From the NCBI RefSeq assembly GCF_035961655.1, contig NZ_CP108393.1, positions 1,860,001-1,924,000 of the forward strand: a DNA stretch of 64,000 nt, given 5' to 3'. Below are positions 1 to 64,000 of this stretch, in pieces. Positions within the stretch are counted from its first letter, which is position 1; each line of letters opens with the position of its first letter. The notes beneath the pieces were generated by a model. It had not been told where the DNA came from. It did no database searches and saw only the letters and a program-made list of their open reading frames with translations. Made by a program: the position numbers and the translations under genes. The DNA is from Streptomyces sp. NBC_01317. Its GTDB lineage: Bacteria > Actinomycetota > Actinomycetes > Streptomycetales > Streptomycetaceae.

Positions 1-324
1 CGCTATTTCACCGGCCCCCTGGACCACACCGACAGCATGCTGTTCGCGGTGCGGGCGCGGCCCGAGGAGTCCCACCGCCTCGCCGAGGTGCGGCACATCG
101 ACGGCACGGCCCGCCTGCAGACCGTACGGCCCGACACCCACCTCCTGCTGCACCGGCTGTGCCACGCGGTCGGCGACCGGACCGGGCTGCCCGTCCTCGT
201 CAACACCAGTGCCAACGCAGGCGGCAGGCCCATCCTCAACCACCTCGACCAGGCTCTGGAGCTCCTGGCGGAGACGGAACTGGACGCCGTGGTGCTGCCC
301 GGGCGCCGTCTGATCGTCCAGTGA
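1..324 (+). CDS. Carbamoyltransferase (NodU/CmcH type), C-terminal end only
   Basis: The reading frame is open from the first base, so the gene begins upstream of the window and about 107 residues are visible. They align by eye with the C-terminal (YrdC-like) part of the complete carbamoyltransferase at 4796-6679: 'HIDGTARLQTV' matches its 'HVDGSARVQTV', and 'DRTGLPVLVNTSANAGG' matches its 'DRTGCPVLVNTSFNVRG'. This half of the family binds carbamoyl-adenylate and transfers carbamoyl to a hydroxyl of a small-molecule acceptor. The usual NTSFN..GEPI block reads NTSAN..GRPI here, so this copy has diverged. A 100-base gap separates it from the dioxygenase at 425, consistent with one operon. The catalytic N-terminal half cannot be judged. 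Confidence 0.85.
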   Translation, partial: RYFTGPLDHTDSMLFAVRARPEESHRLAEVRHIDGTARLQTVRPDTHLLLHRLCHAVGDRTGLPVLVNTSANAGGRPILNHLDQALELLAETELDAVVLPGRRLIVQ

Positions 325-424
325 TCCCTGCCCGCCCGGCAGCGGGAGGGCCGCCGGAGAACGGCGGTGCGGTCCGGGCCCGCCCACCCCATCCCCACAG
401 GCGCCGTCCCCCTGGAGAGTGCAC

Positions 425-1327
425 GTGTCCACCACCCAACTGCGAGACATCCGCAAGACACAGCCGCTGCGCGTCCTGTCCCCCGCCGACTTCGCCCGGT
501 GGACCGAGCAGGGTTACGTCATCGTCCGCCGGGCGGTGGCGCCCGAGACGGTCACCGCGCTCGCGGCCGGACTGCGTTCCTTCCTCGACATGCGCACGGA
601 CGACCCCTCGACCTGGACGTCCCCGCACACCGGCAACGACCGGCTGCCCGGCCACAGCGGACTGGTCGAGATGTACAACCACCAGGCGCAGTGGGACGTA
701 CGCCAGACACCCCGGGTGTACGAGGCGTTCACCGACGTCTGGGACCTGGACGAGCTGTGGGTGACCATCGACTTCGCCAACGTCAACCCGCCCAACCGGG
801 GACAGCGCGCCTTCGACGGGTTCGTCCACTGGGACGTGGACACCTCCGCCGACCCGCTGCCGGTGAGCTGTCAGGCGGTGCTCTCGCTGACGGAGGGCGA
901 CGAGGAGATCGGCGGCTTCCAGTGCGTGCCCGAGATCTTCGCCGAGTGGGAGAAGTGGGTGAGCCGGCAGCCCGCCGACCGGGACCCCTTCACCCCGGAC
1001 ATCACCGGCTACTCGATCACCACCCCGGAGGTGGCACCCGGCGACCTGATCATCTTCAACAGCCTGCTCCCGCACGGCGTGCACCCGAACGTCTCCGAGG
1101 GGCGGGTGCGTATGGCGCAGTATCTGACGATGGCGCCGGCCTGGGAGGAGAACGCCGAACTGCGTGAGGCGCGGGTGGGGTTCTGGCGGGACCGGGTTCC
1201 GCCGCACCCGCCGGAGGGCGGGGCCCGCAAGCGGGAGGCGGAGCTGTACGGGCCGGCGCGCCTGACCGAGCTGGGCGAACGGCTGCTGGGACTGCGCGAG
1301 TGGCACCGGGGGAGCGTCGTTGGCTAG
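425..1327 (+). CDS. Phytanoyl-CoA dioxygenase (PhyH) family Fe(II)/2-oxoglutarate oxygenase
   Basis: This 300-residue protein fits the PhyH family of non-haem iron, 2-oxoglutarate-dependent oxygenases. The facial triad is visible as His135-Trp-Asp137 in 'VHWDVDTS' and His217 in 'LLPHGVHPN', followed by an Arg in 'GRVRMAQYL' suited to binding the 2-oxoglutarate carboxylate. GTG at 425 is preferred over GTG at 419, because a GGAG box at 414-417 sits about seven bases upstream of 425 and almost touches 419. Family members hydroxylate natural-product scaffolds. Between two carbamoyltransferase genes it could create the hydroxyl that is carbamoylated, but that is inference. Its last bases overlap the next gene, which suggests translational coupling. 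Confidence 0.85.
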   Translation: MSTTQLRDIRKTQPLRVLSPADFARWTEQGYVIVRRAVAPETVTALAAGLRSFLDMRTDDPSTWTSPHTGNDRLPGHSGLVEMYNHQAQWDVRQTPRVYEAFTDVWDLDELWVTIDFANVNPPNRGQRAFDGFVHWDVDTSADPLPVSCQAVLSLTEGDEEIGGFQCVPEIFAEWEKWVSRQPADRDPFTPDITGYSITTPEVAPGDLIIFNSLLPHGVHPNVSEGRVRMAQYLTMAPAWEENAELREARVGFWRDRVPPHPPEGGARKREAELYGPARLTELGERLLGLREWHRGSVVG

Positions 1328-2642
1328 CACCGCCTCACCGAAGGCCCGCGCGGAGGGACGGGCGGACCTGGGCCGTCCGTTCCACTGGCTGTGGGCCTCC
1401 ACCGCGGCCTCCAACGCGGGCGACGGCGTCACACGGACGCTGCTGCCGCTGCTCGTCGTCGCGCACCACCCCGATCCGGCGGCGGTCGCGGGCCTGACGG
1501 CTGTGAACATGCTGCCGTGGCTGCTCCTCGCGCTGCCGGCGGGTGTCCTGGCCGACCGGGTGGACCGGCGCCGCCTCGTGCTCGGCAGCAACGCGGTCCG
1601 GGCGGCGGCGCTGGCCGGAGCGGCCCTCGCGCTCGCGCAGGACCGGCCGCTGGTCCTGCTGTACGGGCTGGCGTTCGTGCTGGGCGTCGCCGAGACACTG
1701 GCCGACACCGCCGCCCCGGCGATGCTGCCGCGCCTGGTCGACGAGCGGCACCTGGAGCGGGCCAACGGGCGTCTGTCGGCGGCGCAGATCGTGCTCGGTG
1801 AAACGGCCGGACCGCCCGTGGCGGGTCTCCTCGCGGGGCTGGCGGCCTCCGTCGCGCTGGCCACGGGCGGCGCGCTGTACGCGCTGGCGGCGCTGCTCCT
1901 GCTGAGCCTCGTCCCGTCCCCCGGGAGCGCGCGGGCGCCGCAGTCGGGCGGGGCGCGCTCCGCGGAGGCGCGCGGAGAACGGCGAGGAGGTGTGCTCAAG
2001 GACATCCGGGAGGGCGTCGGGTTCGTTCTGCGCCACCGCACCCTGCGGCTCACCCTGGCCGCGAGCGCCCTGTACGGACTGGTCTTCTCGGCGACCTTCT
2101 CGATGCTGGTCCTGCTCAGCGACCGCACCCTGGGGCTGAGCGGCGCCGGGTACGGACTGCTGCTTGCCGCCGGGTCGCTGGGCGCCGTCGCGGGCAGCTG
2201 GCTGGCGCCCCGGGCCGCCGGCCGGCTGCCCACCGTACGGCTGGCCCGCTGGTCCCTGGCGGCGTCCGGAGTCGCGTACGTCCTGCTGGGAGCGGCGCGG
2301 GACCCCCTGCTCGCGGGGCTGGCGCTGGCCGCGAACGGCGTCTTCATGATGGGCTGGAACATTCCGGTGATGTCGCTGCGCCAGCGGCTGACGCCCGAGA
2401 ACCTCCAGGGCCGGGTGATGAGCGTGTCCCGGCTGTGCGCCTGGGGCACCATGCCGGTCGGCGCCTTGCTCGGCGGGCTGCTCGCCGGAGCCCTGTCCGT
2501 CCCCGCGGTGTTCGTCGTCTGCGGCGCCGTCCTGACCGCGGGTGCCCTGCTGCTGCTCGCCCCCCTGCGCGACTCCCCGGACGGACCCGGCCGGTCGCGC
2601 CCGCGTCCCGATCCGCACGACCGCCCATCCGACAAGGAGTGA
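1320..2642 (+). CDS. MFS transporter
   Basis: A 440-residue major facilitator protein with about 12 hydrophobic segments. The loop 'ADRVDRRRLVLGSN' is the conserved cytoplasmic loop 2-3 signature (G-x-L-a-D-r-x-g-r-k-x type). The half-repeats are separated by a basic and polar stretch near residues 200-225. The start is TTG at 1320, eight bases inside the end of the dioxygenase gene and preceded by a GGGGGAG box at about 1308-1314. The overall pattern ('NAGDGVTRTLLPLL' at the N-terminus) resembles drug-efflux MFS proteins that export natural products. It probably exports the product of the surrounding carbamoyltransferase locus, or gives self-resistance. The substrate is unknown. Confidence 0.85.
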   Translation: MASTASPKARAEGRADLGRPFHWLWASTAASNAGDGVTRTLLPLLVVAHHPDPAAVAGLTAVNMLPWLLLALPAGVLADRVDRRRLVLGSNAVRAAALAGAALALAQDRPLVLLYGLAFVLGVAETLADTAAPAMLPRLVDERHLERANGRLSAAQIVLGETAGPPVAGLLAGLAASVALATGGALYALAALLLLSLVPSPGSARAPQSGGARSAEARGERRGGVLKDIREGVGFVLRHRTLRLTLAASALYGLVFSATFSMLVLLSDRTLGLSGAGYGLLLAAGSLGAVAGSWLAPRAAGRLPTVRLARWSLAASGVAYVLLGAARDPLLAGLALAANGVFMMGWNIPVMSLRQRLTPENLQGRVMSVSRLCAWGTMPVGALLGGLLAGALSVPAVFVVCGAVLTAGALLLLAPLRDSPDGPGRSRPRPDPHDRPSDKE

Positions 2643-2645
2643 CCA

Positions 2646-3578
2646 TTGGACACGCAGTTGTACGACACGGTGATCGTCGGGGGCGGCCCGGCCGGCCTGA
2701 ACGGGGCTCTCTACCTGGGCCGTTCGCGCCGCCGGGTGTTACTGATCGACTCCGGCGACGCGCGCAACATGGCGGCCGGGGTGATGCACAACGTGCTCAC
2801 CAACGACGGTGCGGGCATCGCCGACTTCCGGGTCCGCTCTCGCGCCCAACTCGACCAGTACGACGTCTCGTTCCGCGACGACGAGGTGGTGTCCGCGGTC
2901 GGCGAGGGCGACTGTGTGGTGGTCGCGACCAAGGAGTCGGGCGTCTTCCGCGCCCGCACCCTGCTGTACGCGGCGGGCGTACGTTCCCTCCTGCCCCCGG
3001 TGCCGGGGATCACGGACCTGTGGGGGAAGACCGTGTTCGAGTGCCCGTACTGCCACGCCTGGGAGGTCCGCGAGCGGAGCATCGCCGTGTACGGCGGGGC
3101 GGTCCCCGGTGAGTGCCTGGCGTCGACCCTCACAGTGTGGTCCGACGACATCACCTACCTTTCCGACCGGCGGGAGCTGCCCGAGGACGAGCGGGACCGG
3201 CTCACCGCGGCAGGGGTGCCGGTCCGCGCGGAGAAGGTGGCGGGACTCCACCCGCACCCCGACGGCGTGGGCGTGCGGTTCGAGGACGGCGGCGCCGCGA
3301 GCTACGGCGCGTTGTTCCTGCACCTCGACATGGAGCCCCGGGTGGAGCCCCTGCGCCCCTGGATCGACGCACCGGACCTGGAGTCGCTCCAGACCGACGA
3401 CCGGGGCCGCACCGGCGTCCCCCGCCTGTACGTGGCGGGTGACCTGGGACGCAACATGCACCAGGCGGCGATGGCCGCGTCCAGCGGCGGACTGGCCGCC
3501 ATGGCCGTCAACGCCGACCTGATCCGGGAGGACCGGCCCGGCTCCCTGCCCGCGCCGCCGCCCGCCCGGACGCCCTGA
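2646..3578 (+). CDS. Thioredoxin-reductase-like FAD/NAD(P) oxidoreductase with CPYC motif
   Basis: This 310-residue flavoprotein has the FAD-binding GGGPAG at residues 12-17, a redox-active Cys133-Pro-Tyr-Cys136-His motif, and the C-terminal FAD motif 'YVAGDLGRN'. Its length matches low-molecular-weight thioredoxin reductases. The active site is Cys-x-x-Cys-His rather than the Cys-Ala-x-Cys-Asp of true TrxB. That His-containing form occurs in TrxR-like dithiol oxidases of natural-product pathways (GliT/HlmI group) and in many actinobacterial homologues of unknown role. The start is TTG at 2646, just after the MFS stop, with an AAGGAG box at the end of that gene. Codon 32 is TTA (2739-2741), so translation probably depends on the bldA tRNA, a mark of developmentally controlled accessory genes in Streptomyces. 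Confidence 0.82.
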   Translation: MDTQLYDTVIVGGGPAGLNGALYLGRSRRRVLLIDSGDARNMAAGVMHNVLTNDGAGIADFRVRSRAQLDQYDVSFRDDEVVSAVGEGDCVVVATKESGVFRARTLLYAAGVRSLLPPVPGITDLWGKTVFECPYCHAWEVRERSIAVYGGAVPGECLASTLTVWSDDITYLSDRRELPEDERDRLTAAGVPVRAEKVAGLHPHPDGVGVRFEDGGAASYGALFLHLDMEPRVEPLRPWIDAPDLESLQTDDRGRTGVPRLYVAGDLGRNMHQAAMAASSGGLAAMAVNADLIREDRPGSLPAPPPARTP

Positions 3579-3632
3579 CCGCTGCCCCGCAGCTCGCCCT
3601 CCACCGCGCACACCGACGGGAGCACCGCGACG

Positions 3633-4550
3633 ATGACATCACCCCGCGCCGCGTACACGCCGCACATGGAGCACTACACTTTCGTCCTGGAGGACCAGCC
3701 CTATCTGGGGTACTTCCAGTACGGCGGTGAGAAGACGCCCGTCCACACCACCGACCGGCACGGTTTCCGGGTCACTCCCGGCCCCGGCGGGCAGCGGGCC
3801 ACGGTCGGCGACGACCGCCCCGAGGGCCCCGCCCGGGTACTGGCGGGCAGTTCCGCCGTGTTCGGCGTGGGCGCCACCGGGGACGCCGCGACCATCAGCG
3901 CGCGCCTGTGGAACGCGCACGCGCCCCGCCTGCCGTGGCTCAACTTCGCCGGCCAGAGTTACAACTCGGCCCAGGAGCTGCTGCTGTTCACCCTGTTCCA
4001 GCACGAGCTGCCGCCCGTCGAGGACATCGTGCTGATGTCGGGGGTGAACAACATGGTGCTGAGCAGGCTGCCCGAGGAGAAGCAGGGCCGGCACGGCGCG
4101 TTCTTCGACTGCGGGCCCGCCCCGGACGTCGTACCGCCGCCGGACCGGCGGGTCGCGCACGCGACCGATCTGACCCTGCGTCATCTGCGCGGCTGGAAGG
4201 TGCTCGCGGACGGGCTCGGGGCGCGGTTGACGTTCGTCCTGCAACCGCTCGCGCCGTGGGTGCGCGAGGAGCCGCTGCCTCGCGAGAGGCTCCTCTTCGA
4301 GGAACTGGACGAGGTGTCCAACTTCCGCCGGTTCCACGACGACATCTCCACGACGGCGATCGGCCGCTCCTACGCGGAGCGGCTCGCCACCGGCTGCGCC
4401 GTGCTGGATGTCCCCTTCCTGGACATGAACGTCGAGCTGGGTGAGGCCGCCACACCGGAGGACTGGCTGTTCGTCGACCGGGTGCACTGCACCGACCTGG
4501 GCTACGACCTGGTGGCCCGGCGGCTGGCCGACCGTCTGGACCTCGCGTGA
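3633..4550 (+). CDS. SGNH/GDSL-type hydrolase-like protein
   Basis: This 305-residue protein shows the four SGNH blocks in order: block I 'LAGSSAVFGVGAT' with Ser73/74 as nucleophile, block II Gly/Asn in 'NFAGQSYNSAQE', block III 'GVNN' at 137-140, and the Asp282-x-x-His285 pair in 'VDRVHCTDLG'. SGNH proteins hydrolyse or transfer acyl groups on esters of small molecules or glycans. No signal peptide is visible, so it is probably cytosolic. Two in-frame ATGs exist, at 3633 and 3666. 3633 is used because a GGGAG box lies at 3617-3621. SGNH proteins recur beside NodU-type carbamoyltransferases and SxtJ-type membrane proteins, as here. The substrate is unknown. Confidence 0.72.
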   Translation: MTSPRAAYTPHMEHYTFVLEDQPYLGYFQYGGEKTPVHTTDRHGFRVTPGPGGQRATVGDDRPEGPARVLAGSSAVFGVGATGDAATISARLWNAHAPRLPWLNFAGQSYNSAQELLLFTLFQHELPPVEDIVLMSGVNNMVLSRLPEEKQGRHGAFFDCGPAPDVVPPPDRRVAHATDLTLRHLRGWKVLADGLGARLTFVLQPLAPWVREEPLPRERLLFEELDEVSNFRRFHDDISTTAIGRSYAERLATGCAVLDVPFLDMNVELGEAATPEDWLFVDRVHCTDLGYDLVARRLADRLDLA

Positions 4551-4777
4551 AGGGGCCCGGCGACGGCGGGGAGCGCGGGACCGAACCGCCCCCGCCGGCC
4601 CGCCGTCTCGCGTCCTGGCTCCGGATCCGGAACCGCGTCGTGCGGAGCGCCGACGCCGCGGACCCGGTCGGGCCCCCGGCCACACCGGAGGCGGACCGGA
4701 CGGCCCGGGAGTCCCCACCGCCGAACCGGCCGCGCCCGCAACCGGAGGACGACGCGTCCGTCTATCCGCTGTTCTGA
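4547..4777 (+). CDS. Small coupled ORF, proline-rich hypothetical protein
   Basis: A 76-residue ORF starting at a GTG that overlaps the SGNH stop codon in a GTGA arrangement, the classic sign of translational coupling. It sits 18 bases before the complete carbamoyltransferase. The protein is basic near the middle ('RRLASWLRIRNRVVRSAD'), then proline-rich and probably disordered, ending 'DDASVYPLF'. No membrane segment or domain is recognised. Its position matches that of tiny accessory ORFs often seen between SGNH and carbamoyltransferase genes, and a terminal aromatic-x-LF is also seen in some small DUF5989-type proteins. That resemblance is too short to be evidence of homology. It could be real or a chance open frame in GC-rich DNA. 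Confidence 0.45.
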   Translation: MKGPGDGGERGTEPPPPARRLASWLRIRNRVVRSADAADPVGPPATPEADRTARESPPPNRPRPQPEDDASVYPLF

Positions 4778-4795
4778 CCTGGGGAAGGTGGCGGC

Positions 4796-6679
4796 ATGGG
4801 AAAACGGACCGGTGCGGGGCCGACCGGCGGCGCGGGCCGGGACGGTCCGGTCCTGGGCATCTCCGCCTACTACCACGACAGTGCGGCGGCCGTGGTCCGC
4901 GACGGTGTTCCGGTGGCCGCCGCCCAGGAGGAGCGGTTCAGCAGGCGCCGGCACGACTCCGGCTTCCCGGACCGGGCCGTCGCCTACTGCCTGCGGGAGG
5001 CGGGGCTGCGCCTGGACGAACTGGCGGCCGTGGCGTTCTACGAGGACCCGGCACTGAAGTTCCGCCGGGTGATGGCCACGTGGCTGGCGACGGCGCCGCA
5101 CGGCTTCCCGGTCTTCCGCCGGGCCTTCCCCTCGTGGGCCGGCTGGAAGCGGCACGCCCTGGACGATGTGCGCGCGCGGCTGGGCGCGCTGTCCGGAGGA
5201 CGGCCGCTGCCACCGGTGGTGGCGCACCGGCACCACGCCTCGCACGCCGCGTCCGCGTTCCTGCCCAGCCCGTACCCGTCGGCGGCGGTGCTGTGTGTCG
5301 ACGGTGTCGGCGAGTGGGCGACGACGACGCTGTGGCACGGCCGGGGCACCGGGCTGGTCCCGCTCGCCGAGCTGCGCTTCCCGCATTCGCTCGGCATGCT
5401 GTATTCGGCGTTCACCCACTTCTGCGGTTTCAAGGTCGACTCGGGCGAGTACAAGCTGATGGGCCTCGCCCCGTACGGGACGCCTCGCTGGGCACCCCTC
5501 ATCCGGGAGCGGCTGATCGACGTCAAGGCGGACGGGTCGTTCCGCCTCGATCTGCGCCACTTCACCTTCCAGTACGGCAGGAGCATGACCGGACGGGCCT
5601 TCGAGGAGCTGTTCGGCGGGCCGCGGCGCGTCCCCGAGGGACCGCTCACGGAGCGGGAGTTCGACCTCGCCGCCTCGGTGCAGGCGGTGACCGAGGAGGT
5701 GGTGCTGCGGCTGGCCCGCACCGTGGTGGAGCGCACGGGTGAGCGGCGGCTGTGCCTGGCCGGCGGTGTCGCGCTGAACTGCGTGGCCAACGGAAGGCTC
5801 GTGGACGAGGGCGTCTGCGACGAGCTGTGGGTGCAGCCGGCCGCCGGGGACGCCGGCGGCGCGCTGGGCGCGGCTCTGGCGGAGTCGCACGGCCGGGGCG
5901 CGCCACGCACCCATGTGCGGCGAGGTACGGACGCGATGGCGGGCGCCCTGCTCGGTCCTGCGTACGACGCCGGCCGGATCGCGGAGTTCCTGGAGCGGGG
6001 CGATCGTCCCGCCGTGCGCCTGCCGGAGCCGGAACTGGTCGAGCGGGTGGCCGCCGAGCTGGCGCGGGGGAAGGTGGTGGGCTGGTTCCAGGGGCGCATG
6101 GAGTTCGGTCCGCGCGCGCTGGGCAACCGGTCGATCCTGGCTGATCCGCGCGATCCCGGGACACAGTCCACGCTCAACCTGAAGATCAAGTTCCGGGAAT
6201 CCTTCCGCCCCTTCGCCCCCGCTGTGCTCGCCGAGGAGGCCAAGGACTGGTTCGACCTCGCCGGGGAGAGCCCGTACATGCTGCTGACCGCGCGGGTCGC
6301 GGCGTCGCGACGCCGGTCGTACGGGCCGGAGGCGGAGGCACTGACCGGCCTGGACCTGCTGCGGGTGCCGCGCTCGACGATCCCGGCGGTCACGCACGTG
6401 GACGGGTCGGCCCGGGTGCAGACCGTCACCGCCGAGCGCAACGCCCGCTTCCACGCGCTGCTGACCGCGTTCCGGGACCGGACGGGCTGCCCGGTGCTGG
6501 TGAACACCTCCTTCAACGTGCGCGGCGAACCGATCGTCCGCGACCCCGCCGAGGCGTACGCCTGCTTCATGCGCACCCGGATCGACCTGCTGGTGCTGGG
6601 CGACTTCCTGCTGGACAAGCGGGACCAGCCCGCGTGGCGGGAGGAGGGGGACTGGCGTGCCGCGATCCCGGTGGACTGA
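4796..6679 (+). CDS. Carbamoyltransferase, NodU/CmcH family
   Basis: This 627-residue protein is a full-length member of the O-carbamoyltransferase family (NodU, CmcH, TobZ, SxtI). The N-terminal Kae1-like half starts 'LGISAYYHDSAAAVV', carries the metal-binding histidines in 'HRHHASHAASAF', and has the nucleotide-binding 'VDGVGEWATTTLW' and 'LAGGVALNCVANG' loops. The C-terminal half has 'GRMEFGPRALGNRSIL', 'FRPFAP' and 'NTSFNVRGEPI', as expected for carbamoyl-phosphate use and acceptor transfer. The predicted reaction moves carbamoyl from carbamoyl phosphate through carbamoyl-AMP to a hydroxyl of a small molecule. An AAGGTGG box precedes ATG 4796. The next gene overlaps its 3' end by 23 bases. 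The acceptor is unknown. Confidence 0.93.
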   Translation: MGKRTGAGPTGGAGRDGPVLGISAYYHDSAAAVVRDGVPVAAAQEERFSRRRHDSGFPDRAVAYCLREAGLRLDELAAVAFYEDPALKFRRVMATWLATAPHGFPVFRRAFPSWAGWKRHALDDVRARLGALSGGRPLPPVVAHRHHASHAASAFLPSPYPSAAVLCVDGVGEWATTTLWHGRGTGLVPLAELRFPHSLGMLYSAFTHFCGFKVDSGEYKLMGLAPYGTPRWAPLIRERLIDVKADGSFRLDLRHFTFQYGRSMTGRAFEELFGGPRRVPEGPLTEREFDLAASVQAVTEEVVLRLARTVVERTGERRLCLAGGVALNCVANGRLVDEGVCDELWVQPAAGDAGGALGAALAESHGRGAPRTHVRRGTDAMAGALLGPAYDAGRIAEFLERGDRPAVRLPEPELVERVAAELARGKVVGWFQGRMEFGPRALGNRSILADPRDPGTQSTLNLKIKFRESFRPFAPAVLAEEAKDWFDLAGESPYMLLTARVAASRRRSYGPEAEALTGLDLLRVPRSTIPAVTHVDGSARVQTVTAERNARFHALLTAFRDRTGCPVLVNTSFNVRGEPIVRDPAEAYACFMRTRIDLLVLGDFLLDKRDQPAWREEGDWRAAIPVD

Positions 6680-6896
6680 GTTCCTGGGCACACTGGGCCT
6701 GGCCGTCCTGTACTTCGGCGTACTGACGCCGGTCGCGTGGTGTGTCCGTGCGGTACGAGACCCACTGCACCGGCCCTGGGACGCGGACCGGCCCGGCTAT
6801 CTGGAGCCGCCGGACCGGAGCGGGGCGCCGCCGGGGGCCGGGAGACGGCGGCCGGCGACCGGACGGACGCGTGGGTTCAGCGGCCGCCGGGGGTGA
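6657..6896 (+). CDS. SxtJ-like small membrane protein
   Basis: A 79-residue protein starting at GTG 6657 inside the carbamoyltransferase gene. One clear membrane segment covers about residues 8-28 ('FLGTLGLAVLYFGVLTPVAW'). It is followed by 'RDPLHRPWDADRPGYLEPP', which fits the end of SxtJ-family proteins as I know them: TP-x-G, Arg, DPL-x-R, then a Tyr-aromatic-Pro stretch. SxtJ-type proteins sit beside NodU-type carbamoyltransferases in saxitoxin and many uncharacterised clusters, and their role is unknown. This one keeps only the second half of the usual length, plus a basic Gly/Arg tail. Its 3' end overlaps the convergent methyltransferase by 20 bases. Confidence 0.62.
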   Translation: MPRSRWTEFLGTLGLAVLYFGVLTPVAWCVRAVRDPLHRPWDADRPGYLEPPDRSGAPPGAGRRRPATGRTRGFSGRRG

Positions 6897-7503
6897 CGGC
6901 CGACGTCACCACCACGCGGCGGTCGCCGAGGACATGGACCCGGGAGACGGCGCCGGTCAGACCGTTCGCGGCGGCCCAGGCGTCGGCCTCCGCGGCGCTG
7001 CCCGGGAGCGGGACATCCGCCGCGAGGAGCACGGAGAAGCGTTCGGAGGGCCGGAAGTGCGTGGCCAGCGGGAGGGTGAACCCCACCCGCCCGCCCGGGC
7101 GCAGCACCCGCCGCCAGTCGGCGACCGCCCCGCTGCCGAGGAAGTGCAGCGAGGAGGCGCAGAGAACGACGTCGAGGGAGTGGGCGGCGGCCGGCAACGG
7201 CACCGCGTCGGCGAGGCGCCAGTCGATCGCCCCGCTCGCCGTCAGGGAGGCGCCACGCGCCCGGCCGGCCTCGATCATGCCGGGCGACACATCGACGGCA
7301 AGAACGGGCGGCGCGCCGGCGGGGCGGCTGCGCGCGAGTTGCAGGGCCACAGCACCCGCTCCACAGGCCACATCGGCGACGACGTCCGCCACCCCGGGCC
7401 CGACCAGCGCCAGCAGCGCCCGCGCGACCTCTTCGTGGTGCTCGTGGTCGTAACGGGGGGCAAGATCGTCGAAGACCCGGGCGAGGCTTGCGCTCTGCGT
7501 CAC
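6877..7503 (-). CDS. Class I SAM-dependent methyltransferase
   Basis: A 208-residue protein with the Rossmann methyltransferase pattern. Motif I is 'VADVACGAGAVALQLA' (about residues 39-54), an acidic residue ends strand 2 in 'VLAVDVSPGMIEAGRA', and 'LDVVLCASSLHFLG' is motif IV. 'VLRPGGRVGFTLPL' matches the post-motif strand of the UbiE/MT-11 type. It faces the carbamoyltransferase operon, and its stop lies 20 bases inside the SxtJ-like gene. The substrate cannot be predicted. It may decorate the same product or be unrelated housekeeping. The start is GTG, reading 'MTQSASLARVFDDLAPRYD', the usual N-terminal helix of this type. Confidence 0.85.
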   Translation of the reverse strand: MTQSASLARVFDDLAPRYDHEHHEEVARALLALVGPGVADVVADVACGAGAVALQLARSRPAGAPPVLAVDVSPGMIEAGRARGASLTASGAIDWRLADAVPLPAAAHSLDVVLCASSLHFLGSGAVADWRRVLRPGGRVGFTLPLATHFRPSERFSVLLAADVPLPGSAAEADAWAAANGLTGAVSRVHVLGDRRVVVTSAVTPGGR

Positions 7504-7906
7504 CGGGCGATCCTACGTGCGACTGCGCGGCTTCACGGTGGTGAACTCCGGCGGGCCGGCGTGGCGCCGGCCAAGAAGCGTGTCGAGGAAGTCCCCCGTG
7601 CCCGAGGTGAACAGGCGCGGCTCGTGCTCTCGTGACGTCATGCACCGCATCCCTCCCCCGAGAACCCCATGGTGCGCCGGGACCGTCCGGGCGTCGAGAG
7701 CGCCGACATCGAGGACATCGTTTCCCCGTCACCGCCCTCTCGGACGACGACTCACGCGCTGACAGCCCTGGAGTGTCGACAATCAGGCGGTTCGGCTCTG
7801 TCGGGGACCTTGTGATGTCTCATCTGAACGGCAGGTGCCGCCGCCACGTTCTCGCCCCCACACCCCCTGCTTCCCGCGCCTGCGGGGACGGCTCCTGTTG
7901 GGGTGA
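7504..7906. other. Intergenic region without a supported gene
   Basis: About 400 bases lie between the methyltransferase start and the stop of the first P-domain gene. Open frames here are short, arginine-rich and lack ribosome-binding sites, so none is called. No strong inverted repeat was found. The stretch should hold the methyltransferase promoter and the end of the P-domain transcript. Confidence 0.6.
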
Positions 7907-8674
7907 TCACGGCGCCGGGTTGAAGACGACCTTCCAGCGGTCGAGGTGGCCTCGGTAGACGCCTGCGCGTACGTCCCCGATCTCCAGGGTCCACAGGCCG
8001 CGTGCCGGAGCCGTCACCTCGCCGGCGGCGAAGTCGAAGTACTGGGCCAGGTTCTCCCCGTCGTCGGTCTCGTCGGAATCCTTCAGGGTGTGGTAGCCGC
8101 CGTTCGGGTCGACGAGCGCGAGCGCGATCTGCCCCCGCACAGGATGCTTGATGTCGACCCAGACCCGGAAGCCGTACTCGGCGCGGCCGGTGTAGGTGGA
8201 CCGGATGAGGGACCGGGTCCAGCCGCCGTCGGGGATCGGTACGTCGTCTTCGTTGCGCTGGTCCGGCCCGGTCGCGGCGGCCACGGACCAGGCGAACTCG
8301 GCCGAGGCGGAGGTGCCTTCGGCGTCGGTGACCGTGACGGTCGCCGTGCCCGTGGTCTTCGTGGCGGGCGTCCCGGAGACCGCGCCCGTCACGGGGTCGA
8401 TCGTGACGCCGGCGGGCAGGCCGGTGCCGCTGAAGCGGAGGGTGCCGGGGCTGCTGCCCGACGCGGTGATCCGCAGTTCGATCGGCGCCCGGACGATCCA
8501 GACCTGCTCACGGGTCTCGTTGACGTACACCCAGGCGGCGCTGGACGCGGCTCCGGCGGGTCCGGCGACGGCGGTGCCCGTCTGGGCGCTGGTCGCCAGC
8601 AGGGCGCCCGAGGCGAGCAGGGCGCAGAGGGCCAGGGTCCCGCCGCGCCGGGTGTGGCGGAAGTCGGTGGTCAT
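7907..8674 (-). CDS. Secreted P-domain (proprotein-convertase domain) protein, copy 1
   Basis: This 255-residue protein has a Sec signal peptide: Arg-rich start 'TTDFRHTRRGG', a hydrophobic core, and likely cleavage after an Ala-x-Ala near residue 37. An Ig-like putative-Ig repeat follows ('ITASGSSPGTLRFSGTGLPAGVTID', about residues 65-130). The last roughly 110 residues form a P/Homo B beta-sandwich ('IPDGGWTRSLI', 'RGQIALALVDPNG', 'GLWTLEIGD', 'GHLDRWKVVF'). P-domains normally sit behind subtilisin or metalloprotease domains, but no protease is present here. It may act as an extracellular binding or adhesion module. It lies 13 bases after its paralogue, and the two are probably co-transcribed. 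Confidence 0.82.
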   Translation of the reverse strand: MTTDFRHTRRGGTLALCALLASGALLATSAQTGTAVAGPAGAASSAAWVYVNETREQVWIVRAPIELRITASGSSPGTLRFSGTGLPAGVTIDPVTGAVSGTPATKTTGTATVTVTDAEGTSASAEFAWSVAAATGPDQRNEDDVPIPDGGWTRSLIRSTYTGRAEYGFRVWVDIKHPVRGQIALALVDPNGGYHTLKDSDETDDGENLAQYFDFAAGEVTAPARGLWTLEIGDVRAGVYRGHLDRWKVVFNPAP

Positions 8675-8687
8675 GGGACGTTTCCTC

Positions 8688-9437
8688 TCAGACCAGCTGG
8701 TGGTAGGTCAGGCGCCATTGGTCGAGCGTGCCCGTGCCCGAACCTGCCTTCGTGTCACGGATGCGCAGCTTCCACGTACCGGCGGGGCCCCAAGTGGTCC
8801 ACAGCTCGTACTTCTTCCGCAGGCCCACCCCGTGGTCGTTCGGGTTGGCCCTCTTCACGGTGTAGACGAAGCCCGTGGGGTCGATGAGGTCGATGGCCAG
8901 CTGTCCCCGGTCGGTGTGGTCGCTGACCACGTCCACATCGATGTGGACGGTTCCGGTCCGGAAGTCCGAGTCCAGCGGCGCCAGGACCTCGCCGCCGTCG
9001 GGGATCACGTGGTCGGTGTCGGCGACGTGGACCAGGTGGTAGTCGTTGTCGATCGACCAGAAGAAGCTCGTCGAGCCCGTGCCGCCGGCCGCGTCCGTCA
9101 CGGTGATGCTGGGCTCCCAGTCACCCAGGACGCCGGGCTCGCCGGTGATCAGCCCGGTGGCGGCGTCGATCGAGAGCCCGGTGGGCAGGCCGGACGCCTC
9201 GTAGCGCAGGGCGCCCGGCGTGGTGCTGCTCGCCAGAACCTGGGCCTCCACCGGGTAGTACCAGAGGTTGCTCAGGTGGTCGGGCCGGTCGACGGTGACG
9301 GTACCGGCGGCGTGGGCGGCCTTCGCCGGGGCGGCGGAGGCGGGCACGCCGGTGGCGAACACCGCCGCCGACACGAGGACCGCGGCGGCGACGAGTCCGC
9401 TCCCCCGCCGCCGGAGGTGCCTGGTGCGGGTGGTCAC
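8688..9437 (-). CDS. Secreted P-domain protein, copy 2
   Basis: A 249-residue paralogue of the downstream protein with the same order: signal peptide (basic start, hydrophobic run, Ala-rich cleavage region near residue 35), a putative-Ig domain ('LASSTTPGALRYEASGLP'), then a P-domain ('IPDGGEVLAPLDSDF', 'RGQLAIDLIDPTG', 'GTWKLRIRD', 'GTLDQWRLTY'). Again there is no protease domain. Being first in the two-gene unit, it is probably transcribed from the AT-rich stretch upstream. The tandem arrangement indicates local duplication followed by divergence. The shared domains are similar in pattern but clearly not identical. Confidence 0.82.
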   Translation of the reverse strand: MTTRTRHLRRRGSGLVAAAVLVSAAVFATGVPASAAPAKAAHAAGTVTVDRPDHLSNLWYYPVEAQVLASSTTPGALRYEASGLPTGLSIDAATGLITGEPGVLGDWEPSITVTDAAGGTGSTSFFWSIDNDYHLVHVADTDHVIPDGGEVLAPLDSDFRTGTVHIDVDVVSDHTDRGQLAIDLIDPTGFVYTVKRANPNDHGVGLRKKYELWTTWGPAGTWKLRIRDTKAGSGTGTLDQWRLTYHQLV

Positions 9438-9637
9438 ATGGGCTCCTTCTCACGCAACTGGCTTTTCCGCGCCCGCCGGTCGGGGCGCGGCCCGACGAGC
9501 GTGCCATCGCCACTGATCCGCTGTCACCAGTTAAAATAGGAAATCGGCTTGAAGTGCCCTTTTAACGTTTATATCAGCAAGCGCGAAGCGCGAAGACAAC
9601 AGGATGTTCTGCCCCTGGTCGCGTGCGCGGCGTGTGA
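9438..9637. promoter_or_regulatory. AT-rich upstream region of the P-domain gene pair
   Basis: Positions about 9528-9600 are strikingly AT-rich for this genome, with runs such as 'gttaaaatagg' and 'cttttaacgtttatat', followed by a 'gcgaagcgcgaag' direct repeat. It lies directly upstream of the minus-strand P-domain genes and downstream of the minus-strand MmcQ gene, so it most likely holds their promoter. No exact -35/-10 pair was fixed. Confidence 0.45.
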
Positions 9638-9976
9638 TCAGGGGCGGAAGGCTTCCACCAGGCGGTCGGGCGCCGCCTGTTTCCAGGAGTCCACCAGGAT
9701 GTCGCGCAGCTCGTCGATGTCCTCCAGCGCGCCGAGCCGTACCCGTACCCACGCCGAACTCGCCTCGTGGGGCGGCACCCAGAACTTCTCCGGTTCCGCC
9801 GCGATCAGTTCCGTGCGCTCGTGGCGCGGGCAGCGCACCGCGAACGACGTCCGGTCGTCGGGGACCGTGACGAACATCTTCCCCGCCACCCGGAACGTGG
9901 GCATGCGCCACGCCTCCTTCTCCACCGTTTCCGGGAGGGAGAGCGCGATACGGCGGACATCGTCGGCGTCGGTCAC
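9638..9976 (-). CDS. MmcQ/YjbR family DNA-binding-like protein
   Basis: This 112-residue protein starts 'MTDADDVRRIALSLP' and shows the MmcQ/YjbR pattern: N-terminal helix, 'FRVAGKMFVTV', 'FAVRCPRHERTELI', 'SSAWVRVRLGAL' and a C-terminal helix 'LRDILVDSWKQAAP'. The fold resembles a double-wing, CyaY-like sheet and is often called DNA-binding, but the cellular role is not established. GTG at 9976 was chosen because longer upstream extensions are low-complexity and lack family residues. An in-frame GTG at 9985 is possible. It stands alone between the P-domain genes and the divergent PBP gene. Confidence 0.78.
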   Translation of the reverse strand: MTDADDVRRIALSLPETVEKEAWRMPTFRVAGKMFVTVPDDRTSFAVRCPRHERTELIAAEPEKFWVPPHEASSAWVRVRLGALEDIDELRDILVDSWKQAAPDRLVEAFRP

Positions 9977-10362
9977 GGCGACCACTTTAGACGGACCCGA
10001 CGGGCGGCGCGGCCGCTGGAAATTCACAGGTTCTTCGCGGAACGCGCGGACGCGCGCACGCGTCTTTCCTCTCGGCGCGGGGCCCTGGTGAGACATCGGA
10101 CCGGGCCCGGCGCGTCCATGAGCCGAGGGCCGGCGCACAGGAAGGCTGTTTATGATCACGACCGGGGCCTGTCGTCCCGGCCGCGCCCGACCGCACGCGT
10201 CAACCCGGCGGCCCGGCATGCCGGTTGCCCGCCCCGTACTCCCGTGAGGAATCCCGCAGGTATGCAGCACATACTCCGCCACGCCTGTCGCACCCCGCTC
10301 CCCGGCGGGGAGGTGGCACTCAGATCTCGCGGTCGCTCCGGCGGACGCGAAGGAGCCCGCGC
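9977..10362. other. Divergent intergenic region, MmcQ-like and PBP genes
   Basis: About 385 bases separate the divergent MmcQ-like and PBP genes. Frames extending into it are low-complexity extensions of the real genes. No clear palindrome or terminator is visible. It should hold the two divergent promoters. Confidence 0.55.
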
Positions 10363-12441
10363 GTGACGTCGGAGCACGGGGCGTCAGGGCACGGGAAGGG
10401 CCGGCGCGGGGGCGCGCGCCGAAGACCGGCGGCGGGGCGGGCGGCGACCGCCGGCGCGTGGCAGCTCTTGTGGCGGATCGGGGAACGGGCGGCGCGGCTG
10501 CGGCGCCCCGACTATCCGCGGACGGGTCGTTCCGGGGTCCGCCGGTGGCTGCCGTCGTGGCGTCAGTCCCTCTCCCTGGTCGTGTTCGCCGTCGCCGGTC
10601 TCAGCGGTTTTGTCGCCTACGCGTACGCCGAGACGCGGATCCCGGAGAAGCTCAACTCCTTCGCCACCCAGCAGGACAACGTCTACTACTGGGCGGACGG
10701 CACGGAGTTGGCGCGCAGCGGCTGGGTCCAGCGGCAGGAGATGCCGCTGTCGAAGGTCCCCGAGCACGTCCGGGGAGCCGTACTGGCCGCCGAGAACGCG
10801 AACTTCTACTCGGATCCCGGGGTGTCCCTCTCGGGGATGGCCCGCGCCGTGGGCCGGATGATCACGGGCGGGGAGACCCAGGGCGGCTCGACCATCACCC
10901 AGCAGTACGTGAAGAACGCCTATCTGACGCAGGATCAGACCGCGTCGAGGAAGTTCGACGAGCTGCTGCTCGCGGTCAAGGTCGACAACCGGCTGAGCAA
11001 GGACCAGATCCTGGAGGGCTACCTCAACACCAGCTGGTTCGGGCGGGGGACGTACGGCATCCAGCGCGCCGCCCAGGCCTACTACGGCAAGGAGGTGAGC
11101 GAACTCGACCCGAGCGAGGCCGCGTTCCTCGCCTCCCTCCTCAAGGGCGCTTCCCTGTACGACCCGGCGCTGGGCGCGAAGAGCCGGGCGCGGGCGGTGG
11201 AGCGGTGGGGCTGGATCCTCGACCGCATGGTGACGACGGGGGTGCTCCCGGCGAAGCAGCGGGCCGCGTACACCCACTTCCCCGAGCCCAAGGCCCCGCC
11301 TCGCACCTCCACCGAGAGCGGGCAGCCCGGCTATCTGGTCGGGCTGGCGAAGACGTACCTCCAGAAGGCCGGGAAGATCTCCGACGCCGCCTTCGACCTG
11401 GGCGGCTATCAGATCTACACGACGTTCGACCGGCAGCGCACGACGGCCCTCGCGAGTGCGGTGGGCAAGGTCCGGAAGGGCTTCGACCCGAAGAAGCCGA
11501 AGGACAGGTACGCCCGCACCGGCGCCGCGTCCGTCGCCCCCGACGGGCGGATCCTCGCGGTGTACGGCGGTCCCGACTTCCTCACCCAGGGGTTCAACGA
11601 GGCCAACGCCGTGACCGTACAGGCCGGTTCGGCGTTCACGCCGTTCGTGTACGCCGCCGCGCTGCGTGACGGGGTACGGCGTGAGCGCGACGCGCCCCGG
11701 ACGCCCGTGTCCCCCGACTCCGTGTACGACGCCGACAACGATCTGCCCGTCCTCACCCCCGAGGGCCCGTACTGGGACCGCAACGGCAAGGTGGTGAAGG
11801 GGAAGAACGACGGCGGACTGTCGTGGGGGCGGCTGACTCTGCACGACGCGATGGCCCGGTCCGCCAACACCCCTTTCCTCCAGCTGGGGATGGACGTCGG
11901 ACTCGACCGGGTGGCGCGGGCCGCCCAGGACGCGGGCCTGCTCGGCGCCGGTCTGGGGCCACGGGTCCCGGCCTTCTCCCTCGGCAACTCCACACCGAGC
12001 GCGATCCGGATGGCGAGCGCGTACGGCACCTTCGCGGCGGGCGGTGTGCACGCGGAGCCGTACTCGGTCGTACGGGTGACCCGCAACGGCGAGCCGGTGA
12101 AGCTGGCCTCCCACCGGACGGACCGGGCGTTCAGCACCGAGGTGAGCGGGCAGGTCACGGACGCCCTGCGGGCCGCGTACCAGCGGAGCGCGGCCGCGTC
12201 CGGCGAGGAGCCGGTCCCGGATACCGCCGGCAAGGCCGGCACCACCGAGGACCACACGGCGGGCTGGTTCACCGGCTACACCGCGCGGGAGGCGACGGCC
12301 GTCGTCGTCTACCGGATGGACCTGAGAAATGTCACCCCGCTGCCCGTCACAGGCCTCGGCGGGGCCGAGGACGCCGATCTGACGTACCCGGGCCGGATCT
12401 GGTCCGACTACCTGAAGTCCGTTGCCGGGCACGGGGGATGA
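10363..12441 (+). CDS. Class A penicillin-binding protein with degenerate transpeptidase domain
   Basis: This 692-residue protein has a basic cytosolic tail, one membrane anchor (about 68-90), a GT51 glycosyltransferase domain and a transpeptidase-like domain. GT51 motifs are present: Glu144 in 'LAAENANFYSDPG', 'GGSTITQQYVKN', and 'SKDQILEGYLN' with 'FGRGTYGIQRAA'. In the transpeptidase domain, Ser423 lies in 'AGSAFTPF', so the SxxK lysine is replaced by Thr426. The SxN motif (Ser500-Ala-Asn502) is kept, but the KTG motif reads Lys624-Ala-Gly. The lysine is needed for acylation in known PBPs, so transpeptidation is probably lost while glycan polymerisation may remain. The start is GTG 10363 with AGGAG at 10351-10355. 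It is followed by a NodB-like gene. Confidence 0.88.
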   Translation: MTSEHGASGHGKGRRGGARRRPAAGRAATAGAWQLLWRIGERAARLRRPDYPRTGRSGVRRWLPSWRQSLSLVVFAVAGLSGFVAYAYAETRIPEKLNSFATQQDNVYYWADGTELARSGWVQRQEMPLSKVPEHVRGAVLAAENANFYSDPGVSLSGMARAVGRMITGGETQGGSTITQQYVKNAYLTQDQTASRKFDELLLAVKVDNRLSKDQILEGYLNTSWFGRGTYGIQRAAQAYYGKEVSELDPSEAAFLASLLKGASLYDPALGAKSRARAVERWGWILDRMVTTGVLPAKQRAAYTHFPEPKAPPRTSTESGQPGYLVGLAKTYLQKAGKISDAAFDLGGYQIYTTFDRQRTTALASAVGKVRKGFDPKKPKDRYARTGAASVAPDGRILAVYGGPDFLTQGFNEANAVTVQAGSAFTPFVYAAALRDGVRRERDAPRTPVSPDSVYDADNDLPVLTPEGPYWDRNGKVVKGKNDGGLSWGRLTLHDAMARSANTPFLQLGMDVGLDRVARAAQDAGLLGAGLGPRVPAFSLGNSTPSAIRMASAYGTFAAGGVHAEPYSVVRVTRNGEPVKLASHRTDRAFSTEVSGQVTDALRAAYQRSAAASGEEPVPDTAGKAGTTEDHTAGWFTGYTAREATAVVVYRMDLRNVTPLPVTGLGGAEDADLTYPGRIWSDYLKSVAGHGG

Positions 12442-12496
12442 CGGGACGTCGTCCACCGCGCAGCCGTGCCGAATCCCCCAGGAAGTGAAGGCCGCC

Positions 12497-13897
12497 GTGA
12501 GCCGCACCGACCGTAGCGACCGTAGCGACAGCCCCGACAGCCCCGAGAGCCGCGCGAGACCCGAGAGCCACGAAGGATCCGAGAGCCGCAAGAGCCGTAG
12601 CCGCGCCGCCCGGCGCGCGGCGCTGCCCCGTACCACTTTCCGCGCCAAGGTGGTCCTCGGTGTGGTCCTGGCCTGCGCGGCAGCCGCCGCGGCGGCCCCG
12701 CTCGTCAGCGGCGGCTCCGCCGACTCCCCCGCCGCGCGGGGCGACGACGCCTCGCGCGCCGGGGCATCGGCCGGAGCCGCGCCGGAGAACGGCAGCGGGC
12801 AGAAGGCCGGGGACGCCGACGAGTGGGACGGGAAGGTCGAGGTCCTGGGGGACGGCTCCACCTCCTACACCGGGCCGCAACCGGGCCAGTTGAAGCCCGA
12901 GCGCCTCAAACCCGGCGAGAAGCCTCCCCAGTTCGTGGTGTTCTCCTGGGACGGCGCGCTCCAGGGCGACGACAAGCTGTTCTCCCGCTTCCGCCAGGTC
13001 GCGAAGGAGAGCGACGCCCACATGACACTCTTCCTCACCGGCATCTATCTGCTGCCGGAGTCCAAGAGGCAGCTCTACAGGCCGCCGCAGCACGCGACGG
13101 GCGCGTCCGCCATCTCGTACCCGACCCCCCAGCACATCCGCGACACCCTGGACCAGCTCGGGAAGGCGTGGACCGAGGGCAACGAGATCGGCTCGCACTT
13201 CAACGGGCACTTCTGCGGCAAGAAGGGGGGCGGTGACTGGTCGGGCGCCGAGTGGAAGAGCGAGATCGGCCAGGCGGTGTCCTTCGTCAAGAACTGGAAG
13301 ACGAACACCGGCTTCACCGATCTGCCGCCCCTGCCCTTCGACCCGGACCGGGAGATCACGGGAGGGCGCGCGCCGTGCCTGGAGGGGCAGAAGACCCTGC
13401 TGCCCGCGGAGAAGGCCGCCGGCTGGCGGTACGACGCGAGTTCGGCGGGGGACTTCCAGATCTGGCCGGCCAAGAAGAACGGGGTCTGGGACTTCCCCCT
13501 CCAGCTCCTGCCGTTCCCCGAGGGGGATTTCCAGGTGCTGTCCATGGACTTCAACCTGCTCTACAACCAGTCGGACGGCAGCACCGACGGCGATCCGGCG
13601 CAGTGGGCCGCCTGGCGCCAGCAGGCCCAGGACGCGTACATGAACGGCTTCGAGCGGGTCTACAACGGCAGCCGGGCCCCGCTGTTCATCGGCAACCACT
13701 TCGAGGAATGGAACGGCGGCATCTACATGGACGCCGTGGAGAACGTCATGCGTGACGTGTGCCCGCGCGAGGGGGTGCGGTGTGTGTCCTTCCGTGAGCT
13801 GGCGGACTGGATGGACGCCCAGGACCCCGCTGTCCTGGCCCAGTTGAGGAATCTGGACCCGGCGCAGGAGCCACTGTGGAAGTCGATCGTCCGCTGA
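12497..13897 (+). CDS. Secreted NodB-like (polysaccharide deacetylase fold) protein
   Basis: A 466-residue protein. The first 40 or so residues are a Ser/Asp/Arg low-complexity tail built of repeats such as 'DRSDRSDSPDSPES', followed by a membrane or signal segment (about 55-72) and a flexible linker. The catalytic part begins 'FVVFSWDGAL', and contains 'HMTLFLTGIYLL' and 'GNEIGSHFNGHFCG', which match NodB motifs 1 and 2 (a His-x-x-x-His pair), ending with 'APLFIGNHFEEW'. The usual 'TFDDG' is altered to 'SWDGA'. It probably acts on cell-surface glycan, with deacetylase activity uncertain. The start GTG 12497 follows a GGAAG box. It lies 55 bases after the PBP gene, in probable operon with it. 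Confidence 0.78.
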   Translation: MSRTDRSDRSDSPDSPESRARPESHEGSESRKSRSRAARRAALPRTTFRAKVVLGVVLACAAAAAAAPLVSGGSADSPAARGDDASRAGASAGAAPENGSGQKAGDADEWDGKVEVLGDGSTSYTGPQPGQLKPERLKPGEKPPQFVVFSWDGALQGDDKLFSRFRQVAKESDAHMTLFLTGIYLLPESKRQLYRPPQHATGASAISYPTPQHIRDTLDQLGKAWTEGNEIGSHFNGHFCGKKGGGDWSGAEWKSEIGQAVSFVKNWKTNTGFTDLPPLPFDPDREITGGRAPCLEGQKTLLPAEKAAGWRYDASSAGDFQIWPAKKNGVWDFPLQLLPFPEGDFQVLSMDFNLLYNQSDGSTDGDPAQWAAWRQQAQDAYMNGFERVYNGSRAPLFIGNHFEEWNGGIYMDAVENVMRDVCPREGVRCVSFRELADWMDAQDPAVLAQLRNLDPAQEPLWKSIVR

Positions 13898-13933
13898 AGT
13901 GGGTGAGAGGCCGCGAAGGGACGGCGGCCGGTG

Positions 13934-16315
13934 TCAGTCGGTGACCGGCCTGGGCTCGGGCCGCCCGCCGCGCTGGGCGGGCCGCCGGCCGGCCGGCTGC
14001 TGCGGCTCGGGGCGCTCCACCCGTTCCGGTACGTCCCTCGTCTGCGGTGACGTGGGCGAGACCGTCAGAGGCGTGCCGTAGTGGCTGATCTCCAGGGCCT
14101 CGCCGTCGGACTCAGGCATCGAGTACACCGCCTTCGACCCGCTGATCTCCACCCGCAGATGGCGTTTCTGGATCTGTACGTTGAAGGCGAGGCGGCTGAG
14201 CTGTTCGGGCAGCCGGGGGGCGAAGGCGAGGGTGTCGCCGTGGTGGCGCATCCCGCCGAAGCCGGAGACGAGCGCGATCCAGGTGCCGGCCAGGGACGCG
14301 ATGTGCAGACCGTCCCGGGTGTTGTGTTCCAGGTCGGAGAGGTCCATCAGCGCGGCCTCCCCCAAGTAGTCGTACGCCAGCTGCACATGGCCCGTCTCGG
14401 CGGCCATGACGGCCTGGGTGCAGGCGGACAGCGACGAGTCCCGTACGGTGATCGCCTCGTAGTAGGCGAAGTTACGGGCCTTCTCCTCGGCGGTGAAGGC
14501 CGCGCCGCGCACGTGCAGGGCGAGCACCAGGTCCGCCTGCTTGACCACCTGCTTGCGGTAGAGGTCGAAGTACGGGAAGCGCAGCAGGAGCGGGTAGTCG
14601 TCCTCCCCGGTGGAGGCGAAGTCCCACATCTGGTGGGCGGTGAAGCCCGCCGACTGTTCGTGGACCCCCAGGTCCCGGTTGTACGGGAGGGCCATGCGGT
14701 CCGCCGCGTCGCGCCACGAGGCGCTCTCCTCGGTGTCCACCGAGAGCCGTACGGCGTCCTCCGGATACCGGTCGCAGGCGTCCGCGGCGGCGCGCAGGTT
14801 CTCCTGCGCCATCAGGTTCGTGTACGTGTTGTCGTCCGCGACGGCGCTGTACTCGTCGGGTCCCGTGACGCCGTCGATGTGGAACACGCCGGTGTGGTCG
14901 TGGTGGCCGAGCGAGCGCCACAACCGGGCGGTCTCGACCAGCAGTTCCACCCCGACCTCCCGGTCGAACATCTCGTCGTGGGAGGCGGCGGAGTAGCGCG
15001 CGACGGCGTCGGCGATGTCGGCGTTGATGTGGAAGGCCGCGGTCCCGGCCGGCCAGTAGCCGGAGCACTCACCGCCGTTGATGGTCCGCCAGGGGAACGC
15101 CGCGCCTTTCAGGCCCAGTTGGGCCGCCCTTTCGCGGGCGGCCGGCAGGGTGGAGAACCGCCACCTGAGGGCCTGGTCGACGGCCTTGGGAGCGGTGTAG
15201 GTCAGCGAGGGGAGGACGAAGCTCTCGGTGTCCCAGAAGCTGTGGCCGTCGTAGCCGGGGCCGGTCAGTCCCTTGGCGGGGATGGCCCGGCTCTCCGCGC
15301 GGGCCCCGGCCTGGAGGGTGTGGAACATCCCGAACCGTACGGCCTGCTGGATCTCGGTGTCCCCCTCGACCTCGACGTCCGCCTGCCTCCAGAAGCGGTC
15401 CAGGTAGGCGCGCTGCTCGGCGACCAGCCCCGCCCAGCCGGTCCCCATGGCGGCGGCGAGGGCGCCGTCCACCTGGTCGTGCACGGCGGGCAGCGAGCGG
15501 TTGCCCGACCAGCCGTACGCCACGAACTTCTCCAGCCGCAGCCGCTCGCCGGGGCCCACGTCGCCGGTGAAGGTGACCCGGCTCAGGTTGTCGCCGCTCT
15601 CGCAGAAGACGCCGGTCTCGCGGGGCCCCTCCACGACGTGGTCGGCGGACGCGGCGACCCGCAGCCCGCTGCGCTCGGTGCGGTGCACGAGCCGCAGCCG
15701 CCGTCCGTCCGAGTAGTGCTCCTCGGGTACGAGGGGTGACTCCAGGGCGGCCGCCGCCCGGGGGTCCCCGCCGGCCGCCGGGAGCTGTTCGTTGGCGACC
15801 AGTTCCGACTGGAGGACGATGCTGACCTCGGCGCCGACCGCCTCGACCTCGAAGGCGATCGCGGCGATGGCCCGCTGGGTGAAGGAGACGAGGCGGGTGG
15901 ACCGTACCCGTACCGTACGGCCCGCCGGGGACGTCCACTCGACCGTGCGGTGCAGCAGCCCCGACCGCAGGTCGAGGACCCGTTCGTGGTGCCCCAGGCG
16001 GCCGTAGCGCAGGTCGAAGGGCTCGTCGTCCACCAGCAGCCGGATGATCTTGCCGTTGATGGTGTTGATGACGGTCTGGCTGGACTCCGGGTAGCCGTAG
16101 CCGGCTTCCGCGTACGGCAGCGGGCGCAGCTCGTACACCCCGTTCAGATACGTCCCCGGCAGGCCGTGCGGTTCGCCCTCGTCCAGATTCCCGCGCCAGC
16201 CGACGTGCCCGTTGGAGAGGGCGAACAGCGACTCGCTCTGCGGCAGGGCGTCCAGGTCGAGGGCCGTCTCGCGCAGGCACCACGGCTCGACGGCGTACAG
16301 CGGATGACTGATCAC
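13934..16315 (-). CDS. Glycoside hydrolase family 65 disaccharide phosphorylase
   Basis: This 793-residue protein is a typical GH65 enzyme: an N-terminal beta-sandwich ('LFALSNGHVGWRGNLDEG'), an (alpha/alpha)6 barrel and a short C-terminal sheet. The general acid is Glu488 in 'VTGPDEYSAVADDN'. 'FWDTESFVLPSL' is the family's substrate-site block. Relatives phosphorolyse maltose, trehalose, kojibiose or nigerose to beta-glucose-1-phosphate plus glucose, and the exact disaccharide cannot be told. Its ATG overlaps the HAD gene stop by four bases, and a beta-phosphoglucomutase partner is what GH65 phosphorylases need to feed glycolysis. The C-terminal tail after residue 760 is Pro/Arg-rich and probably disordered. 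Confidence 0.9.
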   Translation of the reverse strand: MISHPLYAVEPWCLRETALDLDALPQSESLFALSNGHVGWRGNLDEGEPHGLPGTYLNGVYELRPLPYAEAGYGYPESSQTVINTINGKIIRLLVDDEPFDLRYGRLGHHERVLDLRSGLLHRTVEWTSPAGRTVRVRSTRLVSFTQRAIAAIAFEVEAVGAEVSIVLQSELVANEQLPAAGGDPRAAAALESPLVPEEHYSDGRRLRLVHRTERSGLRVAASADHVVEGPRETGVFCESGDNLSRVTFTGDVGPGERLRLEKFVAYGWSGNRSLPAVHDQVDGALAAAMGTGWAGLVAEQRAYLDRFWRQADVEVEGDTEIQQAVRFGMFHTLQAGARAESRAIPAKGLTGPGYDGHSFWDTESFVLPSLTYTAPKAVDQALRWRFSTLPAARERAAQLGLKGAAFPWRTINGGECSGYWPAGTAAFHINADIADAVARYSAASHDEMFDREVGVELLVETARLWRSLGHHDHTGVFHIDGVTGPDEYSAVADDNTYTNLMAQENLRAAADACDRYPEDAVRLSVDTEESASWRDAADRMALPYNRDLGVHEQSAGFTAHQMWDFASTGEDDYPLLLRFPYFDLYRKQVVKQADLVLALHVRGAAFTAEEKARNFAYYEAITVRDSSLSACTQAVMAAETGHVQLAYDYLGEAALMDLSDLEHNTRDGLHIASLAGTWIALVSGFGGMRHHGDTLAFAPRLPEQLSRLAFNVQIQKRHLRVEISGSKAVYSMPESDGEALEISHYGTPLTVSPTSPQTRDVPERVERPEPQQPAGRRPAQRGGRPEPRPVTD

Positions 16316-17070
16316 GCCCGCTCTCCCAACAGGTCGGCGAGGTCGTCCACGACGACGCTCGCGCCATGGCTCTTGAGGGCTTCGGCCTGGCCGGTGCGGT
16401 TCACCCCGATGACGAAGCCGAAGCCGCCGGTGCGGCCGGCGTCCATGCCGGCCAGGGCGTCCTCGAAGACGGCCGCGTGTTCCGGGTCGACGCCGAGGGC
16501 GCGGGCGGCGGCGAGGAAGGTGTCGGGTCTGGGCTTGCCCGCGAGGTGCTGCTCGTGGGCGACCCCCGCGTCGATCCGTACCTCGAACAGGTCCTCGATG
16601 CCGGCGCCGATCAGGACGTCACGGCAGTTGGCACTGGAGGAGACGACGGCGCGGTGGATCCCGGCGTCCTTGACGGCCCGTACGAACCGGACCGAGCCCG
16701 GATACGCCTCGACGCCCTTGGTTTTGATGTCCTGGAGGAGGAGGTCGTTCTTCCGCTCGCCGAGGCTGCGGACCGTGTCGCGGTCCGGCGGGTCGTCCGC
16801 GCTCCCCTCCGGCAGTTCGATCCCGCGCGAGGCGAGGAAGGAGCGGACCCCGTCGGCCCTCGGGAGCCCGTCCACGTACTCGTCGTAGTCGGCGACCTTG
16901 TCGAAGGGGCGGTAGCCGGGCCCGTCCCGCCGCTCCAGGAAGCCGTCGAACGTGGTCTTCCAGGCCGTCGCGTGCAGGGCCGCGGTGGGCGTCAGGACGC
17001 CGTCGAGGTCGAAGAGGCACGCCTGGATGTGCGCGGGGATTCCGAGGTCGGGGGATTCTTCTCCGGTCAT
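16312..17070 (-). CDS. HAD hydrolase, beta-phosphoglucomutase-like
   Basis: A 252-residue HAD-superfamily protein. The nucleophile is Asp21 in 'CLFDLDGVLT', with the acid/base Asp23. Motif II is 'AVVSSSANC' and motif IV is 'AAVFEDALAGMDAG'. The cap region begins 'TAALHATAWKTTFDGFL', as in beta-phosphoglucomutases. It should convert beta-glucose-1-phosphate from the coupled GH65 phosphorylase into glucose-6-phosphate. ATG 17070 is used, since an in-frame start 24 bases upstream has no better ribosome site and adds non-conserved residues. The gene is the first of the two-gene unit. Confidence 0.87.
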   Translation of the reverse strand: MTGEESPDLGIPAHIQACLFDLDGVLTPTAALHATAWKTTFDGFLERRDGPGYRPFDKVADYDEYVDGLPRADGVRSFLASRGIELPEGSADDPPDRDTVRSLGERKNDLLLQDIKTKGVEAYPGSVRFVRAVKDAGIHRAVVSSSANCRDVLIGAGIEDLFEVRIDAGVAHEQHLAGKPRPDTFLAAARALGVDPEHAAVFEDALAGMDAGRTGGFGFVIGVNRTGQAEALKSHGASVVVDDLADLLGERA

Positions 17071-17102
17071 GGTCCTGCCCTTCACGCGAATCACACGAAG
17101 CG

Positions 17103-17138
17103 GTCACCAGCCATGTCACCAGCCACGTCACCAGGCAT
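17103..17138. repeat. Three tandem 12-bp repeats at the VOC gene end
   Basis: Three consecutive copies of GTCACCAGsCAy run from 17103 to 17138. On the minus strand each copy reads Trp-stop (TGG TGA), so the terminal codons of the VOC gene have been duplicated twice into the intergenic space. It could be slippage, or a weak spacer element before the HAD gene. Confidence 0.8.
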
Positions 17139-17535
17139 AAATGCGGGTGATGATCTCCTGCCGGGGCACCTCGTCGGGGCCCGGGTGGCTGACCATCACC
17201 GGTACGTCGCTGGGATCACGCCCTTCCACCCAGTCGAACCCCTCGGCGTGCCCCGTGGTGACGTGGGCGTCCCGCTTCCTGAGGACTTCCTCGCAGCGCC
17301 GCAGCTCCTCGGCGTCCGCCGCCGTCCAGATCATGCACTGGAGCCCGATACCGCCGAGCGTGTGAGGAGCGTTGGATCCGAGGGCCCGCAGATAGAGCTG
17401 ACAACCCGACGAACCGTCGACCATCAGGGCCGCCGTGGTGGTCCGCAGGGAGACCTCAAGCCCCAGCAGGTCGCGGTAGAAGCTCGCGGACTCGTCGAGG
17501 TCGAACACGTACAGCACGCAGGACGCCAGCTTCAT
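17128..17535 (-). CDS. VOC (glyoxalase/bleomycin-resistance fold) protein
   Basis: A 135-residue single-domain VOC protein starting 'MKLASCVLYVFDLDESASFYRDLLG', the usual first beta-alpha-beta unit, and ending with 'DPSDVPVMVSHPG'. The fold hosts glyoxalases, dioxygenases and antibiotic-binding proteins. The metal ligand set is not obvious, so no reaction is assigned. ATG 17535 starts the conserved strand, and upstream codons are not family-like. It precedes the HAD/GH65 pair on the same strand, separated by a short tandem repeat, and may or may not share their transcript. Confidence 0.72.
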   Translation of the reverse strand: MKLASCVLYVFDLDESASFYRDLLGLEVSLRTTTAALMVDGSSGCQLYLRALGSNAPHTLGGIGLQCMIWTAADAEELRRCEEVLRKRDAHVTTGHAEGFDWVEGRDPSDVPVMVSHPGPDEVPRQEIITRIYAW

Positions 17536-17658
17536 GAAAACCAACCTACGCCGGGCCCACCGGTCCCGCTCGACCCTTGCGCCCACTTATGCGCCCCTTA
17601 TTCGGTTTCGGCGCGGAAGGAGCAGAATAAGGAGAGGACAGCCCCTTGGAGGCGCACG

Positions 17659-18567
17659 ATGACCCGTACCCGCTCCCGCTACTCGCCGGACCGCGGGCTG
17701 ACCACGCGCATGGTGACGACCATGTTCCTGATCGGTCTGCTCTATGTGGTCCTCGTGGGTGTCCTGATCGCGCTGCTGAAGGGCGCGTGGCCGATCATCC
17801 TGATCGTCGCGGGCGCCCTGTTCATCGCGCAGTTCTGGTTCAGCGACCGCATAGCCGCCTTCGGGATGGGGGCGCACGAGGTCACCCCCGAGGAGGCGCC
17901 CGAGCTGCACGGCGCCATCGACCGGATCTGCGCGCTGGCGGACATGCCGAAGCCCCGGGTGGCCATCTCGCGCAGCGACATCCCGAACGCCTTCGCCACC
18001 GGACGCAGCGAGCGCACGGCGCTGGTGTGCGCCACCACGGGGCTGCTGCGCAGGCTGGAGCCCGAGGAGCTGGAGGGGGTGCTGGCGCACGAGATGTCGC
18101 ACGTGGCGCACCGCGATGTGGCCGTCATGACCATCGCCTCGTTCCTGGGGGTGCTCGCGGGTGTCATCACCCGGATCGCACTGTGGAGCGGGGTGAGCCG
18201 CAGCAGCCGTGACGCGGGCCCGGCCGGTCTGGCGATCATGCTGATCCCGCTGGCCAGCGCGGTGGTGTACGTGCTCGGCTTCCTGCTGACCCGGATGCTG
18301 TCCCGCTACCGCGAGCTGTCCGCGGACCGTACGGCCGCGCTGCTCACCGGCCGTCCCTCGGCCCTCGCGTCCGCCCTCACGAAGGTGAGCGGCTCCATGG
18401 CGCGCATCCCGACGGAGGACCTGCGGAAGGCGGAGCCGTACAACGCGTTCTTCTTCGCTCCCGCGTTCTCCTCGAAGGCCAGCCTGGGGCGGCTTTTCTC
18501 GTCGCACCCGACGCTGGAGCAGCGCCTGGAGCAGCTGGCCCGGATCTCGACCGAACTGGCGCGGTAG
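17659..18567 (+). CDS. htpX: HtpX-type M48 zinc metalloprotease
   Basis: This 302-residue membrane protease has two N-terminal membrane helices (about 20-60), the zinc motif His144-Glu145-Met-Ser-His148, two further helices (about 155-215), and the third ligand Glu in 'SRYRELSADRTAAL'. HtpX degrades damaged or misassembled membrane proteins and is typically stress-induced. ATG 17659 is preceded by GGAGG at 17648-17652. The next gene, pspAB, follows after 65 bases, which is the usual actinobacterial pairing and links the protease to the PspA membrane-stress response. Confidence 0.93.
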   Translation: MTRTRSRYSPDRGLTTRMVTTMFLIGLLYVVLVGVLIALLKGAWPIILIVAGALFIAQFWFSDRIAAFGMGAHEVTPEEAPELHGAIDRICALADMPKPRVAISRSDIPNAFATGRSERTALVCATTGLLRRLEPEELEGVLAHEMSHVAHRDVAVMTIASFLGVLAGVITRIALWSGVSRSSRDAGPAGLAIMLIPLASAVVYVLGFLLTRMLSRYRELSADRTAALLTGRPSALASALTKVSGSMARIPTEDLRKAEPYNAFFFAPAFSSKASLGRLFSSHPTLEQRLEQLARISTELAR

Positions 18568-18632
18568 CTCTCGTTCCCCGGTAGCTCTCGTACCCCCGCC
18601 GTCCGCACCCTTTGCCCGGAGGAGTTGGTCCC

Positions 18633-19250
18633 GTGGGTCTGCTCGACACCATCCTCGGCCGCAGCAAGCCGGTCCGCCCCGATCTCGACCAGCTCTTCGC
18701 CCTCCCCTCCGCCGCGATCACCCTCCAGGCGGGCGCCGGATTCACCCCCACCGGCCTCGGCTCGGTGTGTTTCGCGGGGGTCGAGGGCGGGAGCTTCGCC
18801 CGGGTCAGGGAGGACGTACGGGAGCTGCTGGACGCGGACACCGGGCGGGACGCCGGCCAGGGCGGCCATCCGGTGGAGTTCAGCCAGGACGCGTACGGCT
18901 ACACCTGGCTGCTCGCCCGGCAACCGGCCGACGACCTCGGCGCCCTGGTGAACGACCTCCACGCGGTCAACACGCTGCTCCAGGACGGCGGCTTCGGGCC
19001 GCAGCTGCTCTGTTCGCTGGTCGGCTTCAAGGACGCCGAGCAGCGGCCTCTCGCGCTGGTCTACCTGTACAAGCGCGGCACGTTCTACCCGTTCGCGCCG
19101 CTGCCCGGCGGCTCCGAGAAGCGGGACAGCCAGCGGGAACTCCAGGTCAAGGCCGTGATCGGCGACGACCTGCGGATGGAGTCCGACCTGAGCCGGTGGT
19201 TCCCGGTCTGGGGCGCGCCGGGACTGGCCGTCAGCCCGTCCGGCGAGTGA
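18633..19250 (+). CDS. pspAB: PspA-associated protein PspAB
   Basis: A 205-residue protein that I recognise as the actinobacterial PspAB family, usually encoded next to HtpX and linked to the PspA envelope-stress system. It begins 'MGLLDTILGRSKPVRPDLDQLF' and contains 'SQDAYGYTWLL' and 'VYLYKRGTFYPFAP'. There is no membrane segment. Start GTG 18633 has GGAGGAG at 18618-18624. Its 3' end overlaps a convergent membrane-protein gene by 20 bases. The biochemical role is not established. Confidence 0.85.
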   Translation: MGLLDTILGRSKPVRPDLDQLFALPSAAITLQAGAGFTPTGLGSVCFAGVEGGSFARVREDVRELLDADTGRDAGQGGHPVEFSQDAYGYTWLLARQPADDLGALVNDLHAVNTLLQDGGFGPQLLCSLVGFKDAEQRPLALVYLYKRGTFYPFAPLPGGSEKRDSQRELQVKAVIGDDLRMESDLSRWFPVWGAPGLAVSPSGE

Positions 19251-19632
19251 GGACCAGCGCGGTGTTGCCCAGGGCGGCGTGACGGGGGTGAGCGCGGGCG
19301 CCCGTGTCGGCGGCGGTCAGCGCCCGGTCCAGGAACCTCAGCCGGCTGCGGTTGCGCCGGCGCTCGCAGGTCGCCCAGCTGCCGAAGACGATCCCGAACA
19401 CGAGCATCAGCAGCGCCGTGGACCACAGTCCCTGGAGGGCCCACAGCGCCGGGGGCACCGCGAGGGCGGGGACGAGGACGGCGAAGAGCCAGGGGTGGCT
19501 CTCCAGCCTCTGCCGCCGGTGGGCCACCAGCCGGCGCAGGGCCGCGCGTTCGCGCGGGTCCCCGGGGATCCTGCCGCGCACCAGGTTGCGTTCGGCGTTT
19601 CTGCGGTCCAGCCACCGCTGTGTTCCGTACAC
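19231..19632 (-). CDS. Hypothetical two-helix membrane protein
   Basis: A 133-residue protein with a charged N-terminal half ('RRNAERNLVRGRIPGDPRER'), two membrane helices (about 49-68 and 72-90), then an Arg-rich tail. It resembles small Streptomyces membrane proteins of unknown role, and no family is assigned. GTG 19632 is chosen over GTG 19638 because GGGGAG (19642-19647) lies nine bases upstream of it rather than three. It overlaps pspAB tail-to-tail by 20 bases. Confidence 0.6.
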   Translation of the reverse strand: MYGTQRWLDRRNAERNLVRGRIPGDPRERAALRRLVAHRRQRLESHPWLFAVLVPALAVPPALWALQGLWSTALLMLVFGIVFGSWATCERRRNRSRLRFLDRALTAADTGARAHPRHAALGNTALVLTRRTG

Positions 19633-19874
19633 GTCCACGCACTCCCCTCGGGCACCGGTATGGATCGTGTCCTGCGGGTACCCCCGAAAAGCGCGCGTAG
19701 GCCCGGGTATGGGCCACCGGTTCGCCGGCACGGCGGCGAGGCTTTCGCCAAAGGTCCCGTCGGAGAAGAGGCGCAGGTCCCGGTCGGTGCGGCCCGGGGC
19801 CCCTTGTGCGGTTCCTCACGCTCCGTAAGGGTGGAACCAGAAGTGTTATATGTCCCTCGATCGGACCTACCGTC

Positions 19875-20387
19875 GTGTTCGAACCCACCGGCTCCACCTC
19901 GTGGCGCATCGCGCTGCCGCACAGTGCGGCGGCCGTGCCCATGGCCCGTGCCCTGATCCGTACGGCACTTCTGGATCTGCGCGCCCCGGCCGACAGCGAC
20001 GTGGCGGAACTCCTCACCGCGGAACTGGTCGCCAACGCGGTGAAACACACGGAGGGTGACGGGATCGAACTGGTGGTGGAGCTGCTCCCGACCGGCTGCC
20101 AGGTGGAGGTGCACGACCGCGATCCGGCGCCGCCGTCCGGCCCGTCGCTCCCCTGGCCCCCCGTCGAGCCCGATCCGTGGCCCGACCCGTGGGCGGAGAA
20201 CGGCCGCGGCTTGCTGCTGATCAGCACGCTCAGCTCGGACTGCGGGCACCGCGTCACAGAGCGGGGCAAGGCGGTCTGGTTCACCCTTCCCGTGTACGAG
20301 GAGGTCCAGGTCCACCACGTGTGCGGGCCGCAGCGGACACGGGAGTGCCTGGAGGCGTGCGAGGAACCGTCCTGCTCCGGCCGGTGA
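19875..20387 (+). CDS. ATP-binding regulatory protein, HATPase_c (RsbW-like)
   Basis: A 170-residue protein of the single-domain ATP-binding type that Streptomyces carry in dozens as anti-sigma-like or serine kinases. The N box is 'ELVANAVKHTEG', the G1 box region is 'EVHDRDPAP', and G2 is 'ENGRGLLLIS'. A proline-rich insertion ('PPSGPSLPWPPVEPDP') lengthens the lid. The C-terminus adds a Cys-rich tail ('CGPQRTRECLEACEEPSC') that might bind metal or sense redox, which is unusual. Start GTG 19875 is chosen for family length, with GTG 19806 as an upstream alternative. No partner sigma or STAS gene is adjacent. Confidence 0.78.
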   Translation: MFEPTGSTSWRIALPHSAAAVPMARALIRTALLDLRAPADSDVAELLTAELVANAVKHTEGDGIELVVELLPTGCQVEVHDRDPAPPSGPSLPWPPVEPDPWPDPWAENGRGLLLISTLSSDCGHRVTERGKAVWFTLPVYEEVQVHHVCGPQRTRECLEACEEPSCSGR

Positions 20388-20402
20388 GCCGCGCCGGGTC
20401 GG

Positions 20403-20429
20403 ACGGGTCGCACGGGTCGCACGGGTCGA
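20403..20429. repeat. Three tandem 9-bp repeats (acgggtcgc type)
   Basis: Three head-to-tail copies of acgggtcgc (the last ends in a) occupy the gap between two convergent genes. Just beyond, a roughly 20-base stretch at the end of argF (gacccctgtcaggacg) is repeated imperfectly at 20428-20447 (gaccccgctcaggacg). Confidence 0.8.
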
Positions 20430-20464
20430 CCCCGCTCAGGACGGATCGGACGAGTTGACCCCTG

Positions 20465-21472
20465 TCAGGACGCGTCCGCCAGCGTGGCGACCAGGACCGC
20501 CTTGATCGTGTGCAGCCGGTTCTCCGCCTCGTCGAAGACCACCGAGTGCGCCGACTCGAACACCTCGTCCGTCACCTCCAGCTCGGTGAGCCCGTGCCGC
20601 TCGTGGATCTCCCGCGCGATGGACGTGCCCAGGTCGTGGAAGGCCGGCAGGCAGTGGAGGAACTTCACGTCCGGGTTGCCGGTGGCGCGCAGCACGTCCA
20701 TGGTCACCGCGTACGGGCGCAGGGCCGTGATCCGTACGTCCCACACCTCCTTCGGCTCCCCCATCGACACCCAGACGTCCGTCGCCACGAAGTCCGCGCC
20801 GGGCAGCCCTTCCGTGACGTCCTCGGTGAGGGTGAGCCGGGCCCCGCTGACCTCCGCGGCCTGCCGGGCGACCGTGAGGATCTCGTCGGCCGGCCAGTAC
20901 TCGCGCGGCGCGACGATCCGTACGTCCATCCCCAGCAGCGCGCCGGTGACGAGGTACGAGTTGCCCATGTTGAAGCGGGCGTCGCCGAGGTAGGCGAAGG
21001 CGATCTCGTCCAGGGGCTTGTCGCTGTGCTCCGTCATCGTGAGCACGTCCGCCAGCATCTGGGTGGGGTGCCAGTCGTCGGTGAGACCGTTCAGGACGGG
21101 CACGCCCGCGTGCGCGGCCAGTTCCTCGACCGTCGCCTGGGCGTCCCCGCGGAACTCGATGGCGTCGTACATCCGCCCGAGGACCCGCGCGGTGTCCCTC
21201 GCCGACTCCTTCTGCCCGATGTGGGAGCCGGCCGGGTCAATGTACGTGGTGGAGGCGCCCTGGTCGGCCGCCGCCACCTCGAAGGCGCACCGGGTGCGCG
21301 TCGAGGACTTCTCGAAGATCAGCGCGATGTTCTTCCCGCGCAGGCGCTGGACCTCGGTACCCGCCTTCTTCGCGGCCTTCAGCTCGGCGGCGAGGGCGAC
21401 CAGGCCGCGGAACTCGTCCGCCGTGAAGTCCAGCTCCTTGATGAAGTGGCGGCCTGCGAGGTGTATCGCCAT
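20465..21472 (-). CDS. argF: Ornithine carbamoyltransferase
   Basis: This 335-residue enzyme has the carbamoyl-phosphate loop Ser57-Thr-Arg-Thr-Arg61 in '[13 protein letters not shown]', '[11 protein letters not shown]', and '[10 protein letters not shown]', the OTCase Cys block. It interconverts ornithine plus carbamoyl phosphate with citrulline. Placement after arginine deiminase (arcA) suggests it serves arginine turnover as well as, or instead of, biosynthesis, so arcB would be an equally fair name. ATG 21472 is preceded by AGGAG. A 127-base gap upstream holds a promoter and an ARG-box-like palindrome. Confidence 0.94.
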
Positions 21473-21509
21473 GGGACTGCTCCTGAACGAGAAACGAGAA
21501 GAGGCTGGA

Positions 21510-21539
21510 ACTATATACGAGTGGATGTATTGCTATACA
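21510..21539 (-). promoter_or_regulatory. Candidate argF promoter with ARG-box-like palindrome
   Basis: On the minus strand, TGTATA (21534-21539), an 18-base spacer and TATAGT (21510-21515) form a good promoter for argF. The perfect inverted repeat TGTAT-N4-ATACA (21526-21539) overlaps the -35. AT-rich palindromes of this kind are typical of ArgR/AhrC binding sites. Function is inferred from sequence and position. Confidence 0.55.
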
Positions 21540-21599
21540 GCGGCTTGTTCCGGGCTGTGCCGGACTCGGTGGACGGCGTCGGTGGATGGGCCGATGGCG

Positions 21600-22835
21600 T
21601 CAGCCGACGGCGTCGCGCTGGATCGGGCAGCTCATGCAGCGGGGCCCGCCCCGCCCCCGCCCCAGCTCGCTGCCGCGGATCTCGATCACCTCGATGCCCT
21701 CCCGCCGCAGATGGCTGTTGGTGGTGACGTTGCGCTCGTACGCGACCACCACACCCGGCTCGACGGCGAGCACGTTGCACCCGTCGTCCCACTGCTCGCG
21801 CGCCGCCGCGTGCACGTCCTGGACCGCCGTCAGCACCCGGATCCGGTCCAGTCCCAGCGCCGCCGCGATCGCCCGGTGCATGTGCTCCGGCGGATGGTCG
21901 GTGACCTTGAGTTCGTTGCCGCCGCTGCCCGGTTCGATGGTGTACGAGCGCAGCATGCCGAGGCCCGCGTACTGGGTGAAGGTGTCGGCGTCGACCATCG
22001 TCATCACCGTGTCGAGGTGCATGAACGCCCGGTGCTTGGGCATGTCGAGCGCGACGATCGTGGTGGCGGACCCGGCCGCGAACAGGCCCCGGGCCAGCAT
22101 CTCCACGGCCTGCGGGGTGGTGCGCTCGCTCATCCCGATCAGCACGGCTCCGTGCCCGAGGACCAGGACGTCACCGCCCTCGATCGTGGACGGGTAGTCG
22201 TCCTGCCCCTCCGACCAGTGGTGGAAGGGTCCTGCCGCCGGGTCCGTGAAGAGCGGATGGTGTTTGTAGATCGCCTCGAAGTGCACGGTCTCGCGCTGCC
22301 GGGCCGGCCAGCGCATGGCGTTGATGGAGACGCCGTCGTAGATCCAGGCCGAGGTGTCCCGGGTGAACAGGTGGTTGGGCAGCGGGTCGAGGAGGAAGTC
22401 GTCCGGCTCCATCACATGGAACCGGACCGACGTCGGCTCGGCGTGCCGCTCCAGGAACTCCCGCTTGGTCATCCCGCCGACCAGCGCCTCCACCAGCTCC
22501 GCCGTCGGCAGCCCGTCGAAGACCGCCCTGAGGTGGTCGGTGGCGAGCGGACCGTACTCCTTCTCGTCGAAGACCCGGTCCAGGACGAGCCGCCGGGCGG
22601 GCGGCAGCTCCAGCGACTCGCGCAGCAGGTCCCCGAAGAGGTGCACCTCCACCCCGCGCTCGCGCAGCACCGCCGCGAAACCGTCGTGCTCCTCCTGGGC
22701 CCGGCGGACCCACAGGACGTCGTCGAAGAGCAGCGCGTCCTTGTTGCCGGGGGTCAGGCGCTTCAGCTCCAGATCGGGGCGGTGCAGTATGACGCGGCGC
22801 AGCCGCCCGGTTTCGGAGTCGACGTGGAATCCCAT
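21600..22835 (-). CDS. arcA: Arginine deiminase
   Basis: A 411-residue enzyme hydrolysing arginine to citrulline and ammonia. Family landmarks are '[17 protein letters not shown]' at the N-terminus, '[13 protein letters not shown]', '[21 protein letters not shown]', '[16 protein letters not shown]', and the nucleophile Cys400 in '[13 protein letters not shown]'. ATG 22835 follows a G-rich ribosome site. The longer frame upstream is not family-like. argF lies downstream on the same strand, together forming the first two steps of the ADI route. No carbamate kinase gene is seen in the window. Confidence 0.94.
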
Positions 22836-22938
22836 GTCCCCATCCTCACCGCACGACGCGCCGTTCACGCGAAGAACGCACCACCGTCCGCCGAATCGCG
22901 GGCCATGTCACAGTGTCGGCCGTGTCACCCCGGCCGTG

Positions 22939-25503
22939 TCACAGCCGCGGGTCCACCGGTTCCGACTCCAGCGCCAGTACGGCGAAGACCGCTTCGTGGA
23001 CGCGCCACAGCGGCTCTCCCCCGGCGAGCCGCTCCAGGGCCTCCAGGCCGAGGGCGTACTCCCGCAGCGCCAGCGACCGCTTGTGGCCGAGGAACCGGTT
23101 CCGCAGCCGGGCCAGGTTCTCCGGCCGGGTGTACTCGGGTCCGTAGATGATCCGCAGGTACTCCCGGCCGCGCACCTTGATGCCCGGCTGGACGAGCCGT
23201 CCCTTGTCGTCCCTGGCGAGGGCTTGGAGCGGCTTGACGACCATGCCCTCGCCGCCGCGTTCTGTCATCTCCAGCCACCAGTCGGTGCCCGAGCGGACCG
23301 ATTCGTCGTCACCCGTGTCCACGATCAGCCGCCGGGTGACCTGGAGCAGACCCGTCGGGTCGTGCTCCACCAGCCGGTCCAGCCAGGCGAGCTGCTGGTC
23401 GTGCGGGACGTCGGCGAGGCTGCGGCCCCGTACCGCGAGCAGTTGGAACGGCGCGAGCCGCGCGCCGTCCAGGCCGTCCGTGGTCCAGCAGTAGCGGCGG
23501 TACGCCTCCGTGAACGCGGTCGCGTCGACGGCCCGTTCGCGCTGGGCCGCCAGCAGTCCCGCCGCGTCGACGCCCCGGGCCACGGCGGCCTCCAGCGCCT
23601 GGGTGACCGCCGGGAAGGCGGCGCCGGCGGCGGCGCCCACCGCCGCGTACTGGGTACGGAGCAGTCCCGTGGCCTTGAGCGACCACGGCATCAGCTCGGC
23701 GTCCAGCAGCAGCCAGTCCGTGTCGAGTTCCTGCCAGAGCCCGGCGGCGGTGACGGCGGTACGCAGCCGCTCCAGGACCTCCTCGGTGACGGCGGGGTCG
23801 TCGAAGAAGGGCCGTCCGGTACGGGTGTGGAGCGCGCCGGTCGGTCCGCGCACGCCGAAGCGCGCCTCGGCGTCCGCCGCGTCACGGCAGACCAGGGCGA
23901 CCGCGCGGGAGCCCATGTGCTTCTCCTCGCACACGACGCGGGTGACCCCGTCGGAGCGGTACTGCGCGAACGCCTCGGCCGGGTGTTCCAGGTACCCCTC
24001 CTCGTCCGACGTCGCGGTGGGCGACATCGTGGGCGGGAGGTAGCCGAGCAGGCGGGGGTCGACGGCGAAGCGGCTCATGACCTCCAGGGCCGCCGCCGCG
24101 TTCTCCTCCCGTACCGCGAGCCGCCCCATGAGGCGCGTCTCCACGATCCGCTTGCCGTGCACGTCGGCGAGGTCGAGCGGCCGGCCCTCCCTGCCGCCCG
24201 GCGCCTCGGCGACCAGCGGCTTGGCCGGTTCGTACCAGACCCGCTCGGCCGGTACGTCGACCAGTTCGCGCTCGGGCCAGCGCAGGGCGGTCATCCTGCC
24301 GCCGAAGACCGCGCCCGTGTCGAGGCAGATGGTGTTGTTGATCCACGAGGTGTTCGGCACGGGGGTGTGGCCGTAGACGACGGCCGCCCGGCCCCGGTAG
24401 TCCTCGGCCCAGGGGTAGCGCACGGGCAGGCCGAACTCGTCGGTCTCGCCGGTCGTGTCGCCGTACAGCGCGTGCGAGCGCACCCGGCCCGAGGTGCGGC
24501 CGTGGTACTTCTCGGGCAGGCCCGCGTGGCAGACGACCAGCTTGCCGCCGTCCAGGACGTAGTGGCTGACCAGGCCGTCGATGAACTGCCGCACCTCGGC
24601 GCGGAACGTGTCGTCCTCCCGCTCCAGCTGCTCGATCGTCTCGGCGAGTCCATGGGTGTGCCGGACGTTGCGTCCCTTGAGCCAGCGGCCGAGCTTGTTC
24701 TCGTGGTTGCCGGGGACGCAGAGCGCGTCGCCGGACGCGACCATGCCCATCACGCGGCGCAGCACGCCGGGGCTGTCGGGGCCGCGGTCGACAAGGTCGC
24801 CGACGAAGACGGCCGTACGCCCTTCAGGGTGGTGGCCTTCCACGTAACCGAGGGTGGTGAGCAGGGTGTCCAGCTCGGAGCGGCAGCCGTGGATGTCACC
24901 GATGATGTCGAAGGGGCCCGTGAGGTGCCTGAGGTCGTTGTAACGGCGTTCGAGGACCACCTCGGCGTCCGCCACCTCCTCCTCGCCGCGCAGGTGGTGC
25001 ACCTTGCGGAAGCCCTCGCGTTCGAGGCCGCGCAGCGAGCGGCGGAGTTCGCTCCGGTGCCGCTTGATCACATGGCGGGGCATCCCGGCGCGGTCGGGAC
25101 GGTCGGCGTTGCGCGCCGCGCAGACCTCTTCGGGCAGGTCGAGGACGATGGCGATGGGCAGCACGTCGTGCTCCCTGGCGATCCGTACGAGCTGGCGGCG
25201 GCTCTCCTGCTGGACGTTGGTGGCGTCCACGACGGTGAGCCGGCCGGCCGCGAGCCGCTTGCCGACGATGTAGTGCAGGACGTCGAAGGCGTCGCGGCTG
25301 GCGCTCTGGTCGTTCTCGTCGTCGGCGACCAGTCCGCGGCAGAAGTCGGAGGAGATGACCTCGGTGGGCTTGAAGTGGCGGGCGGCGAAGGTGGACTTGC
25401 CGGAGCCGGTGGCGCCGATGAGGACGACGAGGGAGAGGTCGGTCACCGGGAGGGCCCGCCGGGCGTCGGTGGTGGCGGCGCGGTCGGTCGTGGTGCCGCT
25501 CAT
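22939..25503 (-). CDS. pnkp: Bacterial polynucleotide kinase-phosphatase-ligase (RNA repair Pnkp)
   Basis: An 854-residue three-domain RNA-repair enzyme. (1) 5'-OH kinase: P-loop 'GATGSGKSTF' at 30-38. (2) Binuclear metallophosphatase: 'GDIHGC' near 202, 'FVGDLVDRGPDS', 'PGNHENKL' and 'VCHAGLP'. (3) Ligase adenylyltransferase: nucleophile Lys528 in 'CEEKHMGSRAV' and late motif 'GGEGMVVKP'. Pnkp heals broken RNA ends and, with Hen1, seals them with a 2'-O-methyl mark against repeated ribotoxin cleavage. Its ATG overlaps the Hen1 stop by four bases, showing coupled expression. The sequence does not show which toxin is countered. Confidence 0.95.
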   Translation of the reverse strand: MSGTTTDRAATTDARRALPVTDLSLVVLIGATGSGKSTFAARHFKPTEVISSDFCRGLVADDENDQSASRDAFDVLHYIVGKRLAAGRLTVVDATNVQQESRRQLVRIAREHDVLPIAIVLDLPEEVCAARNADRPDRAGMPRHVIKRHRSELRRSLRGLEREGFRKVHHLRGEEEVADAEVVLERRYNDLRHLTGPFDIIGDIHGCRSELDTLLTTLGYVEGHHPEGRTAVFVGDLVDRGPDSPGVLRRVMGMVASGDALCVPGNHENKLGRWLKGRNVRHTHGLAETIEQLEREDDTFRAEVRQFIDGLVSHYVLDGGKLVVCHAGLPEKYHGRTSGRVRSHALYGDTTGETDEFGLPVRYPWAEDYRGRAAVVYGHTPVPNTSWINNTICLDTGAVFGGRMTALRWPERELVDVPAERVWYEPAKPLVAEAPGGREGRPLDLADVHGKRIVETRLMGRLAVREENAAAALEVMSRFAVDPRLLGYLPPTMSPTATSDEEGYLEHPAEAFAQYRSDGVTRVVCEEKHMGSRAVALVCRDAADAEARFGVRGPTGALHTRTGRPFFDDPAVTEEVLERLRTAVTAAGLWQELDTDWLLLDAELMPWSLKATGLLRTQYAAVGAAAGAAFPAVTQALEAAVARGVDAAGLLAAQRERAVDATAFTEAYRRYCWTTDGLDGARLAPFQLLAVRGRSLADVPHDQQLAWLDRLVEHDPTGLLQVTRRLIVDTGDDESVRSGTDWWLEMTERGGEGMVVKPLQALARDDKGRLVQPGIKVRGREYLRIIYGPEYTRPENLARLRNRFLGHKRSLALREYALGLEALERLAGGEPLWRVHEAVFAVLALESEPVDPRL

Positions 25504-27119
25504 GCGGTCGGTCCCTTCTCGGTGGCGGGGGTGTCGGTGCTGGTACGGAGGGTGAAGACGGCCATCTGCGTGGGTGGTCCCACCTCCGGGTCGTCGGCGC
25601 CGACGGGGACGTACGCGACCGTGTAGCCGTGCCGCCCCGCCACCTGTCCCGCCCAGTCGCGGAACTCGGCGCGGGTCCACTCGAAGCGGTGGTCGCTGTG
25701 GCGTACGTGCCCGGCGGGCAGGGTCTCCCAGCGCACGTTGTACTCGACGTTGGGCGTGGTCACGACGACCGTCGACGGGCGGGCCGAGCCGAACACCGCG
25801 TACTCCAGGGCGGGCAGGCGGGGCAGGTCGAGGTGTTCCACGACCTCGGCGAGGACCGCTGCGTCGTACCCCTTGAGCCGCTTGTCCGTGTACGTCAGGG
25901 AGCCCTGCGTGAGGGTGACGCGGGCCGCCTGCCGTTCGCCGAGCCGCTCCAGCTTGAGCCGGCGCGCGGCGATGGTCAGGGCGCGTACGGACACGTCGAC
26001 GCCCATCACGTGCGTGAACCGCACGTCCTTGAGCAGCGCCTGGACCAGCTGGCCCTGGCCGCAGCCGAGGTCGAGCACGGTGCTCGCGCCCGCCTCGCGA
26101 AGGGCGGTGAGAATCGCCTCGCGCCGCTGGTCGGCGAGCGACGGCTCCTTCGGGGTGGCGGCGGAATCCGGCGCGGGCACGGCTTCGGATGCGGTTTCCG
26201 GCACGGCGTCGGGCACGGCTTCGGACACCGGTGCGGTGTCCGGCTGTACGGTGCCGTCCGCGCCGTCCCCCCGTACCTCCCCGGCCTCCCACTCCTCGTC
26301 CGGGGTCTCCAGGACAGCGTTGTCGAGGACCTCGACGTCGATGTCGTCCGCCTCGGCCAGCCTGACCAGCTCCAGGCGCTCCATGGCCCGCCGGGTCAGT
26401 CCCCAGCGGCGGGAGAGGTAGCGGCTGGTGATCAGCTTCTGCTCGGGGTGTTCGGCCAGCCAGCCCTCACCGGCCCGCAGGAGTTTGTCCACCTCGTCGG
26501 GCGCGACCCAGTAGTGCTTGGCGTCGTCGAGCACCGGCAGCAGGACGTACAGCTGGCGCAGCGCGTCGGCGAGCCGCATCTCGCCCTCCAGGACGAGCTG
26601 GACGTAACGCGACTCGCCCCACTGCGGAAACGTCACGTCCAGCGCGACGGGACGCGCATCGACGGACGTCCAGCCGAGCGGCCCGAAGAGCCGGCGGACC
26701 AGCTCGGCGCCGCCGCGCGCCGGCACGGCGGGCACCTCGATGCGCAGCGGCAGCGGACTCGCGGCCCGCTCGGGCAGCGCCCGGCAGTCGCCGCGCAGGG
26801 CGCTCTTGAACACCGTGCTCAGCGCGACCGCGAGCAGCGAGGAGGCTGCGTACGGCCGGTCGTTGACGTACTGCGCGAGCGCAGCGTCGGGCGCGCCGCC
26901 CCGGCTCTTGCCCTTGCCCCGCCGCACCAGGGCCACCGCGTCGACCTCCAGCAGCAGCGCGGCGGTGCACCGCTCCGCGGTCGCCTCGGGATAGAGCACA
27001 TGGGCGGTGCCGTGCGCGGTGGAGAACGTCTGCGCCTTCTCGGGGTGCTTGTGCAGCAGAAAGCCGAGGTCGGTCGCGGGACGTTCCTGGGTGCCGGTCG
27101 TACTGATCGTCAAGAACAC
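25500..27119 (-). CDS. hen1: 3'-terminal RNA ribose 2'-O-methyltransferase Hen1
   Basis: This 539-residue protein combines the bacterial Hen1 N-terminal domain ('ATDLGFLLHKHPEKAQTF' onward), which activates Pnkp ligase, with a C-terminal methyltransferase. The SAM loop is 'VLDLGCGQGQLVQAL' (about 345-360). The metal-binding Glu-x-x-Glu-His is in 'LAEVVEHLDLPRL' (about 425-437), and the distant His lies in 'HVRHSDHRFEW'. A linker at about 265-305 is Ala/Pro/Glu repeats ('VSEAVPDAVPETASEAVP') and differs from the family core. Start GTG 27119 gives the usual 'MFLTIST' N-terminus. It is coupled to pnkp, with mmuM 63 bases upstream. Confidence 0.95.
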   Translation of the reverse strand: MFLTISTTGTQERPATDLGFLLHKHPEKAQTFSTAHGTAHVLYPEATAERCTAALLLEVDAVALVRRGKGKSRGGAPDAALAQYVNDRPYAASSLLAVALSTVFKSALRGDCRALPERAASPLPLRIEVPAVPARGGAELVRRLFGPLGWTSVDARPVALDVTFPQWGESRYVQLVLEGEMRLADALRQLYVLLPVLDDAKHYWVAPDEVDKLLRAGEGWLAEHPEQKLITSRYLSRRWGLTRRAMERLELVRLAEADDIDVEVLDNAVLETPDEEWEAGEVRGDGADGTVQPDTAPVSEAVPDAVPETASEAVPAPDSAATPKEPSLADQRREAILTALREAGASTVLDLGCGQGQLVQALLKDVRFTHVMGVDVSVRALTIAARRLKLERLGERQAARVTLTQGSLTYTDKRLKGYDAAVLAEVVEHLDLPRLPALEYAVFGSARPSTVVVTTPNVEYNVRWETLPAGHVRHSDHRFEWTRAEFRDWAGQVAGRHGYTVAYVPVGADDPEVGPPTQMAVFTLRTSTDTPATEKGPTA

Positions 27120-27182
27120 CCGCTTGAGTATTGCCTGATCGCGGGGGTACGACGAGAGGTTTTACGTGACGGGCCGCCCGGG

Positions 27183-28073
27183 TCAGAGGCGGGCTATCGC
27201 CTCAGGGCCGACGCGGCAGCAGCCACCGACCAGGCGCGCGCCCGCCGTGCGCCAGGCGCTCACCCGGGACGGGTCGAAGGTGGCGTCGCCGCGCCAGGTC
27301 CGTGTGGTCGCGTCCCAGTGTTCGCCGCTGTTGGGGTAGACCACCACCGGTTTGCCCGTCACCTTCGCGGCGATCTCCGTGGCGCGGTCCACTGCGGCGG
27401 GCTCGCAGCAGTTGACGCCCACGGCCACCACCTGGTCGTTGCCGGCCGCCAGGGCGAACGCCTCGGCGAGCGGCCGGCCGGCGCGGGTGCGCTCGCCGTC
27501 GGCCTCGACAGAGTACGAGAGCCAGACCGGCACCCCGCAGCCCTCGGCCGCCGCCAGCAGGGCGCGCGCCTCGTCCTCGTCGGGCACGGTCTCCAGAGCG
27601 AGCACGTCGGGCGCCGCCGCGGCGAGCGTCTCGATCCTCGGCCGGTGGAAACGCTCCAGCTCCGCCACCGACAGGCCGTACCGCCCCCGGTACTCGCTGC
27701 CGTCCGCGAGCATCGCTCCGTACGGGCCGACCGAGGCGGCCACCCACACCTCGTGCTCCGCCGCCGCGCCGGCCCGGCGGGCCAGGTCCACGCTGCGGGC
27801 CAGCAGCTCCGCCGCCTCGGCGCGGGCGATCCCGCGCCGCGCGAACCCTTCGTACGTCGCCTGGTAGCTGGACGTGATGAGCACCTGCGCGCCCGCCCGT
27901 ACGTACGCCGCGTGGGCCGCCTCTATCTCCTCCGGGCTGTCCACGAGGAGCCGCGCCGACCAGAGGGCGTCGGACAGGTCGCAGCCCTGGGCCCGGAGCT
28001 GGTTGGAGAGGCCCCCGTCGAGGACGAGCGTCTCCTCGGCGAGTGCGGCGGCGAGCGGACGGGCGGGCTGCAC
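27183..28073 (-). CDS. mmuM: Homocysteine S-methyltransferase
   Basis: A 296-residue protein of the zinc-dependent homocysteine S-methyltransferase family: 'LVLDGGLSNQLRAQG' at the N-terminus, 'ITSSYQATYEGF', the first Cys ligand in 'GVNCCEPAA', and the Cys pair in 'VGGCCRVGP' near the end. It transfers methyl from S-methylmethionine or SAM to homocysteine. It sits 10 bases after the LLM oxidoreductase and upstream of hen1 on the same strand. Homocysteine is a product of SAM-dependent methylation, so co-location with Hen1 may be useful but could be chance. Start is GTG 28073. Confidence 0.9.
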   Translation of the reverse strand: MQPARPLAAALAEETLVLDGGLSNQLRAQGCDLSDALWSARLLVDSPEEIEAAHAAYVRAGAQVLITSSYQATYEGFARRGIARAEAAELLARSVDLARRAGAAAEHEVWVAASVGPYGAMLADGSEYRGRYGLSVAELERFHRPRIETLAAAAPDVLALETVPDEDEARALLAAAEGCGVPVWLSYSVEADGERTRAGRPLAEAFALAAGNDQVVAVGVNCCEPAAVDRATEIAAKVTGKPVVVYPNSGEHWDATTRTWRGDATFDPSRVSAWRTAGARLVGGCCRVGPEAIARL

Positions 28074-28083
28074 AGTGACTCCC

Positions 28084-29007
28084 TCAGCTCAGCTGGGACT
28101 GGACCTGCGCGGAGATCAGCTCCAGGTGGTCGAGATCGTCCAGGTCCATGACCTGGAGGTAGAAGCGCGAGGAGCCGACGGCCGCGTACTGCCCGATCTT
28201 GTCGACCACCTCGGCGGGCGAGCCCGCGAGCCCGTTCGCCTTCAGCTCGTCCACCTCACGGCCGATGGCGGCGGCCCGTCGGGCCACCTCCGCGTCGTCC
28301 TTGCCGACGCAGACGATCAGCGCGTTCGAGTACACCAGGTCGTCCGGGCCCCGTCCCGCCTCGGTCAGAGCGGTCCGCACCCGGCCGAACTGCGTGGCCG
28401 TGTCCTCCAGCGTGGCGAACGGGATGTTGAACTCGTCCGCGTACCGCGCGGCCAGGCGCGGGGTGCGCTTCGCGCCGTGGCCGCCGATGAGCACCGGGAG
28501 CTTGGCCTGGGCGGGCTTCGGCAGCGCGGGCGAGTCGGCCAGCTGGTAATACGTACCGTCGTAGGAGAACGTCTTGCCGGCCTCCGTCTCCCACAGCCCG
28601 GTCACGATCGCGAGCTGCTCCTCGAAACGGGCGAACTTCTCCTTGGGGAACGGAATGCCGTACGCCTGGTGTTCCTCCTCGAACCAGCCCGCGCCCAGGC
28701 CCAGCTCCACCCGGCCGCCGGACATCTGGTCCACCTGCGCGACCTGGATGGCCAGCACCCCGGGCAGCCGGAACGTCCCGGCCGTCATCAGCGTGCCGAG
28801 CCGGATCCGCTTGGTCTCGCGGGCCAGCCCCGCCAGGGTGATCCACGCGTCCGTGGGGCCGGGAAGCCCGTCCGCCGAACCCATGCGCAGATAGTGGTCG
28901 GACCGGAAAAATGCGTCGAACCCGAGGTCCTCGGTGGCCTTGGCCACGCTCAGCAATGTCTCGTAACTCGCCCCTTGCTGGGGCTCGGTGAAGATGCGAA
29001 GATCCAT
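28084..29007 (-). CDS. LLM-class F420-dependent oxidoreductase
   Basis: A 307-residue luciferase-like TIM-barrel flavin/F420 enzyme. It starts 'MDLRIFTEPQQGASYE', and contains 'LGFDAFFRSDHYLRMG', 'LGTLMTAGTFRLPGVLA', 'GRVELGLGAGWFEEEH' and 'LIGGHGAKRTPRLAARYAD', the family's typical blocks. Actinobacterial members mostly use F420H2 for hydride transfer to diverse substrates. The substrate is unknown. It is the first gene of a probable four-gene minus-strand unit (LLM, mmuM, hen1, pnkp) and is divergent from the PucR-type regulator. Confidence 0.85.
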   Translation of the reverse strand: MDLRIFTEPQQGASYETLLSVAKATEDLGFDAFFRSDHYLRMGSADGLPGPTDAWITLAGLARETKRIRLGTLMTAGTFRLPGVLAIQVAQVDQMSGGRVELGLGAGWFEEEHQAYGIPFPKEKFARFEEQLAIVTGLWETEAGKTFSYDGTYYQLADSPALPKPAQAKLPVLIGGHGAKRTPRLAARYADEFNIPFATLEDTATQFGRVRTALTEAGRGPDDLVYSNALIVCVGKDDAEVARRAAAIGREVDELKANGLAGSPAEVVDKIGQYAAVGSSRFYLQVMDLDDLDHLELISAQVQSQLS

Positions 29008-29192
29008 GCCTTCATCTTCGCAGGGCCGCCGCGCCGGCCCGCACCCTCCCCGAACGCGCTGGTCCGGGCCCCGTACGCGGCGAGTGCCCCCGCCCGGTAC
29101 CGGGCAGAGTCCCCGGGCGGGGACAATCGGCGTGCTGCTGTGGCGGGTTTCCAGGGCCCGGCACGCCGACCGGCGAGGTGAAGGGGCAGGGC

Positions 29193-30782
29193 GTGGGTGT
29201 GCGAGCGGGACGGTCCCCGGATTCCCTGCGCGCGGCCGACATCCTCACCATGCACCGGCTCGCCCGCAAGGGGGACGGCGTGCGGCCGCTGCTGCGCTGG
29301 CTGGCGCGCCGGACGGGGTGCTGGGCCGGGCTGGTGGACACCGCCGGCGCCGTACAGGAGGCGTCTTCCGACGAGCGCGACTCCGAGACGATCACCCTGA
29401 TCTCCGACGGGCTGCGGGAGATGCGGGAGCGGGGGCTCCGTACGTTCCTCGCGGGCTCGTCCCCGGAGCGCTCGGGGGCGCTGCTCGCCGTCGACCTCCC
29501 CGGGGACCGGTCCGGCTCCGAGCCGTCCGGGCTCGTCCTCGCCGTGGTCGGCCCCGACCCGCTCAGAACGGCCGCCCCGGCCGACGCGGGGCCGCTGCTC
29601 GGGGTCTCCTGGTGGGCGAAGGAGACCGAGCGGACCCGGCGGCGCGTGGAGGTCGCCGACGCGCGCGGACGGGAGGCCGTGCTGCATCTGCTGATGTCCG
29701 GGAACCTCACCACGGCGCACCAGATAGCGGGCGCCCTCGCCCCGCGCCTCTACGATCCCGCTCGCTTCCACGTGGTCGAGTGCGGTCGCGACCGGCGGGC
29801 CGAGACGATCCGGGTCTGCGCCGAACTCACCGGCGGCCGGGCGTGGATCGTCCGGTGTCCCGTCTACTCCGACCATGTGCTGGTGGTCGCGTCGACCACC
29901 CCCGTCCCGGCCGGCGCCCGCCCGCTGGAAGCCGCCCTCACCGCCGAGATCGAGGGCTGTGTGGTGGGGACCGGCGACGCCCTGGCCCTGCGCGACACGG
30001 CCGTCGGCTACCAACAGGCCTTCCACGCGCTGGCGGTGGCGCGCGGCCGCCCCGAGCGCTGGGCCCGGTTCGACGCCGCGCTCGGGCTGCCCGTCGTGCT
30101 GGGCCGGCAGGGCAGCGCCTGGGCCGACCACCTGCTGGCGCCGCTGACGCGGTACGTCCCCGCCCGGGTCGCCGACCCCGACAGCGCCACACTGACCGAG
30201 ACGGTCCGGTCGTGGCTCGCCTTCTCGGCCGCCGCGACCGAACACTTGAAGATCCACCGCAACACCCTGGCCGCGCGCCTGCGCCGCGTCGAGGCACTCC
30301 TCGGCCTGGACCTGAGGCTCGTAGGCGATCAGGCGAAACTCGACCTGGCCCTGCGGATCGGCGCGCTGCCCCGCACGACGGAGCACGGGCCGACGGACGA
30401 CCGGCCGACGGATGTGACGGGCGCGGCGGGGGCGGTGGTGCCGGTGGACGCGATGGAGCCCGTGCCGTCCGCTCCCGTCCAGGACCACTTCGAGGCGCTC
30501 CTGCGCCTGCCCGCCGTACGGGAGTGGGCACTGACGCAGCTGCGTCCGGTACGGACGGACGCGCCCGCGCTGGAGACGACCTTGCGCGCCTGGCTGGGCA
30601 ACGACACCCGGCTGAGTGCCACGGCGCGGGCGCTCGGTGTGTCGGTGACAGGGACGCGGAAGCGGCTGACGCGCCTCGAACAGGTCCTGCGCCGGTCGCT
30701 GCTGCGGGTCCCGAACGCGCGTCACGACCTGTGGCTGGCCGCCACGGCCCTGGACGGCGAAAGGCCGGACAGGAACTTCTGA
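29193..30782 (+). CDS. PucR/CdaR-type transcriptional regulator
   Basis: A 529-residue regulator. The N-terminal 250 or so residues resemble a sensory domain without clear family. A GGDEF-like central PucR part ('LAVARGRPERWARFDAALG') is followed by the C-terminal helix-turn-helix 'LKIHRNTLAARLRRVEALLG' typical of PucR (HTH_30). Unusually, a second helix-turn-helix-like unit follows near the end ('LSATARALGVSVTGTRKRL'), so the tail appears duplicated. GTG 29193 is preferred, with AAGGGG at 29181-29186, and the in-frame GTG 29178 lacks a site. It faces away from the LLM gene, a likely target. The inducer is unknown. Confidence 0.82.
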   Translation: MGVRAGRSPDSLRAADILTMHRLARKGDGVRPLLRWLARRTGCWAGLVDTAGAVQEASSDERDSETITLISDGLREMRERGLRTFLAGSSPERSGALLAVDLPGDRSGSEPSGLVLAVVGPDPLRTAAPADAGPLLGVSWWAKETERTRRRVEVADARGREAVLHLLMSGNLTTAHQIAGALAPRLYDPARFHVVECGRDRRAETIRVCAELTGGRAWIVRCPVYSDHVLVVASTTPVPAGARPLEAALTAEIEGCVVGTGDALALRDTAVGYQQAFHALAVARGRPERWARFDAALGLPVVLGRQGSAWADHLLAPLTRYVPARVADPDSATLTETVRSWLAFSAAATEHLKIHRNTLAARLRRVEALLGLDLRLVGDQAKLDLALRIGALPRTTEHGPTDDRPTDVTGAAGAVVPVDAMEPVPSAPVQDHFEALLRLPAVREWALTQLRPVRTDAPALETTLRAWLGNDTRLSATARALGVSVTGTRKRLTRLEQVLRRSLLRVPNARHDLWLAATALDGERPDRNF

Positions 30783-30852
30783 CACCGCCGGGCGGTCCGG
30801 CTGTGCACTCCGGCTCTCCCCGGTCCGCCGTACGGAACCTAGAGTCGGGCTC

Positions 30853-30889
30853 GTGTTCACGCCCCCCACGGGGGGTGGGGCGTGAACAC
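30853..30889. terminator. Bidirectional hairpin terminator
   Basis: A perfect 13-bp stem (GTGTTCACGCCCC with its complement) has an 11-base G/C loop that can extend the pairing. It lies between the convergent PucR-type gene and the DUF6099-like gene, so it should end both transcripts. Confidence 0.75.
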
Positions 30890-30910
30890 CACAACACACC
30901 TCTGCCCGCT

Positions 30911-31591
30911 TCAACGGCCCCGCCCCCGCTCGTGGTTGCGCCGGCGCTCCCGCTCGCGCTCCGCCTCCTGCTGTCTCTGGCGCTCCCGCGTCTCCTTCCT
31001 CGCCCGTTCCTGTTCCTGTGCGACGAGCCGGCGCAGCAGCCCCGCCACGCGGTCGCTCGCCTCGTCCGCCGCGTCGATCGCCTCGATGCACTGCCAGTAC
31101 AGCCCCTCCTCGTCCGTCGCACACGCCACCGCGACCAGGGCGATGCCCACCTCGCCCAGCAACTCCGCCAGCCCGGTCAGCGCGCCCCGGGCGTCCGGCA
31201 CCGAGGACAGCTGTCTCGCCCTGCTCCCGTCCCCGAACCGCACCTCCGCGCCGAAGAGCTCCATCCCCGGGCCACCGGCACCCGGCCCACCGACACCCGG
31301 CCCATCGAGACGTGGGCCCTCAAGACGTGGGCCGTCGAAGCCCGGACCTCCGCCGCCCGCTTCCCGGCCCTCCGGTAAGTCCCGGGCCTCCGGTACGTCA
31401 CAGCCGCGTCCGCCCGTCTCACCCAGCTCACGCGCCTCACCCCGCAGCTCCGGCGGCCCGCTCAGCGCCAGCCGGTTGCCGATCGCCTGGGCCAGTGCCT
31501 GGGCCTGCCAGGCCTCCGCGATGACGTCCCACGCCTCCCCGCTGCCGGCCAGGGCCCGCCGGGTCACGCCGATGAGCCGTTCCGCATCCAT
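30911..31591 (-). CDS. DUF6099-like conserved Streptomyces protein
   Basis: A 226-residue protein whose ends look like the DUF6099 family as I recall it: 'RLIGVTRRALAGSGEAWDVIAEAWQAQALAQAIG' pattern at the start and 'GLYWQCIEAIDAADEASDRV' later. The middle (about 75-115) is a Gly/Pro low-complexity insert made of short repeats ('GPRLEGPRLDGPGVGGPG'), probably lineage-specific. The C-terminus is an Arg/Glu coiled tail ('ERARKETRERQRQQEAERE') rich in charged helix. ATG 31591 is used, with a TTG at 31615 as an alternative. No function is known. Confidence 0.62.
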   Translation of the reverse strand: MDAERLIGVTRRALAGSGEAWDVIAEAWQAQALAQAIGNRLALSGPPELRGEARELGETGGRGCDVPEARDLPEGREAGGGGPGFDGPRLEGPRLDGPGVGGPGAGGPGMELFGAEVRFGDGSRARQLSSVPDARGALTGLAELLGEVGIALVAVACATDEEGLYWQCIEAIDAADEASDRVAGLLRRLVAQEQERARKETRERQRQQEAERERERRRNHERGRGR

Positions 31592-31622
31592 CCGCAGCCC
31601 CCGTTCGTACGACAATCCTGCC

Positions 31623-31649
31623 CACTCACTCCACTACCCAGAGTGAGTG
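31623..31649. promoter_or_regulatory. CACTCACTC inverted repeat, possible operator
   Basis: A 9-bp inverted repeat CACTCACTC / GAGTGAGTG with a 9-base spacer lies 32 bases upstream of the DUF6099-like start. A related CTCACTCACTC...GAGTGA block occurs at 31712-31731. The pair could bind a regulator of that gene. No regulator is identified. Confidence 0.4.
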
Positions 31650-31735
31650 AACGGCGACGGAAAGGCCAGAGGAATGCGGAAATCTGTGGACAGGCAGCTG
31701 GTTGTGGAAATCTCACTCACTCCGAAGAGTGACGA

Positions 31736-32086
31736 TCACGGGGAATCGGGGTCCTTCACCGCGGATGAGGGCGGGAAACGCACCTCATTCCGTTCCATCT
31801 TCGCGGCGAGCGCGTCCAGCACGTCGATCCCCAACACGTCGCAGAACTGGAGCAGGTACGCGAGCACGTCGGCGACCTCGTCCGCGACCCGGTGGGCCGA
31901 CTCCGGTTCCTCCATCACCCGCGCCGACTGCTCGGGGGTCAACCACTGGAAGATCTCTTGCAGTTCGGCCGCCTCGACGCTCAGCGCCGCGACCAGGTTC
32001 TTGGGCGTGTGGTACCGCCCCCAGTCCCGGGCCGCCGCGAACTCGGCCAACCTGCGCTGCAGTCCCGCCACATCCTGTTCTGTCAC
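31736..32086 (-). CDS. MazG-like nucleotide pyrophosphohydrolase
   Basis: A 116-residue all-alpha NTP pyrophosphohydrolase of the short MazG/RS21-C6 type. The metal site appears as 'SVEAAELQEIFQW' and 'ADEVADVLAYLLQF' (E-x-x-E then D/E-x-x-D). It hydrolyses (deoxy)nucleoside triphosphates, usually house-cleaning modified dNTPs. Start GTG 32086 gives 'MTEQDVAGLQRRLAEFAAARDW', the usual N-terminal helix. It lies 77 bases after the SepF-like gene on the same strand. Confidence 0.87.
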   Translation of the reverse strand: MTEQDVAGLQRRLAEFAAARDWGRYHTPKNLVAALSVEAAELQEIFQWLTPEQSARVMEEPESAHRVADEVADVLAYLLQFCDVLGIDVLDALAAKMERNEVRFPPSSAVKDPDSP

Positions 32087-32163
32087 GGACCCAGGTCTAT
32101 CACCGTCACGCCGGCCGGAAAGCACCCGGCCGGGCGGCACCGGTCAAGGGCGCGGCCGGACCG

Positions 32164-32559
32164 CTACGGCCCCGGAACGGCCGCCGCCGCGATCCCCTCG
32201 ACCTCCGTGCCGACCGGCGCCAGCAGGAAGACGTTCTTGTCGACGCGGTGCATCCCGCTGCCGAGGCCGAAGACCACCCCGCTGCTGAAGTCCAGGATGC
32301 GCTTGGCCACGTCGAGTTCGGCGCCCGTCAGGTCCAACAGGACCGGGATCTGGGCGATCAGGTGGTCGGCGACCTCGCGCGCGTCCGCGAAGACCCGCAC
32401 CCTCAGCACGACGAACCGCCGGTGCTCGACGCGGGGTTCGGGCTGCACGGAGCGGTGGTCGACCCGTGAGGGCCACTCGTTGCGGCTGCGCAGCGGGACG
32501 ACCTGCGCCAGGCCTTCCCACTGTTCGTCGGTGACGTCATATCTGTCGTACCTGCTCAC
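32164..32559 (-). CDS. SepF-like cell-division protein
   Basis: A 131-residue protein. After a short basic N-terminus ('MSRYDRYDVTDEQWEGL') the second half is the SepF fold: 'VLRVRVFADAREVADHL', 'IPVLLDLTGAELDVAKRILDFSSGVVFGL' pattern, and 'KNVFLLAPVGTEV'. SepF polymerises and tethers FtsZ to the membrane. Streptomyces have several paralogues besides the canonical one in the dcw cluster. The amphipathic membrane-targeting helix of canonical SepF is not obvious, so this is probably one of the accessory paralogues (SepF2/SepF3 type). Start is GTG 32559. Confidence 0.85.
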   Translation of the reverse strand: MSRYDRYDVTDEQWEGLAQVVPLRSRNEWPSRVDHRSVQPEPRVEHRRFVVLRVRVFADAREVADHLIAQIPVLLDLTGAELDVAKRILDFSSGVVFGLGSGMHRVDKNVFLLAPVGTEVEGIAAAAVPGP

Positions 32560-32729
32560 CGGACCACCCCGCCCGCGCGTCGCGTCTGCATCCGGACATC
32601 CTCCCGCTCCTCACCCGTTCGGCCCATCAGCGACACGGCTCTGTCGGTGATCGACTCCACGGGTCCCCCGGAACGGCCGGACTCCCGGCCGTCGAGAGCG
32701 GAGTGCCCCGCACCGCGGCCCGGAAACCC

Positions 32730-34919
32730 TCAACGCGGTTTGACCTGCTCCCGCTTCACCTCCAGCCCCGCCGGCGCGTCGACGCGCGCGGTGCCGTCGG
32801 CGCCGACCGTGATGTCCAGCCTGCCGCCCGCGACGTCGAAGCCCTCGACGCTGAGGGGCCGGTACGCCTCCGCGAAGGCCGGCGCGACCGTGACCGTACC
32901 GCCCGGGACGTCGGCGGAGAGGCCCAGCACCGACTGGAGTACGAGGACGGACGACGCGGCGGCCCAGGCCTGCGGCCGGCAGGACGCCGGATAGGGCGCG
33001 GGGACCGCGTCGGTGGCCGTGCCGTGCCCGGCGAAGAGTTCGGGGAGACGCGCGTCGAATCCGGCGGAGGCGGTCAGCAAGCCCGCCGCGAGCGGCGCGG
33101 CCGCGTCCGGGAATCCGGCCCTGACCAGCCCGTGCACGGCGATCGCGGTGTCGTGCGGCCAGATCGAACCGATGTGGTAGCCGTACGGGTTGAACCCCAC
33201 GGAGTCGCTGCTCAGGGTCCGCAGACCGTGGCCCGAGTCGAGGTCGGGCGCGCTGATCCGCGCGGCGAGCAGCGCGCTCTCCTCGTGGTCGAGCAGACCC
33301 GTGCCGAGCAGGTGCCCGAAGCCCGAAGTGACCGAGTCCACCGGCCGCTTGTCACGGTCGAGCGCCACCGCGGGGTACGGCCCGCGCGCGTCCTCGACCC
33401 AGAAGCGCTCACGGAAGTTGACGCGCAGCCGGTCGGCCCACTCCTCCCAGCGGTCCGCGCCGGGACGGCCGAAGGCGCGCAGCAGGTCGGCGCCGCCACG
33501 GGCCGCCTCGTACGCGTACGCCTGGACCTCGCACAGCGCGATCGGGGAGTCGGCGAGGCGGCCGTCACGGTGCCTGATGGAGTCGCCGGAGTCCTTCCAG
33601 CCCTGGTTGGCCAGTCCGCGTCCGGTCAGGTCGATGTATTCGAGGAAGCCGTCGCCGTCGGCGTCGCCGTACTCGCTCATCCACCCGAGGGCGGACTCGG
33701 CGTGCGGCAGGAGCTGTTCGACCTGCTCGGGGGCGAGGCCCCAGCGCCAGGCGTCGTGCAGCAGCGTGATCCACAGGGGCGTGGCGTCGACCGTGCCGTA
33801 GTAGCAGGGCGGCAGGGCGAAGGTGTCGTCGAACCGCTGGGCGGCGCGGCGCACTTCGTGCAGGATCTTGCCGGGCTGCTCCTCGGTGTCGGGGTCGGTC
33901 ACGCCGCCCTGGCGGCGCGCGAGGGTGCGCAGCGTACCGGCCGCGAGGTCCGTCCCGAGCGGCAGCAGCATCCGGGCGGCCCACAGCGAGTCGCGGCCGA
34001 AGAGCGTGAGGAACCACGGGGCTCCGGCGGCCAGGAACTGGTCGGCCGGGTCGGCGGGGTCGGTGAGGCGCAGCCGGTCCAGGTCGGCGGTGGACTGGTC
34101 GAGCCAGTGGTCGAAGCGCCGGTCCGCGCTGCGCAGCCGGGGGGTGCGCCAGGGCAGGCTGCCGGCGGGCGGCGCGGGGAACTGGTCGCCCTCGTCGTGG
34201 GCCGCCTCGCAGCGCAGGACGGCGGTCCAGGTCTCGCCGGGCGCCAGTGCGATGTCGTACGTGAGCCGTCCGGACGCCGGGTCGGCGGTCGTGGCGGCGG
34301 GCGTGCTGCCGAGCCGTACGGTGAACGCCTCCTGGGACCAGGCGAGTCCGTCCCCGGTGGCGGTGGCGGGCACGGCAGCGGGGCGGTCACCGGACTTGAC
34401 GCGCTCCATCGGCGCGAGGTCGGTGGTGGCGGTGACGATCAGCTTGACGTGGACGTCCTGCCGTCCCGCGTTGGTGACGTCCAGGGTCTCCGCCAGCTGT
34501 CCGGGGGTGACGTGGCGGCGGCGGCGCAGGGTGACGGCGGGGTCGGGGGTGTGTTCGCCGAGACCGCGCAACACGGCCCGGAAGGAGGCCCGTTCGGCGC
34601 CGTCGAGGCCACCGCGTACGGGTGCGAGCACCACACCTTCGGCCTCGACGGTCAGCCGGGACAGGGCCCGGGTGTCACCGTGGTAGAAGCCGTCGGCACC
34701 AGGGCTTTCCCCGGACAGGACACCGGCACCGGCGCCCGCTCCGGGAAGGTCGCCGATCTGTCCGTCGGCCCGCGAGATCGCGAAGCTCGGCGCGTACAGC
34801 GTGACGCAGGAGTCGTGCAGGAACGGCTGGAGACCGGACGGCCCCTGGGGGTTTCCGTCCGGCGGGCCGCCCCCCTCGACCGGCTTCGTTATGTCGTGGG
34901 TCTTGACAGTGATGTCCAA
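32730..34919 (-). CDS. Glycogen-debranching-type (six-hairpin) glycosidase
   Basis: A 729-residue protein with an N-terminal glycogen-debranching domain (GDE_N_bis type: 'GFYHGDTRALSRLTVEAEG') and an (alpha/alpha)6 catalytic region ('WFLTLFGRDSLWAARMLLPLG', 'DATPLWITLLHDAWRWG', 'GYHIGSIWPHDTAIAVHGL'). Members are annotated as amylo-alpha-1,6-glucosidases, and the true substrate is uncertain. No signal peptide is seen, so it acts on imported sugar. The start is TTG 34919 after a GAGAGG box. It is divergent from a LacI regulator and a sugar ABC operon and shares their operators, so it likely degrades the transported oligosaccharide. Confidence 0.85.
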   Translation of the reverse strand: MDITVKTHDITKPVEGGGPPDGNPQGPSGLQPFLHDSCVTLYAPSFAISRADGQIGDLPGAGAGAGVLSGESPGADGFYHGDTRALSRLTVEAEGVVLAPVRGGLDGAERASFRAVLRGLGEHTPDPAVTLRRRRHVTPGQLAETLDVTNAGRQDVHVKLIVTATTDLAPMERVKSGDRPAAVPATATGDGLAWSQEAFTVRLGSTPAATTADPASGRLTYDIALAPGETWTAVLRCEAAHDEGDQFPAPPAGSLPWRTPRLRSADRRFDHWLDQSTADLDRLRLTDPADPADQFLAAGAPWFLTLFGRDSLWAARMLLPLGTDLAAGTLRTLARRQGGVTDPDTEEQPGKILHEVRRAAQRFDDTFALPPCYYGTVDATPLWITLLHDAWRWGLAPEQVEQLLPHAESALGWMSEYGDADGDGFLEYIDLTGRGLANQGWKDSGDSIRHRDGRLADSPIALCEVQAYAYEAARGGADLLRAFGRPGADRWEEWADRLRVNFRERFWVEDARGPYPAVALDRDKRPVDSVTSGFGHLLGTGLLDHEESALLAARISAPDLDSGHGLRTLSSDSVGFNPYGYHIGSIWPHDTAIAVHGLVRAGFPDAAAPLAAGLLTASAGFDARLPELFAGHGTATDAVPAPYPASCRPQAWAAASSVLVLQSVLGLSADVPGGTVTVAPAFAEAYRPLSVEGFDVAGGRLDITVGADGTARVDAPAGLEVKREQVKPR

Positions 34920-34940
34920 AACAGCAGAACCTCTCAGGCA

Positions 34941-34954
34941 TTGGAGCGTTCCAA
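34941..34954. promoter_or_regulatory. LacI-type operator 1 (TTGGAGCGTTCCAA)
   Basis: This 14-bp near-palindrome is the exact reverse complement of the second site at 34992-35005. It lies 21 bases upstream of the glycosidase start codon. The TTGGArCGyTCCAA pattern with a central CG is typical of LacI/CebR-family operators in Streptomyces. Confidence 0.85.
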
Positions 34955-34991
34955 AGAGCCTAACGACGACCTCAGCTCCCTGACAACACCA

Positions 34992-35005
34992 TTGGAACGC
35001 TCCAA
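34992..35005. promoter_or_regulatory. LacI-type operator 2 (TTGGAACGCTCCAA)
   Basis: The second copy of the operator lies 39 bases upstream of the lacI-type gene and 51 bp centre-to-centre from operator 1. The pair covers both divergent promoters, so the regulator should repress itself with its operon and the glycosidase gene. Confidence 0.85.
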
Positions 35006-35044
35006 TAACTTCATCCACTCGCCCAGTCGGTTCCGGAGAGAGAC

Positions 35045-36100
35045 ATGGTCCGCACCCCCAACACCCCTTCGCCCAAGGCCGGTCCGGTGACCCTGGCCAT
35101 GGTCGCGCGACGGGCCGGGGTCTCTCCGCAAACCGTCTCAAACGCCCTCAACTCCCCCGATCTCCTGCGCCCCGAGACCCTGGAGCGGGTGCGCAGGACC
35201 ATCGACGAGATGGGCTACCGTCCGCACCGGGCGGCACAGACCCTCCGTACCCGTTCCAGCAAACTCATCGGGTACGGAATCCGGCCCACCGCGCCGGGCG
35301 CGTCCGCCCCGGTCATGGACCGCTTCCTGCATGCCCTGTCCCAGACCGCCGACGAGGCCGGTTACCGGATCCTGCTGTTCGCCTCACCCCCGCCCGAGGG
35401 TCCTGACGCCCTCGACGGATACGAGGAACTGCTCGATCTGCACCATGTGGACGGGTTTGTGCTCAGCGGCACCGACCGGGGCGACCAGCGCCAGGCCTGG
35501 CTCCAGAAGCGTGATGTTCCGTTTGTCGGCTTCGGCCGGATGTGGGCGGGGCGTCAGATCGGCGACTGGGTCGATGTCGACGGCGCCTCGGGCACGGACG
35601 CCGCCGTCGAGCACCTGGTGGCGCGCGGGCACCGGAAGATCGCGTTCCTGGGCTGGCCGCGCGGCTCCGGGGTCGGCGACGACCGTGCGGAGGGCTGGCA
35701 GCGCGCCATGCGCCGGCACGGTCTGCCGGTACGGAGCCGGCGCGCGTACAGCGTGGACGACGTCGCGTCGGCGCAGGCCGCCGCCGTACCCCTGCTCGAA
35801 GCGGGCGCCACGGCGGTGATCGCGGCGAGCGACATGCTCGCGCTCGGCTGCTACCACGCGCTGCGGGAGCGCGGGGCCGTACCGGGAGCGGACGTCGCCG
35901 TCGTCGGCTTCGACGACTCCCCGACGGCCGCGCTCCTCTCGCCGGGCCTGTCCACCGTCGCCCAGCCGCTGGAGGCTGTCGGCCGCGAGTGTGTACGGCT
36001 GCTGCTGGCCCGGATGGGAGAGCCCGGCCGGGCACCCGAGCGGGTTCTGCTCGAACCGTCACTCGTCGTACGGCACAGCACGCCGGCGTTACGCGACTGA
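35045..36100 (+). CDS. LacI-family transcriptional regulator
   Basis: A 351-residue regulator. The helix-turn-helix and hinge are 'VTLAMVARRAGVSPQTVSNALNSP', with 'RPHRAAQTLRTRSSKLIGYG' after it, then a periplasmic-binding-like effector domain ('DGFVLSGTDRGD', 'GHRKIAFLGWPRGSGVG', 'AIVGFDDSP'-type 'VVGFDDSPTAALLSPGL'). Start ATG 35045 follows GGAGAGAG. It should bind the two operators just upstream and be released by an oligosaccharide. Its third-last sense codon is TTA (in 'PALRD'), so full-length translation may need bldA tRNA. The binding-protein gene follows after about 150 bases. Confidence 0.92.
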   Translation: MVRTPNTPSPKAGPVTLAMVARRAGVSPQTVSNALNSPDLLRPETLERVRRTIDEMGYRPHRAAQTLRTRSSKLIGYGIRPTAPGASAPVMDRFLHALSQTADEAGYRILLFASPPPEGPDALDGYEELLDLHHVDGFVLSGTDRGDQRQAWLQKRDVPFVGFGRMWAGRQIGDWVDVDGASGTDAAVEHLVARGHRKIAFLGWPRGSGVGDDRAEGWQRAMRRHGLPVRSRRAYSVDDVASAQAAAVPLLEAGATAVIAASDMLALGCYHALRERGAVPGADVAVVGFDDSPTAALLSPGLSTVAQPLEAVGRECVRLLLARMGEPGRAPERVLLEPSLVVRHSTPALRD

Positions 36101-36254
36101 GCAGCCGCCACGCCGAGCCGCCACCACTGAGCCACGGGGCCCCGGCGCCCCTGCTCACCCATGCCCTCCGGGCCCCTCGAACGCCACCCCCCTCTCTCAC
36201 AGCGCGCCTTCAGGGCAGCTGAGCCGCACGTTTCATCCCCCTATGGAGGAATTC

Positions 36255-37499
36255 ATGGCCCGCCACACGGCCTTCGCCGCCCTCGCCGCCTGCGCGGCGC
36301 TGCTGACCGCGACAGGATGTTCGTCCGGTTTCGACAGCGGCAAGGAGCCCGCACAGGAGAAGTCCGAGAAGCAGAAACTGACCGTCCTGATCGCCACCTC
36401 GGGGGACGCCGAGACCCAGGCCGTCAAGACCGCCGCCGCCGCGTACGCGAAGAAGTCCGGCAACTCCGTGACCGTCGAGGTCGCCAAGGACATGAACCAG
36501 CAGCTGGCCCAGTCCTTCGCCGGGAACAAGCCGCCGGACGTCTTCTACGTCAACTCCGACCAGTTCGCCAACTACGCCAAGGGCGGCTCGCTCTACCCGT
36601 ACGGCGACCAGATCTCCGACGCGGACGACTTCTCGGAGCAGCTGCGCTCGTCGTTCTCGTACGACAACAAGCTGATGTGTCTGCCCAAGGACACCTCGAC
36701 CCTCGGCCTGGCGATCAACTCCGACCTGTGGAAGAAGGCCGGGCTGACCGAGAAGGACTACCCGACCACCTGGGAGCAGCTGCGGACCGTCGCGGACAAG
36801 CTCACGGGCGACGGCGTCACCGGCCTGGTGACCAGTGACGAGTACCAGCGTCTCGGTGTCTTCATGCGGCAGGCGGGCGGCTGGGTCACCGACGCGGGCC
36901 AGACGAAGATGACCGCCGACACGGCGGAGAACGCCGAGGGGCTGAGCTTCGTACAGGACCTCCTCAAGTCCGGTTCGATGAAGTTCGCCAAGGCGGTCGA
37001 CACCAGCTGGGGCGGTGAGGCGCTCGGCAAGGGCAAGGCCGCGATGACCATCGAGGGCAACTGGCTCGAAGGCGGCATGAAGCTCGACTACCCGGACGTC
37101 GACTACCAGATCCTGCCGCTGCCCGCCGGTCCCGCCGGGAAGGGCACCCTCGCCTTCAGCACCTGCTGGGGTGTCGCCGCCGACAGCGCGCACCACGAGG
37201 CGAGTGTCGACCTGGTCAAGTCGCTCAGCTCGGCGAAGCAGCAGCTGGCCTTCGCCGACGCGTTCGGTGTGATGCCGAGCCGTACGAGCGCGCTCACGTC
37301 CTTCGCCGAGCAGCACCCCCAGGCCAAGGCGTGGGTCGACGGCAGCGCGTACGCGCAGGGCCCGGTCACGATCGCGGGCTTCGACAAGGTGCTCAGCCAG
37401 TTCAACACCGAGCTCCAGTCCCTGCGCACGGCCGATCCGAAGAAGATCCTGGCCGACCTCCAGCGCAACGGCGAACAGGCCATAGCGAAGGGCAACTGA
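36255..37499 (+). CDS. Sugar ABC transporter substrate-binding lipoprotein
   Basis: A 414-residue extracellular binding protein. It has a lipoprotein signal 'LAACAALLTATGCSS' with the lipid-modified Cys at 22, then the MalE-type fold: 'LTVLIATSGDAETQAVKTAA', 'PPDVFYVNSDQFANYAKGG', 'AINSDLWKKAGLTEKDYPTTW', 'GKAAMTIEGNW' and 'VMPSRTSAL'. It captures an oligosaccharide for the two permeases downstream. ATG 36255 has GGAGG at 36245-36249. Five bases separate it from the first permease gene. The specific sugar is unknown, but the LacI/debranching-type neighbour points to an alpha-glucan oligosaccharide. Confidence 0.92.
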   Translation: MARHTAFAALAACAALLTATGCSSGFDSGKEPAQEKSEKQKLTVLIATSGDAETQAVKTAAAAYAKKSGNSVTVEVAKDMNQQLAQSFAGNKPPDVFYVNSDQFANYAKGGSLYPYGDQISDADDFSEQLRSSFSYDNKLMCLPKDTSTLGLAINSDLWKKAGLTEKDYPTTWEQLRTVADKLTGDGVTGLVTSDEYQRLGVFMRQAGGWVTDAGQTKMTADTAENAEGLSFVQDLLKSGSMKFAKAVDTSWGGEALGKGKAAMTIEGNWLEGGMKLDYPDVDYQILPLPAGPAGKGTLAFSTCWGVAADSAHHEASVDLVKSLSSAKQQLAFADAFGVMPSRTSALTSFAEQHPQAKAWVDGSAYAQGPVTIAGFDKVLSQFNTELQSLRTADPKKILADLQRNGEQAIAKGN

Positions 37500-37504
37500 G
37501 CCCG

Positions 37505-38569
37505 ATGTCCCTCCGCCCGACAAGCTCGCGGCGCGGCGGGCGCGACCGGGACGGCGCATGGGGCTGGCTCTTCGTCAGCCCCATGGTGCTCGTCCTCGGC
37601 TCGTTCCTGGTGCTGCCGATCCTCATGGCGCTCTGGGTGAGCCTGCTGCACTGGGACGGGCAGTCCAACCCGTTCTCCGGCCAGGCCGATTTCGTGGGCC
37701 TGGACAACTACCGCACGCTCTTCACCCAGGACGGTCTCGACCGCACGCTCTTCGCGACCGCCCTGCGCAACAACGCGTACTACGTCCTGCTGACGGTGCC
37801 GTTGCAGACCGGACTGGCGCTGGGCCTGGCCCTGATCGTCAACCAGCGGATGCTGCGCGGCCGCGGGCCGCTCCGTACGATCTTCTTCTTCCCGTCCGTC
37901 ACCAGCTCGATCGCCGTCGCGACGGTGTTTCTCTTCCTCTTCCAGGGAAGCGGGGCCGTCAACGCCCTGCTGTCGTGGATCGGGGTGAAGGGGCCGAACT
38001 GGTTCGCCGATCCGCGCGGGGTGCTCTCGCTGGTCCTCGGCGGGCTCGGCGTCATCGATCCCGAGCACCCCACCGGGCTGCTGGCCGAGCACTCCGTGAT
38101 GGGACTGTCGTGGTTCGAGTGGCTGTCGGGTCCTTCGATCGCGATGTGCACGATCATCCTGCTGGCCGTGTGGACGACGTCGGGCACGTTCATGCTGATC
38201 TTCCTCGCGGCGCTCCAGGACATCCCGCGTGAGCTGGAGGAGACGGCGGCCCTGGAAGGGGTCAACCGCCGCCAGCTGCTGCGGTACGTGACCCTGCCCG
38301 CGCTGCGTCCCGTGCTGTTCCTGGTGCTCACCCTGGGCCTGATCTCCACCTGGCAGGTCTTCGACCAGGTGTACGTGATGGGTCAGGGCGCCCCGGGCAA
38401 CACCACGCTCACGCCCGCGTTCCTGTCGTACTCCGCGGGCTTCGACAACGCCGACTTCGGCCAGGGCTCGGCGATCGCGTTTGTCCTGCTCGCCCTGATC
38501 CTCGTGCTGACCGGCTTCCAGCGCTGGGCGCTGCGGGAGCGCGGCGTACGCACCGGGAGGAAGCGATGA
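37505..38569 (+). CDS. Sugar ABC transporter permease (MalF-like)
   Basis: A 354-residue inner-membrane permease starting at ATG 37505. About six to eight hydrophobic segments are seen. The EAA loop that contacts the ATPase is 'LEETAALEGVNRRQLLRYVTLP' pattern (about 238-260). A longer loop between helices ('GPNWFADPRGVLSLVLGG', 'DPEHPTGLLAEHSVMGLSW') resembles the extended MalF periplasmic segment. It pairs with the next permease, whose ATG overlaps its stop. No ATPase gene is encoded here, so it probably shares the genome's MsiK-type multiple-sugar ATPase, as is known for Streptomyces. Confidence 0.92.
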   Translation: MSLRPTSSRRGGRDRDGAWGWLFVSPMVLVLGSFLVLPILMALWVSLLHWDGQSNPFSGQADFVGLDNYRTLFTQDGLDRTLFATALRNNAYYVLLTVPLQTGLALGLALIVNQRMLRGRGPLRTIFFFPSVTSSIAVATVFLFLFQGSGAVNALLSWIGVKGPNWFADPRGVLSLVLGGLGVIDPEHPTGLLAEHSVMGLSWFEWLSGPSIAMCTIILLAVWTTSGTFMLIFLAALQDIPRELEETAALEGVNRRQLLRYVTLPALRPVLFLVLTLGLISTWQVFDQVYVMGQGAPGNTTLTPAFLSYSAGFDNADFGQGSAIAFVLLALILVLTGFQRWALRERGVRTGRKR

Positions 38570-39456
38570 GTACCACGAGCGAGAAGCAGGGACGGCCCGT
38601 GCTCGGGCGGTTCCCCGTAGCGCTGCGGGTGCTGGGATACGCGCTGGTGGTGGGGGTGGCGCTGCTCTATCTGCTGCCGTTCGTGCTCCAGTTGGTGACC
38701 GGCTTCAAGACGGATCCGGACGCTGCCGCGAATCCGCTGTCGCTGCTGCCCACGACTCCGACGACGGCCGCCTACCAGCGGCTGTTCGGGCTGAGCGAGG
38801 CCGCGGACGGGGTGCCGTTCCTGCGCTGGCTCGGCAACTCGGCGTTTGTCGCCGTGGTGGTGACCGGGGGCCGGGTGCTGTTCGACTCGATGGCGGGGTA
38901 CGCGCTGGCGCGGCTGCGCTTCCGGGGCCGTTCGGTGCTGTTCACGTTTGTCCTCGCGGTGATGGCGGTGCCCGGAGTGGCGCTGCTCATCCCGAAGTTC
39001 CTGGTGCTGAACACGTTCGGGATCTTCGACACGTACACCGGCATGATCCTGCCGCTGATGGTGGACGCGGCGGGCATCTTCATCATGAAGCAGTTCTTCG
39101 AGTCGGTGCCGCGTGAGGTGGAGGAGGCCGCGAAGGTCGACGGGGCGGGGGTGTTCCGGATCTTCTGGTCCGTCGTGCTGCCGATGGCGCGGCCGGCGCT
39201 GATCACCCTGACGATCCTGTCGTTCCAGGGGTCGTGGAACGAGTTCACGCACTTCCTGGTCGCCACGCAGTCCGGTCAGTACGAGACCCTCACCACGGGT
39301 CTGGCCCGGTTTGTCTCGGGTGGCCTGGGCGGCGGTACGCAGTACCCGCTCAAGCTGGCGGCGGCGCTGCTGTCCACCCTTCCGGTGGCCGCGCTGTTCT
39401 TCTGCTTCCAGCGCTACTTCGTGAGCGGGGCGAACGCGGGGGCCGTGAAGGAGTGA
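38566..39456 (+). CDS. Sugar ABC transporter permease (MalG-like)
   Basis: A 296-residue permease overlapping the MalF-like gene by four bases (ATGA). Six membrane helices are predicted. The EAA loop is 'VEEAAKVDGAGVFRIFWSVVLP' pattern (about 186-206). 'SMAGYALARLRFRGRSVLF' is the usual family block before it. It forms the heterodimeric channel with the preceding permease. It is the last gene of the operon and is followed by a strong hairpin terminator. Confidence 0.92.
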   Translation: MSTTSEKQGRPVLGRFPVALRVLGYALVVGVALLYLLPFVLQLVTGFKTDPDAAANPLSLLPTTPTTAAYQRLFGLSEAADGVPFLRWLGNSAFVAVVVTGGRVLFDSMAGYALARLRFRGRSVLFTFVLAVMAVPGVALLIPKFLVLNTFGIFDTYTGMILPLMVDAAGIFIMKQFFESVPREVEEAAKVDGAGVFRIFWSVVLPMARPALITLTILSFQGSWNEFTHFLVATQSGQYETLTTGLARFVSGGLGGGTQYPLKLAAALLSTLPVAALFFCFQRYFVSGANAGAVKE

Positions 39457-39497
39457 GAGGCCCCGGGCGGTCCCCCGCGGGGGTGCCTTCCGCGTGA

Positions 39498-39527
39498 CAG
39501 GCCGGTCGGCGGGGGCCGACCGGCCTG
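39498..39527 (+). terminator. Terminator of the sugar ABC operon
   Basis: A perfect 13-bp stem CAGGCCGGTCGGC with its complement and a GGGG loop begins 42 bases after the MalG-like stop. There is no U-tract, as is usual for Streptomyces terminators. Confidence 0.85.
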
Positions 39528-39578
39528 TGCGGTGGTGGGGGGCTGGGGTGCTGGGGGGCGATGCTCGTACGGAACGGG

Positions 39579-39860
39579 TCAGCTGAGCAGGACCTGACCG
39601 TGCTTGACCACGTCCGAGCCGCCCTTCACGACGCCCTTGACCGCGCCGACCTTCTTGCCGAGGAGCCCGTCCGCCACCGGCTTGGCCTTTTCGCCGACGG
39701 TGGCGGCGGTCTGCGCCGCGCTGCTCAGGGTGGTGCCGAAGTCGGCCGACTGCGCGGCCTGCGCGCTCTGCGCGGCCTGGGCGGCGGGGGCGACGGCGGC
39801 GACGGCGGCGAGGAGGGCGGAGCCCGCCGCGGCGGCGGTGAGGATTCGACGTACGTTCAT
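39579..39860 (-). CDS. Small secreted hypothetical protein
   Basis: A 93-residue protein with a clear Sec signal peptide ('MNVRRILTAAAAGSALLAAV', cleavage near Ala-Gln-Ala at about 29). The mature part starts with an Ala/Gln/Ser stretch ('AAQSAQAAQSADFG') and continues 'VGEKAKPVADGLLGKKVGAVKG', a basic amphipathic run ending 'DVVKHGQVLLS'. It resembles short exported Streptomyces proteins without a known role, and no family is assigned. ATG 39860 is the only start giving a signal peptide. Confidence 0.62.
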   Translation of the reverse strand: MNVRRILTAAAAGSALLAAVAAVAPAAQAAQSAQAAQSADFGTTLSSAAQTAATVGEKAKPVADGLLGKKVGAVKGVVKGGSDVVKHGQVLLS

Positions 39861-39938
39861 GATCGATACAACGCGCGGGACGCCAGGAGGACACGCGGAG
39901 TCGGGGTGACGGCCGTGGATGCCGCCCAGGACGACGCG

Positions 39939-39980
39939 GAGAGTGCGCGGCTCCCGGGGTTCCGGGGGCCGCGCACTCTC
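39939..39980 (-). terminator. Terminator of the chitinase gene
   Basis: A 13-bp perfect stem (GAGAGTGCGCGGC with its complement) and 16-base loop lie 22 bases downstream of the minus-strand chitinase stop. Confidence 0.8.
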
Positions 39981-40002
39981 GGGGTACTTCAGGGGTCGGG
40001 CG

Positions 40003-41136
40003 TCAGCAGTACAGGTTGGCGCCCGGCGCGACACCCAGGATCTGGGTGAAGCGGTTGTAGGCGTCGACCCGGCTCTGGACCTGCGCCGGGTTCCTGCCGT
40101 CGCACTCCAGCGAGCCGTTGATGCTGCGGATCGTCTGGCCGAAACCGGCGCCGTTGACCATCGCGTTGTGCGGGGTCATCGTGCCCGGGCCGCTCTGGGT
40201 GTTCCAGTACCAGAGACCGGTCTTCCAGGCGACGGCGGAGTCGTTCTGGACGAGCCACGGGTTGTTGAGCAGGTCGATGCCGAGCGCGTCGCCCGCGGCC
40301 TTGTAGTTGAAGTTCCAGCTCAGCTGGATCGGGCCACGGCCGTAGTACGCGGCCTGGCCGGCGGGGCAGCCGTAGGACTGGTTCGGGTCGCAGTAGTGGG
40401 GGTAGTTGGCCTGGTTGATCTCCACCACGTACACGAGACCGCCGGTCTCGTGGTTGACGTTGGCGAGGAAGGCCGCGGCCTCCTGGCGCTGGGTCGTGGT
40501 GCTGCCCGTCTTGGTGAAGCCCGGGTAGGCGCTGAGCGCGTTGGTCAGACCGCTGTAGGAGTAGAACGAGTTCCGGTTCGGGAACATCTGGTTGAACTGG
40601 GCTTCACTGACGACGAAGCCGCCGGTGGGAGGGGGCGTGGAGCCGCCGGAGGGCGTGTTCCACTTCTGGTTGGCGGCGCCGGTGCAGGTCCAGATCTGGA
40701 TGCGCGCGCCGTTGGCTGAGGTGTTGCCCGTGACGTCGAGGCACTTGTTCGCCGTCGGGTTGACGATGTCCTTGGCGCCGGAGATCGCCCACTTCTGGTT
40801 CGCGCTGCCGGCGCAGTCCCAGATCTGGAGCTTGGTGCCGTCGGCGGTGCCGCGCTCGACGAGGTCCAGACACTTGCCCAGGGCGCGCAGGGTTCCGTCG
40901 CCGGCGACGGTCCACTGCTGTGCCGCGCTGCCGTTGCAGTCGTAGAGCTGTACGGCGGTGCCGTTCGCGCTGCTCGCGGCCGCGACATCCAAGCACTTGC
41001 CGGCGATGCCGGTGATGCTGCCGACCGGGTCGGCGGCGGACGCCGGCACGGTGAGAGTGACCGAGAAGAGAGCCGCCACGGCAAGCGCGACGGCGGTACG
41101 GGCAAGGGTGAGACCCCTGAGCGATTTTCTTATCAT
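40003..41136 (-). CDS. Secreted GH19 chitinase with ricin-B lectin domain
   Basis: A 377-residue secreted protein. A signal peptide (about 1-34, ending 'VPASAADP') is followed by a ricin-type beta-trefoil (CBM13) with three Gln-x-Trp repeats ('AAQQWTV', 'NQKWAIS', 'NQKWNTP'), each after a Cys-Leu-Asp motif. A Gly/Ser/Pro linker and a GH19 catalytic domain come next. The catalytic Glu is in 'NVNHETGGLVYV', and 'AAYYGRGPIQLSWNFNY' and the final Cys are conserved. It hydrolyses chitin by inversion. The DasR-type site upstream fits N-acetylglucosamine control. ATG 41136 starts the signal peptide. Confidence 0.93.
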   Translation of the reverse strand: MIRKSLRGLTLARTAVALAVAALFSVTLTVPASAADPVGSITGIAGKCLDVAAASSANGTAVQLYDCNGSAAQQWTVAGDGTLRALGKCLDLVERGTADGTKLQIWDCAGSANQKWAISGAKDIVNPTANKCLDVTGNTSANGARIQIWTCTGAANQKWNTPSGGSTPPPTGGFVVSEAQFNQMFPNRNSFYSYSGLTNALSAYPGFTKTGSTTTQRQEAAAFLANVNHETGGLVYVVEINQANYPHYCDPNQSYGCPAGQAAYYGRGPIQLSWNFNYKAAGDALGIDLLNNPWLVQNDSAVAWKTGLWYWNTQSGPGTMTPHNAMVNGAGFGQTIRSINGSLECDGRNPAQVQSRVDAYNRFTQILGVAPGANLYC

Positions 41137-41165
41137 CTCGACTGGATGTATCCCTTCACGCCATT

Positions 41166-41194
41166 AAGTACGGTTCGGGGCCGAACCGTTACTT
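41166..41194. promoter_or_regulatory. Palindrome upstream of the chitinase gene
   Basis: ACGGTTCGG-GG-CCGAACCGT (41170-41189) is a perfect inverted repeat, flanked by AAGT/ACTT that extends the symmetry with a one-base bulge. It lies 30-58 bases upstream of the chitinase ATG, in the likely leader. It could be an operator or an RNA hairpin. Confidence 0.55.
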
Positions 41195-41258
41195 GTAGAG
41201 AAGCCGTCATGGCGCAACGAGCCGCCACACGCGAAGCTTGCGACGGGAGTCAACCGGC

Positions 41259-41274
41259 ATTGGTCTAGACTTGT
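41259..41274. promoter_or_regulatory. DasR-responsive element (dre-like) at the chitinase promoter
   Basis: ATTGGTCTAGACTTGT matches 12 of 16 positions of the dre consensus ACTGGTCTAGACCACT, including the whole core TGGTCTAGAC. It lies 123 bases upstream of the chitinase ATG and overlaps a TTGACA hexamer on the minus strand (41272-41277). DasR is known to repress chitinase genes until amino-sugar phosphates accumulate. Confidence 0.75.
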
Positions 41275-41326
41275 CAAGAACTCAACAAACGAACACCTGT
41301 CCTCAACACCCTTCTGGCCTGCTGTT

Positions 41327-43435
41327 TTACGGTTTGTACGGCTCCGTCTTGGGGGCGTCGATCGCGCCGTCGGGGCCGATCTTCGGCAGCGCGGTACGGG
41401 GCTTGGGCATCAGGGCCTTCTTGAGGTCCTGGTTGCCCTTCGCGTCCAGGCCGTACATCGCCTCGTAGATCTTGCGGACGGCGGGTCCGGAGGCGCCGGA
41501 TCCCGTACCACCCTGGGAGATCGTCATCACGATCGTGTAGTCCTTGGTGTACGAGGCGAACCACGACGTGGTCTGCTTCCCGTGGACCTCGGCGGTACCG
41601 GTCTTGGCGTGCATCGGGATCTTGTCCTGCGGCCAGCCGCCGAACCGCCACGCGGCCGAACCACGCGTCGCCACGCCCGCCAGCGCCTCGTCGATGTTGT
41701 CCCGGGTCGCCTTGTTCATCGGCAGCTTGCCGTCCGCCTTGGGGGCGATCTTCTTCACGCTCCTGCCGTCGGCGCTGACGATCGCCTTGCCCACGGTGGG
41801 GGTGTAGAGGGTCCCGCCGTTGGAGATCGCCCCGTAGATGGCGGCCATCTGGATCGGGGTGACGAGCGTGTCGCCCTGGCCGATCGAGTAGTTGACGGCG
41901 TCACCGGCACGCATCTTGTTGCCTTCGAGGCAGCCCTCGTACGCGATCCGCTCCACGTACGTGCCGTTCTTCTTCCCCTGCTTGCACCAGGCCGACTTGT
42001 TGGCCTTCCAGAAGTCCTGCTTCCACTGCCGGTCCGGGACCCGCCCGGTGACCTCGTTGGGGAGGTCGATCCCGGTCTCCTTGCCCAGACCGAACTGGTG
42101 GGCCGTCTTGTAGAACCAGTCGGCGGGCTTCTTCCTGGGGTTGTTGCCGCCGTCCTTCTGCCACTCCTGGTGGGCCAGGCCGTAGTAGACGGTGTCGCAC
42201 GAGACTTCGAGCGCCTTGCCGATGGTGATGTTCCCGTACCCCTGGGACTCGAAGTTCTTGAAGACCTGGTTGCCGATCGAGTACGAACTGGGGCACGGAT
42301 AGCTGCCGTTGAAGCTGTAGCCCGCGTTGACGGCGGCCGTCGAGGAGACGACCTTGAAGATGGACCCGGGGGCCGCCTGGCCCTGGATCGCCCGGTTCAG
42401 CAGCGGGAAGTTGGACTTCTTGCCGGTCAACTTGGCGTAGTCCTTCGCCGAGATCCCACCGACCCACGCGTTCGGGTCGTACGTCGGCTGCGAGGCCATC
42501 GCCACCACCCGGCCGGTCTTCGCCTCCATCACCACCACCGCGCCCGAATCCGCCTTGTATTTCGAGCCGGTGACGGTGTCGAACTGCTTGCGGGCCGTCT
42601 TCATCGCGTTGTTGAGCTCGTACTCCGCGACGGCCTGCACCCGCGCGTCGATCGAAGTGATGACGTTGTCCCCGGGACGGGCCTTCTCGGTCTTCGCCTG
42701 TCCCAGGACGCGCCCCAGGTTGTCGACCTCGTACCGGGTCACGCCCGCCTTGCCGCGCAACTGCTCGTCGTACGTACGCTCCAGGCCCGAGCGGCCCACC
42801 TGGTCCGAGCGCAGGTACGGCGAGCTGGTGTCCTGCGCCGCCGTGATCTCCTGGTCCGTGACGGGCGAGAGATACCCCAGCACCTGGGAGGTGTTGGCCT
42901 TGCCGGGGGCGGCGTAGCGCCGTACGGCGGTGGGCTCGGCGGTGATGCCGGGGAAGTCCTCCGTGCGCTCGCGGATCTGGAGGGCCTGCTGGGTGGTGGC
43001 CTCGTCGGTGACCGGGATCGGCTGGTAGGGCGAACCGTTCCAACACGGCTGCGGCGTCTTCGCGTCGCACAGCCTGACCTTGTCCACGAGGTCCTGGGCC
43101 TTCAGGCCCAGGACGCCCGCGAGCCGGGTCAGTACGGCCTTGCCGTCGTCCGGCATCTTCATCAGGTCGGTGCGGCTGGCCGAGACGACGAGCCGGGTCT
43201 CGTTGTCGGCGAGCGGCACCCCGCGGGTGTCCAGGATCGAGCCCCGTACGGCCGGCTGGACCACCCGCTGGGTGTGGTTGTTCTTCGCCTCGTCCGTGTA
43301 TTCCTGGCCGTTGCGGATCTGGAGATACCAGAGACGGCCGCCGAGCGTGAGCAGCAGCGAGAAGACAAGCAGCTGAATGACGACGAGACGGACCTGGACC
43401 CGGGGAGTCCGTCCCGTCTCCGGTATGTTGCTCAC
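41327..43435 (-). CDS. mrdA: Penicillin-binding protein 2 (class B PBP)
   Basis: A 702-residue class B PBP: a cytosolic tail, one membrane anchor (about 15-37), a PBP dimerisation domain ('QPAVRGSILDTRGVPLADNE'), and an intact transpeptidase with Ser358-Ile-Phe-Lys361, 'EVSCDTVYY' in the SxN position, and Lys611-Thr-Gly613. It cross-links peptidoglycan during elongation-type growth and interacts with SEDS proteins. In Streptomyces the main mrdA lies in the mre locus. No mre or rodA gene is near, so this is probably an extra paralogue. Start is GTG 43435. Confidence 0.9.
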   Translation of the reverse strand: MSNIPETGRTPRVQVRLVVIQLLVFSLLLTLGGRLWYLQIRNGQEYTDEAKNNHTQRVVQPAVRGSILDTRGVPLADNETRLVVSASRTDLMKMPDDGKAVLTRLAGVLGLKAQDLVDKVRLCDAKTPQPCWNGSPYQPIPVTDEATTQQALQIRERTEDFPGITAEPTAVRRYAAPGKANTSQVLGYLSPVTDQEITAAQDTSSPYLRSDQVGRSGLERTYDEQLRGKAGVTRYEVDNLGRVLGQAKTEKARPGDNVITSIDARVQAVAEYELNNAMKTARKQFDTVTGSKYKADSGAVVVMEAKTGRVVAMASQPTYDPNAWVGGISAKDYAKLTGKKSNFPLLNRAIQGQAAPGSIFKVVSSTAAVNAGYSFNGSYPCPSSYSIGNQVFKNFESQGYGNITIGKALEVSCDTVYYGLAHQEWQKDGGNNPRKKPADWFYKTAHQFGLGKETGIDLPNEVTGRVPDRQWKQDFWKANKSAWCKQGKKNGTYVERIAYEGCLEGNKMRAGDAVNYSIGQGDTLVTPIQMAAIYGAISNGGTLYTPTVGKAIVSADGRSVKKIAPKADGKLPMNKATRDNIDEALAGVATRGSAAWRFGGWPQDKIPMHAKTGTAEVHGKQTTSWFASYTKDYTIVMTISQGGTGSGASGPAVRKIYEAMYGLDAKGNQDLKKALMPKPRTALPKIGPDGAIDAPKTEPYKP

Positions 43436-43593
43436 TCACGTCTCCCAGATCGTGCCCTGCTCGCGGCCCGGTTCGGTGGCCGGGCGGCCGACGGCATCAA
43501 GAATCCTATTACCCGCCCCGGCACCTCGATCGCCGTATCGCCCGAACTCCGGTGCGGGGGCGGATACCTGACGATCCGTCACTTCGCGGAGGA

Positions 43594-44214
43594 TCAGGCT
43601 TCCTCGAAGTAGGCGTCCAGCACTTCGTCCAGCTCCGTGGTCCACTCCTTGAGCCCACTGCGGGCGGGAGCGTCGACGTCCACGTGGTACTGGCGGCGGG
43701 TGATCGTGTGAACGGTGACGGTGAACCGGCGTCCGAAGCGGGGAACCCCTACCTCGACCGCGCCGATCTCGTCCCAGCGGAAGTCCGCCGCCTCGTCGTC
43801 CAGGGTGAAGCGGACACCGTCACGGTCGGCGGTGATGGAGGCGCGGCGGTCGCTGACCTCGAAGGCGGGGCCGTCGGGGGCGTCCGCGTCGTCGTCCAGG
43901 GCGTGCTGGCCGACGGTCTCGCCGCCGGGCGCGTCCTCGGGCTCCGCGGCCGGCTCCGCACCCGCGGACGCCGTGTCGCCGGACGCGGCCACGGACGCGG
44001 ACTCGGCCGCCGGCTCACCGGACTGCTCGTCCGACCGCTCGGGGGCCTCCTCGGCCTTCTGAGGGGCCGTCTGCTTCTGGGGCTTCTTCGCTTCGTGCTC
44101 CGGAGCACTCTCCTCGTCCTCAACAGGGCGGGGGATCATGAGCCCAGGGATAAATCCCGGATCAGTCCCCGCGGCGTGTACGGGCTGGCTGTTCGGATCG
44201 ATGCGCTGGTCCAC
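43594..44214 (-). CDS. Conserved acidic hypothetical protein
   Basis: A 206-residue protein. The first 115 or so residues are acidic, Ala/Glu/Pro-rich and probably disordered. The last 90 ('FEVSDRRASITADRDGVRFTLDD', 'FRWDEIGAVEVGVPRFGRRFTVTVHT') look like a small PH-like beta domain ending in a helix ('LKEWTTELDEVLDAYFEE'). I do not recognise a named family. GTG 44214 begins the conserved start. It lies between yihY and PBP2 on the same strand, with gaps of 84 and 158 bases. Confidence 0.6.
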   Translation of the reverse strand: MDQRIDPNSQPVHAAGTDPGFIPGLMIPRPVEDEESAPEHEAKKPQKQTAPQKAEEAPERSDEQSGEPAAESASVAASGDTASAGAEPAAEPEDAPGGETVGQHALDDDADAPDGPAFEVSDRRASITADRDGVRFTLDDEAADFRWDEIGAVEVGVPRFGRRFTVTVHTITRRQYHVDVDAPARSGLKEWTTELDEVLDAYFEEA

Positions 44215-44298
44215 GGGCGCAGTATGGCCGACGAACCTGTGCGAGGGAACGCCGGGCCCCCCGTGAACACGCCCAGGTCCCGCGGACTCGCCCTGGTC

Positions 44299-45264
44299 TC
44301 AGGGTCCGGAGCCCGGGTCCGGGTGGACCGGGTCCACCATCCCCGCCCTCGCGGCCTCCAGCTGGGCGGCGAAGGCCACCCCCAGGAAGAGCGCGATCCC
44401 GGTGAGATTGGCCCAGAGCAGGAGGGCGACAAAGGCGGTGAGGGGGCCGTACACCGCTCCGAACGATCCGCTCCGCTCGACGTAGAAGGCGAGCAGCCAG
44501 GTGGCCACGACCCAGAGCACCAGATGGACCGCCGAGCCGAAGGCCAGCCACGTGTAGCCGGGCTGGTCCCTGCGGGGTGACCAGCGGAAGATCACCGCCG
44601 AGGCGACCCCGGCGAGGGTCACCCCGACGGGCACCTCCAGCGGACCCCACCAGTCGAGCCACTGCCGCGACCAGCCCAGCGCCTCCACGACGGAGTCGCC
44701 CACCGCCTCCCCCGCGACCAGCACCAGGAAGCCCAGGGCCATCGGCACCCCGGCGCCCAGCGCCAGCAGCAGGCCCCGGGCGTACTTCGCCGGGAAGGGG
44801 CGGTCGCGCTCCACGCCGTAGATCCGGTTGCAGCCCCGCTCTATCTGGCCCATGGCGGACGCGAGGTTCAGTACGGCGAACCCGAGCCCCATCCAGATCG
44901 CGACGGCGCCCGAGACATCGGCGCCCGCGCTGCGGCGGGTGCCGTCCAGGGCTTCCTGGACGACGTCCGCGCTGGCTCCGGGGACGATCCGGGCGAGGGT
45001 CAGCTCGATGATCCGCCCGATGCTCTCGGTGTGGACCGTCGCCGTCACACCGACCAGCGCGATGGTGAACGGGACCATGCCGAGGACCACCTGGAAGCCG
45101 AGCGACCGGGCCTGGCTGAACCCGTCGGCGTACCGGAAGCGGGCGAAGGCGTCCAGCAGCAGCTTGCGGCCCCCGTAGCGGCGCAGCGCCATCAGCGCCT
45201 CGTCGCCGGACAGCTCTTCCCCGATCATGTCCCGCGTCTGCGGTACGTGTACGACGGTTCCCAT
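44299..45264 (-). CDS. YihY/UPF0761 family membrane protein
   Basis: A 321-residue integral membrane protein with the YihY/BrkB pattern: 'FSQARSLGFQVVLGMVPF' at the first helix, 'RIVPGASADVVQEALDG', 'VLNLASAMGQIERGCNRIYGVERDRPF', and 'FGAVYGPLTAFVALLLWANLTGIALFLG'. Six membrane helices are predicted. The family was once called ribonuclease BN, which is now considered wrong, and its function is unknown. ATG 45264 is chosen over GTG 45273 for ribosome-site spacing. Confidence 0.88.
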   Translation of the reverse strand: MGTVVHVPQTRDMIGEELSGDEALMALRRYGGRKLLLDAFARFRYADGFSQARSLGFQVVLGMVPFTIALVGVTATVHTESIGRIIELTLARIVPGASADVVQEALDGTRRSAGADVSGAVAIWMGLGFAVLNLASAMGQIERGCNRIYGVERDRPFPAKYARGLLLALGAGVPMALGFLVLVAGEAVGDSVVEALGWSRQWLDWWGPLEVPVGVTLAGVASAVIFRWSPRRDQPGYTWLAFGSAVHLVLWVVATWLLAFYVERSGSFGAVYGPLTAFVALLLWANLTGIALFLGVAFAAQLEAARAGMVDPVHPDPGSGP

Positions 45265-45330
45265 GACCCCCACCTTCCCCGCGCATGATGTCAGGACCGG
45301 AGGAGAACACGGAACGGTGTCAGGGGGAGG

Positions 45331-45380
45331 ACCCCTACGACCCCCTACGCCCCCCTATGACCCCTACGATTTCTACGACC
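45331..45380. repeat. Degenerate 10-11-bp repeats (CCCCTACGA type)
   Basis: About five imperfect head-to-tail copies of a CCCCTAyGa unit span the gap after the MerR-type stop codon and include it. It may be slippage. No other role is apparent. Confidence 0.55.
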
Positions 45381-45735
45381 CGGACGCGGAGGCGCGCAGC
45401 TCCTCGTTGATGCGCCGGGCCTCTTCGAGCTGGTCCTCCAGGATCACGATGCGGCACGCGGCGTCGATCGCGGTGCCGCCGTCGACCAGCTCCCGGACGC
45501 GGGCGGCGAGGCGCAGCTGGTACCGGGAGTAGCGGCGGTGGCCCCCTTCGGAGCGCAGCGGGGCGATCAGCCGCGCCTCACCGAGGGCGCGCAGGAACGC
45601 GGGGGTGGTGCCGAGCATCTCGGCGGCCCGGCCCATCGTGTACGCGGGGTAGTCGTCGTTGTCCAGGCTGTCGGTGAGACTCCGGCTCTTCTGGTTCCGG
45701 CTCTCGTTCCCGGGCTCGCCCTGGGGCTTGTTCAC
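45373..45735 (-). CDS. MerR-family transcriptional regulator
   Basis: A 120-residue regulator: a charged N-terminal tail, then a MerR winged helix-turn-helix ('YTMGRAAEMLGTTPAFLRALGE', 'LIAPLRSEGGHRRYSRYQL') and a short coiled segment ('VILEDQLEEARRINEELRA'). There is no effector domain, as in small BldC/HspR-like members. GTG 45735 gives 'MNKPQGEPG'. A TTG/GTG extension up to 45753 is possible. A 20-base palindrome lies just upstream and could be its own operator. Confidence 0.82.
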   Translation of the reverse strand: MNKPQGEPGNESRNQKSRSLTDSLDNDDYPAYTMGRAAEMLGTTPAFLRALGEARLIAPLRSEGGHRRYSRYQLRLAARVRELVDGGTAIDAACRIVILEDQLEEARRINEELRASASGS

Positions 45736-45767
45736 ACGGTGGACTCTAACCACACCAGGAGATAATG

Positions 45768-45787
45768 TCTACTGTGACCATAGTAGA
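45768..45787. promoter_or_regulatory. TCTACT-N8-AGTAGA palindrome upstream of the MerR-type gene
   Basis: A perfect 6-bp inverted repeat with an 8-base spacer is centred about 42 bases upstream of the MerR-type start. Its AT content is above the surroundings. Autoregulation is the simplest reading. Confidence 0.55.
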
Positions 45788-45825
45788 TTTTCGCTCATCC
45801 GAGCAGGAGGTAGCGGACACGCGAA

Positions 45826-45856
45826 CGGGCCCGCTCCAGGGTGCGGAGCGGGCCCG
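45826..45856 (-). terminator. Terminator of the SLT transglycosylase gene
   Basis: A perfect 12-bp stem CGGGCCCGCTCC with its complement and a 7-base loop begins 24 bases after the minus-strand stop at 45881. Confidence 0.8.
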
Positions 45857-45880
45857 ACGGGTGCGGGTGTGCGAAGTGGA

Positions 45881-46600
45881 TCAGTACGGACCGTTCACAT
45901 TGTCGATCGAGCCGTACTTGTCCGCGGCGTAGTTGCACGCGGCGGTGATGTTGGCGACCGGGTCGTAGCTGTTCATCGACGTACCGGACACGTGGTAGGC
46001 CTGGAAGGTCGGGTCGATGACCTGGAGCAGCCCCTTGGACGGGATGCCAGCGGCGGCGTTCGAGTCCCAGTTGTTGATGGCGTTCGGGTTGCCCGAGGAC
46101 TCCCGCATGATGTTGCGGTAGATGCCGTCGTAAGTGCCGGGGATGCCGTGCGCGGCCATGACGTCCAGCGACTCCCTGATCCAGCCGTCCAGGTTGTCGG
46201 CGTACGTCTTCGCCGCGGCCTGTACGGCGGGGGCGGGGGCGGCGGTCTTGGCAGTGGTGGCGGCGGGCGTCGCGGCCTTGCCGCCGAGGGTCAGCTTGAG
46301 ACCGGGGTGAATCACTGACGGGTCGGCGCCGACGGCCTTCCGGTTGTCCTGGTAGAGCTTCTTCCAGCCGCCGCTCAGGGAGTGGGTACGGGCGATCTTG
46401 GCGAGGGAGTCCCCGGCGACCACGGAGTAGGTGGTGACGCTCTTCTTCTCCGCGGTGACAGTGGTCGCGGCGGTGGCGGCGCTCGCGGTGTGCGCGGCCA
46501 CCAGCGGAAGGGCGAGCGCGACACCTCCGGTCCCCACGGCGACAAGACGCCGGGCGAGCGGGCTGATCCTGGAACGGCGGTGCTTACCCTTTATGGGCAT
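45881..46600 (-). CDS. Secreted LysM and SLT-domain lytic transglycosylase
   Basis: A 239-residue secreted protein. Its signal peptide ends near 'AAHTASAATAA' (about 40), followed by a LysM domain ('YSVVAGDSLAKIARTHSLSG' to 'IHPGLKLTLGG', about 58-105), an Ala/Pro/Thr linker, and an SLT-type domain whose catalytic Glu lies in 'NIMRESSGNPNAINNWD'. Streptomyces proteins of this make-up cleave peptidoglycan during germination and growth. ATG 46600 follows GAGAGGA. A ydaO c-di-AMP riboswitch fills its leader, matching known control of Rpf and similar hydrolases. Confidence 0.9.
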   Translation of the reverse strand: MPIKGKHRRSRISPLARRLVAVGTGGVALALPLVAAHTASAATAATTVTAEKKSVTTYSVVAGDSLAKIARTHSLSGGWKKLYQDNRKAVGADPSVIHPGLKLTLGGKAATPAATTAKTAAPAPAVQAAAKTYADNLDGWIRESLDVMAAHGIPGTYDGIYRNIMRESSGNPNAINNWDSNAAAGIPSKGLLQVIDPTFQAYHVSGTSMNSYDPVANITAACNYAADKYGSIDNVNGPY

Positions 46601-46617
46601 GACGAAATCCTCTCCGT

Positions 46618-46790
46618 CGCCTGCGAGGTGAGCTGTCGGGTTCGAGCTGGAGATGCCCGGCCGCATTATCAGTGCGACTTCACCCCGAGCCGGTCCTGTG
46701 ACGGATCGGCGACTTACCTGGGTCCCCCGCTCCTGCCGTACGTGAGTGGGTGAGTGTGTATCCGGACAGCGGCAGGATTCGGCGATCCAC
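46618..46790 (-). promoter_or_regulatory. ydaO/yuaA-type c-di-AMP riboswitch
   Basis: The leader of the LysM/SLT gene, read on the minus strand, contains the conserved ydaO blocks in order: CGCCGAATCCTGCCG (46770-46784), GCGGGGGACCCAGG, GGGGTGAAGTCGCA, and finally CGAACCCGACAGCTCACC with CTCGCAGGCG (ends 46618). These are the hallmark sequences of the class, which senses c-di-AMP and usually turns expression off. The start codon lies 18 bases after the aptamer, so control may be at translation or by early termination. Confidence 0.92.
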
Positions 46791-46803
46791 CCGGAGTGGG
46801 GTG

Positions 46804-46833
46804 AACGTAAGCGAGAACGCCGGGCCGAAACAA
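46804..46833 (-). promoter_or_regulatory. Candidate promoter for the riboswitch transcript
   Basis: TTGTTT (46828-46833), an 18-base spacer and TACGTT (46804-46809) on the minus strand place the transcription start just upstream of the riboswitch. The hexamers are moderate matches to the HrdB consensus. Confidence 0.5.
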
Positions 46834-47097
46834 GTCCTGAATTCACACCGAGATCTCATCCGCGATTCAGGCCGGCCCAACTCGGGCGCTCTTGTCCGCC
46901 ACCGGGGAACCCAACTTTCCCTGGACGTGAGGGAAATGGCGGACGGGCGGAGAAACCCACTTGGGGCGTGACGTGACACACATCACCGCTTGCGCGAGGT
47001 TTCGCGCTCCACCACACCTGACAGAAACGACCAAGTCGCCCGAATGCGACGCATATCAACCCCTGCGAGAACGCCGACAAAACGTCCATATAGCGCC
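46834..47097. other. Intergenic region upstream of the riboswitch
   Basis: About 260 bases between the riboswitch promoter and the terminator of the next gene. No gene is supported: open frames are short and lack ribosome sites. Some AT-rich patches occur ('cgacgcatatcaac', 'cgtccatatagcg'). Confidence 0.5.
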
Positions 47098-47133
47098 GTG
47101 GGGTCCGGTCCGGCAAATCGGACCGGACCCCAC
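47098..47133 (-). terminator. Strong hairpin terminator
   Basis: A perfect 15-bp stem (GTGGGGTCCGGTCCG with its complement) and a 6-base loop GCAAAT begin five bases after the stop of the gene at 47138. Confidence 0.88.
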
Positions 47134-47137
47134 GGGC

Positions 47138-47515
47138 CTACGACCCGGAGTCGCCGAATCGGTACAGCCGCACCGTGACGCCCTGCTGACGGGCGAAGTC
47201 CACCATGCCCTCGACCGCGGCCGTCAGCGCAGCCGTGAGCCTCTGTAGCTCGGGGGCACGCCGTTCCTTGTCAGGCGCGGCCTCCACCGCCCGCCATGCG
47301 GCCCGATAGGCCTCCTCCAGCGGACTGATCTTCTCGTCGTATGCGATAACGGTGTCCAACTCGACGCCCGGTCGGCGATTCTTCGAAGCGGCCATGTCCA
47401 GCTGACCGGTGACCGAAACGAGATCACCCACCAACTTCCCATGGATCGGGCCGACTTTACGGCTCACCAGAATGTCTGCCAGGACCGCGTTCGGGTGCTC
47501 TTCCCCGTCAAGCAT
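47138..47515 (-). CDS. Hypothetical helical protein
   Basis: A 125-residue soluble protein, mostly helical ('SPLEEAYRAAWRAVEAAP', 'LQRLTAALTAAVEGMVDFARQQ'). No family is recognised. ATG 47515 follows a GGGGAA site, and a strong terminator follows the stop, so it is likely a real, independently transcribed gene. A palindrome about 75 bases upstream may control it. Confidence 0.6.
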   Translation of the reverse strand: MLDGEEHPNAVLADILVSRKVGPIHGKLVGDLVSVTGQLDMAASKNRRPGVELDTVIAYDEKISPLEEAYRAAWRAVEAAPDKERRAPELQRLTAALTAAVEGMVDFARQQGVTVRLYRFGDSGS

Positions 47516-47834
47516 CAGTTCCCCATTTCTCTCGACGTCTTGGACAGTCTCGCGGCTCCGGCTCTGCCGACGGGTATATCGGCATCACCCTTGCGTAGAA
47601 TTCCCACGCAATAGGTGACACAGCTGTTCGTTCCGTGGCTGTACGCGTCGCTTCCTGAACCGGCACGGAAAGGACGGCGGCGAGCCCGAAGGCCGCTGGA
47701 GGCGCACCGCTCCGTGGAACCGCCCTGCGCGCCGGACGCACGCGGCCGCCGCGACACGGCGGGGAGAGACCGTGGCGCGGCGGCCGGGGAACAGGGGTGG
47801 ATCAGGCGCGGATCAGGTGAGGATCAGAGCCCGA
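47516..47834. other. Intergenic region with a TTGCGT-N9-ACGCAA palindrome
   Basis: No gene is supported in these 319 bases. The perfect inverted repeat TTGCGT-N9-ACGCAA (47591-47611) is flanked by CACC/GGTG, extending the symmetry. It lies upstream of the gene at 47138-47515 and could be its operator. An AT-rich 'gtatatcggcatc' lies between the two. Confidence 0.5.
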
Positions 47835-49178
47835 TCAGGCGCAGTACTGGGCCTGTTTGCCGATGGAGCGATACATGCAGTCCGCGTTCTCGATGAGTTG
47901 GAGGACCGCGTCACGGTTGCGGGACGTCTCGCGTTCGATCACCTCGTCGGGCGGGTAGAAGCCGCCGCCCGAGGAACCGGCCGGGTACATCTCGAAGGTG
48001 TAGCTGAAGATCTTCTGGGTGCCCCACAGCCAGTCGTCGATCGAGCCGTCCGTGATGTAGAGGTCGCTCGACTGCTCCGCCGTGTACCCGTTGCTCGTGC
48101 CCATCTTCCGGCCGACGGCGGCGAAGGCGTCGCGGTCGTCCTGGGTCAGTCCCGGCGCGGTGTCGGCGTTGGTCCAGCCGAACGGCCAGAGCACCAGCTG
48201 GCTGTACGTGTGGAAGTCGATGGCCGCCTTGATCTGCTGCTTGCCTCCAACCACGCGCGAACGGACGAAGTCGGCGACGACCTTCACCTCGGGGGCGGAC
48301 TCGGCGGCGCGGCCGCGGTACGTCTCGGAGCTGGCCGTGCCCGAAGAGCCGCCGCAGCAGCCGAACTTGTAGTCCCAGTTGCGGTTGAGGTCGGTGCCGA
48401 TCGCCGTCGAACCGGTGTTGGGCTGCCGGTTCTTGCGCCAGCTGCGGTACGAGCCGGAGGCCACGTCGTACTCGCCGCCGTCGGGGTTGAGGTCCGGCAC
48501 GATCCAGATCTCGCGGTTGTTGACGGCGCTCGTGATGCGCGAGTCGGAGCCGTACCCGGCGCCCAGTTCCCGTATCAGGTACAACGCCATCTCGACCGTG
48601 AGGTGTTCACGGGCGTGCTGGTGGTGGGTGAACAGGATCTCGGGCTCGGCCTCGTCCGTCGCGACGTTGTCGCTGATCTTGACGGCGATGATGTTCCGGC
48701 CCTCGTAGGTCCTGCCGATCACCCGCTTGGACATGAGGTTCGGGTACTGCTGGATCCGCTGGTCGATCTCCGTGTTCATCTCCGCGTAGTTGTGGTACCG
48801 GGAGTCCGCGGAGGGGAAGTCGAAGGGCGCGACGGCCGATCCGCCGCTCCTGGCGGGCGGCGCGGGGAGCGCGGTGAGCCGGTGGCCGAGGGCGCGGAGG
48901 CGCTTGGCCTGCGTGGTGTCGGCGCTGACGACCACCATGTGGTCGCCGACCTCGTCGATCGACACACCGGTCGCGAGGAGGGCGGTCCGGTCGGCCACGG
49001 TGGACGGCCCGTTGATGGTGTACTGCCGGATCACCTCCTCGGTGGCGGCGGCCGAGGCGAGGTCCTTCGCGCCGGGCGCGCCGGAGGACGTCGCGGTGGC
49101 GGTGAGCGGCGCCGCGACGGCGAGCGCCACCAACGCCGCGAGGGTGGCGGTCCTTCTGCCGTGGATGCGTAGTCGCAT
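47835..49178 (-). CDS. Secreted M14 zinc carboxypeptidase
   Basis: A 447-residue secreted metallopeptidase. After a signal peptide (about 1-30) and a propeptide, the M14 domain carries the zinc ligands His-x-x-Glu in '[16 protein letters not shown]', '[12 protein letters not shown]', '[19 protein letters not shown]', the third ligand His in '[16 protein letters not shown]', and the catalytic Glu in '[11 protein letters not shown]'. It removes C-terminal residues from extracellular peptides. ATG 49178 follows GGAGAGAG. Homologues in Streptomyces are exported zinc carboxypeptidases. Confidence 0.93.
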
Positions 49179-49329
49179 GCTCTCTCCTGCTCGCGGGGGG
49201 AAGTCTGGGGGTCTCCCCATGCGACGCATCGTGGGACTATGGCATGAACCCGTCAAGGTACGGTCTTCGGCCACCGCTTTCCGGCGGTACGGCGCTACGG
49301 CGCTCCGCGGGGATCAAGTGGTCGGCGGG

Positions 49330-50256
49330 TCAGGCCGGTTCGAGCACGATCCACGTCCTGCCGGGACGCAGCCGCATCGTCGTACCGCTCCCGGACCCGC
49401 CGTCCCGCGTGTACGTCGTACCCGCGCCCTCCGAGGGCCTGCTCCACCGCACGGTGTACGACCGGCCGTCGCGCAGCACCACACCGGAACCGCTTCCCAC
49501 GGTCTCGGAGAACGGCACAAATCCGGTACGGCTCCGGAACCGCGACTGCTTGACCTTCACGCGCTGCACGATCACGTTGTCGGCCGTCCACGGGGACTTC
49601 GTACCGTCCAGGGCGACCGTGTACCGCGACCCGTCCCAGGTGAAGGTGAAGCGGGAGTGCGGCATCGACGCCGTGGTCGTGGTGTTGGCCGTCCCGCCGG
49701 ACGGCGTCTTCCCGGAGAAGCGCAGCCCGATGTCCTTCGCCTCTCCGGCACCGTCGGTGAGGCCCTTGGGATGGATGAACTCGTTGTGCGGAACGGGCCG
49801 GTCACGGTCACGGAAGAACGCGCTCGTCCCCGTCCTGGCGACGATGTCCGAATCCTCCAGCACGGGCAGCAACTGGCTCTGCGCCCCGGAGAACGCGAGT
49901 GCCGGCCGGTTGTACTCGGCGAGGATCTGGAGGTCCGTCTCGCGGGCGCTCCGTACCGGGCCGATCGTGTCCGGCAGATGGTCGCTGTCGAAGACGGCCA
50001 TGAGCCGCGAGAGCCCGCCCTCCACCTCGATGCCGTACACCAGGTCCGCGCTGTTGAGACCGACCTGTGGGCGGGCCGCCGCCACGTTGTCGATCTTCAC
50101 GGCGAGCACCCGGCCCGCGCCGCCCGGCTCACCGGTGAGGACGGAGGCGGACGAGTCCCCGCTGCCGCCGTCGTTGTCCGACGACGAGCAGCCCGCGGCC
50201 AGAGCGACGGCCAGCACTCCCGCCACGCCGGTCCCGAGCACTCTTCGACTGTCCAC
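49330..50256 (-). CDS. DUF3048 (YerB-like) lipoprotein
   Basis: A 308-residue lipoprotein: signal with lipobox 'VALAAGCSSS' (Cys 23), then the DUF3048 N-domain ('LAVKIDNVAAARPQVGLNSADLVYG', 'RLMAVFDSD', 'IGPVRSARETDLQILAEY') and C-domain ('YTVRWSRPSEGAGTTYTRDG', 'LRPGRTWIVL'). Such proteins are envelope-located and of unknown function (YerB of Bacillus is the namesake). Start is GTG 50256. Confidence 0.9.
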   Translation of the reverse strand: MDSRRVLGTGVAGVLAVALAAGCSSSDNDGGSGDSSASVLTGEPGGAGRVLAVKIDNVAAARPQVGLNSADLVYGIEVEGGLSRLMAVFDSDHLPDTIGPVRSARETDLQILAEYNRPALAFSGAQSQLLPVLEDSDIVARTGTSAFFRDRDRPVPHNEFIHPKGLTDGAGEAKDIGLRFSGKTPSGGTANTTTTASMPHSRFTFTWDGSRYTVALDGTKSPWTADNVIVQRVKVKQSRFRSRTGFVPFSETVGSGSGVVLRDGRSYTVRWSRPSEGAGTTYTRDGGSGSGTTMRLRPGRTWIVLEPA

Positions 50257-50337
50257 TGACGCTCCTCAGGTTCGTACGGCCGCCCCCTCCTTTGAGGATG
50301 ATGACGCGCCGCCGGCCGTTGAGCGGGGAGCAACGCC

Positions 50338-51006
50338 CTAGGGATAGGCGTGGGCCGGGAGGACGCGGTCCACGTGGATGCCCGGGACGTCGACCTCCGA
50401 GCTGTGCAGAGGCCGCCTGTCCATCGCGGGCGTCTGGACCAGGGTCAGACCGCCGGCCTTGGCCATCCTGGCGTCGGTCCCCGCCGGTCCGGAGCCGAGG
50501 ACGAGGTTGCCCGCGCTGTCCACCCGTACGGCCCTGATCAGCGCGGCGTCACAGCGCAGCGCCTCCTCGCGCCGGTATTTCGCGCGCCCCTGTGACGGCT
50601 GTGACGGCTGTGACGCGTCGTCGTCCGGGCCGACAGGGCCGGCCGGGGCAACCGGGGCGATCGGGGCGAGGAACGCGGCGATGCTGGCGTCCGCCGCCTC
50701 CAGCCGCTCGTTCAGGTCCGCCGGAGGCAGCCACCGTACGGCGATCTCCCCCGGGAGCCCTCCCGCCCGCCCGCCGTCCCCGGCGCAGGTCAGGCGTGCC
50801 ACGCCACCGGCCGCCAGCAGGGTCCGTACGGGCTCGCTGAGCAGCACGGCCTCGGAACACACCACGTGCAGACCGGTCAGGCCGGCCTCCCGGACGGCGT
50901 CGACCAGCGCCCACGGCAGGGTGTCGGCGTCCTCGCCGCCGATCGCGACCGCGGAGCCATGGGCGATGCCCGCGACCGCGGCGGCACCGGAAGCAGCTCT
51001 TTCCAT
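50338..51006 (-). CDS. CoA-transferase-like protein (degenerate single subunit)
   Basis: A 222-residue protein resembling subunit A of 3-oxoacid CoA-transferases: 'GSAVAIGGEDADTLPWALVDAV', 'LTGLHVVCSEAV', and a C-terminal run 'AALIRAVRVDSAGNLVLG', 'MAKAGGLTLVQT', 'LHSSEVDVPGIHVDRVLP'. The A subunit is normally followed by a B subunit carrying the catalytic Glu. None is present, and the usual Gly-x-Gly CoA loop is weak. It might be a relic or a binding protein. ATG 51006 is used; the longer upstream frame is not family-like. Confidence 0.62.
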   Translation of the reverse strand: MERAASGAAAVAGIAHGSAVAIGGEDADTLPWALVDAVREAGLTGLHVVCSEAVLLSEPVRTLLAAGGVARLTCAGDGGRAGGLPGEIAVRWLPPADLNERLEAADASIAAFLAPIAPVAPAGPVGPDDDASQPSQPSQGRAKYRREEALRCDAALIRAVRVDSAGNLVLGSGPAGTDARMAKAGGLTLVQTPAMDRRPLHSSEVDVPGIHVDRVLPAHAYP

Positions 51007-51110
51007 GGATCCAGTACACCACCGCCGGTCCCGCGCCACCTGGGGAGCGAGGCCGCGGGTCGTCGCCGGCGAAACGGCGTGATTCACGGCTCCCTGTACA
51101 CTCCGCGCTC

Positions 51111-51689
51111 ATGGTAGGCGAGAATTATCACGATTTTTTCCTCGGCTCTGCGAGTGCCGTCGGGGCATTGATCGGCCTGTTGTTCGTCGCGATCTCCGTG
51201 ACCCCGAAAGCGGTCACCGGCAGGTCGGAACACCACAAGGAACGGCTGAAGGCGGCCACCGCGATGTCGGCCTTCCTGGACGCGCTGGTGGTGTCCATGG
51301 TGGCGCTGATGCCCGGGGACAACCTCGGCACCGGTTCGTCGATCATGGCGATCGCGGGGATCTTCTCGACCGTCGCTCTCGCGGTGACGGGGCTGCGCGC
51401 GGGAGTCCTCCGGGACCCGGCCCGCGCCCTCTTCCGCTGGTCGCTCCTGATCAGCGCTTTTCTCGGCCTCTACATCGTCCAGTTGGCGAGCGCCCTCCAG
51501 ATCAACGGAACCGCGTCCGACGCGACGCACGTGAAGACCCACTCCATTCTGGTGATCATCATGTTCATCATGGGGATCAGCAGGGCGTGGGAGCTGGTGG
51601 GAGGCAGTTCGCCCCGGTTGATCGCCACCTTCAGCCATCCCGGCGCGGGGGAGCCCGCCGGCGGGGACCAGGCCGGTGACACGGCGTGA
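51111..51689 (+). CDS. Hypothetical membrane protein
   Basis: A 192-residue protein with about five membrane helices ('GALIGLLFVAISVTP', 'AFLDALVVSMVALM', 'SIMAIAGIFSTVALAV', 'WSLLISAFLGLYIVQLA', 'SILVIIMFIMGISRAW'). It resembles small Streptomyces integral membrane proteins, and no function is assigned. It is divergent from the CoA-transferase-like gene and convergent with the I36 gene. Start is ATG 51111. Confidence 0.72.
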   Translation: MVGENYHDFFLGSASAVGALIGLLFVAISVTPKAVTGRSEHHKERLKAATAMSAFLDALVVSMVALMPGDNLGTGSSIMAIAGIFSTVALAVTGLRAGVLRDPARALFRWSLLISAFLGLYIVQLASALQINGTASDATHVKTHSILVIIMFIMGISRAWELVGGSSPRLIATFSHPGAGEPAGGDQAGDTA

Positions 51690-51704
51690 AGGACGGCACC
51701 GCGC

Positions 51705-51736
51705 GGCCACGGTCCGGACTGAGCCGGACCGTGGCC
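51705..51736. terminator. Bidirectional terminator
   Basis: A perfect 13-bp stem GGCCACGGTCCGG with its complement and loop ACTGAG, with outer GGCACCG/GGTGCC pairing, lies between the two convergent genes. Confidence 0.85.
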
Positions 51737-51762
51737 GGTGCCGCATCCCATGTGACGGGACG

Positions 51763-52179
51763 TCAGTAGACCCGTACGCTCACCGCGCTGACCGTGAGGG
51801 GGCTGAGGCTTCCCTCGACGTTCAGTGAGGCGCCCGTGCAGTTCTCGCCCGCGTAGAGCGTCGCGGTACGGGAGTTGGTGTTGACGGCCGAGAAGGCGCG
51901 GCCGGCCCAGCCGTGTTCCGCCAGGCTCACGCAGGCGCTGGTCGCCGGGGGGAGGGCCTGGACCGTGAACCGGGCACCGGCGTAGCCGGCCCCCTCGAAC
52001 AGACACAGTGTGTTGCTGAATTCGCAGGAGCCGGCCAGGGCCGACTGGCTCGCCGGGGCCGCCTGGACCGTACCGGCACCCGCCGCGAGGAGGAGGGCGG
52101 CGGTGGCCGTGACGGACAGGGCGCCGGGCCGGCCGGGACGCCGGGTGCCGAGGCGGGTGAGAGCGCTGAAGGAAAGCAT
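51763..52179 (-). CDS. Secreted peptidase-inhibitor-family I36 (beta/gamma-crystallin-like) protein
   Basis: A 138-residue secreted protein: signal peptide (about 1-42), then a single crystallin-like/I36 domain ('CLFEGAGYAGARFTVQA', 'AEHGWAGRAFSAVNTNS', 'ATLYAGENCTG'), with Cys pairs likely bonded. I36 members include the Streptomyces metalloprotease inhibitor SMI. The target is unknown. It follows the MFS gene by about 97 bases. Confidence 0.78.
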   Translation of the reverse strand: MLSFSALTRLGTRRPGRPGALSVTATAALLLAAGAGTVQAAPASQSALAGSCEFSNTLCLFEGAGYAGARFTVQALPPATSACVSLAEHGWAGRAFSAVNTNSRTATLYAGENCTGASLNVEGSLSPLTVSAVSVRVY

Positions 52180-52276
52180 GGTGGTGCCCTTCTGTGAGGA
52201 GTGTGTCGGTGTGATGGGTTCGATCGGTGTGTCGCGTGTGAGGCGAGGCGCTGTACGGAGGAGCCCGGCGTGGCCG

Positions 52277-53551
52277 TCAGCCGGTGGGCCGGGTCCCGCC
52301 CGCGCGGGCTGCGAGGAGCACCGCGGCCAGTCCGGTCAGGGCGGCGCAGACCCAGAAGACCTGGGTGTAGCCCGTCCAGGTGGCCACCGTCCCGGTGACC
52401 AGGCCGCCGAGCAGTGTGCCGGTCTTGAACGCGCTGGAGTAGAGGGACGAGGCCACGCCCAGCCGGGAGGGCAGGCGGTCCTGGAGGATGACGACAGGGA
52501 TGCTCAGGACCACGGCGGTCCAGAGCGCGTTGGGGATCTGGAGCAGGAGCAGGGCGGTCCGGCCGGACGCGAGGGGCAGCAGGCAGAAGAAGACGGTGGC
52601 CAGCGCCGAGGCCGCGACGACCAGACGCCGCTTGCCGAGCTTCTCGGACCGGGCCCCCACCCACACCAGGGCGGGGATCTCCAGCGCGGCGCTCAGCCCG
52701 AGGAGCCAGCCCACGAAGCCCTGGCCGAGGCCGAGGTCGCGGGTGACAAAAAGCGCCAGGTTGATCTGGTACATCATGTTGGCCGTCAGCAGCAGCACAA
52801 CGGCCGTGAGCAGGGCCGCCGTTCCCCGGTCTAGCCCGGCGAACGGGTTGCGGGCGGTGGGGGCCGAGGGGGCCTCGTGGTCGGCGCCGTCGCCCGGCGC
52901 CCGCCCCGAGGCGGACGGCAGGCCCCACCGGCTCAGCGCCGAGGCGGCCAGCGACAGGGCGGCGGCGGCCAGGTACATCGCGGTGAAGCCCTGCCGGGCG
53001 ATCAGGGTGAAGGCGAGCGGGGGCCCGATCACCCAGGACAGCGAGGTGATCGAGCGGAGGAAGCCGGTGAAGAAGGCCGCGCCCTGGCCGCGGGTGTCGG
53101 CCAGTTGCCTGCTGTACGCGAAGAGCTGGGCGAGGCTCGTACTGCCGACGCCGAAACAGCACACCCCGGCGACCAGGAGCAGGTAGTAGTCGCGCAGACC
53201 GGCGTAGGACAGCCCTCCGACGGCGAAGAGGAGGGCGGACAACGCCAGCAGGCGCCGGCGGTCCCGTACCCGGTCGGAGAGCACACCGATCACGAGGTCG
53301 ACGCCGATCTCACCGACGGCCCGTCCGGCGAAGAACAGGCCGATCATCAGCGGGGTCGCCCCCACCTCGTCGGCGAGGAAGAGACTGGCCGAGGTCGAGA
53401 CCATCGCACCCGACACCCCGACGGCTCCGGTGACCCCGACGAGCCGGCCGATCGCGCCTTCACGGAGGAAGGACAGCCGGGCGCCCTTCGCGGCGGGGGA
53501 CGCGGACGGGTCCGGGGAGAGCTCAGGGGTCGGTTCGGGTTCGGCGGTCAT
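52277..53551 (-). CDS. MFS transporter (sugar-efflux/drug-type)
   Basis: A 424-residue, roughly 12-helix transporter. Loop 2-3 signature: 'IGVLSDRVRDRRRLLALSALL'-type pattern. The polar N-terminus is proline-rich, and a linker with 'PGDGADHEAPSAPTAR' separates the halves. It looks like SetB-type sugar-efflux proteins ('TGFLRSITSLSWVIGPPLAF'). It lies 93 bases after the GT2 gene on the same strand and could export the cluster's product. Start is ATG 53551. Confidence 0.82.
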   Translation of the reverse strand: MTAEPEPTPELSPDPSASPAAKGARLSFLREGAIGRLVGVTGAVGVSGAMVSTSASLFLADEVGATPLMIGLFFAGRAVGEIGVDLVIGVLSDRVRDRRRLLALSALLFAVGGLSYAGLRDYYLLLVAGVCCFGVGSTSLAQLFAYSRQLADTRGQGAAFFTGFLRSITSLSWVIGPPLAFTLIARQGFTAMYLAAAALSLAASALSRWGLPSASGRAPGDGADHEAPSAPTARNPFAGLDRGTAALLTAVVLLLTANMMYQINLALFVTRDLGLGQGFVGWLLGLSAALEIPALVWVGARSEKLGKRRLVVAASALATVFFCLLPLASGRTALLLLQIPNALWTAVVLSIPVVILQDRLPSRLGVASSLYSSAFKTGTLLGGLVTGTVATWTGYTQVFWVCAALTGLAAVLLAARAGGTRPTG

Positions 53552-53644
53552 AACCGGCTCTTCCTTCGTCCGGCCGCCGGCGGGCGGCAGCGGGAGACGC
53601 GACAGCGGGACACACGATCCCACTCCGGCAACTGTGCGCTCCTG

Positions 53645-54829
53645 TCAGCCCCGTTCGTCGCCCGCCGGGGTGAGGACCTTGTGCGCGACGCGCTCCGCCT
53701 CGCGGAGGACGGCCTCCCGGTACCGCTCGCTCAGTGCGGTGACCGCCGGCAGGACGCGGCACTCCTCGACGCTCTTGTCCCCGTAGGGCAGCGCGAATCC
53801 GGCCAGCGGCACCACGTCGAGCGGTGAGCGCGGGTCGAACAGCGCGTCGGTCTCCGGGGAGGGCCGGAGCGCCCCGCCTTCCGTCACGGCACCGACCACC
53901 AGGCCGGTCCTGCCGTTGATCGTGCCCCGTACGACTCCGAGCGCGCGGCCTTCGCCCCCGGCGGCCGCGGTGAGTTCGCGCTCCACGTCCGGGTAGATCC
54001 GGTCCGTCTCCAACCAGCCGAAGACAAGAGCCAGTTCGAGGTCGAGGCGCGGCCACTTGCCCAGGTAGTACCGGTTGTTGACGTGGGCCGTGGCGCCGTT
54101 GGCGGAGAGGTCCCGCGCATGGGGCAGGTGCAGTCCGACGACGTCCTCGCGCAGGACGATCGGGGTCCCGGTCGAGGCGACCCGGAATCCCCACTCCTGA
54201 TCCTCGGGCCCCCATCCGTCGAAGCCCTCGTCGAAGAGGAGGTCGTGGCGGTGGAGCGTGTCGGCGGACAGGGCGAGGAAGCCGCCCCGGGCGAACACCC
54301 AGGGGAAGCGGGCGATCGCCGACTCGTAGGCGGGCGACCAGCGTTCGTCCAGGACATCCGTCGTTCCCGCGTCGAGTACGGCGAGCGCCTCGCGGTAGTG
54401 GCCAAACGGCAGTGCCTCGACCGCGTCCACCTGGCTGTCGACCACCTCGTCGTAGCCGATCATCTGGCCCACGACGCAGATGCTCTGACCGTGTGCGTAG
54501 TGGCGGTCGTACAGGTTGCGCAGGCAGTTGGGGGGCAGCACCATGTCCGCGTCGAGGAACACGTACACCTGTCCCGTGGCCTGCTTGATCGCCAGGTTCC
54601 TGGCGCGGCTCAGGTTCCACTTCTCGTCCGACATGACGGTGACGATGTCGAGCCGGTCCATGAACTCCTGGCAGGTGGCAACGTACTCCCGCGAGTACTC
54701 CAGCGCGCCGACGACGACCTCGAACTCGGAGCGGTCCATGGTCTGTTCCGCCAGCGCGGCGAACACCAGCCTGATGTTGTCCAGGCGTTGTTTGTAAGGG
54801 ATCACGACACTGAACTTGGGGCGACCCAT
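53645..54829 (-). CDS. Family 2 glycosyltransferase
   Basis: A 394-residue GT-A fold glycosyltransferase. The N-terminus 'FSVVIPYKQRLDNIRLVFAAL' is typical, the metal-binding Asp-x-Asp is 'VFLDADMVLPP', and the acceptor block is 'GFDGWGPEDQEWGFRVAS', as in chondroitin/polypeptide GalNAc-type GT2 enzymes. There is no membrane segment. It should transfer a sugar to an unknown acceptor. ATG 54829 follows GAGGAG. Its promoter shares a long element with that of the APH gene. Confidence 0.9.
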   Translation of the reverse strand: MGRPKFSVVIPYKQRLDNIRLVFAALAEQTMDRSEFEVVVGALEYSREYVATCQEFMDRLDIVTVMSDEKWNLSRARNLAIKQATGQVYVFLDADMVLPPNCLRNLYDRHYAHGQSICVVGQMIGYDEVVDSQVDAVEALPFGHYREALAVLDAGTTDVLDERWSPAYESAIARFPWVFARGGFLALSADTLHRHDLLFDEGFDGWGPEDQEWGFRVASTGTPIVLREDVVGLHLPHARDLSANGATAHVNNRYYLGKWPRLDLELALVFGWLETDRIYPDVERELTAAAGGEGRALGVVRGTINGRTGLVVGAVTEGGALRPSPETDALFDPRSPLDVVPLAGFALPYGDKSVEECRVLPAVTALSERYREAVLREAERVAHKVLTPAGDERG

Positions 54830-54880
54830 CTCTGCTCCTCGCGTGGCTGCCGGAGATCTCCCGTGGGGAGGCGGGACCAG

Positions 54881-54918
54881 CTTGGCACAATATTGCCAAG
54901 CTGGGCAAGTGTGAGGCA
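54881..54918 (-). promoter_or_regulatory. Promoter and cluster operator of the GT2 gene (element 1)
   Basis: On the minus strand TTGCCT (54913-54918), an 18-base spacer and CAATAT (54889-54894) form a promoter. The spacer contains TTGCC-N6-GGCAA (54892-54907), and TTGGCA-N6-TGCCAA (54881-54898) overlaps the -10. The same architecture occurs before the APH gene: 23 of 30 aligned positions are identical. Confidence 0.7.
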
Positions 54919-54952
54919 ATAATCAGGGTCGCCCCACCGCGTCGAAACGTAT

Positions 54953-55870
54953 CTACCCGAGATCCGCGACCAGTTGGTCCAGGACATGCAGTGCGGAGGC
55001 GGCCCGTACCGGGTCCTGGTAGTACGGGTCGCCGGGGACGGGCAGTGAGCCGGCCAGCGCCCAGCCGCGCCCACGGGCCCAGGTCGCGTCGTCCACGCCG
55101 AGCGCCGCGCGGTAGACACCGCGCACCTCGTCGGGCAGGAAGTTCCAGGCGGGGAGCAGGTCCACGGCCGGATCGCCGGCGGCCAGCGTCCCGAAGTCGA
55201 TGACCGCGCTCAGCCGGCCCTCGGCGAGCAGGATGTTCCCCGTCCCGAGGTCGCCGTGGATCCAGACCGGCGGCCCCTCCCAGGCGGGAGCCGTGAGCGC
55301 CGCCTGCCACACGGCGGTCAGCGCGTCGGTGTCGACCAGGCCCTTCATGGCCTCGATCTTGGGCAGGACACGCGCCTCGGACGCCAGGGAGTCCCGCTCG
55401 TCCCCCATGGGCACGCCGCGGAACGCGTTGCTCCACTGCGGTCCCGGGGCGCCCGTGGCGTCGACCGCCCGGAGGGCGGAGACGAAGGCGGCCAGCTCGG
55501 TGGCGGCGCCGGCCGGGTCCACGAGGGCGGCGCCCGACGCGTTCTCCCCGGGCAGCCACCGGTAGACCGACCAGGAGAAGGGATAGCCCTCGGCAGGCTT
55601 GCCCATCGCCAGCGGCTCGGAGACGGGCAGCGGGAGGTGCGGCGCGATGCGCGGGAGCCACTCGTGCTCGCGCTCCACCTGCCCCGCCCAGCGCGGGAAG
55701 CGCGGCAGCCGTACGGACATGTCGTCACCCAGCCGGAACGTCGCGTTGTCCATGCCGGGCACGGGAATCGTCGCCAGGGGCAGGTCGGCCCACTGGGGGA
55801 ACTGGGCGGCGAGCAGCCGGCGCACGAGGGCCGCGTCGATGGGCACTTCGTCCGTACTGGTCGATGACAC
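54953..55870 (-). CDS. Aminoglycoside-phosphotransferase (APH) family kinase
   Basis: A 305-residue APH-fold kinase. The catalytic loop is 'VWIHGDLGTGNILLA' (Asp in HGD, Asn six residues later), and the metal-binding Asp is in 'SAVIDFGTLAAGD'. 'RWAGQVEREHEWLPRIAPHLP' is the usual N-lobe pattern. Such enzymes phosphorylate hydroxyls of aminoglycosides, sugars or small molecules. In this cluster it may give self-resistance or modify a biosynthetic intermediate. GTG 55870 has GGAGA seven bases upstream. It is divergent from the NRPS gene. Confidence 0.88.
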   Translation of the reverse strand: MSSTSTDEVPIDAALVRRLLAAQFPQWADLPLATIPVPGMDNATFRLGDDMSVRLPRFPRWAGQVEREHEWLPRIAPHLPLPVSEPLAMGKPAEGYPFSWSVYRWLPGENASGAALVDPAGAATELAAFVSALRAVDATGAPGPQWSNAFRGVPMGDERDSLASEARVLPKIEAMKGLVDTDALTAVWQAALTAPAWEGPPVWIHGDLGTGNILLAEGRLSAVIDFGTLAAGDPAVDLLPAWNFLPDEVRGVYRAALGVDDATWARGRGWALAGSLPVPGDPYYQDPVRAASALHVLDQLVADLG

Positions 55871-55994
55871 GCGTATCTCCTCGGTAGGGGGCAGGTCGGG
55901 CGGCCTCATCCTGCCGGGGCGGGCGCCGCCCATCAACTGGGTTCGCCTAGGCCGCCGTTCGGGTTCGGCTCCGGGTCCGCTCCGGGCTCAGCAG

Positions 55995-56024
55995 ATATTG
56001 CCAAGCTAGGCAACATCGTGACAA
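55995..56024 (-). promoter_or_regulatory. Promoter and cluster operator of the APH gene (element 2)
   Basis: On the minus strand TTGTCA (56019-56024), an 18-base spacer and CAATAT (55995-56000) form a promoter. TTGCC-N6-GGCAA (55998-56013) lies within it. The stretch from ATATTGCC to GGCAA is identical to element 1 except at one base. The site lies 85 bases upstream of the NRPS start, so one operator can serve both divergent genes. Confidence 0.72.
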
Positions 56025-56098
56025 CCTATCACCTCACCCATTGAGATCCGTACGGCCTCCCGGCCGTGCGCCGCCAGCATCCAGGGGAGTGGGACGGC

Positions 56099-59000
56099 GT
56101 GCTACCAGACCCGAGATGGACCGCGGGACGGCCCGGCGCCACCCCCGGCGAAGGCCTGCACGAGACGTTCGCGCGAACGGCACGGGCCCGCCCGGACGCC
56201 GTCGCCCTGGCGGGGGCGGCCCGCCCGAACATGACGTACGGGGAGCTGGACCGTACCGCCGACGCCTGGGCGGCCCGGCTGATGGCCGCCGGGGTCGGGC
56301 CGGGCTCCTTGGTGCCCGTACTGCTGCCCAGGGGGCCGGAGTTGGTGGTCGCGCTGCTCGCGGTCCTCAAGGCGGGCGCGGCCTACGCCCCGCTGGACCC
56401 GGACTGGCCCGCGCGCCGTCTGCGCGAGGCGATGGCCGACCTGGAGGCGCCCCTCGTGGTGGCCCGGTCCGCCGCCGGGACCCCTGACGGCCACGGCCTG
56501 CCCGTGTGGACACCGCCCACCGGGCCGGTGGCGGCGCCGCCCGGGTTCCGGCCCGCCGAGGTCGCGGGCTCCGACGCCGCGTGTGTCTTCTTCACCTCGG
56601 GCACAACAGGCCGGCCCAAGGGGGTGGTGACGCCCCACCGGGCCACGGTCCGCCTCTTCGCGCCGGACACCTTCGCGCACTTCGGCGCCGGTACGGTGAC
56701 GCCTCTCGCGGCCCCGCCGCCGTGGGACGCGTTCTCGCTGGAGCTGTGGTCCGCCCTGCTCAACGGCGGGCGCTCGGTGGTGGTCGAGGAGCCGTACCTC
56801 TCCCCCGCCGCGCTGCGCGACGGGGTGTCGGTCCACGGGACGGACACGGTCTGGCTCACCAGCAGCCTCTTCAACATGATCACCGACGAGGACCCGGCGG
56901 CCTTCGAGGGCGTGCGCCAGGTCATGATCGGCGGCGAACGGCTCTCCACCGCACACGTCAGGCGCTTCCTGCTGCGGCACCCGGGGATCGTGCTGCTCAA
57001 CGGCTACGGGCCGGTCGAGAGCACGGTGTTCGCCACGACCCACCGCATCACACCGGCCGACTGCGACCTGCCCGGCGGCATTCCCCTGGGCCGACCTGTT
57101 CCCGGCACGGGGGTCCATGTGCTGGACGGCACCCGGGTGTGCGCCGTGGGCGAGACGGGGGAGATCTGTGTCGCGGGTGAGGGGCTGGCGCTGCGCTACC
57201 TCGGCGATCCGGCCCTCACCGAGGCCGCGTTCACCCGGGTGACGATCGACGGCGAGACCCTGCGGGTCTACCGGACCGGCGACCTGGGGGTGTGGGGCGC
57301 GGACGGGCTGCTGCACTTCCGGGGGCGGGCCGACCGGCAGGTGAAGATCCGGGGCCACCGGGTGGAGCCCGCGGAGGTCGAGCGCCAGGTGGAGCGGTGC
57401 CTGCCGGCCGTGCGGACGTGCCGCGTCCTGGCCAGGAAGGATGCCGCCGGTACGGCGCAGGAGTTGGTGGCGTTCTGCGTGCCCGCCGAGCCGGGGGATC
57501 GGCTGGAGGGCGCGGCGGCCGCCCTGGCCGAGGTTCTTGTCTCGTACCAACGGCCCTCCCGGGTGGTCGCGGTGGACGCCCTTCCGCTGACGGCCCGGGG
57601 GAAGCTGGACGAACGGGCGCTGCTGGGGATGGCATCGGCCGGGCCGGCGATCGGGCCTGGCTCGGATGTGGGTGGCGGGGACGCGGTGGGTAGCGGTGAC
57701 CTCGCCGATCCGGCCGTACGGGCCGTCGCCGAGACGTTCGCCGCCGTGCTCGGGCGCGCGAATGTCCCGCTCGACACACCGTTCGTCGCGCTCGGCGGCA
57801 CCTCGCTCGGCGCCGGCCGGGTCTGTGCCCGGCTCGCCGCGCGGCTCCACCGCCCGGTCCCGGTCGCCACGCTGTACGAGCGGCCGACCGTCGCCGCTCT
57901 CGCCCACTGGCTCCGCACCACACCGCCGCCCGACGACCTGCCGGAGGCGCCGCCGGAGACCGGTGACACCCCCCTCACCCCGTTGCAAACCGTCTATCTG
58001 ACCCGGCAGTTGCTCGCCCCCTCGGACCTGACGGCACACTGCGTGCTGGCCTGGCTCGTGGAGGGGGACCTGGACACGGCGGCCCTGGAGACGGCGGTCG
58101 CCGAGACCCACCGGCGCCACGAGTCCCTGAGCGCCGCGTACGTCCTGGACCCCGCGCCGTACGCGCTGCTCGTGGACGCGCCCCCACCCCTCGTCGAGAT
58201 CCTGCCCCGTGAGAACACCGTGGACAGCGCGGTTTCCGCTGCGCGCGCCGCGCTCTCCGGTGAACTGGAGCCGGAACAGGGCGAGTTGTGGCGGACCGTG
58301 CTGGCCCCGGTGGCCGGCGGGCGGGCCTCGGTGTTCGGGGTCGTGGTGCATCACATCGCCTTCGACGGCTGGTCGGAGTCCGTCCTCGCGCGTGACCTCG
58401 CGGCGGCGTACAACGCGGCGAAGGGCGGCGGGCGGACGGCCGAGCCCGCGCCTCCCTCGCTGGCGGTGATCCACCAGGACCGTGCACGCTACCGGCGGCA
58501 GACCGCGTCGGCCGCCCATGAGGACTACGTACGGGGCGAGTTGACTGGCGTACCGGATCTGCGGTGGCCGGCCGGACCTCCGGATCGGGCGACCGGCGGA
58601 CCCGGCCGCGTCGACGCGCCACTGTCGTCCGCCGTACTGGCGGGCGTGGACGACCTGGCCCGCGAGGCGGGAGTCACCCGCTTCGCGGTACTGCTGTCGA
58701 ACTGGGCCGCTGCCCTGGCGGAGGTGACCGGCCGGCGTGACTTCGCCGTGGGCGTCCCCGTGGCACAACGCGACGGCGCGCGGCTCGACGGTGTGGTGGG
58801 CTGCCACATCGGCATGCTGTGCCTGCGGTTGCGTGGTGCCGCGCTGGGCGGGGGTACGGACGCCGTCCGCGAGGCCTCTCGTATCACCGCGCGTGCCCTC
58901 GCCGCGCAGGACGTGTCCCTCGGGGACATCCTCAGCCTGACGGGCCGGCCCCGCACCGGCCGGCCGCCGCTCTACCAGGTGCTGTTCGCGCTCCAGGACA

Positions 59001-59224
59001 ACGCGGTCCCCCGGCTCGAACTGGCGGGCGTACGGACCGACTTTCTGCGCCAGCCGTATCTGGACCTCCCTCTCGAACTGCACACCGAACTGTGGCCCGA
59101 CGAGCGGGGCGGGCTGCGGGTGGAGGTCTCCTTCCGCCCGGAGGCGGTCGCGGAGACCACCGCCCAGGAGATCGCCAAGCGCTTCACGGACCGTCTGCGC
59201 AGCCTGTCGCCGGGCGTGGTGTGA
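56099..59224 (+). CDS. Nonribosomal peptide synthetase, A-T-C
   Basis: A 1041-residue NRPS with domains in the order adenylation (about 20-510), thiolation (about 540-610) and condensation (about 625-1035). A-domain motifs: 'FFTSGTTGRPKGVV' (A3, near 164), 'NGYGPVESTVF' (A5), 'YRTGDLG' (A7) and 'LPLTARGKLDERAL' (A10). Asp in 'PWDAFSLELW' sits at the 235 position, so an alpha-amino acid is likely activated. An eye alignment gives D-A-L-L-I-G-G-V-F, with no firm substrate. Thiolation Ser569 lies in 'LGGTSL', and the condensation motif is 'HHIAFDGWS' (751-759). There is no thioesterase. The start is GTG 56099 with AGGGGAG at 56083-56089. Confidence 0.92.
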   Translation: MLPDPRWTAGRPGATPGEGLHETFARTARARPDAVALAGAARPNMTYGELDRTADAWAARLMAAGVGPGSLVPVLLPRGPELVVALLAVLKAGAAYAPLDPDWPARRLREAMADLEAPLVVARSAAGTPDGHGLPVWTPPTGPVAAPPGFRPAEVAGSDAACVFFTSGTTGRPKGVVTPHRATVRLFAPDTFAHFGAGTVTPLAAPPPWDAFSLELWSALLNGGRSVVVEEPYLSPAALRDGVSVHGTDTVWLTSSLFNMITDEDPAAFEGVRQVMIGGERLSTAHVRRFLLRHPGIVLLNGYGPVESTVFATTHRITPADCDLPGGIPLGRPVPGTGVHVLDGTRVCAVGETGEICVAGEGLALRYLGDPALTEAAFTRVTIDGETLRVYRTGDLGVWGADGLLHFRGRADRQVKIRGHRVEPAEVERQVERCLPAVRTCRVLARKDAAGTAQELVAFCVPAEPGDRLEGAAAALAEVLVSYQRPSRVVAVDALPLTARGKLDERALLGMASAGPAIGPGSDVGGGDAVGSGDLADPAVRAVAETFAAVLGRANVPLDTPFVALGGTSLGAGRVCARLAARLHRPVPVATLYERPTVAALAHWLRTTPPPDDLPEAPPETGDTPLTPLQTVYLTRQLLAPSDLTAHCVLAWLVEGDLDTAALETAVAETHRRHESLSAAYVLDPAPYALLVDAPPPLVEILPRENTVDSAVSAARAALSGELEPEQGELWRTVLAPVAGGRASVFGVVVHHIAFDGWSESVLARDLAAAYNAAKGGGRTAEPAPPSLAVIHQDRARYRRQTASAAHEDYVRGELTGVPDLRWPAGPPDRATGGPGRVDAPLSSAVLAGVDDLAREAGVTRFAVLLSNWAAALAEVTGRRDFAVGVPVAQRDGARLDGVVGCHIGMLCLRLRGAALGGGTDAVREASRITARALAAQDVSLGDILSLTGRPRTGRPPLYQVLFALQDNAVPRLELAGVRTDFLRQPYLDLPLELHTELWPDERGGLRVEVSFRPEAVAETTAQEIAKRFTDRLRSLSPGVV

Positions 59225-59290
59225 CGGTACGCCGTGTGGGGTGACGGTACGGGGCCCCGGGGCAACGAGCGACCCGGCACCACAGGCCCC

Positions 59291-59320
59291 AGGAACACGT
59301 CAGGAACACGTCAGGAACAA
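59291..59320. repeat. Tandem 11-bp repeats (aggaacacgtc)
   Basis: Two exact copies of aggaacacgtc and a partial third lie between the NRPS stop and the RidA start. Confidence 0.8.
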
Positions 59321-59336
59321 CGGAAGGGTGAAGGAC

Positions 59337-59768
59337 ATGGTCATGAAACAACGGCGGCTCACGCACATCTCGGCCCCGGAGGGCGTCGAGCCGAGTTCCG
59401 GCTACACCCACGTGGTGACGGGACCGGGCCGGCTGGCCGCACTCGCCGGACAGATGCCGTTCGACGAGAAGGGCACGCTCGTCGGCGAGGGTGACCCGGC
59501 CGCCCAGGCACGGCAGGTCTTCACGAACATGCGGGCCTGTCTGGCCGCCACGGGGGCCACCTTCGACGACGTCATCAAGCTGACCTACTACGTCACCGAC
59601 GTGGCGTTCGTGCCGGCCGTCCTTGCGGTACGGGACGAGTTCATCGACACCGCGCGCCCGCCGGCCAGCACCGTGGTGCAGGTCGTGGCGCTGTTCCGGC
59701 CCGAACTGCTCCTCGAAGTGGACGCGTTCGCGCTGGTCGGTGACACCGCCGACGCCGACGCCCGCTGA
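59337..59768 (+). CDS. RidA/YjgF-family protein
   Basis: A 143-residue Rid protein. Family residues are seen in 'GRLAALAGQMPFDEKGTLVG', 'RQVFTNMRACLAATGATFDDVIKLTYYVTD' pattern and 'RPPASTVVQVVALFRPELLLEVDAFA', where the Arg of 'RPPAST' is the imine-site residue of active RidA. It hydrolyses reactive enamine/imine intermediates, or has diverged in this cluster for a biosynthetic step. ATG 59337 follows an AAGG site, with the in-frame ATG 59343 as an alternative. It is probably in operon with the NRPS and hydrolase genes. Confidence 0.87.
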   Translation: MVMKQRRLTHISAPEGVEPSSGYTHVVTGPGRLAALAGQMPFDEKGTLVGEGDPAAQARQVFTNMRACLAATGATFDDVIKLTYYVTDVAFVPAVLAVRDEFIDTARPPASTVVQVVALFRPELLLEVDAFALVGDTADADAR

Positions 59769-59812
59769 TCCGGGAAACCGCCCACGCCTCGACCACAGGA
59801 GCACCGACGACC

Positions 59813-60823
59813 ATGACCGTGACCGCCACCACACCCCCACGACCACACCCCTGTACCGGGCAGATACCCCCGTTCGACGGCGAGTTGGGGGCGCCGCTGC
59901 GCGCCATCCTCGCGGAGCTGCCCATGCCGCTGACCCCCGGACTCGTCGCCGACCGGCGGCGCAGGAGCCTGCGCGGCCGGCTCTCCGACGACGCGATCCG
60001 CCGGGACGGGGCGTTCACGATCGAGGAACTGGCCGTGCCCGCGACGGCCGGCAGGCCCGAGATCCCCCTGCTGCTCTGCCGGCCGACCGGGACGGCCGCG
60101 CCGCGCGGTGTCATCTACCACACGCACGGCGGTGGCATGGTCGCCGGCAGCCACCGCAGTACGGAGCTGACCGGCGAGCTCAACCGGGCCGAGGAGCTTC
60201 AACTCGCCGTGCTGTCCGTGGACTACCGGCTCGCCCCGGAGCACCCGGACCCGACGCCGGTGGAGGACTGTTACGCCGGTCTGCTCTGGCTGGCCGGGAA
60301 CGCCGAGCGGCTCGGGCTCCCGGCGGACCGTACCGTCGTCAGCGGCAACAGCGCGGGCGGCGCCCTCGCCGCCGGGCTCGCCCTGCTGGCCCGGGACCGC
60401 CAAGGGCCGCCGCCGCTGGGGCAGTTCCTCCAGTTCCCGATGCTCGACGACCGGTGCGACAGCTTCTCGGCGCGGCAGATGGGCCGGGTGGGGCTCTGGG
60501 ACGGCGAGTCCGACGCCGCGGGGTGGACGGCGCTGCTCGGCGACCGGCGGGGCACCGACGACGTCTCCTGCTACGCCGCGCCGGCCCGCGCGGACGACGT
60601 CTCGGGACTTCCGCCGGCCTGGATCGAGGTCGGGTCGGTGGAGGCGCTGCGGGACACGGCCGTCGCGTACGCGTCCCGGCTCTGGCAGGCCGGTGGCGAG
60701 GCGGAACTGCACGTGTGGGCGGGCGCCTTCCACAGCTTCGACGAGTGGGTCCCCGACGCGGTCGTCTCCCGGACGGCGCATCACGCGCGGGTCGGCTGGC
60801 TGAGGCGCGTACTGGCCCTCTGA
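59813..60823 (+). CDS. Alpha/beta hydrolase, hormone-sensitive-lipase (GDXG) type
   Basis: A 336-residue HSL-type hydrolase. The oxyanion loop is 'YHTHGGGMVAGSH', the nucleophile Ser lies in 'VVSGNSAGGALAAGLAL', the acid Asp is near 'WIEVGSVEALRD', and the final His is in 'VWAGAFHSFDEW'. Family members are esterases. As the synthetase lacks a thioesterase, this enzyme could release or trim its product, but that is inference. The start ATG 59813 follows GGAGCACC. A strong terminator follows, shared with the convergent regulator gene. Confidence 0.88.
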   Translation: MTVTATTPPRPHPCTGQIPPFDGELGAPLRAILAELPMPLTPGLVADRRRRSLRGRLSDDAIRRDGAFTIEELAVPATAGRPEIPLLLCRPTGTAAPRGVIYHTHGGGMVAGSHRSTELTGELNRAEELQLAVLSVDYRLAPEHPDPTPVEDCYAGLLWLAGNAERLGLPADRTVVSGNSAGGALAAGLALLARDRQGPPPLGQFLQFPMLDDRCDSFSARQMGRVGLWDGESDAAGWTALLGDRRGTDDVSCYAAPARADDVSGLPPAWIEVGSVEALRDTAVAYASRLWQAGGEAELHVWAGAFHSFDEWVPDAVVSRTAHHARVGWLRRVLAL

Positions 60824-60833
60824 AAACACACTC

Positions 60834-60880
60834 ATCCCCTCGTCCCCCACCCTGATGTTCCCGGTGGGGGACGAGGGGAT
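60834..60880. terminator. Bidirectional terminator between the hydrolase and regulator genes
   Basis: A perfect 18-bp stem (60834-60851 pairs with 60863-60880) with an 11-base loop lies between the convergent hydrolase and XRE-TPR genes. It is one of the strongest hairpins in the window. Confidence 0.92.
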
Positions 60881-60916
60881 CTGTTGTCAACGGCGGCCCC
60901 GGGGGCTGCGCCGTCC

Positions 60917-62155
60917 TCAGCCCTCGGCCGCCGACCTGCGCCGGCGGGACGTCTCCAGCGCGCCCGCGAGGATGCGCCAGATGTCCGCCGCGAGGTCGAT
61001 GTTCGACGCCTGCCTGGCCTGCTCGCCCAGCTCCCTGAGCTGCCCCAGGCCCCGCTCCTCGTCGCCCTCCAGGAGCAGCAGCTGGCTGTCGAGGATGCTG
61101 AGCCTGATCCGGTCACGGTAGGTCATGCGCATGTCGTCGCAGTTGAGTTCGTCGTGCGCGGCGCGAGCGTCCTCGTACCGGCCCTCGTGGAAGGCGAGAT
61201 AGGCCTGGAGCATCAACAGCTCCTGCCGCATGACCGACGTACCGACGAGGGCGAGCGCGCCCTCCACCTCCTGGAGGTACGCCCGCCCGAGATCGGTGAG
61301 CGGCGGCTCGGTCTGGAGGCAGAGCGAGGCGGTGGCCAGCCGGAGCCGTACCCAGAGAGTGAGGTCGACCCGGCTGTCCAGCTCGTTCATCGCGCGTTCG
61401 AGGAACTCCCGGGCCCGCTCGTGGTCGCCCTGCCGGAAACGCACCGTGGCCGCCGACCAGAGCGCCTCGGTGCGCATGACCTCCGAGCCGCCGTTCTCCA
61501 CCAGGGCGACCAGTTCGTCCACGTGGGCCCTGGCGTCGGGCAGCCGGCCCGCCTCGGCCTCGGCCGCGACGAGCGTCTGCAACGCCGTCCCGACGTCGGA
61601 GACGGACAGCTTGCCCTGCGTGGCCAACTGATAGGCGTGGGTGGCCATGTCGATGGCACGGGTCACCTCGCCCGTCGCCCTCAGCAACCGGGCGAGCTGG
61701 GACTGGGCCCTGCACTGCAACTCGGGAAGCGCCAGTTCGTCGGCGATCCTGACCAGTTCCTCCAGGGCTTCCCGCTCCTCGGCGTGCTCGCCGCGGCGCT
61801 GCCAGTGCCTGGAGATGATCCACAGGGCCTGCCAGCGCAGAAGGAGATCCTCGTCCTCCGCCTGGTCCAGCGCGATGATCAGGCGTTCGACCGTCTCGTC
61901 ACTGTCGGAGGAGGTCGCGAGGGACAGTGCCTGGGCCAGCGAACCACCGCTCGGCGGCACGTCGAACGCCGACCGCTCCACGGCAAGTTTCTTGACAAGG
62001 TATGTGACAACCCGCTCGGTGGGTTGTCGCGCACCGGACTCCAGTCGTGACAGGTATCCGGTGGAGATTTCCTCACCCGCGAGAGCGGCCTGGGAGAGCC
62101 GGCGCGCCCTCCTCAGCTCTTTGAGGCGACGACCGAAATAGGGCTGTTCCATCAT
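60917..62155 (-). CDS. XRE-family helix-turn-helix regulator with TPR-like domain
   Basis: A 412-residue regulator. The N-terminal XRE domain is 'RRLKELRRARRLSQAALAGE', with the recognition helix in 'ISTGYLSRLESGARQPTERV' (about 9-60). The rest is helical with tetratricopeptide-like pairs ('LARLLRATGEVTRAIDMATHAYQ', 'EALWSAATVRFRQGDHERAREFLERAM' and others, about 85-400). This build is that of RRNPP peptide-sensing regulators of Firmicutes and of related actinobacterial HTH-TPR proteins, in which the TPR part binds a small peptide or protein. It is divergent from a secreted repeat-peptide gene. ATG 62155 and ATG 62152 are both possible. Confidence 0.88.
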   Translation of the reverse strand: MMEQPYFGRRLKELRRARRLSQAALAGEEISTGYLSRLESGARQPTERVVTYLVKKLAVERSAFDVPPSGGSLAQALSLATSSDSDETVERLIIALDQAEDEDLLLRWQALWIISRHWQRRGEHAEEREALEELVRIADELALPELQCRAQSQLARLLRATGEVTRAIDMATHAYQLATQGKLSVSDVGTALQTLVAAEAEAGRLPDARAHVDELVALVENGGSEVMRTEALWSAATVRFRQGDHERAREFLERAMNELDSRVDLTLWVRLRLATASLCLQTEPPLTDLGRAYLQEVEGALALVGTSVMRQELLMLQAYLAFHEGRYEDARAAHDELNCDDMRMTYRDRIRLSILDSQLLLLEGDEERGLGQLRELGEQARQASNIDLAADIWRILAGALETSRRRRSAAEG

Positions 62156-62273
62156 GGCGGTCCCACTATTCACGGGGATCCAGATACACACGGATCCAGT
62201 TTTCGGCCGACGGTCGACCTCCTGCCTCAGCGTCTCAGACACCTCAGAAGAGTCACCATTATGCCTGACGGTC

Positions 62274-62302
62274 ACTGTAGCGGCCACACTGCGTGCTGAC
62301 AA
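62274..62302 (-). promoter_or_regulatory. Candidate promoter of the XRE-TPR gene
   Basis: TTGTCA (62297-62302), a 17-base spacer and TACAGT (62274-62279) on the minus strand are a good match to the vegetative consensus. The leader would be about 110 bases. A TTGGCAA half-site lies just upstream. Confidence 0.6.
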
Positions 62303-62359
62303 AGTTCCGGACCGGTTGGCAATTGATCTCTCCGGGGCGGGATCACCCTGAGTCACACT

Positions 62360-62388
62360 TTGGCAGATCCTAGGCAAGTACTTGCCAA
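62360..62388. promoter_or_regulatory. Cluster operator at the peptide promoter (element 3)
   Basis: TTGGCA-N7-GGCAA (62360-62377) is followed by the perfect palindrome GGCAAGTACTTGCC (62373-62386). Read on the minus strand it contains CTTGCCTAG, shared with element 2 (GTTGCCTAG). It therefore combines the same half-sites as the operators before the GT2 and APH genes. Confidence 0.65.
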
Positions 62389-62411
62389 ACGGCTTTTCCA
62401 GTTACTAGCTT
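62382..62411 (+). promoter_or_regulatory. Candidate promoter of the repeat-peptide gene
   Basis: TTGCCA (62382-62387), an 18-base spacer and TAGCTT (62406-62411) place the transcription start near 62418. The -35 is part of the palindrome of element 3, so a regulator bound there would block it. Confidence 0.6.
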
Positions 62412-62474
62412 TATTCCGTCAGCACCCGGCGTCGCAGCGCCGCCCGAACCGTCAACGGATCCACTGGAGTTCCC

Positions 62475-62717
62475 ATGCGCAAGTTCACCGGTACCTCGTC
62501 CGCCTCGGCCGTCGCGGCTTTTTTACTGACACTGCCGGCCGCCACCGCTCTCTTGGCGCTGCCGTTCGCCGCCGCCGTGGCTGACATCGACTGGCCGGGG
62601 AACAACCTCACGGTCGCCTCCGCCTTCGACACGACCGGCAGCATCGACTGGCCGGGGCCGAACCCGGTGGTCAACCCGGCCGGCGGCCCCGGCACGGACG
62701 ACATCGACTGGCCGTAA
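62475..62717 (+). CDS. Secreted peptide precursor with three IDWP repeats
   Basis: An 80-residue protein. Residues 1-36 form a Sec signal peptide ending 'LPFAAAVA', with cleavage likely just before Asp37. The 44-residue mature part contains three repeats, DIDWPGNN (37-44), SIDWPGPN (56-63) and the exact C-terminus DIDWP (76-80), about 20 residues apart, joined by Gly/Pro/Asn/Thr linkers without Cys. ATG 62475 has GGAG six bases upstream. Codon 17 is TTA (62523-62525), so translation should depend on the bldA tRNA. I recognise no family. The layout suggests a multi-copy signalling or modified-peptide precursor, divergent from the XRE-TPR regulator. Confidence 0.82.
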   Translation: MRKFTGTSSASAVAAFLLTLPAATALLALPFAAAVADIDWPGNNLTVASAFDTTGSIDWPGPNPVVNPAGGPGTDDIDWP

Positions 62718-62973
62718 GGCCCACTCCGGGAGACGGGACCCCCCCGCCCGTTTCCCCCGCTTTCCCCCGCACCACCTCGCACCACCCGGCTCCCCCGGTG
62801 CCGACCCGTTGAGGACTCTCCGGCGTCGCCGCCCCCTTCTTCCGGTGTGCCGCGCCGACCGCGCACACCGACCCGGCCGTACGAGGCCATCGCGGCGCAC
62901 TGCCCTCCCTTCTCCTCCCTTCTCCTCGCCTCACCTTTCCTCCCTTCACCCGCCCACCCATCAAGGAGCATCG
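62718..62973. other. Pyrimidine-rich leader region of the second GT2 gene
   Basis: About 255 bases with an unusual C/T-rich run (about 62900-62960, 'ctcccttctcctccc' type). No gene or clear terminator is seen. It may act as a leader linking peptide and GT2 expression. Confidence 0.5.
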
Positions 62974-64000
62974 ATGTCAGCTGAGCAGCAACTCCCGGTG
63001 AACACCCCCACCGTCGCGGTGATCATCCCGGCCCGTAACGGCGCCGCGTACATCGACCGCGCACTCGCCTCCCTCGTGACCCAGACGGTCCCGCCGAACG
63101 AGGTCGTCGTCGTCGACGACGGCTCGGACGACGACACCTACCACCGGGCGCGCCGGTGGGCCGACCTGCTGCCCCTCAAGGTCATCCGTTCCGACCCCAA
63201 GGGCACGTGGCACGCCCGCCGCACCGCGATCGAGGCCACCGATTCGGAGTTCATCCTCCAGCTCGACGCCGACGACACCCTGCTGCCCGGCGCGGTGGCC
63301 GGCATGACCCAGGCGTACGCGCGGCAGCCCGGACTCGTCGCGCCCCGGCGGTTCCTGCTGGTGGAGGGCGAGACCGAGAACATCCCGCGCCCGGTGGTCG
63401 AGCGGCTGCCGGACTCCGAGGACCAGTACGTCTACATGCTGGTACGCAACTACATCGGCGTCGGCTGCCTGTACAGCAGGAAGGACTACGAGGCCGTCGG
63501 CGGCTACCGGCCGTGCCGTTACGCCGAGGACTGGGACCTGTGGCTGCGGTTCGCCGCCGCCGGCATCCCGATCTCGCTGCCGGCGGAAGCCACGTACGTC
63601 TACAACATGCACAGCAAGAACATCTCCACGAACATCGACATCGGCGCCACCGACCTGGAGATCCTGCGGCGCTTCCTCGACGCGGGGACGGAGACCCACC
63701 GCCGTACCGCCAAGCTGGCGTTCCTCCAGCGCGCGGGCATCGACTACGTCGAGGAACTCGACAAGGCCACGGTCGCCGAGGCGTCGGTGGACCTGGCCGC
63801 ACTCGGCCTGGTCGAGAACGAGCACCTCCAGGTCCGCAGGGACACCGACCTCGGGCATGTCCTCGTCGGCAGCTCGACGGCCGGGGACGGGCAGCGGCTC
63901 GTCGTCGTGTCGCCCGACGGGAGCCAGACACGGCTCCGTTCCCTCGTGGCGGCCGGCGGAATCCTGGAGGCCAACGAGACCGACCAGCCGTCCCTGCGCT
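62974..64000 (+). CDS. Family 2 glycosyltransferase, 3' end beyond the window
   Basis: 342 residues are visible from ATG 62974 (AAGGAG at 62963-62968). The GT-A start is 'VAVIIPARNGAAYIDRAL', with 'VVVVDDGSDDDT', the metal-binding 'LQLDADDTLLPG', and the acceptor-side 'EDWDLWLRFAAAG'. It is related in fold but not closely similar to the GT2 at 53645. It lies 256 bases after the IDWP-peptide gene on the same strand and may share its control. The visible C-terminal part looks like a helical linker, and the stop codon lies outside the window. Confidence 0.9.
   Translation, partial: MSAEQQLPVNTPTVAVIIPARNGAAYIDRALASLVTQTVPPNEVVVVDDGSDDDTYHRARRWADLLPLKVIRSDPKGTWHARRTAIEATDSEFILQLDADDTLLPGAVAGMTQAYARQPGLVAPRRFLLVEGETENIPRPVVERLPDSEDQYVYMLVRNYIGVGCLYSRKDYEAVGGYRPCRYAEDWDLWLRFAAAGIPISLPAEATYVYNMHSKNISTNIDIGATDLEILRRFLDAGTETHRRTAKLAFLQRAGIDYVEELDKATVAEASVDLAALGLVENEHLQVRRDTDLGHVLVGSSTAGDGQRLVVVSPDGSQTRLRSLVAAGGILEANETDQPSLR

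Follow-up and report, generated by a model that had tools for sequence, protein, structure and literature searches.

A recurrent pairing of an XRE-TPR regulator with a small IDWP-motif peptide in Streptomyces: a candidate RRNPP-like switch for biosynthetic clusters

The RRNPP receptors of Firmicutes (Rap, Rgg/ComR, NprR, PlcR, PrgX and AimR) combine an N-terminal XRE-type HTH with a TPR superhelix and have a small peptide gene next to their own, the product of which is an exported precursor often carrying the signal motif at its C-terminus. Precursors with tandem copies of a short signal are known as well, both of the yeast alpha-factor type and among some of the Phr ones, and MalT, a further protein with a TPR region, senses sugar and is not known to have an adjacent peptide. 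The sections of an RRNPP survey drawn on here (PMC10075063), which cover Firmicutes and viruses, give a receptor size range of 250-500 aa, and describe actinobacterial signalling as typically relying on enzyme-made small molecules, oligopeptides being typical of Firmicutes. Neither an IDWP peptide or RRNPP system in Streptomyces nor any paper joining Streptomyces with IDWP was found among the open-licence PMC papers that the searches listed, a scope too narrow to prove absence; an earlier note on this DNA knew of no described system with such a peptide either.

The window, i.e., the whole stretch of 64,000 nucleotides analyzed, comes from Streptomyces sp. NBC_01317, whose genome is a single 8.07-Mb contig, and contains at positions 62475-62717 of the plus strand a peptide gene with an ATG start and GGAG upstream of it, encoding 80 aa with no Cys. 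IDWP, also picked up by the DNA motif pattern, occurs in its product at residues 38-41 (62586-62597), 57-60 (62643-62654) and 77-80 (62703-62714), the spacing being 19 and then 20 residues and the third copy constituting the last four residues, just as the earlier note had described the peptide. Its N-terminus holds a hydrophobic stretch (hydropathy score 2.13) with an AAAVA end just ahead of the first DIDWP, which, as read from the sequence, fits a putative Sec signal sequence of residues 1-36 (62475-62582). A 94% identical copy from Streptomyces sp. SID3212 differs from the window peptide by nine synonymous and five non-synonymous codons, none of them in the IDWP motifs; this copy was all that a single-sequence protein search returned, and a scan of genome contigs returned only the same strain. 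A peptide search of the genus at E up to 1 matched 346 of 392 genomes, nearly all of which were taken as chance, and the sole match followed up from that list (G091, E 1.5e-4) proved real. Ordinary homology searches being defeated by the shortness and variability of the peptide, the DNA motif and the regulator were used as search handles.

Divergent from the peptide gene, on the minus strand at 60917-62155, lies the XRE-TPR regulator, the ORF of which stays open to 62377; its start is, however, more likely to be MMEQPYFG at 62152-62155, giving 411-412 aa, because most of its relatives begin with M-L-x-Q-P-x-F-G. Both HTH_31 and TPR_MalT scored above their Pfam cut-offs, confirming the divergent HTH-TPR regulator that the earlier note had reported, and a promoter scan of the region between the two genes gave one weak match. 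An HTH followed by a TPR domain in a protein of 411 aa falls within the size range of RRNPP receptors, and the adjoining gene of 80 aa within the 10-100 aa of their precursors, such a neighbour not being universal in the family (48 of 71 regulators).

The AlphaFold2 model of the regulator (single chain, 50-row alignment; pLDDT 94.4, pTM 0.83) resembles Rap, NprR and AimR in its predicted fold, and MalT equally. The best Foldseek matches include LGN, Rap with CSF, PlcR with PapR7 and the Phi3T Rap with its pheromone, and the VIA-align scores were 27.5 for APPBP2, ~25 for Rap, 25.3 for MalT, 23 for NprR and 20-21 for AimR, the TPRs of MalT, APPBP2 and LGN fitting as well as RRNPP receptors. The profile search against the PDB had ComR among the matches to the HTH and matched PlcR across HTH and linker; further matches titled "Transcriptional regulator" are presumably Rgg entries. 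The proposal that this is an actinobacterial equivalent of RRNPP systems is supported by the fold and by the HTH similarity to ComR and PlcR, neither of which amounts to proof. Pfam, too, calls the TPR region MalT-like; unlike in MalT, however, the HTH of the window regulator is of the XRE type and N-terminal. NsdA-family proteins and RamB are likewise actinobacterial HTH regulators (NsdA being TPR-like by model name), but only weak, HTH-only matches far below the cut-offs were seen (NF053720 with 13.1 vs. 75 bits for the regulator of locus L141; NF038139 with 24.8 vs. 700 for that of the window), and NsdA family membership was rejected, the window protein being unmatched by NF053720 at E up to 1. 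Beyond residue 100, 15 of the 17 polar or aromatic positions with at least 90% conservation belong, by a helix assignment made by hand, to the first of the two helices of a TPR, which is the groove-lining one in TPR proteins, and nine are Arg; the modelled groove, being Arg-rich, might well suit an acidic peptide. A quick search for regulator residues covarying with the D/E/G variant of the motif gave nothing convincing. The regulator profile is matched, at E up to 1e-60, by at least 808 proteins in the database, and the names among the matches listed are generic.

How far the two genes travel together was approached from both sides. Searching DNA for a two-IDWP pattern gave hits in 10 of 392 same-genus genomes (the backwards pattern in 0 of 392), in each case within a short ORF with an N-terminus that looked hydrophobic by eye, and a family XRE-TPR gene lay no more than ~1.5 kb from that ORF in six of the ten (G000, i.e., the source genome, G068, G091, G244, G303 and G309), ~3-4 kb from it in two (G039 and G199) and on the same contig but distant, at ~14 kb (G117) and ~29 kb (G099), in the others. 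A profile built from eight regulators found via the peptide (the window's and seven others) gave 78 matches in 66 of the 392 genomes at E up to 1e-40, with only four candidates scored per genome, so that copies may have been missed. The 71 regulators examined comprise 70 of these matches plus the SID3212 copy; the second G199 copy, G113, two G001 fragments, G080, G235, a G071 fragment and G058 were left out. With a fixed rule (an ORF of at least 18 aa, carrying [ILV][DEG]WP within its last seven residues or in tandem and centred no more than 2.5 kb from the 5' end of the regulator ORF), 48 of the 71 had a motif peptide beside them, whereas ten altered motifs (reversed, permuted, with W or P replaced, or with K, R, S or T as the second residue) scored 0-1 of 71 each, and the density of motif peptides was 1.11 per 10 kb near regulators vs. 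0.033 far from them. Such a recurrence in Streptomyces clusters suggests peptide signalling in bacteria thought of mainly as small-molecule signallers, and the co-conservation that the earlier note had proposed looking for is seen across the genus.

The residues of the rule had been picked after seeing examples, and three other views of the pairing were therefore taken. Nine of the 71 regulators (the window's, its near copy and the other seven in the profile) came from the peptide search; among the 62 found by homology alone, 39 still had a motif peptide under the fixed rule, one of these lying in a genome (G117) already picked out by the motif search because of a different peptide. A first ranking of tetrapeptides, none of them chosen beforehand, was dominated by nonsense frames rich in Arg and Pro, RRRP, RRRR and RPRR ranking no lower than IDWP, and was discarded; in the repeat, which compared near with far and excluded ORFs centred in the regulator, IDWP came first (near 21 of 70 regulators, 5 far, ~2.9 expected; Poisson ~6e-12, a rough figure given the non-independence of related loci), followed by IEWP (8 near, 0 far). 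AWQP, the third (7 near, 0 far), was set aside as what appears by eye to be the end of an adjoining sigma-factor gene. Eight later full-length regulators from a class-wide search fared less well: the fixed rule paired one of them (G701, with IEWP twice, like the G071 peptide), and two of the ten altered motifs also scored 1 each. A loosened rule, set after seeing these regulators and allowing S as the second residue and a tail of up to 22, paired four of the eight, namely G701, both G747 copies (IGWP) and G754 (ISWP three times, a new variant of the motif), and none was seen even so for G646, G662 and the two regulators of G573; applied to the 71, it paired 50, but the controls then rose to 1-11 of 71. 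The fixed rule is clean yet misses variants, and the pairing rate in new genomes is uncertain.

Under the fixed rule, 23 of the 71 regulators lack a peptide, the second regulator of the source genome included. A look beside regulators without a peptide gave variants for L092 (found by hand, in addition to those of the loosened rule), L094 and L098; the candidates at L115 (SRWP) and L126 (AEWL) are guesses that were left out of the counts. On the regulator tree, labelled by hand, the motif is present in all main groups and the peptide-less rows are scattered, with 17 changes vs. 17.7 when shuffled. The earlier note had held that its proposal would fall if homologues consistently lacked a repeat peptide or if the IDWP repeats were not conserved between species; the former is not what the 71 regulators show, the later genomes being less favourable in this respect, and between species the motif is conserved in peptides that otherwise differ. 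The arrangement of three repeats, one of them C-terminal, does not hold in general, as there are one to five copies, sometimes tailed, with D, E, G or S as the second residue. Among 77 motifs, the Pro codon is CCG in 39, CCC in 36 and CCT and CCA in one each, Asp is always GAC, and Ile is mostly ATC, also ATT or ATA.

An RRNPP-like peptide-regulator switch for biosynthetic clusters is the best reading of these data and a reasonably probable one. The data show the genus-wide pairing, a conserved motif, palindromes that cluster and a predicted fold like that of peptide receptors. We infer binding of the peptide by the regulator, as well as export, processing and uptake of the former: in the cytosol, the regulator would serve as the receptor of a short, linear peptide with the core [I/V/L]-[D/E/G]-W-P, encoded by the small adjoining gene; the window precursor would be exported via Sec and cut into up to three (D)IDWP-containing fragments; and such a fragment would be taken up again to bind in the concave TPR groove. 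The regulator would then act at GGCAA-N4/5-TTGCC and TTGCC-N6-GGCAA sites in its own promoter, that of the peptide and those of the NRPS/glycosyltransferase cluster, making the cluster respond to the producer population.

The peptides themselves come in three forms. Form A has a hydrophobic N-terminus and two to five motif copies and is in most cases transcribed divergently from the regulator (the window, G091, G068, G244, G309, G303, G229, G060, G071, G210, G155, G386 and others); the likeness of such peptides to multi-copy pheromone precursors, with a short signal in tandem in a secreted precursor, is tempered by their family having a copy number of 1 to 5 and spacers that are not conserved. 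Form B, also with a hydrophobic N-terminus, is mostly 42-60 aa long, ends exactly on its one motif, lies on the same strand just upstream of the regulator and goes mostly with the regulators most distant from that of the window; L136, L141 and L145 were placed here by eye, because the script had chosen a late or wrong start. Form C is short, with an N-terminus that is not clearly hydrophobic (e.g., MKHPVPARRAA...DDDIGWPKR or ...GEIEWP). Counted by hand, ~30 peptides, including that of the window, are of form A or B and ~20 (~19-64 aa) of form C, and the lack of a clear hydrophobic N-terminus in the latter means that not every member can be explained as a pheromone exported via Sec. Short relatives in which the motif is nevertheless retained next to the regulator weaken a purely extracellular model and speak for a ligand acting inside the cell, the leaderless forms being ancestral or working ones and the exported forms a means of disposal, a timer or a derived pheromone, as do the five genomes (G039, G117, G132, G199 and G747) that hold peptides of forms A and C in one neighbourhood, up to ~16 kb apart. 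This alternative is nevertheless unlikely in view of the N-terminal hydrophobic stretch of ~30 relatives and of the many first motifs that, by eye, directly follow an A-x-A-like site, which would be pointless for an internal ligand. That the peptide is the ligand of the regulator, whichever side of the membrane it is met on, we regard as quite likely. The loci with both forms are L054 (G199), L050 (G039), L057/L095 (G117), L099 (G132) and L171 (G747), the exported-type IDWP peptide of G747 also being ~8 kb from one of its regulator copies, and SARP genes are found near some of them (Pfam BTAD in L099). Two closely related loci (L051:9458-9679 and L091:10534-10638) have another peptide end in common, AGVIGRA and AGVIGRV; no W-P motifs occur at L091, where the gene may be decayed or encode a second signal.

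The regulator-peptide pair of the window sits in a biosynthetic-type cluster, as judged from Pfam. On the plus strand, it is flanked by an NRPS with A-PCP-C domains (56066-59224), a RidA/L-PSP family protein (59241-59768), an alpha/beta hydrolase (Abhydrolase_3, 59813-60823) and a GT2 glycosyltransferase (62974-64000, the ORF running past the window end to ~64038); on the minus strand lie an APH-family phosphotransferase (54953-55936), another GT2 glycosyltransferase (53645-54919) and an MFS transporter (52277-53623). Beyond the window follow PhyH, a polysaccharide deacetylase, an FAD oxidase, an SDR, a GMC oxidoreductase, a class III aminotransferase, an amine oxidase, a GT2 and a second A-PCP protein. 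Next to the MFS gene, 51763-52179 encodes a small protein containing an I36 domain of the peptidase inhibitor type. Location in biosynthetic clusters is what one would expect if the peptides were RiPP-like precursors with IDWP units as cores to be modified by cluster enzymes, and multi-copy cores do occur in some RiPPs. A shared modifying enzyme is, however, missing among ORFs of at least 110 aa within ~9.5 kb at 68 loci: these being centred on the regulator, it is present in 68 of 68 by construction, and no other family occurs in more than 35, the commonest (35 of 68) being an AMP-binding group. This favours a ligand-receptor pair over a RiPP core, and with the four-residue motif also being the same across the regulator tree, we consider the RiPP alternative highly improbable. 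An ECF sigma-factor family (L123:11830-12345) and a PapA/condensation-like family (L119:12341-13879), each at 9 of the 68 loci, go, by eye, with leaderless GEIEWP-type peptides.

The switch reading further draws on predicted operators. Upstream of regulators, 7-mers such as TTGGCAA and TTGCCAA were found in 62 of 71 cases vs. 22 of 313 other ORF upstreams (with mechanical ORF starts, that of the window regulator being taken from the ORF start). In 1.26 Mb of family loci, a few of which overlap, there were 87 GGCAA-N4/5-TTGCC palindromes vs. 3 in the matched control and 14 of TTGCC-N6-GGCAA vs. 2 and 2 in the controls. The source genome has the former at nine places (backwards control 12) and the latter at five (control 8); with the backwards controls, compared by number, as frequent genome-wide, it is the clustering and not the number that is the evidence. 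Seven of the 14 lie within 36 kb including the peptide, each on or close to the 5' end of a mechanically called ORF (54893, 55998, 62373, 79749, 84573, 90409 and 90440 in window numbering). Three of the predicted operators can be placed in the window: GGCAAGTACTTGCC (62373-62386), one of the nine, between regulator and peptide; TTGCCAAGCTAGGCAA (55998-56013), one of the five, between the APH (-) and NRPS (+) genes; and TTGCCAAGCTGGGCAA (54893-54908), also one of the five, at the 5' end of the GT2 ORF and ahead of the start codon that this gene probably uses. A half-site from the 7-mer enrichment, TTGGCAA, lies at 62316-62322, and the half-site occurs in the window at only four places, all upstream of cluster genes. 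The control of the adjoining NRPS/glycosyltransferase cluster that the earlier note had proposed thus gains support from palindromes predicted at its promoters, and the regulator may well act there.

A predicted operator in the promoter of the peptide gene would also be there if the peptide were a mere member of the regulon, e.g., an exported protective or surface peptide, and co-location alone is no proof of binding. Conservation is, however, confined to W-P and two residues, with length, copy number and the remainder varying, as would be expected of a short motif that is recognised more than of a structural protein; we regard this possibility as distinctly unlikely.

Should the RRNPP-like switch be real, a peptide-receptor family on biosynthetic clusters would constitute a new layer of their control, and a cheap test would be the addition of a synthetic (D)IDWP peptide to a culture to find out if the cluster comes on. 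As both motif and palindrome can be read from the sequence, ligand, receptor and regulon would be predictable together for many unexplored clusters. The broader proposal of a Streptomyces peptide pheromone family (a [I/V/L]-[D/E/G/S]-W-P code in single- and multi-copy precursors, with dedicated XRE-TPR receptors that each gate one biosynthetic cluster via TTGCC palindromes) as the actinobacterial counterpart of RRNPP, and as a generally usable means of activating silent clusters by synthetic tetra- or pentapeptides, we hold to be finely balanced, if anything a shade more doubtful than not. Such a family would differ from RRNPP systems in that divergent receptors would share a single W-P core, in its numerous multi-copy precursors and its leaderless relatives, in being tied to biosynthetic clusters, and in its range, which covers 2 of the 137 sampled genera of the class and is nearly always Streptomyces: the class-wide regulator search of 394 genomes found it in 11, belonging to this genus and, in the case of G573, to another family. 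G573 has, besides its two regulators, two TTGCC-N6-GGCAA sites ~90 bp apart (L168, 14842 and 14931), and a W-P peptide was looked for there and none found. The second regulator of the source genome (L109, G000:C1:7369100-7388200), with no recognisable peptide, adjoins large genes that by eye resemble an ABC permease and has the eighth of the composite palindromes ~110-125 bp upstream of this copy at 7378056. The regulator is also encoded, at less than 60% identity, on 36 plasmid records (35 of Streptomyces and one of Kitasatospora), and the module is therefore often plasmid-borne.
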